Shown in pieces: positions 1 to 64,000 of a stretch of DNA of 64,000 nt. This DNA is from Sipunculus nudus. Lineage: Eukaryota > Annelida > Sipuncula > Golfingiida > Sipunculidae. Both the position numbers and the translations under genes were made by a program. The DNA lies in contig CM049322.1 in assembly GCA_026874595.1 (NCBI GenBank), positions 43,276,840-43,340,839 of the forward strand. Direction: 5' to 3'. Below the pieces are notes generated by a model that ran no database searches, had not been told where the DNA came from, and was given only the letters and a program-made list of their open reading frames with translations. The number at the start of each line of letters is the position of its first letter. Position 1 is the stretch's first letter.

Positions 1-1098
1 AGTAGTATTAGTGGGTTTCGTGAAAATCACTTACAGTTAACGGATGGACAGACAGACGTATGGACAGTGAGTATACCATAATACGTCCTCTCAGAGACGG
101 GTGTATGAAAATGCATGCCGTTTGGTCGCTGTACCACCCGGCCTGACAAATCAAGATTTTTCCAGCTTCCAACGGTGTTTTTTTTTCACCTCGTATGGGA
201 GTTATAACGCATGCGCAACATTGTATCTTGTGTCTATCATTATTATAATGGTAATCAAACTCTTGGACTTGGTTTACTCACTCACACAACCAGTTACAAT
301 GAATGAAACAGGATAGCCAGATATGGTTAATCTGTGTCCTGGATGGATTTGCTGGGAAACTTTTGTATTTTGCAAAAATAACAGGCTGCATGTGATGTCC
401 ATTAAATATGATGTAAATATTTATGTAATTTTGATTTACGGTTGTTGTACGCCGTGTTTGTTTGTGGAATGAATTCGCTCACTCTTAACAAGTGGCCCAT
501 GGGCCATGACGCTCAGCTGAATCCAAGGAGCCTTGAACAATGGGAAAAGACTCCCAGCGCGCTCAAAACATGCATTTTGCCAATAGCCCTTAGATTTAGG
601 TTACAGTGACATTATTCTACATGCAGCTGTTACCATTTGTTCTTACCTGACTAACATACTGTGAAAATCAAGTTCTTTCACACGGCTTGCAGAAAATGGG
701 TCAAAGTGCCATTTCAGGTTTCAAAGGAGGTTTATAGGGACCTCCCTGAAAGTCATGCATAAGGATTTTAGGCCAAATGGATACAATTTGTTCCCCATCC
801 GACTCACTTGCTCCTTAAAATCACGTGTCCTCCCCTAATTTGCAAAATATAGGTAACCATGACCTAATTTCAAGTTTCCAAGGATATTTTTCATGGAACT
901 CTAAGGTGGTCAAGTTAGAAGATTCTAGGTCCAACACTCATGACTTGTATCCTATTAATGGACATCAGCTTCATTTGAAGTTCTCAAAAATAGACATAAA
1001 ACTACGTAAAAGATTCGAAACTTGAATGGCTTTCTTTCTGCAGTGCAAAACAGATATATGTCTCCTCTACAAGCCAGCCTAAGACATTAGGGGTAAAA
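1..1098. other. Unannotated AT-rich DNA
   Basis: I see no gene, RNA or clear repeat here. The short open frames lack domain features, signal peptides or plausible splice partners. Confidence 0.5.
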
Positions 1099-1099
1099 T

Positions 1100-1440
1100 G
1101 TGCAATATCTTAAAACAATGAATCTAGATCTCAGCAGATTAGAACTTGAAGATCAAGGTCAAGGCTTTTCGAACTTTAGTGACATTTTGGCAGAAAAAAA
1201 CGGGTGTATCAAATTTGAAGAAAAAATCTTCAAAACTTCCGAAGTTATGTGGATCACAATAAGCCAAGAATTGCATAAATTTGACCTTTAAGATCAAGGT
1301 AAAGGTCACAGAATTTCGAACGCGTCCACGATTTTGGTAGGAAAAATGAGTGTTTCAAATTTGGAGGAATATATGCAGCCCTTCAAAAGTTATTGCGTTC
1401 ACAAAACAACTGTAATTCAGCTGATTTGACCTTGAAAATC
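1100..1440 (+). repeat. Degenerate tandem repeat with AGGTCA half-sites
   Basis: Two to three diverged units of roughly 140 bases repeat the theme 'AAGATCAAGGTCAAGG / GAACTTTAGTGACATTTTGG / CAAATTTGAAG'. The short frame reading through it is a by-product of the repeat. The sequence contains TCAAGGTCA and AAAGGTCA, which match nuclear-receptor monomer half-sites; that may be chance. Confidence 0.45.
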
Positions 1441-1454
1441 ACTAGATTACCTAA

Positions 1455-1625
1455 CAAAAAGACACGTGATGTTTCGGGAAACTATAGATTACGTAACAAA
1501 TAAAAACACGTACGATGTTTCAGAAAACTAGATTACGTAACAACCAAGAAATGTAGATAAATTGATACGATTACAATTATGTGATGGTCCCGTAAAAAAA
1601 GGATACATATTGGGCTATATAAAAA

Positions 1626-1701
<76 letters not shown>

Positions 1702-2360
1702 GTGCATCCCGTGGATACCTGCCTCCGCCACGGGAGCATAAGTTTCAGAAACGCTATGCGAACACACATGACACACTCCGAGATGCTGGGCGCTCTGACG
1801 GAAACAAAACAGGTGACCCTGCCACACTGATTTGTGCTGATTTCACTTATTTCTTTTGCTCATATTCCAAGGTTCATTCGTGCATAAGTGACCAAACATT
1901 TGTGTATATTTTCGATGACACTCCAAAATCCGGGAAAGATGGAGGGTCAACTCTAAAATCTAATCGATATTTTCTTCGCCTATTCCCGAAATTCCTTGAA
2001 AATTTTATGAGATTTGTTAATGATTGCGTGAGATACATTGTGAACAAACACACACAGACACACCCTCACACACACAAACACACGCACGTGGGAATGAACG
2101 CAAACCCTCTTGGTGGAAGTAATAATTTAGGTCGCGTCCCCAGTTTTCCGGAACTGATGAAACTGGTCATGATCAACAAACATATGATGTTTCAGGAAAA
2201 TAGATGAACTGATACGACTGCTGTCTTTTGACAGGCTAAAACATAATACCAAATAGCGAGAGAAAATAGAAGAAAAATAGAGTTGGCATAACTTGTCTTT
2301 GGAAAATTGACGAAACTTTTCATGACCAATAAGCATATCATGTTTCAGGATACCAGAAAT
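1455..2360. repeat. Diverged tandem repeats with a 'GATGTTTC' core
   Basis: Two units of about 43 bases lie at 1463-1545 (ATGTTTC plus GATTACGTAACAA). Two further units about 150 bases apart lie near 2150-2197 and 2300-2350 (CATGATCAA, AAGCATAT, ATGTTTCAGG). A (TA)n tract and a CA-rich stretch near 2040-2090 sit between them. The repeats create a long minus-strand frame (2127-2675) with matching internal peptide repeats, which I do not accept as a gene. Confidence 0.4.
1630..1697. repeat. (TA)n microsatellite
   Basis: Uninterrupted TA dinucleotides apart from one TTTA break. The Ile/Tyr-rich reading frames over it are artefacts. Confidence 0.95.
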
Positions 2361-2479
2361 CATATTTAGCATGAACCATGGCTGAGAAATTGATGACATT
2401 GTTATTACTTGGCAGTTACACGCAAAACCCGAAAAAAAACAAGGGTGCGCCAAAAGCTTCAGCAACAGATGAATATAGT

Positions 2480-3250
2480 TATGATCAATATGTAAATAAA
2501 GATTCATAGCCGTAGGTTTTATGGGCATGCTCAGACCCGCAGGGAGCAGTGGGTAGGTTACCAAGAGATTTGATTCGCAGGGCACCATATATCCCTGGAA
2601 GATTAACGTGTGTAGTAGCAACCGTTTTGCGTCTCGAGCATTTGGTACCGCAAGGCCACAGGCCCTCGAAATCACTATTTAAACATGTCTTAACGAACCC
2701 CATATAGCCTTTTGCTACACATAATAATATAAAGACACAAGCTATGAAACGACTGATGGAGGACCCCGAGTCACCAAACAAATGGTTCCGTCTGACCAAA
2801 ACTAACTAGCGTTACGGTTGTTGGCCGCGTATGATTAGCTGTTAAATCAAACTAAGCGGACAGTGTTTGGCGGTCTTAATCTCCATGCAATTCCCGTATG
2901 ACCCGATAGGCTTGCGAGCACCATCGTGGGATCGTCTACAGATCAGCGGCGCTCCCATTGGTCTGATATGATAAACAATCAAGGGTGGCACCACCGTGTA
3001 CGAGTTAGGGCCCTCCACAAAGCCTAAGGTGGATTCCTTATCTAATTTGAACTTCATGTGCTGTCTAATTGTAACTGACATTGACCATTGGCTGGTCAAT
3101 TCCCTGTTCCGGCAGTGATGTCTTCTATAAAAAACAACGCTCTGGTCATGTCTATCTAAATGAACATCCGGAACCTATATAATGCCACATCGGTCAGATT
3201 ACCCCTTTACTCCCTTGACCTGATTAGTCTCAGTTTCAGCTAATTGGCAG
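2480..3250. other. Unrecognised stretch of higher GC content
   Basis: This stretch is visibly less AT-rich than its flanks. It has overlapping minus-strand frames but no domain I recognise, no splice structure I can defend, and no terminal repeats. It could be the remains of a mobile element or a decayed gene; I cannot decide. Confidence 0.3.
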
Positions 3251-3716
3251 ATTATGACCGAAATGGTTTTAACCAGCAACACATCTCAGAAGTTTGGTGG
3301 CTTGTGATTAGCCAAAACTATTCCGAAGGGTAACTATGGGTACACATACTTTGTAGAAATCTAATTTTTTTTCTTCACTCTTTCTTTTATAAATTTATGT
3401 AGGAACAGATACAATAAACCAAAGATTTCTTTATTTCCTCTGTAAAATATGAAAACATATTTAAGGTATGTTAAATTTTTATGTATATTTTAAATCAATT
3501 TAACCAATCAAACATTTCTTTAAAAACAATTTTTGAATTTTGGTTTGAATGATTGCAAAAAAAAAAAACGTATATTAATTAATTTTTTATTCCAATCATC
3601 AAACATTTCATATTTATGAATAATAAGGCTTATATATGCGGCTTATATATGTTCGGTAAAAATATTCTTGATATGTAAACCTTTGGATACAAAATCCTTT
3701 TTTTAATTATTTTGCG

Positions 3717-3892
3717 GGCTGGACTGCGGGCCGGAAACTTTAAAAAAATCCGGGGCGGGGCGGATGCGGGCTAAAAGAAAATTTTGCGGGGGGGTGCGGG
3801 CTGAAAGAATCACAGTAACTGCGGCTAATTTTTTTTCTTTAATTGCGGGGCGGGCTGACAGGGCATGATGCGGGGCGGGTGGGGGACCAGTA
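3717..3892 (+). repeat. G-rich repeat with quadruplex potential
   Basis: Repeated TGCGGGCTG / GGGGCGGGG / GCGGGGCGGGTGGGGG clusters in an otherwise AT-rich region. Around 3862-3891 four G-runs of three or more occur with loops of about 8, 1 and 1 bases, which fits the intramolecular G-quadruplex pattern. The origin is unknown; it may be part of a transposon end. Confidence 0.45.
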
Positions 3893-4010
3893 TTGTTGAG
3901 GAACTATTTAAAACTAAACCATATAGCATTTTATCAGACTAAACCAAAAGACATTGCATTAAAGTAAATCGTGAGGCACTTTATTGAAGTAAACTATATT
4001 AAGTGTTATT
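3893..4010. repeat. Minisatellite M, copy 1
   Basis: Several diverged units of about 25-28 bases resembling AAACTAAACCATAAGGCATT. The same minisatellite starts each of the three tandem blocks (also 9060-9640 and 17040-17340). Confidence 0.7.
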
Positions 4011-4019
4011 TGGTAAATG

Positions 4020-7000
4020 ACTGACAATTGCAAATATCCTCCAATTAAAGGCACATATCCTGGTAGCATTTTTCTTTAGCAAGTAGGCTCACCGACTGTG
4101 GATAGCGGCAGCTTTCCATCCAAACATCGATTAACTGAAGACGTTAAGGTGACATTACAAGCTATTCAGTTCTCACACTTCCGGTATATGCAGATGTGTA
4201 TGCCATTTCTCACAGTACTTTTTAATTTTCATCTGCTTGTCGAACTGTCATTTTCCCGAAGTAATCATGTGATTCTGTTGGAAATAATAACAAATATCAC
4301 ATTCATGGTCGCCTTAAAAGTATATTCAATGCATCAGTTATAAATGACGGGGCTGGATTTATTCGGAAAGATTGTCTCTGCGTCCGTCATGACGGCTTGG
4401 CAGCTTTGTGTGAATCGGTGCCAAGCAGGTAATTAATGTAATTAATTTTGTGGGACAACAATTTTCTTCATTACTTAGATAATATAACATGGCCATACAA
4501 GCCTCTGATGTCAAATGCTACCACACAGTATATATCTTAATCCGACCCTTAGAATGGGTCTTCTGTTATTCACTTGCATCATGACACGCAGGCCTCTATA
4601 AGTCTATTTTAGAAGGCCTGAGTGTCACGTTGTCATGGATAGGCAAACGATAGATAAAAGAGGTTAATGCTGCTCCCGTGTGTTATGGGTACCTAACGTA
4701 CGGGAGTTTGAGCTCAATATTTCTACTGATAACATATCAGTTGGGTCCTCATTGGTGCAATTGACGAGCTAAGTAATCCTAAACGTGCTCATACCTTACC
4801 TGTCATACATACAGGCTTTGAGGTAGCTAGTGAATGTATCCAAAGCTTGCTTGATATCCTGTAAGTAGCACAATAATTATTGTTTCGAATTAATATACAT
4901 GCAGTTATATTCGGTTGTTATACCTACTTTGGCGTCTCGATCCTATAATTTTTGCCAATGTATCTTGATCTGAGGAGGTAAATGAACATTACTGAAGGTT
5001 CCACTGAACGGCTGTTGAAGGTGTCTTCTTATATACTTTCTTCTTACCTTGTGATTAGGCTAATAGTGGACCCCTGTAAAAGGGTTAGGTGAGACGGACA
5101 TCAGGTGTAAAAGTAAAAATTAATAAGAATAACTGGAAAATATCTAGATAAAATGAAAGATGCGGACGCCCCATTCTGGATCCACCACTGCATATGTGTA
5201 AATGCCGGTCCACACTGATCGCCCCGCCGCGCTTAGCTTAAAGAAAATGCTGAGTACATGCAAATACACTGGTGTGTCTACACATAACGTCCCACTGTGC
5301 TGCGCTGTGTAGCACTGAAAAGCAAGGCGGAAGAAAAGTTAACTTTCTCTTCTTTGTAGAGCTGCACAAATACCCAACCGTTAGTTAAATATAGCATGTA
5401 CAGCTGTGTAGCGTAGTATTCGGTGTGGCCGTGCCGTAAGTCACTTTAAATACCTGTGAAAAACTCTGGTTATAGTCTGACTTGCTGCCATATATGCTTA
5501 TTGAAAGTATTTGGATTACTCTGCCCCCCCCCCCCCACCATATTTCATCAACATGTGAGTACGAAAACAAAAAATATGGACGGTGGGATTGGCGTTTTCT
5601 GGGTTATTTCATGTAAAAGGTTGAAGGGATTATCATTCGTAAATGGACACAAGCTATCGGACAAGACCCCCTTTTACGAATTACCGTTGTGATTTCCGGG
5701 GTAACTTACACCTGTTTAACAATCGACACATATATTATTATCATAATACCACTGAATTACCACCTTATTTCCCAAGGTAACTCAGTCCATAGACAAACAG
5801 TATCAGTTAAACTCAACAACCATCTTAGTTATAAGTAACTGACACACAGCAATAGAGACAAGCTCCCTTGGTATCTATCGTTTTCAAGAGCACCATCAAA
5901 GAGTATGAATATATTTATCAGCAACTGTTTGAGAGACATTTTTTCTTCGTATGAAAAAAATTATCATTAATATACCACGGAGTACGTTCTTATTTCCGAA
6001 GAAATCCAAGGGTCTCTTGGCAGTCATCTGAGACATCGGCTGAGATCTCAATAGGCACGGTACAACGAATTACACTTTATAAATGTATCCTCAGGGCACG
6101 GGGAAATATTTTGATTTACCAGTGACTGTCAATGGATCTCAATGTTATGTGATCGACGCTGTTTGTCTGTTTTTCGGCATATTAACCCCAGATAATCTGA
6201 ACGAATTTGAAGTAGATCACGCTTGAGGGTGAGCCATTTAGGTGATTATACGACCAACTGATCAGGTATAATCGTATATTTTTGCTCCGAACCAACATAT
6301 ATCTTGAAATAAATAGCTAATTAAGTCCTCTCCAGTATGACGGGTGGATTAAAAGTTGTTGAAAGTTTTGTCCATAATCGAGTAAAAAAAGTTGAGGTGT
6401 ATGCTCTCCTGAGTGGACAACCATCAATTTTATTTGATTTTCTTTTTATTTCATTTCTTTGTTTATTCAATGGCTGTTATAAAAAAAGCTGAAACTTGGG
6501 CACAACACAATATTAATTAGTTCTAGGTCATGGACGACACCTAATATTTATCTTTGAACTTGAATTAATTCCACCTGCTGTACACTCTTTAGCGAATTTC
6601 CAATTTTCTCTCATTCTCTGTCCCTTTGTATAAAAGACTTCTAACATAGCTTATTTCCTAAATCTGACCTTTGGGCAAAATATTAGTCATAGGTGACAGA
6701 CTTGAACTTGACATTTAATTTTGACTTAAATCTTAACTCCGAGGCATTACTCCCACCCCCCCCCCCCCTCGCCCCCGCACCTATTTATAATTCATGCAAG
6801 TATAGGCCTAAGTGCCAAAGGTAATAGATTTACCTAATGTTCAGCTTAAATAGAATATCCAGTTAATCTGAATTACTATCCACTTGCGGGTGACCATGGG
6901 AGAGGGGTTAAGACGGGAGGGAAGGGGGGGGGGGGGGCTTAGTGCTTAGAGTCCGTGGGTGTTTATGGAGGCAAGAGGCAACTGGAATGTGTCTATGTGA
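4020..7000. repeat. Tandem block, unit 1 (non-coding part)
   Basis: No gene was found. The stretch aligns piecewise with unit 2 (10360-14590) and unit 3 (17925-18860). Landmarks are the CGTGCTCAT...GCTTGCTTGATAT segment at 4680-4930 (also 10360-10570 and 18000-18130), the 'ACTGAACGGCTG..GGTGTCTTC' segment at 4980-5110 (also 10607-10780 and 18184-18330), the poly-C-containing segment at 5455-6170 (also 12290-13140), and the segment at 6530-6960 (also 14200-14590). Poly-C (5524-5536, about 6752-6767) and poly-G (about 6926-6937) runs occur inside. Confidence 0.65.
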
Positions 7001-7011
7001 ACATGCATGCA

Positions 7012-7014
<3 letters not shown>

Positions 7015-7098
<84 letters not shown>
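7015..7098. repeat. (TA)n microsatellite
   Basis: About 42 TA dinucleotides without interruption. Confidence 0.97.
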
Positions 7099-7104
<6 letters not shown>

Positions 7105-8054
7105 AAATGTGTAAATAGTGTATAGGTCTCCGCATCATAGGGATCTTGTACATAATTAATGCTTTGGCCTATGGGGGTATATACACAAAGAGAGAAGAAC
7201 TTACAGGTCATTTAAAGGGGAAATGGAAGCACCATGGCTCATGAAAGTCTAGGTAAAGATGTTGCAAGTTGTTTCCCGGTCCCTAATTTCTCATTACCGA
7301 GTCAAAAGAATTAAGACTGCATTGATAAACATGAATTTATCTCATTAGACAAAAATAAGTTTTGCATTGGAGAAGCAGCGACGATACAGGACCGAAACAT
7401 GGAATCTTCTGTGAGGGAATCTTAAGCAATAAAGTAAAAGGAAGTAAAACCAGTCCTTTATAAGACTGAATACCCAGAAACTCTGAACTCGCTCATACAA
7501 CTTGTAAAATATACCGTACTTTAATGTTATACCTGTCGCAAAACTATTTCATATGCAACCTTTACCCCTTTCACAGTGTAAAACGGTCGCGTTTACAAAG
7601 CGACTACAGTAAAATATGAAAGGCTGCATATGGTAGAAACTCTGCTTTTACATATGACACGGGCAGACAACAGCAGGGCGACATACAGCTGAAATATCCA
7701 TGTACTTTCAATAGAAATATAAGTATTTCATGCTTTCAGGAATTCTTTATTCACCCTTTCATACCCACATTATCAAACAAATATACAACAAGCAGTGTCG
7801 CAAACAATTCTAGAAATCTGCTACAAAATGCGATGGGATATTGACATATTCATGATCCAGTCATACTAAGAAATTGGATTTACTTTCTATTAGGAGGAAC
7901 TTTTATTCCATAATACAAATAATACAGTTATTACTCGTATGAATACAGGTAAACGAACGTTCTCCTATTAGTCTAAAATAAGTAACAAAGATGGGCATTG
8001 TTTTAAAGGGTATTTAAATAATTAGTTAGCGTACTTTTTAGTTGCCACTTCTAT

Positions 8055-8583
8055 TTAACAGACCTTCTCACAGATGGAAAACTGTTTTATCCGACAGCTT
8101 CTATCGTTCCATTTATTTTCCATTCCACGGTTAGGGTTAATTTCGAGACAGTCCTCGTCTCCTCCTGAATTGCTGGGTTCACCCGTTTTCCAATTTGTGT
8201 CACCTGTTTTCCAATTTGTGTATCCTACTTTACTGTGATCAGCTTTCCAGCGCCATAATCCCTCAGACGATATGTCGTTCCCTCCTATCCAGAAAGGAAC
8301 CTTGAAACGTTTTGTGATTTGTGTCAGATGGTCATCCTCTGCCTTGGTTTCAATGGTCACCAGGTGCCCGCCCCTTGTGTGGCAGTTTACCATTGCTTGA
8401 AGCCAATCGAAAGCAGTACGCACAAATAAGTAGCAGCTAGCCCTGAAAGCAACGCTCCGGCTCCCTTGGCGGAAACGGTAGGAGAAACCAGTTTGGTTAC
8501 CAAGAGCTGGATTTTAAACAATACCATATAAAAATATTTGCAATAGAAGGTAAAATATCCTACCTTCTATCTACATCTGTTAT

Positions 8584-8640
<57 letters not shown>

Positions 8641-9019
8641 ATGCACACGTACTGTGTGTTGCTCTTATTACTTTTTCTATATTTAAGATATCCACACATG
8701 TATCACGTTAGTGGTTTCCTAGGATGCTGTTTCTACTTTTCTCAACATTAAAAAAAAAATAATTAGAAAAGACTGTTAAATATGTATGAATACATATTTA
8801 GCCATTACACTATATTATATTATTTTACACATAGTTTAACATATGGACTTTTTACCATTACCATTTAATTCCTTAATTAAACACTACAAGGTAAATCCGA
8901 GGATAAAACGTAAGCACATTTATATGCGAACAAATGCAGAAAATGAAGAAACAAAAAATATAATAATTACCTGCTGATAACACCATAGATGCCAAAAGCA
9001 TATACAAGAAAGATCCCAT
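8055..9019 (-). CDS. Secreted C-type lectin, EPS type (CTL-A)
   Basis: The gene has two coding exons on the minus strand. Exon 1 (9019-8971) encodes the signal peptide MGSFLYMLLASMVLSA and ends in a GTAATT donor in phase 1. Exon 2 (8506-8055) starts after a CAG acceptor in the same phase and encodes the lectin domain; the product is about 166 residues. An AG acceptor just 5' of the ATG (exon from 9033) suggests a further 5' untranslated exon. Domain landmarks are SCYLFV, W-LQAMVNC, HLVTIETK, FWIGGND, GEPSNSGGDEDC and KWNDRSC, then SICEKVC at the end. EPS and WND sit where Ca2+ site 2 residues lie in C-type lectins, so calcium-dependent sugar binding is likely. The N-terminal 'CP' cysteine of long-form domains is missing and an extra C-terminal cysteine is present. 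Just before EPS there is a 7-residue tandem duplication (TNWKTGD/TNWKTGE). AATAAA signals on the minus strand lie near 7902 and 7746. Confidence 0.85.
8181..8222 (-). repeat. 21-bp tandem duplication inside the CTL-A coding exon
   Basis: Units 8181-8201 and 8202-8222 differ at only two bases. They keep the frame and double the peptide TNWKTG(D/E) immediately before the EPS motif. Confidence 0.9.
8586..8638. repeat. (CT)n microsatellite in the CTL-A intron
   Basis: Pure CT dinucleotides. On the gene's strand this is a GA-rich tract about 80 bases upstream of the exon 2 acceptor. Confidence 0.97.
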
Positions 9020-9059
9020 TTTCCTCGAGTCTTCTACATGAAAGGAAATTTATTGCATG

Positions 9060-9640
9060 GTGTAGAACTAAATCATTATGCACAGTATTAAACTAAACCA
9101 AAAGGCATTCCTATAAGCGGAACCTGAAGGCATTGTATTAAAGTAAGCATATAAGACATTTTTCAGGCCCTCTTTTAAACTAAAAAATAAGGCACCTTTT
9201 TAACCTTAATCGTAAGGCATTCATTTATACTAAACTGGAAGGCTTTGCACCAGACTAAACCACAAAGCATTATGTAAACTTAAACATAAGGCACTGTATT
9301 AAACTAAACCAAAAGGCATTGTTGAGGAACTATTTAAAACTAAACCATACAGCATTTGTGAGACTAAACCATAAGGCATTGCATTAAAGTAAACTATGAG
9401 GCACTGTATTAAGTAAACCAGTAGACATTGTTCAAAACCAAAAGATAAACCATTGTATCTGACAAAATCACGAGGCATTGTATAAGGCAATATTTTAAAC
9501 TAAACCATAGGACAGTGTATTAAACTAAACAATATTGCATTGTATTTATCTAAACCATAAGGTATAGTATAAGACAAAACCATAAGGCACTGCATCAAAC
9601 TAAACTATGATGTATTGCATCAAACTAAACCATAAAATGT
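9060..9640. repeat. Minisatellite M, copy 2
   Basis: About twenty diverged units of the AAACTAAACCATAAGGCATT type, period about 25-30 bases. It lies directly upstream of the CTL-A signal exon, probably in or before its 5' untranslated intron. Confidence 0.85.
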
Positions 9641-9870
9641 CATTATATGCTTCCTGGCACATAAAAAAATAACACCTGTATATGTAATGCACTGTCTCAC
9701 CTTGTTTCATAAAAAAACTCAAGAAAAGAAAATTTGACTTTATCGTTTTAATCATATGAGGTCATATAAAACATATATAACAATCAGATTTATTAGAGAA
9801 TACAATGAACATAATCACTTATTTCAAATACATGAACAAATAATTTTGAAAAAAGTGCCCTAACCGTCTA

Positions 9871-10340
9871 CAGTGAAACACTGGGCTGCGGATACCCCTC
9901 TGGGATAGACAACCCTCGTAACGAACAGTTTTCGGCACGACCAATCGTATTTACTACTTGAAGAGCCCCTCTAGGGCGGACACCCCGCTAATGAGGACAA
10001 CGGACACTATTCGTCCGCCCGACAGTTAAAATCACCCCTGGACACCCAAACGGCCGCCTGGGCCGGTGACAGGACAAATACTTTGTAATTCCGATTATGT
10101 TCTGTTTCAGGTAAGATTGAACCACTGTTTTCATTATATAGACAAGTAGCTATGGAAATAAAACAAAAGACATTTCACTCCATGTATACCTCGAAGTTTG
10201 TAATTTGTTACCAAAAGGGTTGAATTATGCCGAGCTTTAGCAAAATTTGCTACCTAATTAAATAGTTCCCACAAGGCCGACCACCCTAGGCTGGATGTTT
10301 AGGTATTGATCTCTGATAATATCGTCGGCGATAATTACTC
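9871..10340 (+). mobile_element. Pogo/Tigger-like non-autonomous DNA element, 5' part
   Basis: It starts TA|CAGTGAAACACTGGGCTGCGG, like the element at 40839-42006 (CAGTGAACCCCAAGGCTGCG). Internal sequence also aligns (TTCTG-TTC, ATAGACAAGTAGCTATG, TTATGCCGAGCTTT). I do not find the right terminal repeat, so the right limit is approximate. The TIR start CAGTG with a TA target is typical of pogo/Tigger elements. No transposase frame is visible. Confidence 0.5.
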
Positions 10341-10359
10341 AACGACAATCTTTTGTATT

Positions 10360-13140
10360 GAGGGTACCTAATGTGCGGGGGTTTGGTCAATTGGTCAAAT
10401 TGACGATCAAGGTAATCGTAAACGTGCTCAGATCGTACTTAATTAATTGACTTTAAAGCAGCCACATAATGTGTATAAAACTTGCTTGATATTCTGTAAT
10501 AACTGCAAAAAAATATTTTTCAGTTCAAATACATGAAGTTAATTTCGGTTGTATTATTTTCTTGTTCCTATCGTTACTCCAAATATATATATCAAAACTT
10601 AAAGAGGTAAATAAATTTGAAGTGCACATTACCAAAGTTTCCACTGGACGGTGTTGAAGTGTCTTGTTCCTTTCTTCTAGCGGCTATGACTGGGGCGATG
10701 GTAAACCAGTGCATAAAGGCTGGAGTCTTGCGACAGGTAGGAGTATCACGTGGTACACACATAGAAAATTACCACATATCACTTCAAGGTATACCAATGC
10801 CGTTTTATTGCCCATAATTTATCTACAGCGGGATGTGTCTTATAGTTCAGAGCAAATATTTGTCTGAATAGTGACATGAAAAGGGTGTCTTTGTCGTAGT
10901 CTTATCACTAAAAATATTGTGATTACGACTGATAATTAATCAGATAAAGAAAATTGCACTTTTATGAACCACGATCATGCAAAAAGTTATTGTGAACTCA
11001 CCGAAAGCGTTCTTATCAAGAGGGTTAGCTATAGAAACTGATCATTCATTGTACAGTTCTCTGAAACCTGCCAACCACAGTTCTAAAACAGCCAACCACA
11101 GTGTTGCACTGATAATGGAATCAAACTCGTCTATGAATGTTTACACCATCAGTGCTTGTTTTACCCGTATCAAGCTTGTTAATATACGTTTATGCATAAC
11201 ATGTGTCTTGACCTAATGCAGAACGAGAAGCAAGATGCGGTTATTTTAATGCGGCGTCTGTCATAACATAGAGAATCAGTACAATTGACCTATCGATGAA
11301 CTCTATGTGACCATAATCGCATATTCATTCAATGAATAATCGTAAGCATTGGACTTATCAGCAACAAATAAGGTTACCTTAAGCATTGTAAAGCATCAGT
11401 CATCTGACATTAACAAAATTTTGCATAATTTGACAGAGCTCTGCAAAACAGAACTGTTTGTAATACATGTTCCCTTCTCGTTTGTTATGCATGTTCCCCT
11501 TCTCTGTTTGTTAAGCATGTTCCCTTCTATGTTTGTACCGGGACCCATGTCAGCATGTTTCCCGGGATATTCTTTTTTATAAAAAGGAGACATTATAAAA
11601 TTTTTAGCTATAGGTTGTAGGAGCCACTCCTCCGACTGCTGAGTGAATAATAATGTTTTATCTGGCACGTATTTCGTACGAGACAAATAATTCAAAATAT
11701 TACAAGACAATTCACAAAATACAATGACTGCGAGGACTACTAAAATCCTTCCGTCCCACCTCATCACTGATGCCACACTTTCCTAATTAAACCTATATAT
11801 GGCAGCGGATTCTTTTTCACCTCTAGGCCCTTGTTCATACTGTACCTTTTAAAGTATCATCCCACTTTTCGTCGTAATGGTTTAAAAATAAAGGATACCT
11901 TCGTAAAGACTGGTCTGTTCATATGAACGGAATGACTGTGTTGTGTTTATGTATGTTTAGATTTATTAAGTGACCCTGTTTTCGTAAAGTCAGCATGATT
12001 TCAACATATCATTTTAGATCATCTTTACATTTACATAGTTATGCGATCGGGCTAGAATTTTTAAATATGTTTTTGTCTATAACTACTGAATGTGTCTCAC
12101 ATAGTCTGTAACTTCCGAAAGTCTTTTCAAAAGACAACTATTTATGCATGTTCCCTTCTCTGTTTGATTCCTGTATGGCCTCTTTAAAGGATGTATAACC
12201 TTGTTTATCTGCAAGCTGTTAATAAACACGGTACATTCGCACATATTAACAAAAGGAAACACCGTATAACTGAAGGTGACTGGGTGCATATGGGTAGATG
12301 CTGTAAGGTCACTGGTTATAAAATGCCTTGAAAAAAACTCTCATTTTGTTAGTCTCATTTGCTGCCAGATATGCTTGTTGAATGTATTAGGATTATCTAC
12401 CCCCCCCCCCCCCCACATATGTTTTGAACACGTGAATATAATAGAACGAACAGCCTGTGTATATGTTGTGGTCTTGGCATTTTCTGGCCTATTTTAGGTT
12501 ACAGGTTCAAGGGATTATCAATAGTAAATATACATATATCGGGAAAGATCCCTTTCACTAAATACCGCTGTGATTTTCGAGGAATCTGACACCTACGCGA
12601 CAATTAGCATAGATAAACCATTGAATTACTACCTTAACTCCCTAAGAATCTTAGCCCATAGTAACCTAAAATAAACTCGACAGCCATCTTAGATATTCAG
12701 TTGATAATGGGGGCGGCACAGCAAAGACACATCCGCTTGGCAACTGTCGTTTTCCCAAGCACTATCAAGGCATATGGATAAACACTTAGCCATCTTAGAC
12801 ATAGATATCCCGCTGATCTCAATACCAGCGGTAAGGCAAAAACATGCTCCCTGGCAAGTCTCGTTTTAAAAGTACCATCGAGGTGTGTGGATATATTTCC
12901 GTGCACATGATTGAGAAACATTCTGTCATCTTATGAATCAATTATCACTGATATAACACAGAGTGACCACCTGGTTTCCCTAGAAATCCCAGGGTCCCTT
13001 AGCAGTCATCTTAGACATCCCGCTGAGATCTCAATAGGCACGTTACAACTAATACGCTTTTTAAAGACACTCTCAAGAAATGAGGAAATATTTTGATTTA
13101 CCAGTGACTATAAAGGAAGGTTATGTAATCGTCGCTGCTT
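10360..13140. repeat. Tandem block, unit 2 (non-coding part)
   Basis: No gene is supported. The stretch carries the same ordered landmarks as unit 1. The part at 10840-11330 (ending with a TGTACAGTT...GCTTGTTTTACC region) aligns with 18470-18760 of unit 3. A poly-C run lies at about 12400-12413. Confidence 0.6.
11448..11540 (+). repeat. Short minisatellite, about 30-bp unit
   Basis: Three to four units of GCATGTTCCCTTCTCTGTTT type. One dispersed monomer lies at about 12145-12165. Confidence 0.75.
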
Positions 13141-13309
13141 GTCTATTTGTTGGCATATTAATTGCTTTTTGTTGGCAAGGGTTTGGAAGTCGCGATATTC
13201 ACGAAAGGTTAATAATCGCAAAAATAATACCGTCGTTAATAAGAGATATTATCGTATAAGGCAAGTTAAAAGGTAGAACATCGATATTTTATATAAAAAT
13301 AATAAAGCT

Positions 13310-13708
13310 ACCGGCTTCTGTGGCTAAGGGGTAGAGCGCAGGACTCAAAGCCGGGAGATCTTGAGTTCGAATCTCAGCCGAGGCGGTGAGATTTTTCACG
13401 GTCGGCCCCCACCCAGGGTGAGCGCTCTGCAGGCTTTATGGAAAGGCCGTGCCAAACGGCCGTGTTTCACTCACAAACGAGTGCGCCTTTCGGGGGCCCC
13501 TCGGTGGTTTGACCCAGCAATGGGGTCGATTACACACCCAGGTCCCGCAGGTGCAGTACTCACCGGGCCTGGTTAACGCCAAGATATAAATGAGAGGAAG
13601 CGTGTGATCCTGCCCGTCAGGTTGTCCGAAACCGGAATCGAATTCTGCAGATGTACATATATGTAGTTAAGTAAGCATAAAAAAATGGAGGCGGTTACCT
13701 CCACCAAA

Positions 13709-13738
<30 letters not shown>
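13310..13738 (+). mobile_element. Full-length tRNA-derived SINE (family 1)
   Basis: The head has RNA polymerase III promoter boxes: box A TGGCTAAGGGGTAGAGC near 13321 and box B GAGTTCGAATC near 13363. A non-tRNA body follows, ending in a conserved GGAGGCGGTTACCTCCACC segment and an (AAT)n tail. It is flanked by a 9-bp target-site duplication, AATAAAGCT, at 13301-13309 and 13739-13747. Related copies lie at 16061-16373, 21519-22205, 23361-23778 and 41600-41829. The tRNA-like head is part of the SINE, not a cellular tRNA gene. Confidence 0.9.
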
Positions 13739-13744
<6 letters not shown>

Positions 13745-14039
13745 GCTTGTATTTTTAAAGACTGGTATTTAAATGTTATCAGATCGTTCAAATGATATGC
13801 CATGAATGAACGATATCTTACTATATTACCTTGGGTTTCCATCACATTATTTAGAATTTCCGGACATATATCATTTGGACTTATGATAAGTTAATAAAAT
13901 ACTTTATAATTGGAAATTGCGAAAGTTGAACCCCTAGAATATGAAGCAAACCACAGTTATCACAAATTTACATACTGCACGGAACCCATTCATGTCTTAA
14001 CTTAAACTGCTCATTAAACTGGGAGGTTTATAAGTTGCT

Positions 14040-14590
14040 GATGAGTTTATGTATGTTTTGATAAGAAAACGTGTGGGTGGAAGTTCATTAGATTCCCCTG
14101 AGAACGAAATCATCAATTACATTTTTTTTCTGTAATTTTCTGGGTTTTTTTTCTAATTTATGGCTAATTTAAAGAAAGCTGAAATTTTGCCACAGTTTTA
14201 TTCTAGATAATGGAGGTGTACATTGTATTTATTTTTGACCTTGATCTTATGCGCGATTCTGTACACTCTATAGCGGATTACTAATTATCTTCCAGTTCTG
14301 TCCCTGTATACACTATATCTTCAACATGGCTGATTTTCTGAAACGGACCTTTAGGCAAAATATAAGTCACAGATGACATATTTGCACCTTATATTAATTT
14401 TTTACTTAAACCTTATTCCTGAAGTCTTAACCACCCTCACCCAGCCACTCATTTATCAGTCCTGCAAGTATAGACCTAATAGTCAAAGGTGATACATTGC
14501 CTAACGTTCAAGCTACATAGTATACCGAAGTCAGTTCGGCTTATGCTCACTTCCGGATAATCGGGGGGGGGGGGGGGGGGGGGGGGTAGT
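14040..14590. repeat. Tandem block, unit 2, last segment
   Basis: Aligns with unit 1 at 6340-6960 (TGTACACTCT-TAGCG, CGGACCTTTAGGCAAAATAT). It ends in a poly-G run of about 24 bases at 14563-14586. No gene. Confidence 0.6.
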
Positions 14591-16060
14591 GCTTAGAGGT
14601 GGGATGGTGAAGGTGGATGTTAACTATGCGTAAAGGTTGTCAACCATCGCTCAGCGATTGTATACATCTAGTTAAATATTACTTTTGGTCTGGAGAGGTT
14701 TCAAATCCCACCTGACATTTGTCATGAATATACCTAGCCCGATATAATTGGACTCAATATTATTAGTCCGTTAGCCATAAAGTGAGAGTTTCTACAATCC
14801 AGGCCTAAAACTGCACACCATCCAATGACTTTGTAACCAGTGTGAACAGGTGTTACTAACACCGTGCAAACGCGTCAATCTTCACAATGTTATAAAATTC
14901 TAGCTCTCAGTCCCTCGAGTCAGCGAGGCTACCCAGTGAAACTAAGGTACTCAAGTGCTCATACGACTGATCGCCACTATCCAAACTATACTTTAATCAC
15001 ACTCTAAGATAAAAACTCAGTTCCTTGTTAATAATAGTTATATCTTTTTTAAATAAGTCAGGATTGAAATCATAAAATGTATACTGACTGCTTGGCCTTG
15101 TACCAGGGAATTAGGCCTGCACCGTTTCATTAAGCAGTATTTAGCGGTTGATTAACGCGTAACAGGTCTATACGCCAGGGCAAGGCTTATATACCAGGAA
15201 CTCGTACCGTATTGTTATCGGACTCAAGATAAAGAGTTTTCATCTTAGAATCCGATTCAATCGGGTAAGGATATACCAACCATAGGCAGTTACGAGTCCA
15301 CCATGGCCCCGTGTCCCGTGGAGAGATTTGCCAGGTACTGAGGTGTTTGGCAGAGGGCGCAACCAGTCAGCAGAAGAGACCTCGGAGTGATCCGGTAACC
15401 AGAGTGTTAAGAATTATTATGGATGCTCAGTAACGAAATTTTCAAATTGTTAATTCATTCATTTAGAGTAGGACACTTGTAAAATTTAAACAGGATGTGC
15501 GTTATATGACGCTTTTATTTTATATTCCAGTTTACGTTACATTTTGTTTGTGTATACACAAGAGTGGTGTTTAAACAGAAGGACGACAGGCATAAACAAA
15601 AGGACGACATGGATAAACACCTTAAATTAAGATGGACGACTGATAAGTAAATCGGTGATTTATATGTTATTAAACCATGTCTTTCGTAGCCCCTGTGAAT
15701 ATGTTTTCGAGGCGCTAAGACCTCCACTGCCAAAATGTATAGGCCCAATGTCTGATGAGAAAGCTTCCTTTGCATATTATTAAATATCAGCATTTTGAAT
15801 ATTTAAATGTTTGTGACAAATGTTTAAATATTGTAACAAGACGTTATTATTGAATTGGTTATTAATGATAACCTTGTTTGGTCGGAAGTCTTTTACATGC
15901 AGCTTTCACATCTGTCACACGCAGATGCAAAACATGTTTCAAACCGTTTTTGAACCACATTTAAACCGCACAGGGCGTTACAAGTCAATCAGGCAAATGT
16001 GTATTGAAAGCGTTCTTGCCAACCCTGTTTCAGCCCACATTGGATTTTTTTGTTGGTTCA
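14591..16060. other. No gene recognised
   Basis: By comparison with unit 1, the lectin-domain exon of the second CTL gene would be expected in this area or shortly after. I find no CTLD motif on either strand. Confidence 0.45.
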
Positions 16061-16373
16061 GGTAACCGCCTCCATTTTTTTCAATGCTAGCTTAACTAAG
16101 TATTATGTACATCTGCAGAATTCCATTCCGGTTTCGGACTACGTGTCACGGGCTTACACGCGATAATTCAGGCGTCACCCAGACTTGGTGTATCAATTCT
16201 ATGGGCATTGGGTGTGTCTCATTCCCATTGCTCGGTCATAACACTGAGGAACCCCGGAATGACGCCTTCGTTTGTGAGTGAAACACGACTGTTGGGCACA
16301 GTCTCCCAATTAAGCCCGCAGAGCGGTAGGGTAGGGGCAGACAGTGAAAAATCTCACCGCCTCGGCTGAGATT
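16061..16373 (-). mobile_element. 5'-truncated SINE (family 1)
   Basis: It runs in reverse from the AATCTCAGCCGAGGCGGTGA segment to the GGAGGCGGTTACC tail. The box A and most of the box B region are absent, as expected for a 5'-truncated retroposed copy. Confidence 0.85.
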
Positions 16374-16564
16374 ACTAGCTTTCTCTTTTAAACTCTCACA
16401 TTTATCCACACACACATCTATCGCTTCCATTTCATTGTAGGATATCCCACATATATGCCCTACCCCTATATATATTTACCCCTTCTTTACTAGCGATAGA
16501 ATATCCCATTAACATTCACTGTGATACAGTAAGATGAGCTATAGGTCAGAGAAGGGGGGAGAGT

Positions 16565-16639
16565 TGACTTGCCTGCCAGATAACCTAGCGAAGAGGAGGT
16601 AGCTGTCGGGGGCAAGCCTTCGCCCTCTCAGGCAAGTCA
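16565..16639. other. Stem-loop: 11-bp perfect stem
   Basis: TGACTTGCCTG (16565-16575) pairs with CAGGCAAGTCA (16629-16639) around a 53-base loop that has a second weaker GC-rich complementarity. Function unknown. Confidence 0.4.
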
Positions 16640-16954
16640 TTTGTTTAGTAGTTACATAAAGCCCCAGAGTTAAGAGGAGACGAACTAAGTTTAGCACCGC
16701 TTAGATTAGTAGCCCGCAAATTACGGTATCGACATACTTAAACGTTATTCATTTCTCAGAATGTTGATTCTTCATTATTTTCTTTTCGACTTTCCCCACA
16801 AGATGAAAAAGTGGAGATTTTCGATTAGAAGGACTGAAATTTATAAAAAAAGAAATTATATTAATGCTCATAGAGTCATGTCGTGAGTCATCATGAATTT
16901 TCATCTTACAAAGAAAGAGTTACAAAGGAAGCAGCAAATGCAGAACATAATCAC

Positions 16955-17003
16955 CTGCTGATATCATAAAGGATGCCAAAAGTATACACAAGAAGTATCC
17001 AAT
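16955..17003 (-). pseudogene. Orphan CTL signal-peptide exon with lost start codon
   Basis: The exon aligns base for base with CTL-A exon 1. It keeps the 49-base length, the phase 1 GT donor (16953-16954) and the upstream AG acceptor (exon would start at 17021). It reads IGYFLCILLASFMISA against MGSFLYMLLASMVLSA. The ATG is now ATT and no in-frame ATG replaces it in the exon. No lectin-domain exon follows in this unit, so I read it as the remains of a duplicated CTL gene. Confidence 0.75.
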
Positions 17004-17039
17004 TTTCCTTGCGTGGTATCTCTGAAAAAAGAGCGAATT

Positions 17040-17340
17040 GCACTAAGATAAACCACAAGGCGTATTAAACTGAAGCATAAGGCATTGTATTAACAAAACC
17101 ATACCGCATTACGTTTAAATAAACCATAAGGCATTGTATCAAACTAATTTTGATACACTAAACTAAATTTTTAATAAAATAAATCACAAGACGTATTTAA
17201 AACATAAGCCATTGTATTACAATGAATCATAATAAATTGTATTAAATTAAACCATGGAAAATGGTATTAACATAAGGAATTGCATTGAAATAAACCATTA
17301 AAGCATCCACATGACCATCATGGCCCTTTAAACCAAAGCA
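17040..17340. repeat. Minisatellite M, copy 3
   Basis: Diverged AAACTAAACCATAAGGCATT-type units, again next to a CTL signal exon. Confidence 0.75.
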
Positions 17341-17783
17341 TATAGGAAAAAAAAAACACAGTTTTTCTTAAAATAAAATCACTGGAAACGCAACTTGCTC
17401 CATGCATACTAAACAAACGAGTCTTGAAGTTAAAATCCGTTAACAGATATAATCATAAGGTCAAATATAGCCTCTGTCGATCAAATTTAAATAAATAATT
17501 TTGAACCCGATGCCCTAAACATTTCATACTGGAAGATTGGGTATACATTGCAGTGCCGCTTTGCGACTAGCCACAAATGCAACCTACCCGCAATTACGGT
17601 AACTGTTCTTTGTCCTAAATATTGTTTGGTATTATTTGAAAAATAAATGACTCCCGATGACGACTATCCCGGAATTCATAATTATGGACACAATTATGGT
17701 CCTTGTGCTAATGTTGCCCCGCAACGGCAATTATTGGAGTAAATTTTTTTCATGGTCCATTTTAGAGGTAAATACTGCTACCC

Positions 17784-17919
17784 AAGAAAATAGATTGTGC
17801 TTGGTGAAAAATTTAGGAATTTTCCTCTAATTCGGTACTTCTTTAAGTTTTAAGAAAATAGATTGTGCTTGGTGAAAAATTTAGGAATTTTCCTCTAATT
17901 CGGTACTTCTTTAAGTTTT
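17784..17919 (+). repeat. Exact 68-bp tandem duplication
   Basis: Units 17784-17851 and 17852-17919 appear identical (both start AAGAAAATAGATTGTGCTTG). This is a recent local duplication. Confidence 0.95.
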
Positions 17920-17924
17920 AACTG

Positions 17925-18860
17925 CCTTATGGGCGGTTGGTTGAGCTCACTATTTTTTCCAATAACATCCGATCCGCATTTGTCCAATTAATGATCTAGA
18001 TAATCCGAAACGTGCTCATTATCTTTTTTTGAGACAGGCAGTGAAAATATTTAAAGCTTGCTTGATATTCACTAAGTAGTACAACAATAATTGTTTCCAA
18101 TTAAAATACATGCAGTTATATTTCGATTTCTTCATTTGGTGTCTTTGTCCCGATAATTATTTCCAATGTACCCTAAGGAGATAAATGAACATTAATGACC
18201 ATTACCTACGGTTACACTGAACGGCTGATGAAGGTGTCTTCCTCCTTTCTTCTTACGGTTGTGAATAAGCAAAGTCTGAACTCCTGTATGAAGGTGAGAG
18301 ACGGGCAGTATCACGTGGTACACACTTGGCCAATAGCTATATTTAGTCAAATCATTTCCGGGCTTTCCAAAGCCTATGACCTTTATATGTCCAATGTTTA
18401 TATACAGTAACATGTTTAATAGAGTACTAATTACACAGCTTTTGATACCAAAAGCTCAGGGGAAAATATTTTTCTGAATAGTGACATTTGCAGGGAATCA
18501 TATGGTTTCATTGTCGAAGTCGTATCACTGCGTATTGTGAATACGACTGATAATACATCAGATAAAGATAATCGTGTTATTATGAATCACGATCACACAG
18601 GTATTCGGAATCTCACCGAAAGCGTTCTTATCCAGAGGATTTGCTACAGAAACTGTTCATTCATTGTACAATTTACACCAGCAATGCTTGTATTATCCGT
18701 ATCAAGGTTGTTAAATGTTTTATTCTTGCGTAATGTGCATCTTGGTCCAATGTAGGACAAGCAGGGTGATCCGATTATTTTCATGTTTTTTTTGGGTGGA
18801 AGGAGCTCAATTGGATAATCAATGTTTCCCCTCTTGCGGATTACCATGTTCTATGAAGTA
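17925..18860. repeat. Tandem block, unit 3 (partial)
   Basis: Shares the ordered landmarks of units 1 and 2 up to about 18.86 kb, after which the similarity stops. No gene. Confidence 0.6.
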
Positions 18861-19571
18861 ACATTATTATAAAATGCTTTCTGAATCCGACAATGCAGTG
18901 ATTTAAGGACCTTTATTTCTGTAAAATTTTGGTTTAAGGATAACATTTTTCACGAAGTGATCATATCTCAAATGAATATGAACTTCATAACGATCATGAT
19001 TTCGAATTGAAAAAAAGATTATTTATACTGTATCTGTTATATATAATTATATTTTCTTCTTAATGCTTAAAGAAGGGCTGCTTCTTTAAGGCCAGAAGAA
19101 AGACGGCTCTGTTAAGAATGTTTTGCTACTGCATGTTTAAGTAAGCATGATTGTTAGAAAACCCTTATATCTAAATTCAATCCAAAAGTGGTTTATATTC
19201 ATATAAGACCCCATAAAGTATACATTATTTTAAAGCTAGTACTATGATCTTTCTGATAGAATACATATTTAACTTTTCATTCATTTTCACATGATTTTGT
19301 AACACTAAAAAAAGTTTTTTAATAGTTACACTATTTAAGCACCGAGTTACCTTAATCCGCTTTTCAATGAATTAATAATAAACTAGATGACAATCCCTAA
19401 AAAGTGTTTTTTTTTTGTTGTTTTTCTTTTCTATCACGATTCTTTCTACCCCAAAACAGAAAATTTGAGTGTTTATTCAACAATTTAATGAATCTTTTCC
19501 TTTCATAATCTTTTACCCATTTATTTTAAGGCAGCAATGCTACTTGATTAGCGTGTTACTTTACCCTTCTC
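18861..19571. other. No gene recognised
   Basis: AT-rich sequence with no supported feature. Confidence 0.5.
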
Positions 19572-20091
19572 CAGGGTTGCCAGCAGCCAAATCTGAAAAA
19601 AAAATACCTGAATTTTCCTTAACTATTCCCTAACTTTTAGTTGGTTTTCAAAGATAAATTATCACGCAAATTTTCAATCTGGTCTAAAAAATTGTCATTT
19701 TACAGCCATTCTAGCTAACGTAAAACTTCATTGGAAACATATGGAACACCAGAATAATACATATGATCCTGCTTTTTAAATAAAATTACGCAGAATAGGA
19801 ATTGGTCCATCATTAATTGTTGGCGTTAAATGTTGTATATACATACTCTGCATCATCAACATTAGATGTTCATACAAAATTAAAATGGAACAAGATTAAA
19901 TGAGCAAACATGCTACCTTTTTATATGAGATTAAACCTGATAACTAACTTGCGATCTCCATAGCCATTAAAAATTCCAAGAATTATCCCGACTTCCAAAA
20001 ATATCAACGATTTTTTATGAAATTCCCTTACTTTTCTCTGACCTTGAAAAAATATTTCCCCCCGACTTTTCCCTGACCGCCAGCAACCCTG
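19572..20091. mobile_element. 520-bp non-autonomous DNA transposon
   Basis: Terminal inverted repeats start CAGGGTTGCCAGCAGCC (left) and, read in reverse, CAGGGTTGCTGGCGGTC (right). The subterminal T/A-rich parts are also complementary. The flanks share TTCTC. The CAGGGTTGCC-type end suggests a hAT-like MITE, but the target duplication is not clearly 8 bp. There is no transposase frame. Confidence 0.8.
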
Positions 20092-20392
20092 TTCTCTCTT
20101 TATTTAAACCCATAATAAAAACACAAAAGAACAGGCTTTTTCTGGTATACTCTGGGTACATGTTAAAGAACTATAGTTAACTCATGCCAAGAAAGATTCT
20201 TATAAAACCTCCATGACGGATGTTATATCTACAAGCTGTATTTAAACACGGTTATGTATGGGTGCATTGGGTGTATAATTTTAAAGTCCGGACCACAACG
20301 GAAGCTGCGCCTGACTGTTTTAAATTTGGTGAAGATCATATGAAAACAGGAAGAGATATTTAAAACGCAAATACTATATATACAGTGGAACC

Positions 20393-20577
20393 CCACAATT
20401 ACGACCATCTTGAAGACTGACCAAAGTGGCCCTAATTTGGGGGTGGTCGTATTTGTGGAACTGTAAGTTACGTTTATCGTATATTCGGGACCAAGAAAGG
20501 TGGTCATAATTGTGGGGGTGGTCGTAATTGTGGGGGTGTTTGCAATTGCGGGGTGGTCGCAAGGCATGGTTCCACTG
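20393..20577. mobile_element. 185-bp Tigger-like MITE
   Basis: Ends are CAGTGGAACCCCACAATTAC and, in reverse, CAGTGGAACCATGCCTTGCG, preceded by TA on the left. The interior contains repeated GGTGGTCGTAATTGTGGG units. It is too short to code. A (TA)n tract follows at 20588-20610. Confidence 0.8.
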
Positions 20578-20579
20578 AA

Positions 20580-20610
<31 letters not shown>

Positions 20611-21518
20611 TGTTTGATTTTTACAAAGGATATCTATGGATATTAATATATATATATATATTCAAGAGCGCACTTTCCAAACACTGTCTGTACCATATCC
20701 AGACCCAGTCTGACGTTCAATGATATATTTAAATAATAAAGTGAACCTGAACAACATCAAATCTGCGATTCAACCTGATCAAATGGTATTAAAATTCACC
20801 TGTTATACTTTTTCAAAGCTTTTGTATTAATGTTATGCTGTCCCGAGTCATCAATTCGTATTGAGGGCTCCAGGCGATGCCCATGACATGGATAGAACAT
20901 TATACACATTTGCAGCTACAAAACTGTACGATTTGGTAGCGTTCAGGCCATCAAATGCCGAATCACCCTGAAACTCCATGGATTCGTAGTCCTTGTCTAA
21001 AGTCGAGACTGTCCTTCCCATATCGTACCCAATTAAGACGTGTTTGGATGTTATTTGTATATCTTTTATAAAACATGTTTTCCCCCATGTCCAAGTTTAA
21101 CAAATATAGACCTTACTATCACACTTGCGACATCTGTCGGTCGCAGTTGGCACTAAATATGCCTTATTCAGGAAAAAAATGTATTTTGCTGTATTGCAGA
21201 TGCTTCATAGAAACAAACATGCTTTATCTTTAATGGTGAGGTTCCTCCCATAGTTTCTTTAATTTGACAAAATGTGATGCTGGCGAATTTGATCGAGACC
21301 CCACAGACCGAGACCCCTTTTTATTGTGATTTGGTAATTTATTATTATATAGATTTATAATGAAAAAACTCGGTTATTTCAGCACTACTAGTCTAGTTGT
21401 CCTTACCTTCACATGTACCTTATATAAATAAGTACAGTTAAAAGCAGATTACATCTCTCACACTCAATTAGTTGCATATGTGAGTTTTTTTCACATACAT
21501 TGTTTAGAATTATCTTAT
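20611..21518. other. No gene recognised
   Basis: AT-rich sequence with no supported feature. Confidence 0.5.
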
Positions 21519-22205
21519 TGGAGGTAACAGCCTCCATTCTTTTATCAAGATTAATTAAGTATGTACATCTGCAGAATTCCATTCCGGTTTCCGACTATGT
21601 GATAGGAGATGTTTCAGTTTATGTCCACGTGGAGCGTGACGGCGTAATGGATAAGAGCACTGGAATTGTGACCGAAAGGTTGTGGGTTCTGACCGCCGTC
21701 TGCGCTAAGACTCCTAGCCAAGGTCTTTTCCACAAGGGTGCGCTGACTCGACTCGGGAGTAAAAGGGTACCGGTCATGGGAGGAAGGGAATGCAGAACGA
21801 ATGAAACTCTAGCGCCTGATATGGCTACATGAGTGGTAAGCTCCTCAGGGAGCAAACAAAAGCTACCAGAATGAACAGGTCCGAAAGACCAGGAAGGCAA
21901 AGTGTAAAGTTTGATGAGACTGGCATCGTCTGTGATATCAGACTATAAGCCCTTACCTTTACCTTCATTCTGGTGTAACCAACCCCGATGATTATTACGT
22001 CTGCGGGTTAAAGGTATGTAATCGTCGTCACCGATGGGTCATGCAACCGAGGAACCCCTAAAATGTGCACTCGCTTGTGAGAGAAACACGGCCGTTGGGT
22101 ATATGATAAATCCCTGTGTGAAAACTTTCACTGATCCCCGGCTGAGATTTGAACTCACTATCTTTCCTGTTTGGGTCATACGCTCTACCCCTGGACCACA
22201 GAACG
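21519..22205 (-). mobile_element. SINE (family 1) split by a second SINE
   Basis: The 3' part (21519-21611) reads in reverse as the GGAGGCTGTTACCTCC tail and the GGAATTCTGCAGATGTACAT segment. The 5' part (about 22015-22205) carries the tRNA-like head (box B GAGTTCAAATCTCAGC in reverse). The gap between them is filled by another SINE in the opposite orientation. Confidence 0.8.
21612..21976 (+). mobile_element. tRNA-derived SINE (family 2), nested
   Basis: The head contains a box A-like GCGTAATGGATAAGAGCACTGG stretch (21631-21662) and a box B-like GGTTGTGGGTTCTGACC (near 21677). The 3' end has a short TTACC-type repeat (CCCTTACCTTTACCTTC). It is a different family from the SINE it interrupts. 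Limits are good to about 10 bases. Confidence 0.75.
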
Positions 22206-23360
22206 TGGTTTGAATGTGTGATTTCATTTTATGCAAAGTGGCCCATTTTTACTTCTATTCCTCTAACCCGCTGTATCGGCATTGGCACAGTATACCTTGC
22301 AGTATTACAGATTATTCCAGTGGCTCTAATCAGCCCGCATACGCAGCCACGTGACCAAATGATTGAAAGTAGACATTTCCATATGACCCAGAATCGCATT
22401 CAAGGGAGGGGGACATTTCCTTAAGGGTTTCATACATTTTTTGGCGGCCAGGGCCGCCCCACCGCTTTTTCTGACCTTGGGAAATTTTTTTAAGGTTTTA
22501 TAATTAGTCCTCCTAGATGCACCCCTCCTATTCTTAAATAGACCCGCCCTAGCGCTCTGGTGCATTCGTGGACAAGTAATGAAAAGAAACCTCATTTTAA
22601 CACAAACCCACGTGCCATATGTTTGAATTTGTGTTGCTATACAAACATTGTCCTGTGCCCACACGTACTCTCTTAACGGACACATATGTTCCTTGATTGC
22701 TTTGTCTAGATGATGGTGGGTGGCAGCATTGCGTAACCCAGAGATTATTTTTACTGTGGCTCATTGAAATGAAGTTTTGTTTTGACACATGCATATACAT
22801 TAAAAATATTTCCTCAATACAAGCTGCTGGCAGGGTTCTCGTATTGGCCACAGATGGTTGTTAGTTTGAAATGTCGATTTCCAATTAATCATATGTGTAA
22901 CATTTAAGTTGATGATATGGCCTCACCATCCAGTCTTCATATTTACTCTAATAATCAGACCTGGGGTCAATTAAATTTTTCAATTCCAAATCAACTGCAA
23001 TTCAAGAACTTTTATGAAACTTCAGTCCAAATGGATTAGGATTAATATCGAGGTTTACTCATTCAAGTTGTAAGGAATAGACGTTAGAGAGGTTTTACTT
23101 ACTTTGGTGGGCAATTATTCATTAAGATCAGGTAAACTGTCCAAATTGGGTTATTTAAATTTAAAATGAGTGGCCATTAGTACCGAGTGCAATAAATGTA
23201 TATATATGCAAATAATCTTGTTTCGCATTGAAAAACAAGGATTTCATGATCATAGGGTTGGGGATATGCCCCCCCCCCCCTTCCCAGACAAAGCCCCGAG
23301 GTCGAAAGGTCAAACATATATAATAAATTAGTATCTCAAAATTACAAGCTATCTAATCTG
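22206..23360. other. No gene recognised
   Basis: Several short open frames exist but none shows a domain, signal peptide or splice partner. Confidence 0.5.
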
Positions 23361-23778
23361 ACCAGTTTATGTGGTCCAACGGAAGAGCACCGGTCTCAAA
23401 GCCGAAAGACCTTGAGTTCAATTTTCATGCAGCTTATGAGACGTGTTTTTTTTTATGGCAAGCGCTCAGCAGAAGGCTGTGCTTCACTCACAAAAAAAAA
23501 ACGAGTGCGCATTTCGGCGATTCCTCGTTGCTGAGATCCAGTTATCGGAACCTTATGCAGGTGTACGAAACTCCGAATTACGGACACAGGCGGGATCGGA
23601 CATTTTGCCCGAAATAGAAAGGTGGACTTAGGAGGGACGTTATAGATATCGGGACCTACTTTCAAGGGACTGCTTGTATGTAGTCGTAAACAGGAGGTGC
23701 CCTTAGCACAGCGATGCTTGCAAAGTGAGACACACAGCATGAACGAATAGAGGCGGTTACCTCCGACAAAAAAATTAA
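23361..23778 (+). mobile_element. Diverged SINE (family 1)
   Basis: tRNA-like head (GTGGTCCAACGGAAGAGCAC, box B CTTGAGTTCAA) and the family tail GAGGCGGTTACCTCCGAC with an A-rich end. The middle differs from the copy at 13310-13738, so it is either an older copy or a variant subfamily. Confidence 0.75.
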
Positions 23779-24173
23779 AATGAATTATGAGCATGGGAAT
23801 TAAGTTAACGTGGTCATACTGCTATATTATGCTAATTAGGTTTGATTGGTCATGCTGCTACCTTGCAGACAAAATTATGCTGATCTGTGTTAAATGGCAT
23901 GCTGCTATTTTCAATCTAAACCAGAATCAATCAGAAAGTAATTACTGAAGTATTATTTGTATTCCGAATATGATCTGTCTTTATTTAAGTAATTCTGGAA
24001 ATTTGTATATCCGTTCATAACACCTTAGCATGTATCAGTAGCTGTCAGACTTTGTAAAGCTCGATCAATTGTACAACAATTCAGATTTAAATAATATACT
24101 TTGTAAAAAGTAATACATATACAGTTCAGGATTCCATAACACAGGGATCGAAACACTAACTGCAAGATACATA

Positions 24174-24310
24174 CAGTGGAACGTGTCTGTAATACCGACC
24201 GTCGAATAAGACTACCCGTCTATTAAGACACCCCTTGAACGAACCTAAGAACTATTGATTATAACTCACCTGTCTTATCTGACCACCTATGAATTAAGAC
24301 CACTTTTGGC
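24174..24310 (+). mobile_element. Tigger-like element end
   Basis: Starts TA|CAGTGGAACGTGTCTGTAAT, matching the Tigger-like termini elsewhere in the window. No right end was found. Confidence 0.4.
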
Positions 24311-24699
24311 CAGGTTATTTATTTCGTGGTAATTGTTTTTGCATCACTGTTACAAATGGATGTGCGCTCATGTGCCTGTGTGTTTGTCACTTGGACACCT
24401 TTTGCTTTAACAGTGGATACACTTTCAAGGTAGAAAAGGTACCACATTAGTGGATGCTTGGCGTTACTTTTAAAAAGGTTTATAATCATTGTGCCTTTCA
24501 TCATATTTTCTTAAATTTTTATGACATTGTGTGAATCAATTGAAACATTGTTTAAATCTTTAAATTCAAAAATGGGGTAGGCATTGTGGTAACAAATGCA
24601 AATCATTATACCGTGATCAACAATTTGTACGGAGGTGATCCACAGAGCTTGTGCTTGTAATCCCTACCATCTTTGTCACATGTTAATCCTATTCTCTAT

Positions 24700-24883
24700 G
24701 TGGATTGGCTACATAACTTTAAGCCTCTTCTCTGATTGGCTACATAACTTTAGTCATTTATTCTCTATTGAATCTCCGCCCTTTCTCTGGCTTGACATGC
24801 CATGTATTATATTTGAACACGAAGCAGATGTGGTCCTCACTGAAGACTCGTTCATCGATGCCGATAGAACGCATCTTGTACAG
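24700..24883 (+). promoter_or_regulatory. Putative promoter and 5' untranslated exon of CTL-B
   Basis: The sequence ends in a strong donor, TACAG|GTAAGCG (24883/24884), kept in the duplicate copy (…GGTACAG|GTAAGCG at about 33660). Upstream are two inverted CCAAT boxes (ATTGGCTACATAACTTTA repeated twice about 32 bases apart). The next exon would begin after the conserved acceptor CTGACACAG at 27661, 22 bases before the CTL-B ATG. The transcription start is not known. Confidence 0.45.
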
Positions 24884-25851
24884 GTAAGCGTGTAAAGGTA
24901 TGACATTGTCTAGTTGAATTGAAATTTATAAATACATTTGCATTTGAAAACACACGATCGATCTGTTTTATAAATATTCTGCTTAAGACATTATATTAGT
25001 CCCCTAATATGAAATTTTAGGTAACTTTGCGGGTTTTAGACATCATCGTTTAAACAACATTTTATCGTGCATTGTGCATTGGCTTATAATAAGGCGACCA
25101 CCATTTATTCACATACATGCCTAGAAATTAAACGAAATCAACTTTAAAACACTATCTCACATAACAGTCGCGTACATTTATTGTTTGTGGGAACATTTAA
25201 CCTTGTTACTTTTCTCTTTGTGGATCAGTTCATTCTAATTTCATCCTGACGGTTCAGTGTATGCTTTTATCTGTTAACACAAACATGTTGAGTAAAAGAA
25301 TGACGTGAGAAAATACAATTGAAGTGATGCTGGCCCTGTCCAGAGATGTTCAAATTTAAAAAAAGAGTGTTAAACCAAACCCAAACATCTTTGTCTAGCT
25401 GAGTCGAGATTATTTTCAGATGCATTCAAGCATTATTTGCGGTGTATGTGTCATTGTTGCTGTATCTCCTAACATGCTTGTCATTTCATCCCAGATACAA
25501 TAAATGCCAATGCTAACTTTCACCTGACAACTGTGATTTTAAGATCCTATTTCTAACAGTATAAAGATAACTGTTTTGGCGGTCGGTTAGGTGTGCAGGG
25601 ATATTGCAAAACAATGTTGTTTCATTTTATCTTTACCACTGAATTCAGTGGTAAACTTATGATGTGATTACTTTCAGTGCGAATGCGAAGGTTTATGATT
25701 ATTTACCGGAACGGATAGATTACCATTAGTTGTGTGCTGTTTTTATCGATTAAATCGGTGATTTTCGTTTATCGAAGAAATGTGTGATTAATGTTCCAAA
25801 TATTTACAATATATTCTCGATTTCTGATCACAGAAATAAATTTTAAGGGCT

Positions 25852-25897
25852 TGAATGAATGAATGAATGAATGAATTAATGAATGAATGAATGAATA
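25852..25897 (+). repeat. (GAAT)n microsatellite
   Basis: About eleven GAAT tetranucleotides with one variant. Confidence 0.9.
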
Positions 25898-27683
25898 TTT
25901 TATTCAGTTATATAAGCCATCCGGTTAATGGTTTCATAAGAGCATATATCATATTTTGAGTAAAGTAACAAATAATACCTTAATTTAACAAATTGAAATA
26001 AACATATTGTATGACCATATTAATCAGTTATGTGAGAATATTTATCTATATACATCGATATATAAACAATTTTTGTGTGTTTTTTATTAATTGAATAAAG
26101 CAAAGTCCACATAGTATCATTCATATAAATAGACCAGCTGATCAACCAGATGTAATGGGCTTTTTACGAGGGTTTGGGAGATGTATTAACTGAGATGAAG
26201 ATAGCTGGCCCATATTTTAATTCTAAAAGTTAAAAGAAAATATAGATTTTCTGTTGGAAACTGTCTCAATTAGATATGTACAATTTTTTTTTAATTTATT
26301 TTGTGTCGCTGTGCTCGTGGCAAGAAATTCATTCACAAGTATGTTTCCCTTTGAGACTTTGTCAGTGATGATGATTACATATGCGAACCGTATCTGAGGG
26401 CAGGGCCCTATAGGATTCCGATGATCTTTGACAGGTTACTATTGTTGGACGTATATAAAGAATAGGTTGATGTGAGGAACACATGAAAATCGAAATGTAC
26501 GTTTGAAGGCAAGGGAACTGTTCCTGACGAAAGAAATGGAAATATGCATACCTCGTTAGTTGCGGAAGCGGACCTAAGAGCAGTCCAGGAGGACCGTAAC
26601 TCCTTTTCAGTCGCCACAATCTTGTTTTAATTGTATACGACCAAATTTTAGGCCTGGAACACCTGCCCTCACCATTTTTCCGGAAATGGGGACCTTTTAT
26701 AAGGTTTTGTCATTAACCCCCCTAGGTTGAAACCCTCCTATTTATAAAAAGAATGCCAATTTTTACATGACTGACCACGCACGTCGGTAGCCATTATCAA
26801 ATGGCAGGCTAAGCATGCTTAAACCCGTCACTGAAGGCAGGGGTTATTCATATGCACAATAGTCCTAAATCCTGCGCTGGAGGTGACCACACTGGCTATC
26901 TGGTCTTTGCCATGAGCAGTTCGACTGTTTTCGGTGGTAACCTCCACGCAAATCATAAAACACGCAGAAATTACTCAAAATAATGAGTACGTTAAAAATT
27001 ATTTATTCTGATTTTCATTGCGGGAAAAAAAACCTTTGAAATGAGATATGGCGAAGTGTTATACGCAACGCGGATACAGAGAACAAATTTTGGTCGATTT
27101 CCTTTTGTAAGTACTAGATTATAGATTAAAACAGAACAGACAAGTAGTGGTTTTATTGAAGATCCACAAAAAAAGTCCAAAAGACAAAAATCGCCGTTTT
27201 TTTCTGGCACCACAGCAAAAGGTTCCCGGGTATTTTTATACAGGAAAAGTATATATTTGTTCATATGTTCCCCCTTACTTACAGAATATGCAACCTTTGT
27301 TTTATTACCTATTTTGCATGCCGATTTGTTCTGGTATGCAGTACATGCGACGATTGTAAAGGTGCCTACAATACATGCCGTAAAATGCCGTGGAATACAT
27401 TTGTTACAAAGTACTGATATAAATAAATGATATAAATTAACCACCTGTAAGATTAAGACAGCCTATAAACAACATGATACGTCGAAGTTGAAACGTTACC
27501 ATAAGTTGATTTAGCTTGCTTTATTTAACAATATCTGTATGGATTTGCATAGACTTTTTTCTTGAAGTCGGATTAAAAATTGATATTTTTGTTTTGATAT
27601 AAACATTTTTTATATTACAGGTAGCTTTTTAAATTCTAAATTGTATGCATTTCTGACACAGGAGACTGTCACAGGTTAACAAA

Positions 27684-29865
27684 ATGAACTTATTTGTTAC
27701 CTGCTCTGTAGTAGTGTGCCTTATGGCAGCTGCGAGTGGTAAGTATAATGATTGTCAATCTCCAATGCCTCTTTCCTCGAACAGAACAAAAAATGGAGCT
27801 CACTGTTATTTTGGCACTTTTGTTCATATATTTTCGGATTAAATGTCAATGACTGATCTAGAGAAAAATATACTTTTAATTACGACATAAAACTGGCTTG
27901 CCTAGTAATTGCTACGAGACCTTTTTTTGTTTTCATGATTAAAAGTAATCTATATGAAGTATATAGCATCTGGTAGATAAGAAACCAGGTCATACATCTT
28001 ATATAAAATATTTAATTTAATTTGATTTGATAGTAAAGCAAATGATATGGAGGACCGAATTATTCTTTACATTCAGCCTATAAGTGTCCTGAAGACTTCG
28101 GCCATTTATACAGATATGGACAGAGGGTGAACGGCAAATGGATACCATCCTGCTACATGTTCGTAAGAATAGATTTGACCTGGATAAGGGCTAGGGAAAA
28201 CTGCATTAAACATGAGGGAGACCTCGTCAGCATAGAGACAAAGGGGGAAAATTATCATCTAAGAAGAATAATAAAACAATCACCTCAACTGCAGAAGCCA
28301 AGTACGCTTTCAAAAATTCAATTATCTTTTTTCGCCAAAAATAATAAACAAATGAACCAATAAGCATGTTATTTGGTGATACATATAGACTAATATGTTT
28401 TAATTATGTACACCGTCTTAAAGCCATCAAACTTCCGTTATATCTCAGACTCCTGTACGGAGACTATAAACCCTTGCATCAATACCATGTATGGACACAA
28501 CAATACCCTCTATAACGACACTGAAAATATGCTACGACAGATTTTACGTTAGAAGTATACTGTGGTTGCTTATTTTTTTGCGAGGGTTTACATTTCGCGA
28601 TTTTCGCTTTATGGAAATTATCGCGAAAATTAATTCTTCGTGAATCAGAGGTCCCATCATGGAAGGCATGTCTATGATAAAAGACTATATGATGCTTTAA
28701 CAATGATATCAGATTCTCCAAATTATCTGCTATTAACGGATAATAATTTTATCTCGATATATCTTCCCTTGGATCCCCGTCTAATAAATAATATTTTACG
28801 CACAAATCATTAGATATAAATAATTCATTTAATACTGGTTTACAAATAATGGTTTCATATAATGATGGTTTATATTTTAATATGCTGAGATTGCGAAAAT
28901 GAAATCCTTGTGAAAAAAACGAAAAGTTGAAAAATAAACCTCGTCACTATGAAGCCAACCACAGTATTCAAACATATTGATGAAATATAGGATTAACTAT
29001 TAATGAATATATATATATTTGAAAAGGTTTATGCGGACAAATTTCCATATTGCTTTTTGCAAAATGTAAGAGCATGGAAATAATGTAAGTGATATATGTT
29101 TTTTCATGTGTTTGAAAAAGTAAAATAATAATAGATATTAAATACTGCTTACGTTTCCAGTACAACCCGTACATACATATTTCTTAGGATCATATCATAT
29201 TTAAAAGATCAAACCAAATCAACGAGGATATCAATTTGCAGATTATATTCGATAACTCTTACCGAAACTCTTATGATGTATTTGAGGGTTAGGTGGTGTA
29301 CGTTTTGTTTACATCTGAGGTGTACTTGGTTGACAAATAAGAGTATAACATATCTAATCATGTATTCTCTAGAAGCTTTCCAAGCTTTACCAATCTTCTG
29401 GACCTACAATTTCAACAATCCCTTTACTGTGAAATTTCAGTTTAACAACATAATAGAGCGGTTCAACGTAGATCTAATAAATATAAGGTCCAGAAACCAA
29501 AACAGCAAGACAAATTGCCAACAGGAAATTTTGTCGAACTAATTTGTGTAACGAAAGATCAGCTCATTATGATATATTATACCTATCGTGAATTTATTTT
29601 TCATTCGTCAGGTCTGACAGACTACAGATCTTGGGGATATTGGCTCGGTGGAAATGACCTGCTTCATGAAAGACACTGGCGATGGGCGTCAACAGGGTGG
29701 AAATTTACCTACGCCGATTGGTCCAGAAATCAGCCAGACAACAAAGATTCTATGGGCAGAGCTGAGCACTGCCTCGAGTTACTCAGGAATTTTGATTGGA
29801 AATGGAATGACATGTACTGTGGTGAAGAATTTCAAGGGTCCATCTGCGAAATTAGAGCACAATGA
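27684..29865 (+). CDS. Secreted C-type lectin, QPD type (CTL-B)
   Basis: Three coding exons: 27684-27738 (signal peptide MNLFVTCSVVVCLMAAAS), 28077-28301 and 29612-29865. All junctions are GT-AG and phase 1, and the product is about 177 residues. Exon 2 gives the first half of a long-form C-type lectin domain (KCPEDFG, PSCYMFV, WIRARENC, LVSIETK). Exon 3 gives the second half (YWLGGND, HWRWAS, NQPDN, AEHCLEL, KWNDMYC, GSICE). Six cysteines match the three disulfides of the long form. QPD with WND at Ca2+ site 2 is the galactose-type signature in the family, so binding of galactose or GalNAc is an inference. The protein is probably soluble, because no membrane segment follows. A MITE lies in intron 2 and another in the 3' untranslated region. 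An AATAAA at 30353-30358 is conserved in the duplicate copy. Confidence 0.9.
28560..28964. mobile_element. MITE in CTL-B intron 2 (CTGTGGTTG family)
   Basis: Ends CTGTGGTTGCTTATTTTTTT and …GAAGCCAACCACAG are inverted repeats, flanked by TA on both sides (28558-28559, 28965-28966). The interior has GCGATTTTCGC-type motifs. The copy at about 38690-39056 in the duplicate lacks the left end, so insertion predates the duplication. Confidence 0.8.
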
Positions 29866-29981
29866 AAATCAAACTGAGTTCAGTGTAACATCAATAATAG
29901 ATGGCAAACATTTTTTGCAATAACATGTAAATGTAAACTGCTTATTCTGAGCAATCTTCTTTAATTCTGTTAAAAAAAATA

Positions 29982-30182
29982 CTGTGGTTGGTTTAATTTT
30001 TGCGAGGTTAAATATTTACGGTTTTCACTCAAGTGTGCACGAAGATTTAATTTTCACAATATTCTATAAAGTAACTTACACTTTATGCATAACAATTATT
30101 GAAACAGTTATCTAATATGAAAGCCAGATCGTGCTGATGTGGTGTATTTAAAATGATCGCGAACATAAAAGGCAACTACTGC
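29982..30182. mobile_element. MITE in the CTL-B 3' untranslated region
   Basis: Left end TA|CTGTGGTTGGTTTAATTTTT; the right end is degenerate (GGCAACTACTGCA). The longer orthologous copy in the duplicate (40079-40522) has both ends, so this one lost internal sequence. Confidence 0.65.
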
Positions 30183-30352
30183 ATTGAATGATTCTGGATA
30201 GAAACCTGTAAAGCATATGACCATTCGTCACCTTCAATAATTAGGTTATGTATTTTTTTTTGTCTAACATATATTATTTTTGTGGGACTTGATACTTTTT
30301 CGTGTTCTAAGAACTATATTAACTTTATATCTTGAACATCAGAATATTCAGG

Positions 30353-30358
30353 AATAAA
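30353..30358 (+). terminator. Poly(A) signal of CTL-B
   Basis: AATAAA about 490 bases after the stop codon, conserved at 40686-40691 in the duplicate. Confidence 0.6.
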
Positions 30359-31304
30359 ATTGTTAAATAAATTCTTTTAAGTGATATTCCTTGTTTATTT
30401 TACACACAAACATGTACACAGTAAGGCTAAAATCCGATTAAATCGGAGTTTAAAGAAATGTCATTTCCAATAAGTAAATTGATTAAAATGCTCTTAACAT
30501 TTTACTCCTCTAATTTTACACATTTGTGGACATTTAATTAGCTTACTGCCTTTAGAATCGTAAGATAATTAAATATCCATACATTTCCACCTTGACACTT
30601 GTGAAAATTTAAATAATCATTAAAAATAGAAGGGAATGTTGATCTCGAAGTTAAAGGAACAGATCTCAAAATGGGGTGTGTAAATGAATTACAACTACAG
30701 GCCGGACAATTTTATTGGACATTTTCCTTGAGAATATATACCTTAATGATTTAAAATGGTATAATACTTGGTATATACTTTCATTTTGTATTGCAGAATT
30801 ACTCCTCCAGATTTACAATGGTAAAATCGAGGGAGAAATACAGTATAAAAGTTTGACACCAATTATCATGTCAATCTATAATTTATTATAACTCTCACAT
30901 TAAAGTAAGATAACGGTTAAAAAATTTCTGTTAATATTCATTTTGGCCAAAGATACTCAGCACTTTAAGCATGAACATGTATGTGAGATTTATTGAGGAT
31001 TGAAGAATGTCTGTTCTTCCGTGTAAATGGAACGTCCGATTCAGGTAAGCAATGCGACCCGTTGGTCTCTGTATTTCAGCAAATTATCCTATAGTCATGT
31101 ATATAAACAAAACACTTTTACTGAAAGGACAAAAAAAAAAGGATGAATTAGACCAAATATTTAAATGTATTTCTCTATTATTCATATCTATTCACCAATA
31201 TGGTTACTCGCGGTTTTTTTTTGTTATTATAATGTTTTTGAAAATAAAACTGAGAAAAAGACAAAATATTTGAATGAAGTACATGTTTGCACTCATTCCC
31301 ATGG

Positions 31305-31306
<2 letters not shown>

Positions 31307-31377
<71 letters not shown>
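31307..31377. repeat. (CA)n(TA)n compound microsatellite
   Basis: CA dinucleotides to 31340, then TA dinucleotides. Confidence 0.97.
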
Positions 31378-31380
<3 letters not shown>

Positions 31381-31559
31381 TCTCCAGGCGTTGGCTCAAA
31401 CTGTCAATGAACATAAACAGAGGAAGGACATAGCTGCCTACATTTTAGTCAATCACATAATGTAGATAACATTTTGCTACCCCTGTATCCCTCTCGAAGC
31501 AATAAGATACTAATAGGACAATTGAAAATAGTAAACAAACTATGTGGTTTGCAGTGGTT

Positions 31560-31930
31560 TTCAAGGGGTCGGGATTATGTGCATTCGAGTTAAGCCGTTA
31601 CCGTATATGCGCTACATTGACGAGACGTTTATTGTATGGCAACACGGTCCAGAATCTCTAGAACAATTTTTTGCACAGGCTTAAATTATCGGCCGTATCA
31701 AATTCATCATCGACTCCTCACCAACACAAATTTCTTTTCTTGATGTGTCTGTTGCTATCAGTGAACGGCATTCGATTACCAGCATTTATCAGAAACTAAC
31801 TGACCATCACAGTTATCTCCACTACAGAAGCTTCCATCCTCAGCACCGCAAACGAGGATTGTATTTGCACAGATGCTGCGCTTAAGACTCATCTTGTAGG
31901 ATTGGGTTTTATAAGGACTGTGCTAGCCCA
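31560..31930 (+). mobile_element. Fossil Penelope-like retroelement fragment
   Basis: A short stretch reads as part of a reverse transcriptase, from the palm active-site region to the following conserved block (FLDV, then a 'YQKLTDHHSYLHY'-type segment), as in Penelope-like elements. The rest of the element is absent. It is broken, with several interruptions, and old. Limits are approximate. Confidence 0.55.
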
Positions 31931-32539
31931 GCAATTAATTCAGCATGTCTTTATTAAGTAGCCATAATATCACAGTGTTCAGTTTCTTCTGGCTATCACT
32001 GATACTTCTGCTGCTGACAGCTGCAGTTATCGCTGTTACCGCTGGTTTGCTACAATAAATGTGATAGCCTCATAAGTATAGGATATACTGTGCTTTCTAA
32101 AATAGATAACAAAATACTAGAAAAATGTTACTACAAATGACTGTATATGAGATGTAAAATACATATGCTTGTGTCACAGAAATAATAAACATGACCAAGT
32201 AACACCAAACTGTTCAATAATTGTCCCTAAACCCATAAACGTGCATTCTAAAGCATACAGTATAGAAAGTTACAAGTTTTACATTGGTTGGTTCTGTTTA
32301 AGAGGTAAAATTATAGGTTGCATGTCTGATGTTATCATTAACAGGATGCATGATTATAGAGAAAACAGGATGGGTGATAATACAGAAGCTCAGAAGTATC
32401 CGTCTCTCTATACAGAGACGGAGAGCCCTGCATGTATTCTTGTGGTGTCCTGTCTGATATAACTAAATTTCCCTTCTCTGCCCAAATAACCAAACATAAT
32501 CTGGATAGCAAACCCCTAACCCCTATAAATAATTTTTGG

Positions 32540-32696
32540 CATTAATTAATATGGGTCCATTTATCAACAGACATAATAAGCATATGCTTACCACGCTGTA
32601 GACCTTTAAAGCCTTTGTACATATTCACCATAAGAGTTTGGCCTTTCTTTGAATACAAAAATGCTGGTTGTGATGCTTGTGCTGCCATCTACAGGG
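32540..32696 (+). repeat. Left arm A of a 157-bp inverted repeat
   Basis: Its reverse complement lies at 33472-33628 with the same length. I count one mismatch. Confidence 0.95.
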
Positions 32697-33110
32697 AATT
32701 AGTACGATAAAGAAGACACCCTGCTGCTTGTGCTGCCAACTACAGGGGAAAAGTCTGATTGAGGAGCGGTTATCCTGATTATGTTGCTTGTGCTGCCATC
32801 TACAGTCAAATAGAGGTGAGGTTGTGCTGGTTGTGTTGCTTGTGCTGCCATCTACAGAGGATTAGTACTATATAGGAGAGTATGTTTATAAGTATAAGAT
32901 TTGTGATGCTGGGATGCATCACAAAAAATACCCATTTAAAAATTGTATACTTAAATTTTTTCCTGGTATATCTGTAGAAGGCAGCACAAGCAACACAACC
33001 AGCAAAAGTTCTCCTCTATCGCACTATTTCCATGTAGAGGACTATTTTCTCTGCAACACCACTTCTCTATCAGACTGTTTCTCCTGTAGAGGGCAGCACA
33101 AGCAAAATAC
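32660..33110. repeat. Minisatellite with inverted sub-arrays
   Basis: Four direct units (about 53-57 bases, each with GCTTGTGCTGCCATCTACAG or a close variant) at 32660-32870 are followed by at least two reverse-complement units (GGCAGCACAAGC near 32980 and 33090). The core GCTGCCATCTACAGG partly resembles the CTCF recognition motif. Confidence 0.75.
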
Positions 33111-33255
33111 TTCTCTCTGATTGGCTACATAACTTTAGTCATTTTCTCTGTATTGAGTGGTTCCATACATGTAGCTGTCTCCGACCTTTCTCTGGCGTGA
33201 CATGCCACGTATTATTTTTGAACACAAACCAGATGTGGTCCTCACTTAAGACTCG

Positions 33256-33642
33256 ATACCGGTAAATTTTGGGTAATTGTTTGGGAATTGACCAAAAAAA
33301 TAGTATATGGACCTTGCGCAGAAAACCACCAGTAAATGGACCATAGTTTTTTGGAGGGTATCCGCTCCCATAACCTCTCTATCTATCTCCGGACAGGTCA
33401 AGCATCACTTCTATTGTATTTTCTCACTTGATTTATTTCACTCGACAAGTTTGTGTAAACAGATAAAAATCCCCTGTAGATGGCGGCACAAGCATCACAA
33501 CCAGCATTTTTGTATTCAAAGAAAGGCCAAACTCTTATGGTGAATATGTACAAAGGCTTTAAAGGTCTACAGCGTGGTAAGCATATGCTTATTATGTCTG
33601 TTGATAAATGGACCCATATTAATTAATGGGAATACCGGTAAA
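33256..33642 (-). repeat. Mosaic inverted insertion with 11-bp direct repeats
   Basis: The segment is bounded by ATACCGGTAAA at 33256-33266 and again at 33632-33642. Its left part (33279-33468) is the reverse complement of 34034-34224 with about three substitutions and one small length change. Its right part (33472-33628) is the reverse complement of 32540-32696 with one mismatch. It splits the putative 5' exon/promoter of the duplicate CTL gene. Confidence 0.85.
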
Positions 33643-34033
33643 ACGCAACTGGTACAGGTAAGCGTGTAAAGGTATGATATTGTTACTTGTATTGAAATTT
33701 ATAAATACATTTGCATTTAAATACACACGATCAATTTGTTATATGAATATTCTGCGAAGACTTAATATTTGATCAAGAATATAAAGTTTTAGTTAACTTT
33801 GCGGGTTTTAGAAACCTCATCGTTTGAACATTTTATCGTGTATTGTACGTTGGCTCATAGTTAGGCGACTACCATTTATTCACATGAATACCTAGATATT
33901 AAACGAACGGAAACTTTCAAACTATCTCACATAACAGTTGGGTACATTTGTTACTTGTAATAACATTTCACCTTTTCGCTTTTCTCTTTGTGGATCACTT
34001 AATCATAATTTCATCCTGGCGGTTCAGTGTATG

Positions 34034-34224
34034 TTTTATCTGTTAACACAAACTTGTCGAGTGAAATAAATCAAGTGAGAAAATACAATAGAAGTGATGC
34101 TTGACCTGTCCGGAGATAGATATAGAGGTTATGGGAGCGGATACCCTCCAAAAAACTATGGTCCATTTACTGGTGGTTTTCTGCGCAAGGTCCATATACT
34201 ATTTTTTTTTGTCAATTCCCAAAC
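34034..34224 (+). repeat. Source segment (B') of the inverted insertion
   Basis: The first part is also present in copy 1 (around 25250-25345), so this is the original and 33279-33468 the derived inverted copy. Confidence 0.8.
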
Positions 34225-34416
34225 ATATCAAGGAAATGTGTGATTAATGTTCCAAATATTTAAAAAAATATTTCGGATTTCTAATATTTTATTCAGAAAT
34301 AGTAGCCATCAAGCTAATAGATCCATAAGTGCATATATCACACTTTGAGTAATGTAACAAAAATGCATTTATGTAACAAATGTAAAAGAGATAATATAAT
34401 AAATTGATAACAAAAG

Positions 34417-34419
<3 letters not shown>

Positions 34420-34461
<42 letters not shown>

Positions 34462-34476
34462 TAATAATAATAACAA
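34420..34476 (+). repeat. (AAT)n microsatellite
   Basis: About eighteen AAT/AAC trinucleotides. Confidence 0.95.
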
Positions 34477-35946
34477 TACCATATCTTATTATAATAAATA
34501 AACTTAAAGTAATTTATAATTCATGCATTCAAAGAAACGAGATCATTTCAACAATATAAATATATTCATTAAAAACTAGTTTGTAAATATATATCCATGT
34601 ACATACATAAACATTTATATATATATATGCAAATTAATCATGTATGTGAGAATATTAATACATCTACATATCCTTTTTTGTTTATTTATTAATTGAAGAA
34701 AGTATACATAGTATCATTCATATAATAAGACTAGCTGATAAATCCGGTATACCGGGCTTTTTACTAGCCTTTGGGAGATGTTACAACTGAGGTGAGGAAT
34801 GTTGACTCATATTTTAATTTAAAGTTAAAAGAAAATATAGATTTTCTGTTTCAAACTGTCTGAATGAGATATGTACAAATATTCTTCTTGCATTTATTTT
34901 TTGGCGATGTGCTCGTGTCAAGAAATTCACAAAGTTGTATGTTTCCCTTGGAGACATTGTCAGTGATGATGTTTACATTTGCGAACCGGATCGGAACACG
35001 GGGGCATTCAAGTTTCCGATGATCTTTGACAGGTATAACTATTGTTGGACGTCTTAAGAATAGGTTAATGTGAGGAAGACATGAAAATTGAAGTAAATGT
35101 ACGTTTTAAGGCAAGGAAACTGTTTCTGAAGAAAGAAACGGAAATATGCATACCTCTTTAGTAGCAGAAGCAGACCCAAGGGCAGTCCAGGAGGACCGTA
35201 ACCCCTTTCCAGTCGCCACAATCTTGTTTTAATCATATCCAACCAATTTTGAAGCCTGGAACACCTGCCCCGTCCCTTTTCCGGAAATGGGCACCTTTTA
35301 TACGTTTTGTCATTATTACTCCTTGGTTAAAAACATCCTTTTTATAAAGTGAAATTCATGTTTTATTTTTTTGCATTGACTGACAACGCACGTGGGTAGC
35401 CTTGGTCAAATATCAGGTCAAACATGCTTCAATCCGTCACTGAAGGCTGGGGTTATTCATGTGCACAATAGTCCTAAATTTAGCGCTGGAGTGACCACAC
35501 ACACAATCCGGTCTTTACCGAAAGCAGTTCGCCTGTTTTCGATGGTAACCTCATCGCAAATAATAAAACACGCAGACATTGATCAAAATGATGAGTACAT
35601 TAAAAATTCACTGCGGGAACAATAACCTTTGAAATGAGGTAGGGCGAAGTATACGCAACGCTGATTCAGAGAACAAAGGTTTCCTAGATGATTTCCAAGT
35701 ATTAGATAATAGATTTAAACAAAACGGACAAGTAGTGGTTTTATTGAAATTGAAATAAAACAGGTCCAAAAGAAAAAAATTGCCGTTTTTCTTGGTACCA
35801 CAGCGAAAGGTTCCCGGTATTTTTATACAGGAAAAAGTATATATCTGTTTATATGTTCCCCCTTACTTATAGAATATGAAACCTTTGTTATATTATCTAT
35901 TTTGCATGCTGGTATGCAGTACATGCAACGATTGTAAAGGTGTATA

Positions 35947-37507
35947 CCGTATTTCCTTGATCAGACGCCGGGCCTTAAATAATCGCCTGCCTTGTTTAGT
36001 CGCCCTGGTAAAACAGTGACCCAGAAATATAAACGCCGGCTTTAAATAGACGCCGGTCTTGTTCACAGGCCTGGTGTCAGAGTAGTTTCCATGTTTGCCG
36101 CAAGATGTCTTATCACTTCACTAAAATTGGTGCATTTACTGGTCAAATTAACCAAAGATTGTTGTATGGATTTCGATTTGTGTTTTATTGATATTTAATT
36201 CTTCTGTAAATATTTTGTTTTTATCTTACGTGAATGCCTGTTTCCATGCATGAGGGACACCAAATATTCCCAATTCGTCCTTATGATTAAAGCAGATCAC
36301 GATCCTAATAAACGCTACACAAAATGGTCAGCAGTGAGAAGCTAACACTATCACTGCTGTCAAGCTAGATAAAAATAGTACCGCCTGATACAAGCGGTTC
36401 AACTTGGTACGGTAAAAGTATACCTCACGGATGGTTGAACAGAACGTTTTGGCACATATTTCTTGTGTAGCATGAAGACACAAAATGATGGTGTCAAGCG
36501 GTACAATTTGTAGCTACTGTCAAGCCAAATTACGCTCCTTGCGTTCATTTTTGAAGCGCTTTTAAGTGCGTCCCCACTGTAACCAAAACCACGCTTCTGA
36601 GATAAACTTTAAAGTTGAAAATAGTATTTACTCTTGTCCACAACAATATATTCAGAAATATTCCCGGCAGTAAATACCACATACCAGTATATACCAGGTC
36701 GGAAACGCTTCAATACGCTGTGGCAAGCTGAATCAGTTAAAAGTCGGACGGAAAGTGTCATGGAAACGAATTATGTCGTGCCGTTATAAGTACCAGCCCC
36801 CCCCCCCCCCCCGTTTTTCGATGGAACATATATTACCAGTTGTCCACGGTGCACAGTTAATGGAATAGCCACCCGTGTTCAGTATAAACCAGGTCAGAAA
36901 CGCTTGAATACGCTGTGTCGAGCTGAATCAGTTGAATAAATGACGGGAGGAAAGTGTCAAGAAATGAATTACGCTGTGCCGTTATAAGTACCATCCCGCC
37001 GTATTTCGATGGAACCAATGTTACCAGTTGTACGCTGGGAACAGTTCATGGGAGAGCCACCCGTGTTCTGAGGGAAACAATGTTACCAACAACACGCGGT
37101 TGTAAAATAAATGGAACAGCCACACGAACCACCTGGGTACATGGTTTCGAGAGGCCCGCGCGGACAGATTTTTGTGGACAATTGCAATCTCTCGCTGTGA
37201 TTACCCGTTAATTCTTATTATGGTGCGTGATAGTGGAGATTGCGCGTGTCCCATATCCCTATGGTATCTACGGAAATTTCGTAAACACAATCCGTGTACC
37301 GGCGATGTTTTCAATTGTGTCCCTAAGTAGTGACCGGCGGGTTTTATTGTTTCGGCGTGTTTTATTTTTTTTAGTTTATCTGATGAGCCTGATCATGTAA
37401 ATTTAAATAAACGCCGGCCTTAAATAGAAGCCGGCCTTGTTTAGACGCCGGGTCAAAGCAGGGTTTAAAAAAAATAAACGCCCGGGCGTCTATTCAAGGA
37501 AATACGG
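35947..37507. mobile_element. 1.56-kb TIR DNA element, no transposase seen
   Basis: The left end is CCGTATTTCCTTGATCAGAC and the right end, in reverse, CCGTATTTCCTTGAATAGAC. TA flanks both sides (35945-35946, 37508-37509), and copy 1 has the uninterrupted site near 27360. Inside, a tandem repeat of about 190 bases (about 36690-36875 and 36880-37075) carries ACCAGGTC.GAAACGCTT and GCCGTTATAAGTACCA. No long reading frame, so non-autonomous. The superfamily is not assigned. Both ends carry GACGCC-rich subterminal sequence. Confidence 0.85.
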
Positions 37508-37800
37508 TACTTTTGCATACGATACATACCGTAAAATGCCATGGAATACATTTGTTACAAAACCTGATATATATTAACCACCTGTCAGATTAAGACCTAT
37601 TAAGAGCCTATAAACATCATGAAACTTCGAAGTTGATACGTTACCATATGTTGATTTAGCTTGCTTTGTTTAACAATATCTGTATAGGTTTGCATAGACC
37701 TTTTCTTAACGTCTGATTCAAACATTTTATATATTCCTGTAGCTTTTAAATTCTAAATTGTATGCATTTCTGACACAGGAGACTGTCACAGGTTCACAAA

Positions 37801-39950
37801 ATGAAATTATTTGTTACGTGCTCTGTAGTAGTGTGCCTAATAGCAGCTGCGAGTGGTAAGTTTAATGATTGTCAATCTCCAATGACTCTTTTCTCGAGCA
37901 GAACAAAATGTTGACCTCACTGTTATTTTGGCACTTTTGCTCATTCATTTTCGGATTAAATGTAAATTGACTGATCTAGAGAAAAATATACTTTTAATTA
38001 CGACATAAAGCTGGCTTTCCTAGTGATTGTTATGAGACCGTTTATGTTTTCATGATCAAAAGAAATCTATATGAAGTATATAGCATCTGGCAGATAATAA
38101 ACCCGATCATTCATTTGATTAAAAATATTTAATTTAATTTGATTTGATAGTAAAGCAAATGATATAGAGGACCGAATTATTCTTTACATTCAGCCTATAG
38201 GTGTCCTGAAGACTTCGGCCATTTATACAGATATGGACAGAGAATGAACGGCAAATGGATACCATCCTGATACGTGTTCGTACGAAAAGATTTGAACTTG
38301 ATACGGGCAAGGGAAAACTGCATTAAACTTGAGAGAGACCTCGTCAGCATCGAGACAAAGGGGTAAAATTATCATCTTAGAAGAATAATAAAACAATCTT
38401 CTCAACTGCAGAAGCCAAGTACGTTTCCATAACGCTTTCAAACAATTCAATTATCTTTTTCGCCAAGCATTATAAACAAATAAACCAATAAGCTTGTTAT
38501 TTGGTGATACATACAGACCGATATGTATTAATTATATACACCTGTCTTAAAGCCATCAAACTTCCGTTATATCTCAGACTCCTGTACGGAGACTATCAGC
38601 CCTTGCATCAAAACCATGTTTGGACACAACAATACCCTTTATAACGACACTGAAAATATGCTACGACAGATTTTACGTGAGAAATATACTCGCAATTTTC
38701 GCTTTATGGAAATTATCACGAAAATTAATTCTTCGTGAATCAGAGGTCCCATCGTGGAAGGCATGTCAATGATTAAAGACTTTGAGGCTATAGCAGTGAT
38801 AATATCCCCCAAATTATCTGCTTTTAATGGAAAATAATTTTAACTCGATATATCTTCCCTTGGATCCCCGTCCAATAAGTAAGGTTTTACGCACATTTAT
38901 TAAATATAAATAATTCATTTAATACTGGTTTACTTATAATGGTTTCATATAATGATGGTTAATATTTTAGTATGCTGAGATCGCGAAAATGAAATCCTCG
39001 CGAAAAAAATGAAAAGTTGAAAAATAAACCTCGTGAAAATGAAGCCAACCACAGTATTAAAACATATTGATGAAATACAGGATTAACTCTTTATGAAGAT
39101 TAATATATTTGAAAAGGTATATGTGGTCAAACTGCCATATTGCTTTTTGCAAAACGTAAGAGCATGGTAATCATGTAAGTGATATATGTTTTTCCATGTG
39201 TTTGAAAAAGTAAAATAATAATAAATATTAACTACTGCTTACGTTTCTAGTACAATCGGTACATACATATTTCTTATGGTCATATCATATTTAAAATATC
39301 ATATCAAATCAACCAGGATATAACATTCGTTAACTCTTGTCGAAACTCTTATGATGTATTTGCGGGTTAGGTTGTGCACGTTTTGTGTACATCTGAGGTG
39401 TACTTTGTTGATAAATAATAGTGAAACATATCTTATCATGTATTCTCTAGAAGCTTCCATGACGCACAATTTTTGGTACCAATCTACTAGACTAACAATA
39501 TCAACAATCCCTTTACTGTGTAATTTCATTACAACAACATAATAGCGCGGTTCAACGTAGATCTAATAAATATACGATCCAGAAACCAAAACACCAAGAC
39601 AAATTACCAACGGGAAATTTTGTCGAACTAATTTGATTAACGAAAGATCAGCTCATTGTGATATACTTAACCAATCGTGAATTTATTTTTTATTTATCAG
39701 TACTAACTGACTACAGAAACTGGGGATATTGGCTCGGTGGAAATGACCTGCTTCATGTAAGACACTGGCAATGGGCGTCAACAGGGGGGGGGGGGAAATA
39801 ACCTACAGCGATTGGTCCGGACATCAGCCAGACAACAAAGATTCTATGGGCAGAGCTGAGAACTGCCTCGAGTTACTCAGGAGATTTGATTGGAAATGGA
39901 ATGAAATGTTCTGCGGTGAAGAATTTCAAGGGTCCATCTGCAAAATATGA
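37801..39950 (+). pseudogene. CTL-B duplicate, pseudogene
   Basis: The same three-exon structure as CTL-B with all splice sites kept (37801-37855, 38194-38418, 39701-39950). The signal exon is intact (MKLFVTCSVVVCLIAAAS). Exon 2 carries two in-frame stops: TGA in place of the TGC for the PSC cysteine, and TAA in place of the GAA after IETKG. Exon 3 has a G-run expansion after GCGTCAACA that shifts the frame. The QPD motif and the GSIC end are still recognisable. The putative 5' exon is also disrupted by the inverted insertion at 33256-33642. It probably has no function as a lectin; transcription cannot be judged. Confidence 0.92.
38690..39056. mobile_element. MITE (CTGTGGTTG family), left end lost
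   Basis: Orthologous to 28560-28964. The right end GCCAACCACAG followed by TA is intact; the left terminal repeat is missing. Confidence 0.7.
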
Positions 39951-40078
39951 GCACAATGAAAAGCCATCTGACAAGTTCAGTGTAACTTCAATAATAGATG
40001 GCAAACATTTTTTTGCAATAACATGTTAATGTGAACTGCCTATTCTGTGCAATCTTCTTAAATACAGCTAAAAATACA

Positions 40079-40522
40079 CTGTGGTTGTTTTCATATTCGC
40101 GGGTTAAATATTCACGGATTTCGATTCAATATTGCGCAAGGATTTCATTTTCACGATTTTTATACATTAAACTACACAATATGCATAACAAATATTGAAT
40201 CAGTAACCTACTATGAAAACAAAATCATGTTAATTGCATGCATGCGTAGCTAAGCTAACATCGAAGAGGTGAAAATTCTTCATGCAATAGAAGAAGATAG
40301 ATAAAAGAATTATGTATGTTATAAATCTTTGAAATATGGGTAACATAAAATGTGTGGTAATATTGATGATACATGCACGATATAAGTGATTGCTGTCAGG
40401 GCTATAAACAATTTATGTTATCATGTTATCATGTTATTTATATTGTCTTGTTCATGGTTTAACTTTCGCGATAATCATCAATTTCTCAATGTAAAATATC
40501 GCGATCAAAAAGGCAACCACAG
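40079..40522. mobile_element. MITE (CTGTGGTTG family), both ends present
   Basis: CTGTGGTTGTTTTCATATTC on the left and GGCAACCACAG|TA on the right, inverted relative to each other. Interior GCGATAATC / TCGCGAT motifs. Orthologue of 29982-30182. Confidence 0.8.
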
Positions 40523-40838
40523 TATTCAGTGGTTTTGGAAACCTGATTTGCATATAACCATTCGCCACCTTAATTAATTTGGTAAAGGTTTTTAATGTCT
40601 AATGTATATATTCTTTTTTTGTGGTACTTTTGATGTTCTAAGAACTCATATTTACTTCTATATCTTGTACATCAGCAAATTCGGGAATAAAATGGTTATT
40701 CTTTTTGGTGTTATTCTATTTTGTTATTATTACACACAACATGAACACAGTGAGGCCAAACTCCGATTCAATTAGATTTTTTAAGTGTCATTTCCAGTAG
40801 ATAAATTCATTTAACTGCTCTTAGTGTAAAGGTATGTA

Positions 40839-42006
40839 CAGTGAACCCCAAGGCTGCGGACAACAGTCTGAGGCGGGCACCCCATGAAACGGACAGTCGT
40901 TGGATCGACCAAATGCTTTTTTTCCTATTTAAAGAACCCCTCTCGGGCGGAAACTTAGCTAAAAGCACGCCTGTGACGGACACACATGCTACCTTGTCAA
41001 GGCAAATGCGTTATATATGCAAACATGTTCTGGTTCCATTGCGCTCTCTGACACAAAACCTTTTCCGTTATTTAGACAGGTAGTTATGACAATGAAACAG
41101 AAAAAATGTTCTATTCATTTACCCTCAATTATGTCATCTTCGATTTTCATGCAGTAGTTATCCTTTATAATCAAAGAACTGCATAGATAACCACGGTATT
41201 TTTGGAGTTTGCATTATGCCTAGCTTTTCCTGATGTAATCTTAGCATCCTTATGTTGGGCGATATTTCTTATTGGGCCTTGAGCGAAGATGACAGTGTAC
41301 CTGCGTTGAAAGGATTTAAACACATTGGCATTCACAGGTCATGACTTCGCACCCGGATGGGGTGCCTGGTTGGCTTTCAGATAAAAGTCGATCAAAGACG
41401 TTAATTATTCACCTGCTCAGAATAAAGAAGTCAAAATTTCTAAGTAGTTTTATATGTGTCAGTCGCTTCTAATAAAGTCTTGATAGTATAGGTAATGACC
41501 TGACCCGTGCCACTCAGATGAGACAATTACCCATATTATAACATAAGCCTTATGGAAACGAGTCACATGGACCAATGACATAGGACAATATCACAAATTT
41601 ATTCCCCTTGATTATGTTTGCGATCGCAAATCACCGAGGAACCCCTCAAAGACGCACTTGCGTGTAAATGATACACGGCTGTGGGGCTCAGCCTTTGATT
41701 ATACCTACTTACCGCTCACCTTTGGTGGGGACCGACCATGAAAATCTCACTGCCTCGGCTGAGATTTGAACTCACGACCTCCCGGCTCTGAGTCCTGTGC
41801 TCTACAGCTAAGCCAAATGAGCCGGTACAACGTGCATGCATTCTCTAATACATAATAACGTTTGCAATCATTATTTTTAATTAATATTTATTCATGATAT
41901 AGCCTTATAAATAAAAAAGATAACCGTCTCCCCCTTTGGTGGAAAGCCTGCCATAACGGATAAAGGGTCTGGTCCTGTGATCGTCCGCAATAGAGGGACT
42001 TTACTG
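40839..42006. mobile_element. Pogo/Tigger-like element with TA target duplication
   Basis: The left end is CAGTGAACCCCAAGGCTGCG and the right end, in reverse, CAGTAAAGTCCCTCTATTGC. TA flanks both sides (40837-40838, 42007-42008). Comparison with 30490-30530 of copy 1 shows the empty site, so it inserted after the duplication. No transposase frame is visible. It contains a SINE. Confidence 0.75.
41600..41829 (-). mobile_element. SINE (family 1) head, nested in the Tigger-like element
   Basis: In reverse it starts TACCGGCTCATTTGGCTTAG with box A (TTAGCTGTAGAGC) and box B (GAGTTCAAATC). It continues through the GCAGTGAGATTTTCATGG segment and loses similarity before the family tail. Confidence 0.8.
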
Positions 42007-42615
42007 TACTCTGATTTCAACGTTTGTGGACAGTTTATTAGCTTACTGTCTTTAGAATTTTAGAATACTTATATATCCATACTTTAGTCTGTGGCCGTTT
42101 TATTTTAATAAATCTTAGCAAACGATAGAGAATGCTGATCTCCAAGTAAACGGAACACGTCTCAGGGAGGGGTGTGCTAGTGTATTTCACCTATCGGACG
42201 TGCTAATGTTATAGCACATTTCTACGTGAAAAAATGTATCTTAATGATTTGCAGTGGTACAATGATTGGTATTTAAGTTTTATTTTGCATTGCAGAATTT
42301 CTCCTTAAAATTTACAATAGTAAAAATCAAAAACAGTTAAACTAAAAGGTAAGAAAAACTGAACGAATTATACCAGATATTTAAATGTACTTCTCAGCTT
42401 TATTTATCAATATTGCCAGTCGCAAGTCCTCTATTTACAGATAAAATTTACAAATAAACTCCAGTAACTTTTAAGTATTTCTAAGTGTTTCCACATATTC
42501 TTATCCGACAAGAAGCCCGTAATTTCTAAGTTAGGTTGCATGTGATACTTAAAAAAAGACAACAGTATTTGAATGAAGAACATGTATTACACTCCTTTTC
42601 ACACACACATATATA

Positions 42616-42617
42616 AA

Positions 42618-42661
<44 letters not shown>

Positions 42662-42680
42662 CTTAATTCCAGAAATGGTG

Positions 42681-42722
<42 letters not shown>
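42616..42722. repeat. Two (TA)n tracts separated by a short spacer
   Basis: TA tracts at about 42620-42659 and 42683-42722, each followed by an AAGCTT-ATTCCAGAA motif, which suggests a tandem duplication of tract plus flank. Confidence 0.9.
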
Positions 42723-42730
<8 letters not shown>

Positions 42731-43140
42731 TTAAGCTTTATTCCAGAATTGTTGTTCTTTTGATAGTGGAAACAGGAAGTCATAGATAATCCCCAACATT
42801 ATATTGTTTAGACACTAGTATACACGTTCCCTGTTCCTTGTTCTAATGACATGGAACGCGCTTTATCCTGGAGTGTTGTTTGCGCAAATTAAATCACCAG
42901 GCATTAACGTCATAGTGATGAGTTACAGAGTTGATTTGAATAAAACTATTATCCTTAGATAATTATATAATTTACCTATTGTCATAAGGTCTAATTTCAT
43001 CAAGTATTCATATTCTAACACATCCTATTTATAAAAAAACGTCTTACCAATTACTCATTTATTACAGGCACTTTTAGTCCAAGCATTTCCTTTGCAGGTT
43101 TTATGGAGGTTCCTTAATGGTCGTGAGGCTACGAGGTAAA

Positions 43141-45118
43141 ATGACGAAATTGTGTGCACTGTTTCTACTCAGTATCAATGTAGTAAAAGGAGAACCAACG
43201 CATGAGGTAGCAGCATTCAAAAGTAAGTAGAAAATGTATATGTTTTTTACCAGGGTAGGCTGTTTAACCAGCGGTGATACACTGCAGTCATTCTAGCTAT
43301 CCATTTGTTTTAACCGCTGCCTTGTATAGCAAAGTTCTCGAGGCATGACCACAAAGGTGGGCACAGAGGAAAGGATTGTAATCAGACTAATAAGAGGGTT
43401 GTATCGCATTGTGCATCCAGATTAAAATTTTGAAACATGCTACACCAGCTGTCGTTAGTTTGATTGCACTGGCTTAGACACAGAGCCATGAACCAAGCCA
43501 ACAAGAGCGGACGCCTCAGTGTAATCAAACCACTGAGAGAGGGTGTGGCATGTTTAGGTTGGGGCTAGATAAACGATGGGATACACACTCACAGGCAAAG
43601 ACTGGTATTCAGACCAATGAGAGCATGCTATCGCATGTTACATCCAGCTCACGATTTTAAACCCGCGACATCCCGCCGACATTGGTTTCAACCACAAAAT
43701 GACACAACTCTCTAGTCACTCTATTCATATTTTTTTGCACTGTGCTATCCCTGTGTAGAAACCCAGATAGACATACTATACAAAGCAGTGGTGAAAATGA
43801 AGGAGATTGGAAACGACGGCAGTGTAAAGCCGCTACGTTAGAAGGTTAACTCTTGTATCTATGGATTTTATGTGCCTAGGTATCAGTGTAACATCTGAAG
43901 TAGACTTTTATTCAGCCATATCAGCGTGTGAAAACGAAGGCAGAGATCTTTATAGACCAGAGAATTCCTCACAACTGGAACTTCTACTGGATGCCGCTGA
44001 AGTAGAGTCCGCGTGGCTTCCCATTTACAAGACAGTGCTTGATCAGCCTGAAGGTCATGATGGTACAAAAAACGGTGATACATTTTCTGAAGTTGAGATG
44101 AATGGAGGATATCTAACTTGCAGGAGTTTGGATCTGGATATTTAGCTTAACAATTAATACCTTGTCTCCTTATTTCAAACATGTTGAATTCCTAGCCAGC
44201 ATGTAGATGTTTAAAGCGTATACTGAATTAACTCAACTAAAACTTGATATTGCATTTTCATTACGCAGTAAAAATAATAATCAAATTCATTAATACAGCC
44301 CACGGTTAGCTTAATGATTGAGTTTCAGCATTATTGTCAAACCTCGCACATAGCATGCAATAGGCGTGCTGGGTACAAAACCTAACACACGTATGACAAA
44401 AAGTAAGAATTTATATAAGATCTTCTAAAGAAATGTGTATGAAAAAAGTCATATTTTGTATCCTCATAGAACCAGCTCATGACCAGAATGCTGTTTTTTA
44501 TCTGCAGTTCTCATTGAGAAAAATGAACCCACTAAAAATGTATAAAGCTTCCACTTCCATTGGTTGTTCCTGCCTACATTAATTATATTTTATCGCTATG
44601 TTGATCGGGCCGGAGAGGGTTCAAATTGTGTAAGCTTATATTTTAGATAATGGTTATTCTTTCAGCAGACGTGAATCCCAGGTATTTTAACAGCAGCAGA
44701 GGTTGTGTATACCTAAGGGACCAGGAACTCTATGCTGCGTCATGCTTTACAAGAGGTCTTGGTCAAATATGCTGGTCCCCAAGTAAGATGAAGCGAAAAA
44801 ATTATGTTAAAATAACATTCATCATAAAGTTGGTAATAAATTGAATGATTCTAAGATTTGGTCAGCTATATGTAAAGCACATATGAACGTTTAACAAAAC
44901 GAAACCCCTTCGACCACAAATACAAAAAAAAGTCTTAATTCTAGCCTGTAAAGCGCCTTGTATTTATTCTTGGTAGAACTTCACGGTCACGATGATATCC
45001 TATAATTTGTACCCTCTTTTGCCAAAAATCAAAAGTCGACAGGAAAGCAAAAAAATCCGAAACAAGGGTACCGCCGGAGCATTCTATAAGGAAGAGTAGA
45101 ATATATATTCATGTATAC

Positions 45119-45214
<96 letters not shown>

Positions 45215-46402
45215 TAATTATTTTCCAATTCGTAGATCCTTCATGTAAAAACACTAAAGCAGACCTGTGTCACGAAGACATTCGGTATAAGGATAAAATT
45301 GGGTCAACCCTCGTCAGGTACAAGCCTCTGGTAATATTGTATATGAAGCATAGCATGTGAATCATCTTGATTAAATCTTTTGCAGAACCACATTCAATTT
45401 ATTTTCTTTGTGGAAAGTTGTTCACTATGTTAACTTTTATACATTGTTCCTCAAAAATCCAGGTTGTAGGTTTGGAATGATTTAATTTTAACAATTTTAG
45501 GGTTTACGGGGCTGCAACTTGTTTACTCTCCCTGTTATGGCTACGTATGCCTGTTCCTCGCCCAATACATTAGACTGTTCTGATGAGGTTTATAAACTTA
45601 ACACATACTCATTATACAGCTGCAATGCTAGCAGTTGGTTTGGTGCAAGGAAAAGCTGCTGGTATGCGGGCGCAGAGTTATCCTTGGTCAGCCGTGCGGG
45701 CCTAACCGAGATCTTCCTCGATGCCCCCTGTGACAAGGGCGAGTATTGGATCGGTTACCGAAGGACTAAATGGGACTGGATAAGTAAGATTGACCGGCAA
45801 GGTTAGAGAAACACGGGAGGCTGTATTTGAGTTAAAATCTGGAGCTTGTATTTATTACCATACGGGACAGATGGCCAAAACAAAACGAAAGGATGTTAAC
45901 AAATAATAGTTAACATTGTCTCAACAGACAACATTAAAACTAAGTAACATTAATTAATTATGATAAGTGTAAATTTTATAAGTACATGACGAATACTGTC
46001 AAGTTTTAAAGTACAGAAAGGATTTTTTTTGGTGTTTCCGATAAATGTTGTGATATATTACTAAGAACTGCATTAGAATTTCATTTTTAAATAATTGTAA
46101 TATGTACTTACAGTGCAGAGGGGTCAACTCACAGGCGTTTTGTTGGAGGGTTGATTAAGCAAGCAAGAAAAAGCACTTGAGATTAAAGTGGGCCCTCACT
46201 AAGATGTCATACTTTCACGCTGTTGTTTTCCTTTTAAGAAACAGCCGACCGGACCATAGCTAACTGGTGGGAAATGAATGACAGCGGAGTTGATGAAAAC
46301 TGCACGGTTGTCCAGAAAAATAAGGCTGGTTCCATCTTAGAGTGGCGTATAACGTCATGTAGTGAAAAGCATCGAATATTCTGCTCAGGTGTGCAAGGAT
46401 AG
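43141..46402 (+). CDS. Predicted secreted protein with two C-type-lectin-like domains
   Basis: Six exons fit without frame conflict: 43141-43222 (signal MTKLCALFLLSINVVKG), 43880-44074, 44666-44782, 45236-45330, 45501-45783 and 46239-46402, giving 311 residues. Introns are phase 1 except the one after 45330 (phase 0). Exons 2-3 form a first degenerate lectin-like domain (DFYSAISACENEG, AWLPIY, RGCVYL, AASCFTRG, ICWSP). Exon 4 is a cysteine-bearing linker. Exons 5-6 form a second domain (YSLYSCNASSWFGARKSCW, AELSLVS, YWIGYRRTKWDW, DENCTV, WRITSC, RIFCS). Neither domain has EPN/QPD or WND motifs, so calcium-dependent sugar binding is unlikely. The exon 2 donor (AACG|GTGATA) is the least certain; GATG|GTACAA also fits. 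A TCAG|GTGTGC donor just before the stop could lead to more exons. An in-frame ATG 24 bases upstream is an alternative start. Confidence 0.65.
45120..45213. repeat. (TA)n-(GA)n-(TA)n microsatellite in an intron
   Basis: Compound tract that ends 22 bases before the exon 4 acceptor of the two-domain lectin-like gene. Confidence 0.95.
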
Positions 46403-47639
46403 TATCTCCATACTGGGGCCTTGACAGTCAAGTAGCAAAACACTCGGCTCTCTCCTCCAGAGCTGCAGTGGCCTGTCCATGCCCCGTATTTTATCTCCGG
46501 TTTCCCCTACCTGTAGGCACCACCAAGGTCACCGTCAGAGGAATATATACTTTGCCACGATAAGTTATAATAAGTAAATGGTTAATTTATGTAAAGTAAT
46601 AAAATGTTTATAGTTATATAGTATATAGTAGGTATACAGATTATCCAAAGTACTACAAATTATAAAAAATAATCCCAAAAGTTCATCGTGTATATTTTTA
46701 AGAAAAAATTGATTTTCTCTTCTTGTACAAGATATATTGCAGCGTTTTTCTATGTATTTCTTGGTAGCGAGGCCAGCTTCGGAGAAAGCAGCAGGCTTAA
46801 GTGAGAGGACGACGGATTCGAACTTTGGTTAGTCTTTTCTATCTTATACCCGTCTGTATGTTCGTCGCTAAAGTAAAATCGCATACACATAAATATATTA
46901 ACAATAAATATGTTATATTTTTGTTTATATTACATATATAAGGGTTGAATAAAAGTGAAGAGTATTTCCCGATTTTATGCAACATATATCAAAGTTGGTT
47001 TTTCTAATGACATACAGAAAGCAGAAAGTTCCTCTTCAGGACCAACGCTGATGGATATATATTTCTAAAATATTACGCTATGTATGGTAATTAGAAACCT
47101 TAGAATAAGTTTGTTGCATTATTCGAGAAGCTCGATAACATTGAAAAATGTTGCGTCAGTTACGCTTCTGATTAAAAAGTTTAATTTAAACATACGGGAT
47201 CGCCCTATAATTCCATTAACATTTGGAAAGGAGAAGGATTATGCTTTGTGGTTATGGATTTTGCAATGGGATTATGTTGTAACGCACTTTTTATTTGGTA
47301 TGGTGTCTGACCGCATGCAATGTATGCAATATGATCAATATGATTTATTTCCAAATTTGGAAACATTAATACACTTTTTCTAAGGGAAAGAGAATTTCAA
47401 CATATAAAACCCAGTAGCAAAACCATGCTTTCACATAAATCCTTGGTTTCAATGTTAAAAATGTGATTATACTACATTTTTGTCCCACCTAATTTTATTT
47501 ACCCCCTAATAAGAATCTTCTTAAAGCATTTAAAATATAATGGTTGGTAATTGTTAAGATTACATCATTTTATATACGAAAAATGTTGTAGGGCTACATA
47601 TGTTCATCGATCATGAATGTACTGTGCTATGGTAAAGGG
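46403..47639. other. No further gene recognised
   Basis: May contain 3' untranslated sequence of the preceding gene. The 99-codon open frame at 47084-47383 has no signal peptide, domain or splice context. Confidence 0.45.
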
Positions 47640-48612
47640 ACTAGCCCAGCGGGTATATCATTATCGGAAAGAGAATAGCTCTGTGATAATCATATTATCG
47701 GCATGGGACTAGTTCTGTCGGAATCATATTTTTTTTTAAGGGACAAGGTCTGTGAGAATAATATTAAAGTAAAGAGAATAGCTCCGTGGGAATCACAATA
47801 TGGGAAATGGACTAGCTCAGTGGAGTCGTAGCATCGTAAAGAGGTTGTCACGTTATGGAAGTGATATTACCGGAAAAAAATATAGCTTTGTGGGAATCAT
47901 ATAATGGGAAAGCGACTAGGTCTATGGAAATAATTATATCGGAATTGGACTAATTCTGTGATAATCATATTAACGGAAAGAGACTAGCTCAGCGGGTATC
48001 TCATTAACGTAAAGGGACTACCTCCGTGGGAATCACAATATGGGAATTGGACTAGCTCAGTGGGGATCGTAGTATCGTAAAAAGTTTGTCATGTTATGGA
48101 AGTCATATTATCGGAAAAAAAATATAGCTCTGTGGGAATCATATTATGGGAAAGCGACTAGGTCTATGGGAATAATTATATCGGAATTGGACTAATAGCT
48201 CTGTGGGAATCATATTATGGGAAAGCGACTAGGTCTATGGGAATAATTATATCGGAATTGGACTAATTCTGTGATAATCATATTAACGGAAAGAGACTAG
48301 CTCAGCGGGTATCTCATTATCGTGAAAGGACTGCCTCCAAGGGAATCTTATTATCGGAAAGAGAATAGCTCTGTGATAATCATATTATTGGAAGGGGACT
48401 TACTCTTTGGGAATCATATTAATGGAAAGGGATTAACTCTTTCGGAATCATACTACATGAAAGAACTAGCTTTGTTAGAATCAATTATCGGAGAAGGAAT
48501 ATATCTGTTGGAATCATATAATCGGAAAGGAACTAATTCTTTGGGAGCCATATTATCGGAAAGGGCTAACTCTTTTGGAATCATATTATCCAAAAGAACT
48601 AGCTCTGTGGGA
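47640..48612 (+). repeat. Minisatellite with higher-order structure
   Basis: Units of about 34-36 bases, roughly GGGACTAGCTCTGTGGGAAT followed by CATATTATCGGAAA. Groups of units repeat with a period of about 240 bases (compare 47793 and 48034 onward). A 71-base piece is duplicated in tandem at about 48126-48267. The open frame across the end of the array is a product of the repeat. Confidence 0.9.
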
Positions 48613-49048
48613 TCACGTGATCGTAAAAGGCGGAGAAGTGCAGAGGATATTAAATGTTACGTGAACAAAGAAGGGCTTCAACCCATATGTCCCAGGTCAT
48701 TTGGGAAAGAATTATGTAAGGTGATTTATGAGAAAGCATTCGCAACAGCAAATAATTATTTTCATGTAAATAAGTAGTTAACAATATGAGTACAATTGTT
48801 TACTAACGTAGCTCCAAATACTGATATGTTATGTGAGTACTGGAATAAATATAAATGGCATAATTGTGCTTGATTAATTACAAATGTATTTACATTACTA
48901 TTATATCGCCCGCATGAACATAAAATTGAATTCAAATATTTGCGACAAACTCCCCGGCGAAAAACACAGTTGTTATCAATTAATAAAAGCGAAGAATATA
49001 TACATCCATGTTCTGTTCTTTGTGCTTTGCACTTCGTCTTCATAGAAA
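48613..49048. other. Upstream region of LRR-Ig gene A
   Basis: AT-rich. It may hold the promoter and 5' untranslated region, but I see no convincing TATA box or splice site. Confidence 0.4.
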
Positions 49049-50752
49049 ATGGCCGCCAAGGCCACATACATATTTTACTTATTTCTTCTGTGTTACACTT
49101 TTGCAGAAAAGCAGGACCAGTGTTTATCATGTATGCTCTGTACTTTAGAAGAAAGAGTCTATTTATCCAAATCACTCATGGGCGACTTCAGCTCAGTCAA
49201 AACTGGACACTTCGATCATTGTAACATAAGGTCGGTTGAACCTTACATACTTAAAAACTTTACAGTCTTGGAGATCATATATTTCTCTTGGAATAATATA
49301 TCAGGCATTTATCCTCACGTGTTTGGAGGAATGGAGCATCTCAAAGAACTGCATATGAATAATAGCCAAGTGCATTTTGTGGAAAAGAAAGCCTTCAGCA
49401 ACATGCCAAGTTTGGAAACGTTGTCACTAAGAGGTAACCATCTGAAAACGATTTACGCTACTAGCTTTCACAATTTATCAAAGTTGGCATATATAGACTT
49501 AAGTAATAATGCCATAACTAGTTTCAAATTTGACCTTCTAAATTTACCATCGGTTGACACTGTTCGACTGAGTGAAAATAAACTTAGCACGTTTCTCGCA
49601 AAAGAAGGTATAAACGAACTTCCCCTAAGCTTGAAATGGTTGGATCTTTCCAACAACTTATTCCGATTATTTCCGCTATTTATTGGTTGTAGTTGTCACG
49701 TGTCCCTGACAGGCAACCCACTTTACTGTAATTGCCATGCAAACAGTACAATGTGTAACATGGATTACATATGTTCTTGGCCGATGCACATGAAAAAAGC
49801 AGGCCGTTCTGGTTCAGTGACATATACCGAAAATAACGACTCTTTACGGCTGGTCAGGTTTGGGTCGTTTACCCCAAATCAAACAGTGGCACATATCCAC
49901 AGGAGATTCTTCACAGAAGTTGGCCAATGCACGCTGCCACATATAACTTTATTCCAGGTGTCACGTGATAACAGGGTACTGTTTTGTAATGCAGAAGCAT
50001 GGCCAAAACCTCATGTGTATATAACATCGCAAGTTGAGGATGGCAGACTTGATTGGAAGCATGTATATAATATTGACTATAGTTCAAACGTAACTACCGC
50101 AACAACGAGTTATTTACAAACATTTTCATACACATGCTTCGCTGTGAATGAATATGGTACCGTTTCCAAAGCATTACATCTAGAAGGTATCTACAATCTT
50201 TCGTCTTCTACAATACAAGCAGAGGATATATCTTTAGGGACGACCTTGGAAATTCATGAAACAAACGACAGAGGGCGACACAGTCTAACGAGCGTTTTTG
50301 TTGGACTCGGTGCTGGCGGAGCTTGTATACTAATTGTTGCATTATTCATCTTGGGCAGGAAAATCAAGTGTTTAGTACAAAATACCAGACAGAGAAAGTT
50401 ACTTTCCCAAAGGCCATTGCCATTGATACCCCCTAAACGTATAGGAGCCGATGCTTTGAAAAGGATGACACACACACACGGGGAAAGAAACATAGAAGAC
50501 CATGGATATGATATCGTTAGCGAGGAAGAATTTACTTGTACTTCAACAACCGACCCTTCAGTTCGTGCGAAGCAGCCATTGGGAACATCATCAGATACAG
50601 GAAATAAATATGTCGACGCCCCATGTTGCAATTTGTGCAACACTGTATCAACAGGGGACACGAATGGAATGGAGAGCGATTATTATGCACCACAGGGTTA
50701 TTTGGACCCAATCAACATGAGAGACAGACACTTTGAAGAAAGTGAGTTATAA
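49049..50752 (+). CDS. LRR-Ig single-pass membrane receptor A
   Basis: An uninterrupted 567-residue frame. The start ATG (AAAATGG context) opens a signal peptide (MAAKATYIFYLFLLCYTFA). A cysteine cap follows (C25, C28, C31, C58), then about six to seven LRRs (residues 60-210) and an LRRCT (C214/C216, NPLYCNC at 224-229, C236, C242). Next is one Ig-like domain with C313 and C363. Membrane segment about 412-435 (VFVGLGAGGACILIVALFIL). The tail has an SH3-type motif RPLPLIPP (455-462), YDIV (487), and C-terminal YYAP (545) and YLDP (551). Several NxS/T sites suggest glycosylation. By architecture it is a cell-surface recognition or adhesion receptor; the ligand is unknown. There is no TIR or kinase domain. 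It is the most diverged of the three paralogues here and lies on the opposite strand to the other two. Confidence 0.88.
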   Translation: MAAKATYIFYLFLLCYTFAEKQDQCLSCMLCTLEERVYLSKSLMGDFSSVKTGHFDHCNIRSVEPYILKNFTVLEIIYFSWNNISGIYPHVFGGMEHLKELHMNNSQVHFVEKKAFSNMPSLETLSLRGNHLKTIYATSFHNLSKLAYIDLSNNAITSFKFDLLNLPSVDTVRLSENKLSTFLAKEGINELPLSLKWLDLSNNLFRLFPLFIGCSCHVSLTGNPLYCNCHANSTMCNMDYICSWPMHMKKAGRSGSVTYTENNDSLRLVRFGSFTPNQTVAHIHRRFFTEVGQCTLPHITLFQVSRDNRVLFCNAEAWPKPHVYITSQVEDGRLDWKHVYNIDYSSNVTTATTSYLQTFSYTCFAVNEYGTVSKALHLEGIYNLSSSTIQAEDISLGTTLEIHETNDRGRHSLTSVFVGLGAGGACILIVALFILGRKIKCLVQNTRQRKLLSQRPLPLIPPKRIGADALKRMTHTHGERNIEDHGYDIVSEEEFTCTSTTDPSVRAKQPLGTSSDTGNKYVDAPCCNLCNTVSTGDTNGMESDYYAPQGYLDPINMRDRHFEESEL

Positions 50753-51742
50753 TATGTTTTGATAGACTTTTGTAAGTTTGACTTTATATTTCTGATGATC
50801 ATTACTGTTTAATACAAGTAAACACCTAAGTTAACAGAAGGGAATATATCGTGGGACTGATAAAATTCTTTGGATTTCATGATCATGGAGGTACATGGTA
50901 TCGCTCACCCTGACACGCTGTTGGAGAATGCAAGTATGAATGGGTGTTATTAAGTATTTAACGTTTTGTCTTAAATATTTACAAAAATAGAGGAATATGT
51001 TATGAATATCCATTAGGTTTGTCTTATTCAGTTTATATTTATTTATTTTAAATATACTGAGAATACTGATTCGAGATATGTAATAGAAGTATATATATGT
51101 GTGTGTGTACACATGCGTGTTTGTACATGTGTATGTGTAACGCAAATATATGTTTTCCAATTATATTAAGTAAGGATTTTTTTATATATATTTCAATGTG
51201 TAAATACCGGTTAAAACAACCACGGGGGTTCACAGGTTTGACCTGTCTAAAAGATGTATATTCTCCCAAATATATATTTATATATATATATTATATATAT
51301 AGTTAATTAAAAGGATACCAGGAAGGATGTGTGATAGCCTTATCATTTGAAAAAGAGAGCGTTAGCAAACATTTGTAATTACTAATAAAACATGACGATG
51401 CGGGCAAATATAACAATTTACTGACACGCAGTTTATCGGGAAATGTTTTATCATCTGGTAAATATATACAGCGACACCCGTTATGCCCCAGTCCTTACAG
51501 TATAGGATAATATCTTCACTGATCACACGGTTATGTTTGGAACAGGGATAACTGCCATGGAATCATTGTAAGCCTTGAGGTACTAAAAGTATTAAAAAAA
51601 ACATCTGAATATAACATCGAAAATGAAATGATCCGACATTTGGAGAACATTTGTTTTGAACGTTATCGTACACTTCACCTCACTGTCGGAAATAAAGAGC
51701 CAGATAGCATTTATATATGATTGATATGATATGAGTTTTTTG

Positions 51743-51786
<44 letters not shown>

Positions 51787-52340
51787 AGTGTGTGTGTATG
51801 TGTAAATATTACAAGCGCTCAGTGATATCTTACCCTCTGTGTCATGAAAAGAGGTTCCCGCATGTACTGATTATATTTTTTCAGTATATATTTCCAGTGT
51901 TATATATGTGTGTGTATTTCTCTTTACACTTACAAGCGCTCGGGGTTTTACTTACTAGCACTGACTTCAACTTATAGCTTTACAAAACAGATTCGTCTGA
52001 TCTTGGCGAAAGTTAGGCTCCTGTAAACATTCACAATCACTTTTACCCAAACATCCTCCAAACCTCAAACCAGATGGAGCAAATTCCATATATAGCTGCT
52101 GCTTCCAATACTTTCGACAATGTTATCTTAATGTCCATAAAACATAAATATACCTATCATACGCCAAATATTTCCAGTCCCCTTGTATTTTTATGAGGGG
52201 AGGAGGGACCCCCGTAGCGAATACAAATGAACCCCCCCCCCCACACACCACTAGGGATTCTGTGGCCAGAGTACTCAGTTATTTTTAGCCACATGCTGAA
52301 ATGACAACGCCTTTATAAAAGCATCATTGGAACATAACGG
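50753..52340. other. Intergenic sequence with a (TA)n tract
   Basis: Probable 3' untranslated region of LRR-Ig A at the left. (TA)n lies at 51743-51783. No gene. Confidence 0.5.
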
Positions 52341-52359
52341 GATTGGGCATCTATCCAAA

Positions 52360-55260
52360 TAGTGGATCACGGTCACGTGCACACGCAGCTGCTGCTATTA
52401 TTAGGCTCAAAGCGTGCAAAGGACACTGTATTGAATTCGAAACCGGCGCCAGAGGTATCAGAAATTAGTGTTCACAACACTATTGATTTTACATATTTCA
52501 CAAAATGGCACCCCGATCCCCGATCTCTAACTCACTCCTGCATAAATGTTTGTCTGGGTCATGTAACACTTGACATTTACACAGCAGTGTTGACTCCCGG
52601 CACATCCCTGAGGCACACAGCCCAAACCGCTCTGTCGAAACGAGAACTCAGATCAAACTGTTCACAAATTAATTTCAAATATTCTATTGTCATTGGTAAC
52701 TTTTGGTTTGGTGGCTAGGCTGCAAGCAGTGAAATACCCCGTTTGATCATGCGGAGTTGCCAAATATCTAGCGGTGATGGTAATATTGCGTCCAGGTGTA
52801 GTATTCGGACGGCATTTAGGTAGCCATCAATAAGTGATGCTTTCAGAGGACGTGCGAGGAATATTGCGCACCTACAGATATTTATAGGAGAACACCGAAC
52901 TGGTGTCAGGTTAAAATAAAAGCAGAACCTCAGGTAGGTTCTTGAATGTATTGTCCTATAAGAAAAGTTTTGTATGTTTCCTCACTATATTCTTGTTTCT
53001 ATATTCTTGTTAAAACCACTAATCGGTTACTTGCTGACCTATGTTTGTCTACTGCAATCATCCGCCAAGGTGTTTTCCACGTCCGGAATGTGCTTCGCAG
53101 TGAAGTACAATTATAACGCACAGATATCCGAAACCGTTCCTGTTAATAATTTTGGGCCCTACTGTTTTTAAATGCCTTTGTTGATGTTATTAACCACAAC
53201 CGAATTATCACCATAGAACACTATATGTTTGTTACACCAGTGTTCTTTCCAGCGACTAACTGACAGTAACAACGTTAAAAGTTCCTTAATATTAATGTGC
53301 TCCTCTGCTACTTCTGGGAAATCATCTTTCTATGCACAATAAAACCAGTCAATGAAGGAAAAGGCTGCACCCGCCTCATTCAATATGTCCGCTGACAAAC
53401 ACATTACTGGCCATGGATTCTGATCAATGCAGAATGCAGTGCCGTTAAATTTGTGCTTACGTTTGTCCAGAAGTCTATATCTGTGCGCGCCTGTTTTGAA
53501 AGCCTAATTTAGTGAAGAAGACGTTTCACGCGTTTTAAAAGATCAATTAAATGACTCACGTGTGTACGACCACCACGCACAACTTTAGCTGTCCACTGTA
53601 CTCTACAGACCAAGGACTGTAATTGACGCATCGTAGTTTTACGCAAGTTTTGCCAGTTTTGCAATTATGCAAACAGATCTTTAAGTTTGCCGCTTGGAAG
53701 TGACATGTTCTGGTTTTACTGTTCGCTTCAACTTCTTAAAAGTTCATGCTCTGTGTTTGGTGGGAAACTTTACTGAAAGTATTGTGAAACCAAATTGCTG
53801 TAATAAGTCTAGTAGATATTCGTACGCGTCCCTGCAGCTTTCGCTTGAGTATTCTATATGTATGAAATAATTCAAGTATGCACGTGTATTGCACAACCCA
53901 TGTCTGTGCATCATTCGGAAAACAATTTGCGATAGCCTGTCTAAAATATATCAATTCATTGATGCACCGAACGGTAACTTACTAGCAAGCATGTGGACGG
54001 TCTTACTGGTAGCTTTGAAAGTTCACTTTAGACCAGTCAATGTGTAACATTTTTGGTGTATCGGCACCGATCTATATGCCGACTGAAGGTCTATCTTTGT
54101 CATGAAAGCACCGGGTTCAATTAAACTGACAATATAATCTGTGTTTCATTAGTAAAGATATCGGGGTGCCAATAATCGTTAAGCGCCGCATCCATTAGTC
54201 TGGAACAATCATGTATTAGTCTCACTTGACCTGGATTTTCCTTTGGTATGACCCTAATGCTGATACTACTAGTGGTTTACAATCTGTAATGATGTACTTA
54301 CCCTGTTTTATTTCCTATAAATTATGTTGTTTTACTACTTTTACATTACGTGAGTCTACAGTCGATATGTAATTTCTACATTTTACATCATTGGCATGAC
54401 TGACATTTCAAAATATACGAAACCCATTCATAATGCCATCTATACGTCGACACGGATGCTAAATGTTGTTCCCAGGACGATGGAAGGTGACGGTTTGGCT
54501 TCCCAAACATTCACTCCTGGGAAAATTAACAACCATCGGGGTAGCATTATGTTGTCATTTGTGGTGGTTTCTGCAACACCCGGACTCTAAATAGACATGC
54601 AAGTATTTGCACGAGGCGAAGAGACACCCATTACCAATATTGCAACTGAGACATATTTCTCTGCCAGAAAAAGCATAAACGGAATGACCATTTGTGTTCA
54701 CATAAACACGACTAATAGTTTATTTATTATTATTATTTCTTTTTGCTTTCATATTCGTCTACTTTTTTATCCAACATTACTGACATGAGGTGTAGTTTAT
54801 CTGTTCCTAACTTGAACCCTTCTTTGGCCTGATTTTTACGGTATTCATTTTCAAACTGCATAACTGAAGGGTAAGTTTTCTGTTGCACATTCTCACCAAG
54901 CTTCTGAATATACCGCAGGTTTGCTAGTATGTCAGTTACATTTGAGGGCCGCCCAGTCTGTATTAATCTTTGCATAATACGTGAGTTACATATTCTACTT
55001 TTGGTTTCCCACTCTTTGTTCTTATGAAAAGTTGAGCCTGTTCTTGTTCCTCAGGGACATCTACACTTTCCCTACTAGCAGAGATAAACTCAATTATAAG
55101 CAATGGTTTTATCTCACCCGATTTTTCGAGGTGGGAGCAGAGATTGTCGAGTTTACTTTTGTCACGATCGCCCACGGAGGCCAGGGCTGTGGAAAGTGCA
55201 TCATCTCCGAGTGACTTCATGAGCTTGTTCAGGTCTTATCTTCTGCCAGTGATTTTTTGT
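52360..55260 (-). mobile_element. Fossil DIRS-like (tyrosine-recombinase) retrotransposon
   Basis: Parts in order on the minus strand: a gag-like piece (about 55220-54733), reverse transcriptase (about 54360-53600; GAFMTKIDLQSAYRSVPI is recognisable), RNase H (about 53500-53040; EHINIKELL and GDNSVVVNNI), and a tyrosine-recombinase N-terminal piece (about 52740-52500; KLPMTIEYL). This order and the RT/RNase H type are those of the DIRS group. It is broken, with many interruptions, and old. I did not find its terminal repeats, so the limits are approximate. Confidence 0.75.
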
Positions 55261-56030
55261 TACTGGTTGCTGGTCCTTACTTTCTTCCGGCATGTCAGAC
55301 ATGCCTAGGAAAACTAGCGCAATTTTGTTGCCTTGCCTGCCAGATACACACCTATTCTATGGGAAATGAACCGTAACGAGGCCAAGCAGCCCATTGTTAG
55401 AGCTCGGCCCGAGGTCTCCCGTTTGATAAAATTGTATATTATATTTTCAATTATTTTTCACATTGAATCGCAGGATGATACTGTGGCATGCATATCTATT
55501 CTATTATAGTCTTCTTGAACATGTTCCTATGTATACAGGAAAGAGAACAGGATTTGCATTTGAGTTATGAGAAATAATCAAGGAAAGAACTTTCCTGATG
55601 CTTACAAATGTTTTAATTAGTTTGGTTACTACAAAGGTCTAGTTTATTATTTACGGTAATATCCATATTACTTCCTAGTGCCTCCTTGTGCCCATTTGTG
55701 GAATCATGTAACTCGACACATGATAGCTATACCTGATGATTGATTAAAATGAAATGCGCAGCATTACTCGGGGAATTTTAATATGCTGTAGTAATTAGAA
55801 CACGGCTAAGGGTATGGGGTTGTTATAGATACATCATATTAAACTATTATGAACTATTAACTATAACTACCATGATACTTATCGGATATTTGCTCCTAAA
55901 ATAGAGGTGCCCATACGATACGCCCGCATCATCCATTAACAGTACCGTCAAGACCGTATGTAAAAAAAAGGTGTCAGAATATCAAGGATTTCATGATATA
56001 TAAATATATTTTCAATGTTACATTTTATGT
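55261..56030. other. No gene recognised
   Basis: AT-rich sequence between the DIRS fossil and the 3' end of LRR-Ig B. Confidence 0.5.
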
Positions 56031-56043
56031 ATGCAAAATTTTA

Positions 56044-57750
56044 TTATACATCAGTTCCGCTGGGGATATTCTCTGAAAATTTTGACATTTCCACTGGTTC
56101 AATATAAGATTCTGGCTTCATATAGCCTTCTGATAGGTCGTAATCTGATTCTGTATCAGATTTCGTTCCTGAGACTATGGGTGCTTTACCAAGAGCATCA
56201 CCAGTTGGTAATTCTCGAACTTGAGACCGCTCAATGTTTGGATCAGGAGGCAGTAATGCTTCATACTTTCCAATTTCACTCAGTTCATCATAGAATTGAC
56301 CGGAAACTGCGCCGTTATCTTCGATAGCAAAGGTGTCACCTGCGAATGGCTTCATTGGCAGCGGTCTGTTTGACAGTTCAACGGCAACTGATGTCGGGTC
56401 TCCTTTCCCCCTGTGTCTTTTATAATATGCTAAACAGTAAATTGTATATGCCAGTAAAACGAACAGCCCAGTTCCAGATAAAGTCGCTACAGTAATAATC
56501 CCAAATTTCAGTAGCACTGAGTTGTCTTTATATATCTCTGTTTCAGGTTGACTAGTGTTCACCGTATTATTAAAGATGGTTGTTGTAAGCACCTTTTCGG
56601 CGACGCCTATAATATTTACGGCGGTGCAGGTAAGGTTCTTATATTCTAGGGGCGTGTCCATTGTGATTAGACTATGTGCTTTGTCATATTCATAATCAGC
56701 TGGGTCGGATGTAACCCCCTTTTCCTGTCCTGTCAGACTCATGAATGCAGGTGGGTCTGATTCTACGGAACACGTGACCCTGCCACCATTCTGAGTCAGG
56801 CTAAGCTTTTGCGGGCCATAGCAATCCGTAACACTGAGATATTCATTCCAGTTTGCTTTCTCAACGCTCAGGTTTTGTAAAATTTTCGCAGAATGAGTTT
56901 GTTTGTAAATGGTGTACGTAGTGGAAGCAGTACTTCTAATTCTAGATTTTTCTCTTGGAAATTTGCAGCCAAGCTGCACATGGCATTTAACCAATAAATC
57001 GTCTGCTCGTACACATCCACAATAAAGAGGATTTCCAAGGAATGTCAAGCGGAAATAACAAGAGCCAAGTGGTGGTAAAATAATAAATGTATTATTTTCT
57101 AAATCCAACCAGTTTAGGTTTGGTGGCCATTCCTCGGCACTCGCAACATGATGTATTTTATTGTTGGACAGTCTTAGGTATTTTAAGGAAGCTAATCCTG
57201 CGAAAGAACGGTTTGAGAGCTCTGATAAAACATTATATCGAAGATCTAGGTACGCGAGTCTTGGGATGTCCGCAAAAGCTTTCTTGTCTATTGCTTTGAG
57301 CCAGTTATGACTGACTGATATAAATTCTAGAGTTTTAGTTTCTGCAAAGGCATATGCATCGATATATTCCACCTTACCTTGGTCAAAATACACTTCTTGC
57401 AAGGATACTAAATTACTAAAAATCCCCTGGCTAATGTTGCGAAGATTGTTCCATTTCAATCGTAATACATTCATCACTATATTGTCTTTGAACACTGCCT
57501 GCTCCATGTGGGCAATAGAACAGTTGTTTAAGTTCAGGTCCTTGGCAGCTGAGGTGTCTCCTAGATCCGAAAGGGTTAAGTAGTTTGGATATTTCATGGG
57601 GCACACGGAACAACCATTACACTGAACACTAGATGCTGCAGCTTGTGACACAAATATATTTGTCAAAAATAGAAATATGTAAAACAAGCTCTCTAAAAGC
57701 AAGCTCTCCATATTCCTCGCATCCCCGATAAAACAACCCATGATTCCCAC
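56044..57750 (-). CDS. LRR-Ig single-pass membrane receptor B
   Basis: Single-exon frame of 568 residues. The first ATG is at 57750. The second in-frame ATG (57711, residue 14; AATATGG context) starts directly at a typical signal peptide (MESLLLESLFYIFLFLTNIF), so I prefer it, giving 555 residues. Order of parts by the long numbering: cysteine cap C44, C47, C50, C77; seven LRRs about 68-227; LRRCT with NPLYCGC (240-246), C256, C262; Ig-like domain with C327 and C375; membrane segment about 415-442. The tail has NRPLPMKP (SH3-type, 461-468), YDEL (487), YEALLPP (496), YDLS (537), YMKP (543) and YIEP (549). It aligns end to end with receptor C, its tandem neighbour. An AATAAA overlaps the stop region, so the 3' untranslated region may be very short. 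Confidence 0.9.
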   Translation of the reverse strand: MGIMGCFIGDARNMESLLLESLFYIFLFLTNIFVSQAAASSVQCNGCSVCPMKYPNYLTLSDLGDTSAAKDLNLNNCSIAHMEQAVFKDNIVMNVLRLKWNNLRNISQGIFSNLVSLQEVYFDQGKVEYIDAYAFAETKTLEFISVSHNWLKAIDKKAFADIPRLAYLDLRYNVLSELSNRSFAGLASLKYLRLSNNKIHHVASAEEWPPNLNWLDLENNTFIILPPLGSCYFRLTFLGNPLYCGCVRADDLLVKCHVQLGCKFPREKSRIRSTASTTYTIYKQTHSAKILQNLSVEKANWNEYLSVTDCYGPQKLSLTQNGGRVTCSVESDPPAFMSLTGQEKGVTSDPADYEYDKAHSLITMDTPLEYKNLTCTAVNIIGVAEKVLTTTIFNNTVNTSQPETEIYKDNSVLLKFGIITVATLSGTGLFVLLAYTIYCLAYYKRHRGKGDPTSVAVELSNRPLPMKPFAGDTFAIEDNGAVSGQFYDELSEIGKYEALLPPDPNIERSQVRELPTGDALGKAPIVSGTKSDTESDYDLSEGYMKPESYIEPVEMSKFSENIPSGTDV

Positions 57751-57825
57751 TACCAGGATGACGAATGAATGATGGTATTTCCACGGTGGTACAATTATTT
57801 AGATGAACTCGACGCACCACGTATC

Positions 57826-57832
57826 ATATATA
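57826..57832 (-). promoter_or_regulatory. Candidate TATA box of LRR-Ig B
   Basis: CATTATATATGATACG on the minus strand, about 75 bases upstream of the first ATG and 115 upstream of the second. Sequence match only. Confidence 0.35.
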
Positions 57833-57840
57833 ATGAATCG

Positions 57841-60800
57841 GTTAACCATGTTAATGGAAAGGGAGATATTTAACAACAATCAACCATGTTAAAATCCTGA
57901 CCTCAGTGCTGATAGCTATTTTTTTTTACTTTGCATTCATATTAACCCTGAGGTTTTAACGGTTTATATAGGAGACTTAAATAAAGGGCACATTTATCTA
58001 TCGGGATGAGACTGAACTGAAGGATAACTAACAATAAAAATAGTTTATATGTTCCAGAAAGAGACCATTTGAACTGATATAGCCATTTGAAGGACTTCAA
58101 TTTTTTTGTCCCTTGAGCTTCTAAAACTAGCTTTTGTATAATTAACAATAGAAGAATTAATCACTTCGCTTGTATGTGCACATATTATTATAAAATAAAC
58201 AAAGTTGAATGGTTTTATATATCAATACATGTAACCTTGGGCTTTCGTGATATATAGAATTTGATAAAAAGTAGCCTTCTGGCCCCTTGTGGTATTATCG
58301 GTTCTACTTATCTAGCAACATGCAACTGAATTTATGACCCCGGTTATATTCTTTGCACCTACAATAAGCTGCCCCTAATAAATTGTGTCACCAAATGATT
58401 GAGTTCTTGCCCTGATTGTCGGATGCCATGCTTTAACCATATTATTACTAACATGCACTATTGCGGGAGAAGCATAACCTTGTTTTTATTTGCACATCCT
58501 CAGAGTGCAAAATGATTTATTATCAACAGGACCTACAGTAACCTTTGATTAAGCGATTCTTTATACGGCAAAAGTTATTCATAATTTGCTCTTCTAAAAT
58601 ATCCATTATTTACAGGAATACACTCACAATCTCGACTTATACCTGCTGTGACAACTGTAGTTTACAATTGTAGGCATATGCATGCAGACAGCGGTGGGCT
58701 TGCTGAAATCTTAAACACGAGCATGTACATACAAATATGGTTCACACTTTGTTAAGCAAGGGTTCACCATATGCAAAATACGCCAAATCGTTGAACACGA
58801 AAGAAATGTAGCACAGTTAAAACTCATCTTCAGACAAGTTATTAGGTGTGTTTATATAACAGAATGAAGATCATTATATTCCCAGATTGTTTTGTGATAC
58901 ATGTGTATTTGCTCTTTGGATTAGTTGCTCTACAATTAGTTAATATGATTAATGTCTACAAACTTCTTTTTCACTGAGTAAATTTCCGTGTGTTTTCCCA
59001 TAACCTGAGCTACTTTGTTTCCACTTGCTTTTCACGCCTGGTTCCATCAAAATAACTGGTGAATCCAAAACATTGAATGGCTGCAGAAAGAAAATCCGTT
59101 TGTGTTTCAAACTAAACCAGACGTATTGTAACTGTCATGCATCAGTCATTCATCCCCACCTATCCACCATCCCCCTTCCGATTCCTCCCTTGATCTTTTA
59201 TCCACATCTTATATGTTTGCGAAGAACTACAGTTCTGTAAAACCAATCAGGAATTTAACTGTCCCTTCTTGAGTTTTTGTCCGATGTGTTAAAAATTTTC
59301 ATTTTTGAATATTATTCAAAACCTATTGAACATACCTTTACCAAACTTGCCACTGCACTCCTTAATTGGTATCGACACGTCTGCAAAAGGTTCAGCTCTC
59401 TACGTTTAACGTTTTACCTGGATAGTAGTATAACTGTAAAGTACTGCGAAATCTGTCTTATATGGTTCCGCATGATTGAAATCAATGCGGTACCCAAAAA
59501 AATGTTTTAACACGGTACTATAGTTGGGTTTCAATGTTTCAATTAAATAGGTCAATGTCACCAAAACTGGGTCAAATTAATTGGTTTCAAGTATCGTATA
59601 TCCTTAATTAGTATCAATGAAATCGGATGAAAAAAGCGGCAGAATAATAAGAAAAAGAAGAATTCAAAAATGTCTTCGACTTTCAATATATGGAGATAAT
59701 TACCGTAAATTGTGCAATGCATTATCAACATAACGATGGTTTAAAAGTGAAAAATTTAAAGATTTTTTAAACAAAATTTTTCCTTACCAAAAGTGATCTT
59801 TGCATCGATTATTTGACACATTTGTAATTAACAGGGTCTTTCATATAACAAACGTATATATTAAACACGCGCCTTTATAAATGTCAAAATTCCGTTTCTT
59901 CCTTTCCATGCATTTAAAAAGTAAATGTAACAATGAAAGTACACTCAATAATTTTATTAATGTGTTCGTATTATTTCAAACTGTAATGATAGATATATAA
60001 CAAAATCTCTACTCTAAAGAGAACGACAAGACTAGACGAACCTAAAATACGCATTTTTCCACCGTCATATTATGCCATATATGGATTTACATGCAGATTT
60101 TTTTATTAAAACCCGCTGCACATCTGCAGTTAACTATCAACCTCATGCAAATATGACTTAGCATTAATAGACCAGCATGTTTAATGATTTTATCTTGTCT
60201 AGTATTATTTTAGTAATATTATTGTATAAAATTGACCCTTGTAGCAGTTATGCATTCCTTGTTTTATTCGTTATAGTGCTATTTTTGTTGATTATATATA
60301 TGTGTATGTATGTGTAGCATTTACATGAGCCCTGTTTACCCTGTAGTTAATAAGATTAATCCTATGCTTTATGAAAAGATAGGTCACAATTCTTGTCTGA
60401 ATGTTTTTATTATTGCATTAATGGAAAGAACTGATGCATTTACATCAAGTTTGACTCGATTTAATCTACCTGTCCGTCGTGACGTAGTCGCTTATATACA
60501 AAGCTGCTTACAATAAATATATATTACCATAGGTGTACGCATAATGTATGAAAAACCTCTTTAATGTGTCATTTTCTAACAATCTGTATCATGCTTTAAT
60601 ATACACATGGTAAATTGGATATTCTAATATATACATTATAACATGAAAATAACATTTCAGATCATGCTGTCTAACAAATTTTGTCTTTTCTGCCAACAAT
60701 ACCTGTGGAGAGAGTTTAGGGAGTAAAATATATTTCGTCGCTCAATTGTCACCGTACGAAATGTTTAGTCGTTCTCGATGTTTTTTTTAAACAACTAAAA

Positions 60801-60950
60801 GCCGAATTTCTTTCATGTTATCGCCAAACTAATGTGACCGAAACTAGATGCCACTTTATTAAAAATTTGTCATAAGGAGTTATGCGAACACTGTTCGTTC
60901 CGCAGACAAACGTTACAATCTTTTCTCTTCTATTTGCTTAATTCTTAGTT
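57841..60950. other. Intergenic region between LRR-Ig B and C
   Basis: No gene, SINE or TIR element recognised. The short open frames show no domain. The right end probably contains the 3' untranslated region of receptor C. Confidence 0.5.
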
Positions 60951-60959
60951 CTTGTCTGG

Positions 60960-62804
60960 TTAAGGTACCTCATTTACTTTTTTGTGCTTGACAGAAAACT
61001 TGTTCATTTGTATTGGTTCCAAATACGATTCGGGCTTTACGTAACTGTCCGGCCTGACGTAGTCACTTGTGGCTCGATTGGTGTTACTGAGAGAATCCAA
61101 GGTGTTTGTGTCCAAGTTTTTACCCGACTTTTGCAGTGTAATTCCAGAGGACTCTAGCTTCAAGTAGCTTTCTGGTATATCGACATCATTGGCCATTTTT
61201 TCTCCAAAAGCCTTGAGTGTTGGATCTATCACCACCGGCTTAAGAGTTGTGCCATGTGGACTGACGGGTTTTATGTAATCATACTGAGCGCGGGGAGGCA
61301 GGAGAGCCTCATACTTGCTGACTTCTTTGACATCCTCATAAAGATGGTTAGACATAACAGATAAAGCTTTACTGTCCCTTCCGGTGCCAAGGTGACATGA
61401 GTCACGAGAATTGGGTGGTTTCTGTGGCAATGACCGATTTGAGTGATCATGGCTACTTTTCCTGGCTCTTCGTTTGTAACATAGATATCCACACAATAAT
61501 CCTGACACAATTACCAACAACAATGTTGCAGGCACAGCAATAGTAATAATAGTTCCTGTGATACCTGAAGCGGTTGCGACTGCAGTTGCCATGGTGAGAG
61601 CAAAAGTAGGTGCAACTGTTTTCTCTGGGTCTGTGACCTTGTGCTGTAGAGTAGTTTCCTTTACTGGAAAGGTCACCCTGCTTGGAGCCACCTTAACATC
61701 CCGTTTGGTTTCACCTAGCGTGTTGGTCGCTACGCAGGTGACGTTCTCATCACCCATGTGTAGGTCAATTGACAATTTAGCCTCCTTCTTGCCATTATTC
61801 TTTCCATCTTGAACTTTTCTCTCGTTAACATTCTGTGAAATTAGCTTGATTGAGGGGGGAGGATCTGATTCTCCAACACATATCACTTTGTCATTGACCT
61901 GAGTCATATTTACTATCTGGGGTGAGTAACAATCGGTTACACCCGTGAAGTTATTCCATTTTTGTCTCTCAGTGGAAAATCCTTGAATAATTTTCAGAGA
62001 AACGCCAGGTTTATAATTTGTATAATTGACATTTGCTGTGCTTCTTATGGAAGATTTCTTTCTTGGAAATTTGCAGCCGAGTTGCACCTTGCAATTTGGC
62101 AGTAAATAATCTGGTCTCACGCAGCCGCAGTAGAGTGGGTTTCCAAGGAATGTAAGTTTGAAGCCACACTTTGCGAGTGGAGGTAAGAGATCAAATTTAT
62201 TATTTTCTAAATCTAACCATACCAGGTTTAAAGGCCATTCGTGACCAGTGTCCACTGAGTAAAGCTTATTACTTCCTAGTCTTAAATACTTTAGTGACGC
62301 CAATCGAGCAAAGGACATGTTTGACAACACAGTCAACTTGTTGTAACGAAGATCCAGGTATGTTAGCTCGGGAACCCCATGGAATGCTTTCTCGTGAAAT
62401 GCTTGTAAACGGTTATGTGTCAGTGATATAACCTCCAAAGGTTGTGTTCCTGAAAAAGCATCTTCGTCTATGTATTCCACTTCACCATTATCTACATACA
62501 ACTGTTCAAGTGAGACAAGATCAGTGAAATAACCATGACTTATGTTACGCAAGCTGTTCCAAGAGAATCTTAGCACACTCATTACTTTATTGTTTCTGAA
62601 AACCCTAGGTTCCATGTTTGCAATCGAACAGTTATTTAGGTTAAGGTCCTTTACAGCTGAAGTATCCCCTATGTCTGATGCTGTTAAAAAGTTTGGGAGT
62701 TCGGTTGGACATATCAAACATCCGTGGCAATTTCCTGGCGTTGTTGAGGCATATGGCGGCACAAGCTGCGTTAACAAAATAAACCACGCGACAATGTGAT
62801 CCAT
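60960..62804 (-). CDS. LRR-Ig single-pass membrane receptor C
   Basis: Single-exon frame of 614 residues starting at a signal peptide (MDHIVAWFILLTQLVPPYAS). Parts: cysteine cap C26, C29, C32, C59; seven LRRs about 50-209; LRRCT with NPLYCGC (222-228), C238, C244; Ig-like domain with C309 and C357; a Thr/Ala-rich juxtamembrane stretch; membrane segment about 415-442. The tail is the longest of the three: NRSLPQKPP (SH3-type, 456-464), YEDV (489), YEALLPP (498), YIKP (510), YLKL (547), and three YxxP motifs exactly six residues apart (YVRP 582, YVKP 588, YLEP 594). It is the closest paralogue of receptor B, in the same orientation 3.2 kb away. The ligand is unknown; a signalling role through SH2/SH3 adaptors is inferred from motifs. 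Confidence 0.9.
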   Translation of the reverse strand: MDHIVAWFILLTQLVPPYASTTPGNCHGCLICPTELPNFLTASDIGDTSAVKDLNLNNCSIANMEPRVFRNNKVMSVLRFSWNSLRNISHGYFTDLVSLEQLYVDNGEVEYIDEDAFSGTQPLEVISLTHNRLQAFHEKAFHGVPELTYLDLRYNKLTVLSNMSFARLASLKYLRLGSNKLYSVDTGHEWPLNLVWLDLENNKFDLLPPLAKCGFKLTFLGNPLYCGCVRPDYLLPNCKVQLGCKFPRKKSSIRSTANVNYTNYKPGVSLKIIQGFSTERQKWNNFTGVTDCYSPQIVNMTQVNDKVICVGESDPPPSIKLISQNVNERKVQDGKNNGKKEAKLSIDLHMGDENVTCVATNTLGETKRDVKVAPSRVTFPVKETTLQHKVTDPEKTVAPTFALTMATAVATASGITGTIITIAVPATLLLVIVSGLLCGYLCYKRRARKSSHDHSNRSLPQKPPNSRDSCHLGTGRDSKALSVMSNHLYEDVKEVSKYEALLPPRAQYDYIKPVSPHGTTLKPVVIDPTLKAFGEKMANDVDIPESYLKLESSGITLQKSGKNLDTNTLDSLSNTNRATSDYVRPDSYVKPESYLEPIQMNKFSVKHKKVNEVP

Positions 62805-64000
62805 AGTTTGCAGTTTATTGAAAAGCCTAAATACAAAAGTGTGTCATTCATTAAAACAATCTTCAGTGTGCAAATTCCATGTTGTAACGACTCCAAAGTA
62901 ACTGGGGCAAACCTAACCTCATGAAGTAACGTTATACTGTCCCATCCCCAGGAGTCACGGGGTTCTCGATCAGTGGCTCGACAGAAAACAATATAACCAA
63001 GTTGTGCAGTGCAGAGATTATCCAAGCGTATTTACATCTACAAGAAAAAAAAAACTATGATAAATACCTTTACTCTCCATGCACTGTTTAAAATCACATG
63101 ATGGGAGATGCTGGCTTATTTAAATATATACGCGGAAGTAAATGAAACGACAAATATATAACTGTGGGTGGTGTACTAACATTTTGATCATCATGGATAT
63201 GCTGACATTCTAAATTAAAAACCAGTTTACAAATATTGATTTAGGAAGTAGTCTGTAGGCTTGATGTTACAATGGTTACCAAAAACAATATATAAAATCC
63301 AGGGATAATGGGTCATCATTAATACTTAAAACAAAACCTCCTCCTTTGATCTATGTCTCGTTAGTTTTTTAGCTGACCCTTTTTGGTTTGTTTGACAATA
63401 TATAGAGGTCAATTTTTTCCATATAGTTAAATAGATCAACATGAATGGCATCGAGTAAATGGATGACATATAATAAGAACTGATAAACACATATTCCACG
63501 GATCTCTAAAGAGACCGACTTTCCTTTAACTTACTTGTTGTGTCTGTAACAAACCTATTCAATGTAAAAAAGACTAAGAGCACATTTAGTAAACATATGT
63601 TAAAGTTATCTTTAAAGTAAATTAAATTTATTGAAAGGAGATTGAAATATAGAGAATAGATTGAGAATATGATAGTAAAATAGAATGTAAGATTACTATA
63701 CATTTCGAAAAAAATGGATCAAAATGAGTAAAAAACTAACATGAGTAGCTTTCCTAGTTTAAGTAGTGGAAAGCAAAAGCATGGGAAAATAGTTTTTAAG
63801 AGACCACTAGAATACATGTATATATTGCATGTGCAGGTTGAAAAGGTTGAAATAAAATCCAGGAAATATGCTTTCTATAAAATGTAAACATTGTATTTGA
63901 TGTTTGTATGAAACATTGTATTTGATGTTTGTATAAAACTGTACGAAATGTGTAATGTGTGAGTTTTGCAACAACATATATGTTATATATATATATATAT
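62805..64000. other. Upstream of LRR-Ig C; no other gene seen
   Basis: AT-rich, likely containing the promoter and 5' untranslated region of receptor C at the left. A duplicated AACATTGTATTTGATGTTTGTAT segment lies at about 63888-63937, and the window ends in a (TA)n tract from about 63980. Confidence 0.5.

Follow-up and report, generated by a model that had tools for sequence, protein, structure and literature searches.

Paired YxxP units, an SH3-ligand-like motif and a mid-tail tyrosine site in the tails of LRR-Ig receptors: a putative Cas-like docking platform

What kind of signalling could the tails of the LRR-Ig receptors encoded in this stretch of Sipunculus nudus DNA (64 kb, the window) support? 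The window holds three single-ORF LRR-Ig-TM genes, all open and complete: receptor A (49049-50752, + strand, 567 aa), receptor B (56044-57750, - strand, 568 aa counted from GTG, with ATG codons at residues 4 and 14, positions 57741 and 57711) and receptor C (60960-62804, - strand, 614 aa), which are rows L009, L010 and L011 of the family comparison. The earlier sequence-only reading was placed on the segment that spans receptors B and C; receptor A lies outside it. Each protein has a single transmembrane segment past residue 260, called from hydropathy windows alone (best window 1.90-2.51). The segments were found at 50294-50356 (+) in A (residues 416-436, hydropathy maximum 2.51), 56455-56517 (-) in B (1.90) and 61488-61550 (-) in C (2.43).

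The domain content of the three receptors was examined by Pfam. LRR_8 was detected in A (E 3e-23), B (E 2.2e-25) and C (E 4.4e-30). For the Ig part, A gave just Ig_3 at E 0.5, B gave no Ig family at E <= 1, and C gave Ig_PDGFR_d4 at E 0.0073, below the cut-off. In the wider family, LRR_8 was found in 23 of 23 ectodomains, while Ig_3 was found in six members (best E 4.5e-8), Ig_2 in six and I-set in three; among the Ig-type cysteines, C309 was invariant and C357, with a YTC consensus, nearly so. The Ig domain after the LRR is thus supported at the family level, not gene by gene. At E <= 1, Pfam found no kinase, TIR, N-terminal SH3, CCH, CUB, LCCL or discoidin domain in A, B or C, which agreed with the earlier claim that these receptors lack a catalytic or TIR domain of their own. 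Residues 448-501 of receptor C weakly resembled the Pfam family PAG, a membrane phosphoprotein adaptor (E 0.039; 13.5 bits, where the cut-off is 27). The PDB matches of receptor C included LRIG1 and LINGO/LRRN6A chains, via the LRR part.

It had been claimed that all LRR-Ig receptor tails carry an RxLPxxP motif and YxxP motifs with an exact six-residue period. In the window this was borne out in three of three receptors, and the residue numbers agreed. Receptor A, named as sharing the motifs, indeed contains RPLPLIP (residues 455-461, 50411-50431, +) and the pair YYAPQGYLDP (residues 545-554, 50681-50710, +). Receptor B contains RPLPMKP (residues 462-468, 56347-56367, -) and YMKPESYIEP (residues 543-552, 56095-56124, -), and receptor C contains RSLPQKP (residues 457-463, 61416-61436, -), a lone YIKP (residues 510-513, 61266-61277, -) and the triple unit YVRPDSYVKPESYLEP (residues 582-597, 61014-61061, -). 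When the window was scanned in all six frames, four stop-free places had YxxPxxYxxP, all in the tails of A, B and C; the looser [RK]x[LP]PxxP was found at five, of which three belong to these tails and two lie in different frames.

A third motif, a hydrophobic-Y-acidic-type site in the middle of the tail, had been missed by the sequence-only reading. It reads FYDEL in B (residues 486-490, 56281-56295, -) and LYEDV in C (residues 488-492, 61329-61343, -), followed in both by KYEAL (56254-56268 and 61302-61316, both -). In A, HGYDIV (residues 485-490, 50501-50518, +) aligns with this Y-E-D motif as a weak counterpart and fails the strict pattern. The ITAM consensus is YxxL/I x6-8 YxxL/I; it was not found in the tails of A, B or C, where five residues lie between the sites of B (YDEL-x5-YEAL) and C (YEDV-x5-YEAL) and A has no second site.

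LRR-Ig genes form a large family in this genome, with 79 matches, and the motifs were analyzed in a set of 22 tails, consisting of the long tails plus the two-exon genes and L020. The set omits near-identical copies, short-tail members, the broken copies L062, L063 and L065, a decayed orphan tail, and L003, L050 and L030/L064, whose tails lie in other ORFs and also contain the pair. The pair was present in 15 of the 22 tails and absent from L013, L016, L018, L026, L049, L054 and L055; other relatives are tail-less, with 12 of 29 rows ending soon after the membrane. The claim for all LRR-Ig tails, true of the window, therefore did not hold genome-wide, and tyrosine loss with a retained ectodomain occurs in part of the family. 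In the subfamily of L054 and L055 the pair is gone, yet 15 and 8 tyrosines are retained. In place of the pair, L054 has six YxN sites (mean in shuffles 1.05; 0 of 5000 reach six), suggesting that output may vary within the family; the two YxN of L055 were not above chance (548 of 5000 shuffles).

The three motifs follow a common order: RPLPxxP beginning 9-30 residues past the membrane segment, then the mid-tail site, then the pair 7-48 residues from the C-terminus. Their occurrence was compared with 3000 shuffles that keep tail composition. YxxPxxYxxP was found in 15 of 22 tails (shuffle mean 0.03, maximum 1), [RK]x[LP]PxxP likewise in 15, being missing in seven (mean 0.32, maximum 4), and the mid-tail motif in 17, being missing in five (mean 0.39, maximum 4); in L018 the mid-tail pattern matches at the C-terminus instead. 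The 22 tails are not independent, since they include the close pairs L012/L020 and L025t/L033t. After collapsing at 70% identity, the pair remained in 10 of 17 long tails, and shuffles averaged 0.02 and never exceeded 1 in 5000. The distance from the SH3 core to the mid-tail tyrosine was 28-29 residues in 11 of the 15 tails with both motifs (range 22-32). The family consensus of the pair is Y[MLI][ED]P[ILV][GS]YEEP, of which A, B and C hold divergent versions. A DNA pattern built from this consensus matched 17 places genome-wide, all 17 in LRR-Ig loci, some of them broken; because it fails to match the pairs of A, B and C themselves, the count of 17 is a minimum. The reversed pattern gave no match genome-wide. 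Only the best candidates of the genome searches (14 and 17) were scored. As far as one DNA pattern and two protein queries can detect, the tail motifs are restricted to the LRR-Ig family in this genome.

Conservation was measured among paralogues of this one genome. In a motif-blind alignment of the 22 tails, the columns that ranked highest were those of the motif residues Y, P, R, L and D together with one C: three Y (1.00, 0.95 and 0.86), two P (both 0.86), C (0.77), three P (0.73) and R, L and D (0.68); aligners, however, tend to line up tyrosines. These results supported, among paralogues, the expectation that conservation is higher at Y and P than elsewhere in the tail. In seven pairwise comparisons, the motif residues were identical at 9/9 positions (A-B, B-C, L024-L042 and L027t-L060t), 13/13 positions (L012-L020 and L025t-L033t) or 7/9 positions (L027t-L052t), whereas the remaining aligned tail residues were 26-81% identical; the pairs were picked among tails with the YxxP pair, so that YxxP identity is partly by choice. 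The invariant YxxP columns of alignment A3 are likewise partly by choice, its 11 rows having been selected for the pair, but its invariant columns P19 and Y44 are not. Of the 13 rows in alignment A1, three have just one YxxP. For L012/L020, dN/dS was 0.38 in the tail, 0.31 in the LRR and 0.34 in the Ig part; since the whole-tail value is not below that of the ectodomain, constraint is confined to the short motifs. Upstream of L033, one decayed orphan tail no longer has the Y and P of the pair. Such decay was not used as an argument for constraint, as the broken copies L003, L050, L062, L063 and L065 retain the pair; its presence alone is thus no proof of function.

Taken with the known SH2 and SH3 preferences of Src, Crk and Nck, this arrangement suggests that the proteins are single-pass LRR-Ig receptors whose tail is probably a non-catalytic phosphotyrosine docking platform, in effect parts of p130Cas anchored to the membrane. 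RPLPxxP and the mid-tail motif could together form a bipartite Src-type docking site, which, judged by sequence, fits Cas better than YxxP alone. We infer phosphorylation, SH2/SH3 binding, the identity of kinase and adaptors, the output and any immune role as follows. Ligand binding would cluster the receptors, and a Src-family kinase would be held by its SH3 domain on RPLPxxP and by its SH2 domain on the mid-tail phosphotyrosine. The held kinase would phosphorylate the YxxP pair, which could then recruit Crk/CrkL- or Nck-type SH2 adaptors, and these may trigger Rac/actin responses, for example engulfment, spreading or migration. At a spacing of six residues, the two YxxP sites may be too close to bind two SH2 domains simultaneously. 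The poor match of HGYDIV in receptor A counts against this explanation.

Could the motifs have arisen without such a role? That a disordered tail acquired them by chance, through low-complexity sequence or as a simple DNA repeat is hardly credible. A single YxxP is far less telling than the pair, being present in 14 of 17 tails against about 6 of 17 in shuffles (mean 5.8, maximum 13), but the paired unit, the SH3 motif and the mid-tail motif exceeded every shuffle, and the SH3-to-mid-tail spacing is near-fixed. The two 12-base units of each pair are no DNA copies of each other: they share 6-9 of 12 bases, at least four of which are already dictated by the invariant positions of Y and P codons, and codons differ between units in several pairs. 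This excludes the simple DNA repeat that the sequence-only reading had named as a possible refutation. Inheritance from a recent common ancestor without selection is very improbable, though it would suit a set of paralogues in one genome that includes identical or near-identical duplicates (L005-L008, L013/L014, L018/L019) and a pair still present in broken copies. Outside its near copies, receptor A matched its relatives in stretches about 25-33% identical, and many branches of the ectodomain tree had lengths of around 1 change per site or more. Over such divergence, residues free of selection would be lost, as neighbouring tail residues mostly are.

Other functions for conserved motifs were also weighed. 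Use in trafficking (endocytosis or ubiquitin ligase recruitment) and not in signalling is improbable: the AP-2 signal consensus is Y-x-x-hydrophobic, and the YEAL of B and C is one example of a site that might act in this way, but the paired YxxP and RPLPxxP would be left unexplained. A docking tail that works without the Cas-like Src-Crk route, for example through Nck only, Abl, RasGAP, PLC-gamma, or SH2 phosphatases at the mid-tail site, is unlikely but the most serious of these alternatives. The halves of the pair differ, with M, L or I at +1 of the first in 12 of 15 tails and YEEP (8 of 15) or YxEP (13 of 15) as the second, which is close to the Nck consensus; the two sites may therefore recruit different SH2 domains. 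Against it stands the Src-type bipartite arrangement, in which pYE[D/E]-hydrophobic lies a near-constant distance past RPLPxxP. In addition, an ITIM has I, V, L or S at -2, whereas the mid-tail site has none of these there in 11 of 11 rows of A3. If SH2 phosphatases did bind the mid-tail site, some members would be inhibitory.

The favoured reading, a Cas-like docking tail, was compared with known systems. In p130Cas, the nearby Y site for the Src SH2 domain is YDYV. The Cas-type set of YxxP sites, RPLPxxP and a nearby Y site occurs in the LRR-Ig tails, with a different order and number. Cas is cytosolic with SH3 and CCH domains, whereas the LRR-Ig proteins are membrane receptors; Cas has 15 YxxP before its Src-binding domain, and the LRR-Ig tails have the opposite order and mostly two, with period six. 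According to the excerpted text of PMC2956669, p130Cas/BCAR1 contains RPLPSPP in its Src-binding domain, a Src-SH3 site of the RPLPxxP type, and recruits Crk and Nck through 15 YxxP sites; RPLPxxP and YxxP motifs also occur in the LRR-Ig tails. DCBLD1 and DCBLD2, in the excerpt of PMC6029619, are likewise transmembrane scaffolds with conserved intracellular YxxP sites, which bind the CRKL SH2 domain after phosphorylation by Src-family kinases or Abl; sites such as 655, 666 and 677 are 11 apart, against six in the LRR-Ig pair. The DCBLD proteins differ in their CUB/LCCL/discoidin ectodomain and in having eight and seven YxxP. Vertebrate LRIG, LINGO, AMIGO and Trk share an ectodomain of LRR then Ig. 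They have short different tails, more Ig domains or, in Trk, an intracellular tyrosine kinase; A, B and C have no such kinase, nor the TIR domain of Toll-like receptors. Large LRRIG sets are found in amphioxus. LRRIG proteins of invertebrate immune inventories have the same LRR and Ig ectodomain, and no docking tail is described for them in the excerpts; LRR-IG is a listed abbreviation in that of the Aplysia immunome (PMC9334734). Open-access literature listings, comprising titles and abstract starts, described no such tail on LRR-Ig proteins, which gives weak support for novelty.

A family whose tails have diverged except for three short motifs suggests an undescribed signalling receptor type. 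If so, a large, diverged family of animal recognition receptors would itself carry the Src-Cas-Crk docking logic, and the LRR-Ig proteins of immune inventories would gain a concrete route of signalling; being short and separable, the three motifs lend themselves readily to testing. KIR and LILR, paired immune receptors of vertebrates that also mix signalling-tail and tail-less members, have Ig-only ectodomains and ITIM or adaptor pairing, and are not homologous to the LRR-Ig family. Tentatively, the invertebrate LRR-Ig superfamily may work like such receptors, its lineage-expanded members with membrane-bound Cas-like Src/Crk tails, members with YxN Grb2-type tails and a separate tail-less decoy clade together tuning engulfment or immune-cell activation. 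Docking-tail, other-tail and tail-less members together make this paired-receptor hypothesis testable in an invertebrate.

At 41.29-41.38 Mb of contig C17, several LRR-Ig exons stop before any membrane segment. A protocadherin-like array with one shared constant tail exon was rejected there, because L025, L027, L033, L052, L060 and L030 each have their own downstream TM/tail exon. Phase-0 CAG|GTA donors were read in L025, L033, L052 and L030.

Three single-ORF LRR-Ig-TM receptor genes, A (49049-50752, +), B (56044-57750, -) and C (60960-62804, -), were located at the right end of the window, which spans positions 43,276,840-43,340,839 of contig C17 in the 1.43 Gb assembly. On re-reading the ORFs, we confirmed the coordinates and residue numbers that the sequence-only reading had assigned to the receptors and their motifs. 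B and A exhibited 47% and 26% identity to C, respectively. Pfam detected LRR repeats in all three. The Ig signal fell short of the cut-off in A and C, and B gave none; elsewhere in the family the Ig domain showed up more clearly (Ig_3 in 6 of 23, best E 4.5e-8). As had been claimed, neither a kinase nor a TIR nor any other catalytic domain was found by Pfam in A, B or C. When the window was scanned in all six frames, all four occurrences of the paired motif YxxPxxYxxP and three of the five occurrences of the SH3 motif [RK]x[LP]PxxP fell inside the A, B and C tails. Elsewhere in the window, a C-type lectin domain ORF was found at 8055-8513 (-) (Lectin_C, E 6.2e-21), and an ORF at 29446-29865 (+) appeared lectin-like by eye, with no Pfam match at 0.01. 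An Rfam tRNA match at 13314-13385 (+), possibly a tRNA-derived element, scored 30.8 against a gathering score of 29, and ARAGORN reported no tRNAs across the window.

Motif frequencies in 22 long tails of the family were compared with shuffles, every tail being shuffled individually for 3000 rounds. The pair was present in 15 tails (shuffle mean 0.03, maximum 1), the SH3 motif in 15 (0.32, maximum 4), and a mid-tail hydrophobic-Y-acidic-type site, [ILVF]Y[EDQAH][DEA][VILMFP], in 17 (0.39, maximum 4); in locus L018 the match to this third motif sits at the C-terminus and not mid-tail. A cysteine pair or CxC occurred in 14 tails (5.8, maximum 12) and was absent from B and C. Successive YxxP units were exactly six residues apart in 11 of 15 cases (17 tails). 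The commonest letters of the pair were [ED]-Y-[MLI]-[ED]-P-[ILV]-[GS]-Y-E-E-P-[VI], with YEEP as second unit in 8 of 15, and the A, B and C pairs are divergent versions of this consensus. The distance from SH3 core to mid-tail tyrosine was 28-29 residues in 11 of 15 tails having both (range 22-32), the tyrosine pattern being relaxed to admit A and L016.

The sequence-only reading had named a simple DNA repeat as a possible source of the six-residue period. This origin was ruled out, since the two units of one pair have 6-9 of 12 bases in common. A DNA pattern built from the pair's consensus, allowing up to one mismatch, gave 17 genome matches and its reverse none; all 17 lay in LRR-Ig loci (16 in examined loci, one adjoining an LRR-Ig match of query A). 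Two tail proteins used as genome queries gave at least 14 and 13 matches, inside or adjoining LRR-Ig genes. The exceptions were three at chance level (E 5.8-7.5) and, at E 5.9, a decayed orphan tail. Directly downstream of L012, at C9:29354133-29354303, the final 57 residues of its tail recur as an 84% copy within a separate open frame, which is a local duplication of the tail end.

The evidence for a docking tail comes from paralogues of one genome. Motif residues were identical at 9/9 positions in A-B, B-C, L024-L042 and L027t-L060t (t, separate-exon tail), with 26%, 36%, 46% and 31% identity at other tail residues; the values were 7/9 and 41% for L027t-L052t, and 13/13 with 75% and 81% for two close pairs. 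The motif identity in these seven comparisons is partly by choice, because all were picked among tails having YxxPxxYxxP. A blind alignment of the 22 tails, with or without motifs, was a fairer test; its top columns were three Y (1.00, 0.95 and 0.86), two P at 0.86 and one C at 0.77, followed by three P at 0.73 and R, L and D at 0.68. Thus, the expectation that Y and P are better kept than the rest of the tail was borne out among these paralogues. The near-fixed SH3-to-tyrosine spacing also counts for the docking-tail reading. Against it count the pairs still matching the pattern in broken or interrupted copies (L062, L063, L065, L003, L050), and the L012/L020 dN/dS, which was 0.38 for the whole tail, similar to 0.31 for the LRR part. 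For L025t/L033t, dN/dS was 0.24 up to and including the pair and 1.02 beyond; for B/C, synonymous change was saturated in both LRR part and tail.

Genome searches with A and B gave at least 79 matches, on several contigs, and at least 78, respectively; both counts are lower bounds, and some matches overlap or are broken. We examined 58 loci individually, several being overlapping or identical copies and two (L004, L058) doubtful members. A membrane segment was present in 29 non-redundant rows; 12 of these stop 1-35 residues past it, and in the other 17 the tail measures 80-249 residues. In an ectodomain tree of 45 rows, where many deep joins are poorly supported, deep long-tailed lineages were separated by branches of about one change per site. 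Fifteen C9 rows without a docking tail formed one supported clade (99/97), and L023, with a pair, was sister to L028, with a 2-residue tail (99/99). Genes ending 1-35 residues past the membrane cluster at C9:27.0-28.7 Mb (L001, L002, L021, L022, L040, L041, L043-L048, L051, L057). Downstream of 11 of these 14 (up to 1.5 kb; L045, L047 and L048 left out) no tail motif set was found apart from chance YxxPxxY; these genes may be decoys. At C3:40.75-40.90 Mb, L017 has a stop just past the membrane, beyond which sequence resembling a tail runs on and includes YQAL and YQSF; in its relative L018 the tail is open and contains several YQ sites. Near-identical or identical copies, about 0.1-1.4 Mb apart (L005-L008 and L039, C9:27.04-28.39 Mb; L013/L014 and L018/L019, C3:40.70-40.85 Mb), either arose by recent segmental duplication or were duplicated in the assembly.

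On the window's own contig, some 2 Mb away, LRR-Ig and TM/tail parts are separate exons in a cluster at C17:41.286-41.378 Mb (L025, L027, L030, L033, L052, L060, L061, L064). The splice phase was 0 wherever the donor was readable, with CAG|GTA in four genes, and the docking motifs are common to one-exon and two-exon genes. A single shared tail exon was rejected, because every gene has its own. The decayed orphan tail lies within this cluster, at 41,308,091-41,308,441.

A, B, C and their relatives belong to the broad LRR-Ig class, which is named in the abbreviations of an Aplysia immune inventory (PMC9334734). No description of such a docking tail on LRR-Ig proteins was found in the portions of the open-access literature searched. 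By Pfam, A, B and C are not DCBLD, Trk or TLR members, nor Cas proteins, as the SH3 and CCH domains of p130Cas are absent. The Src-binding domain of p130Cas contains RPLPSPP, and its 15 YxxP sites, once phosphorylated, recruit Crk and Nck (PMC2956669); the receptors have sites of these kinds, but on a membrane-bound tail. The closest working model among membrane receptors is DCBLD1/2, whose YxxP sites bind the CRKL SH2 domain after Src-family or Abl phosphorylation (PMC6029619). We infer that ligand would cluster the receptor, a Src-family kinase would dock and phosphorylate YxxP, and Crk- or Nck-type adaptors would then be recruited. The near-fixed SH3-to-tyrosine spacing fits a single kinase gripping both of these sites. 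The halves of the YxxP pair differ, which suggests that each binds an SH2 partner of its own, or that a single partner has one site to spare. At a distance of six residues, two SH2 domains may not fit simultaneously. An immune role, guessed from family expansion and tail-less relatives, is conceivable.

At C17:23.91-23.95 Mb, the tails of the LRR-Ig relatives L054, L055 and L056 contain YCNYD-type repeats, not YxxP pairs. YxN is a Grb2-type site. Six YxN sites replace the pair in L054 (shuffle mean 1.05; 0 of 5000 reach six), and L055 has two, not above chance; a switch to Grb2-type docking is possible in these tails.

COX1-family matches with very similar scores were found on contigs C60, C61, C62, C66, C72, C74, C75, C89 and C123. 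The two loci read, L066 (C60) and L067 (C123), were bacterial-looking, with an aa3-type and a cbb3-type operon, which points to bacterial cobionts or to contamination of the assembly.
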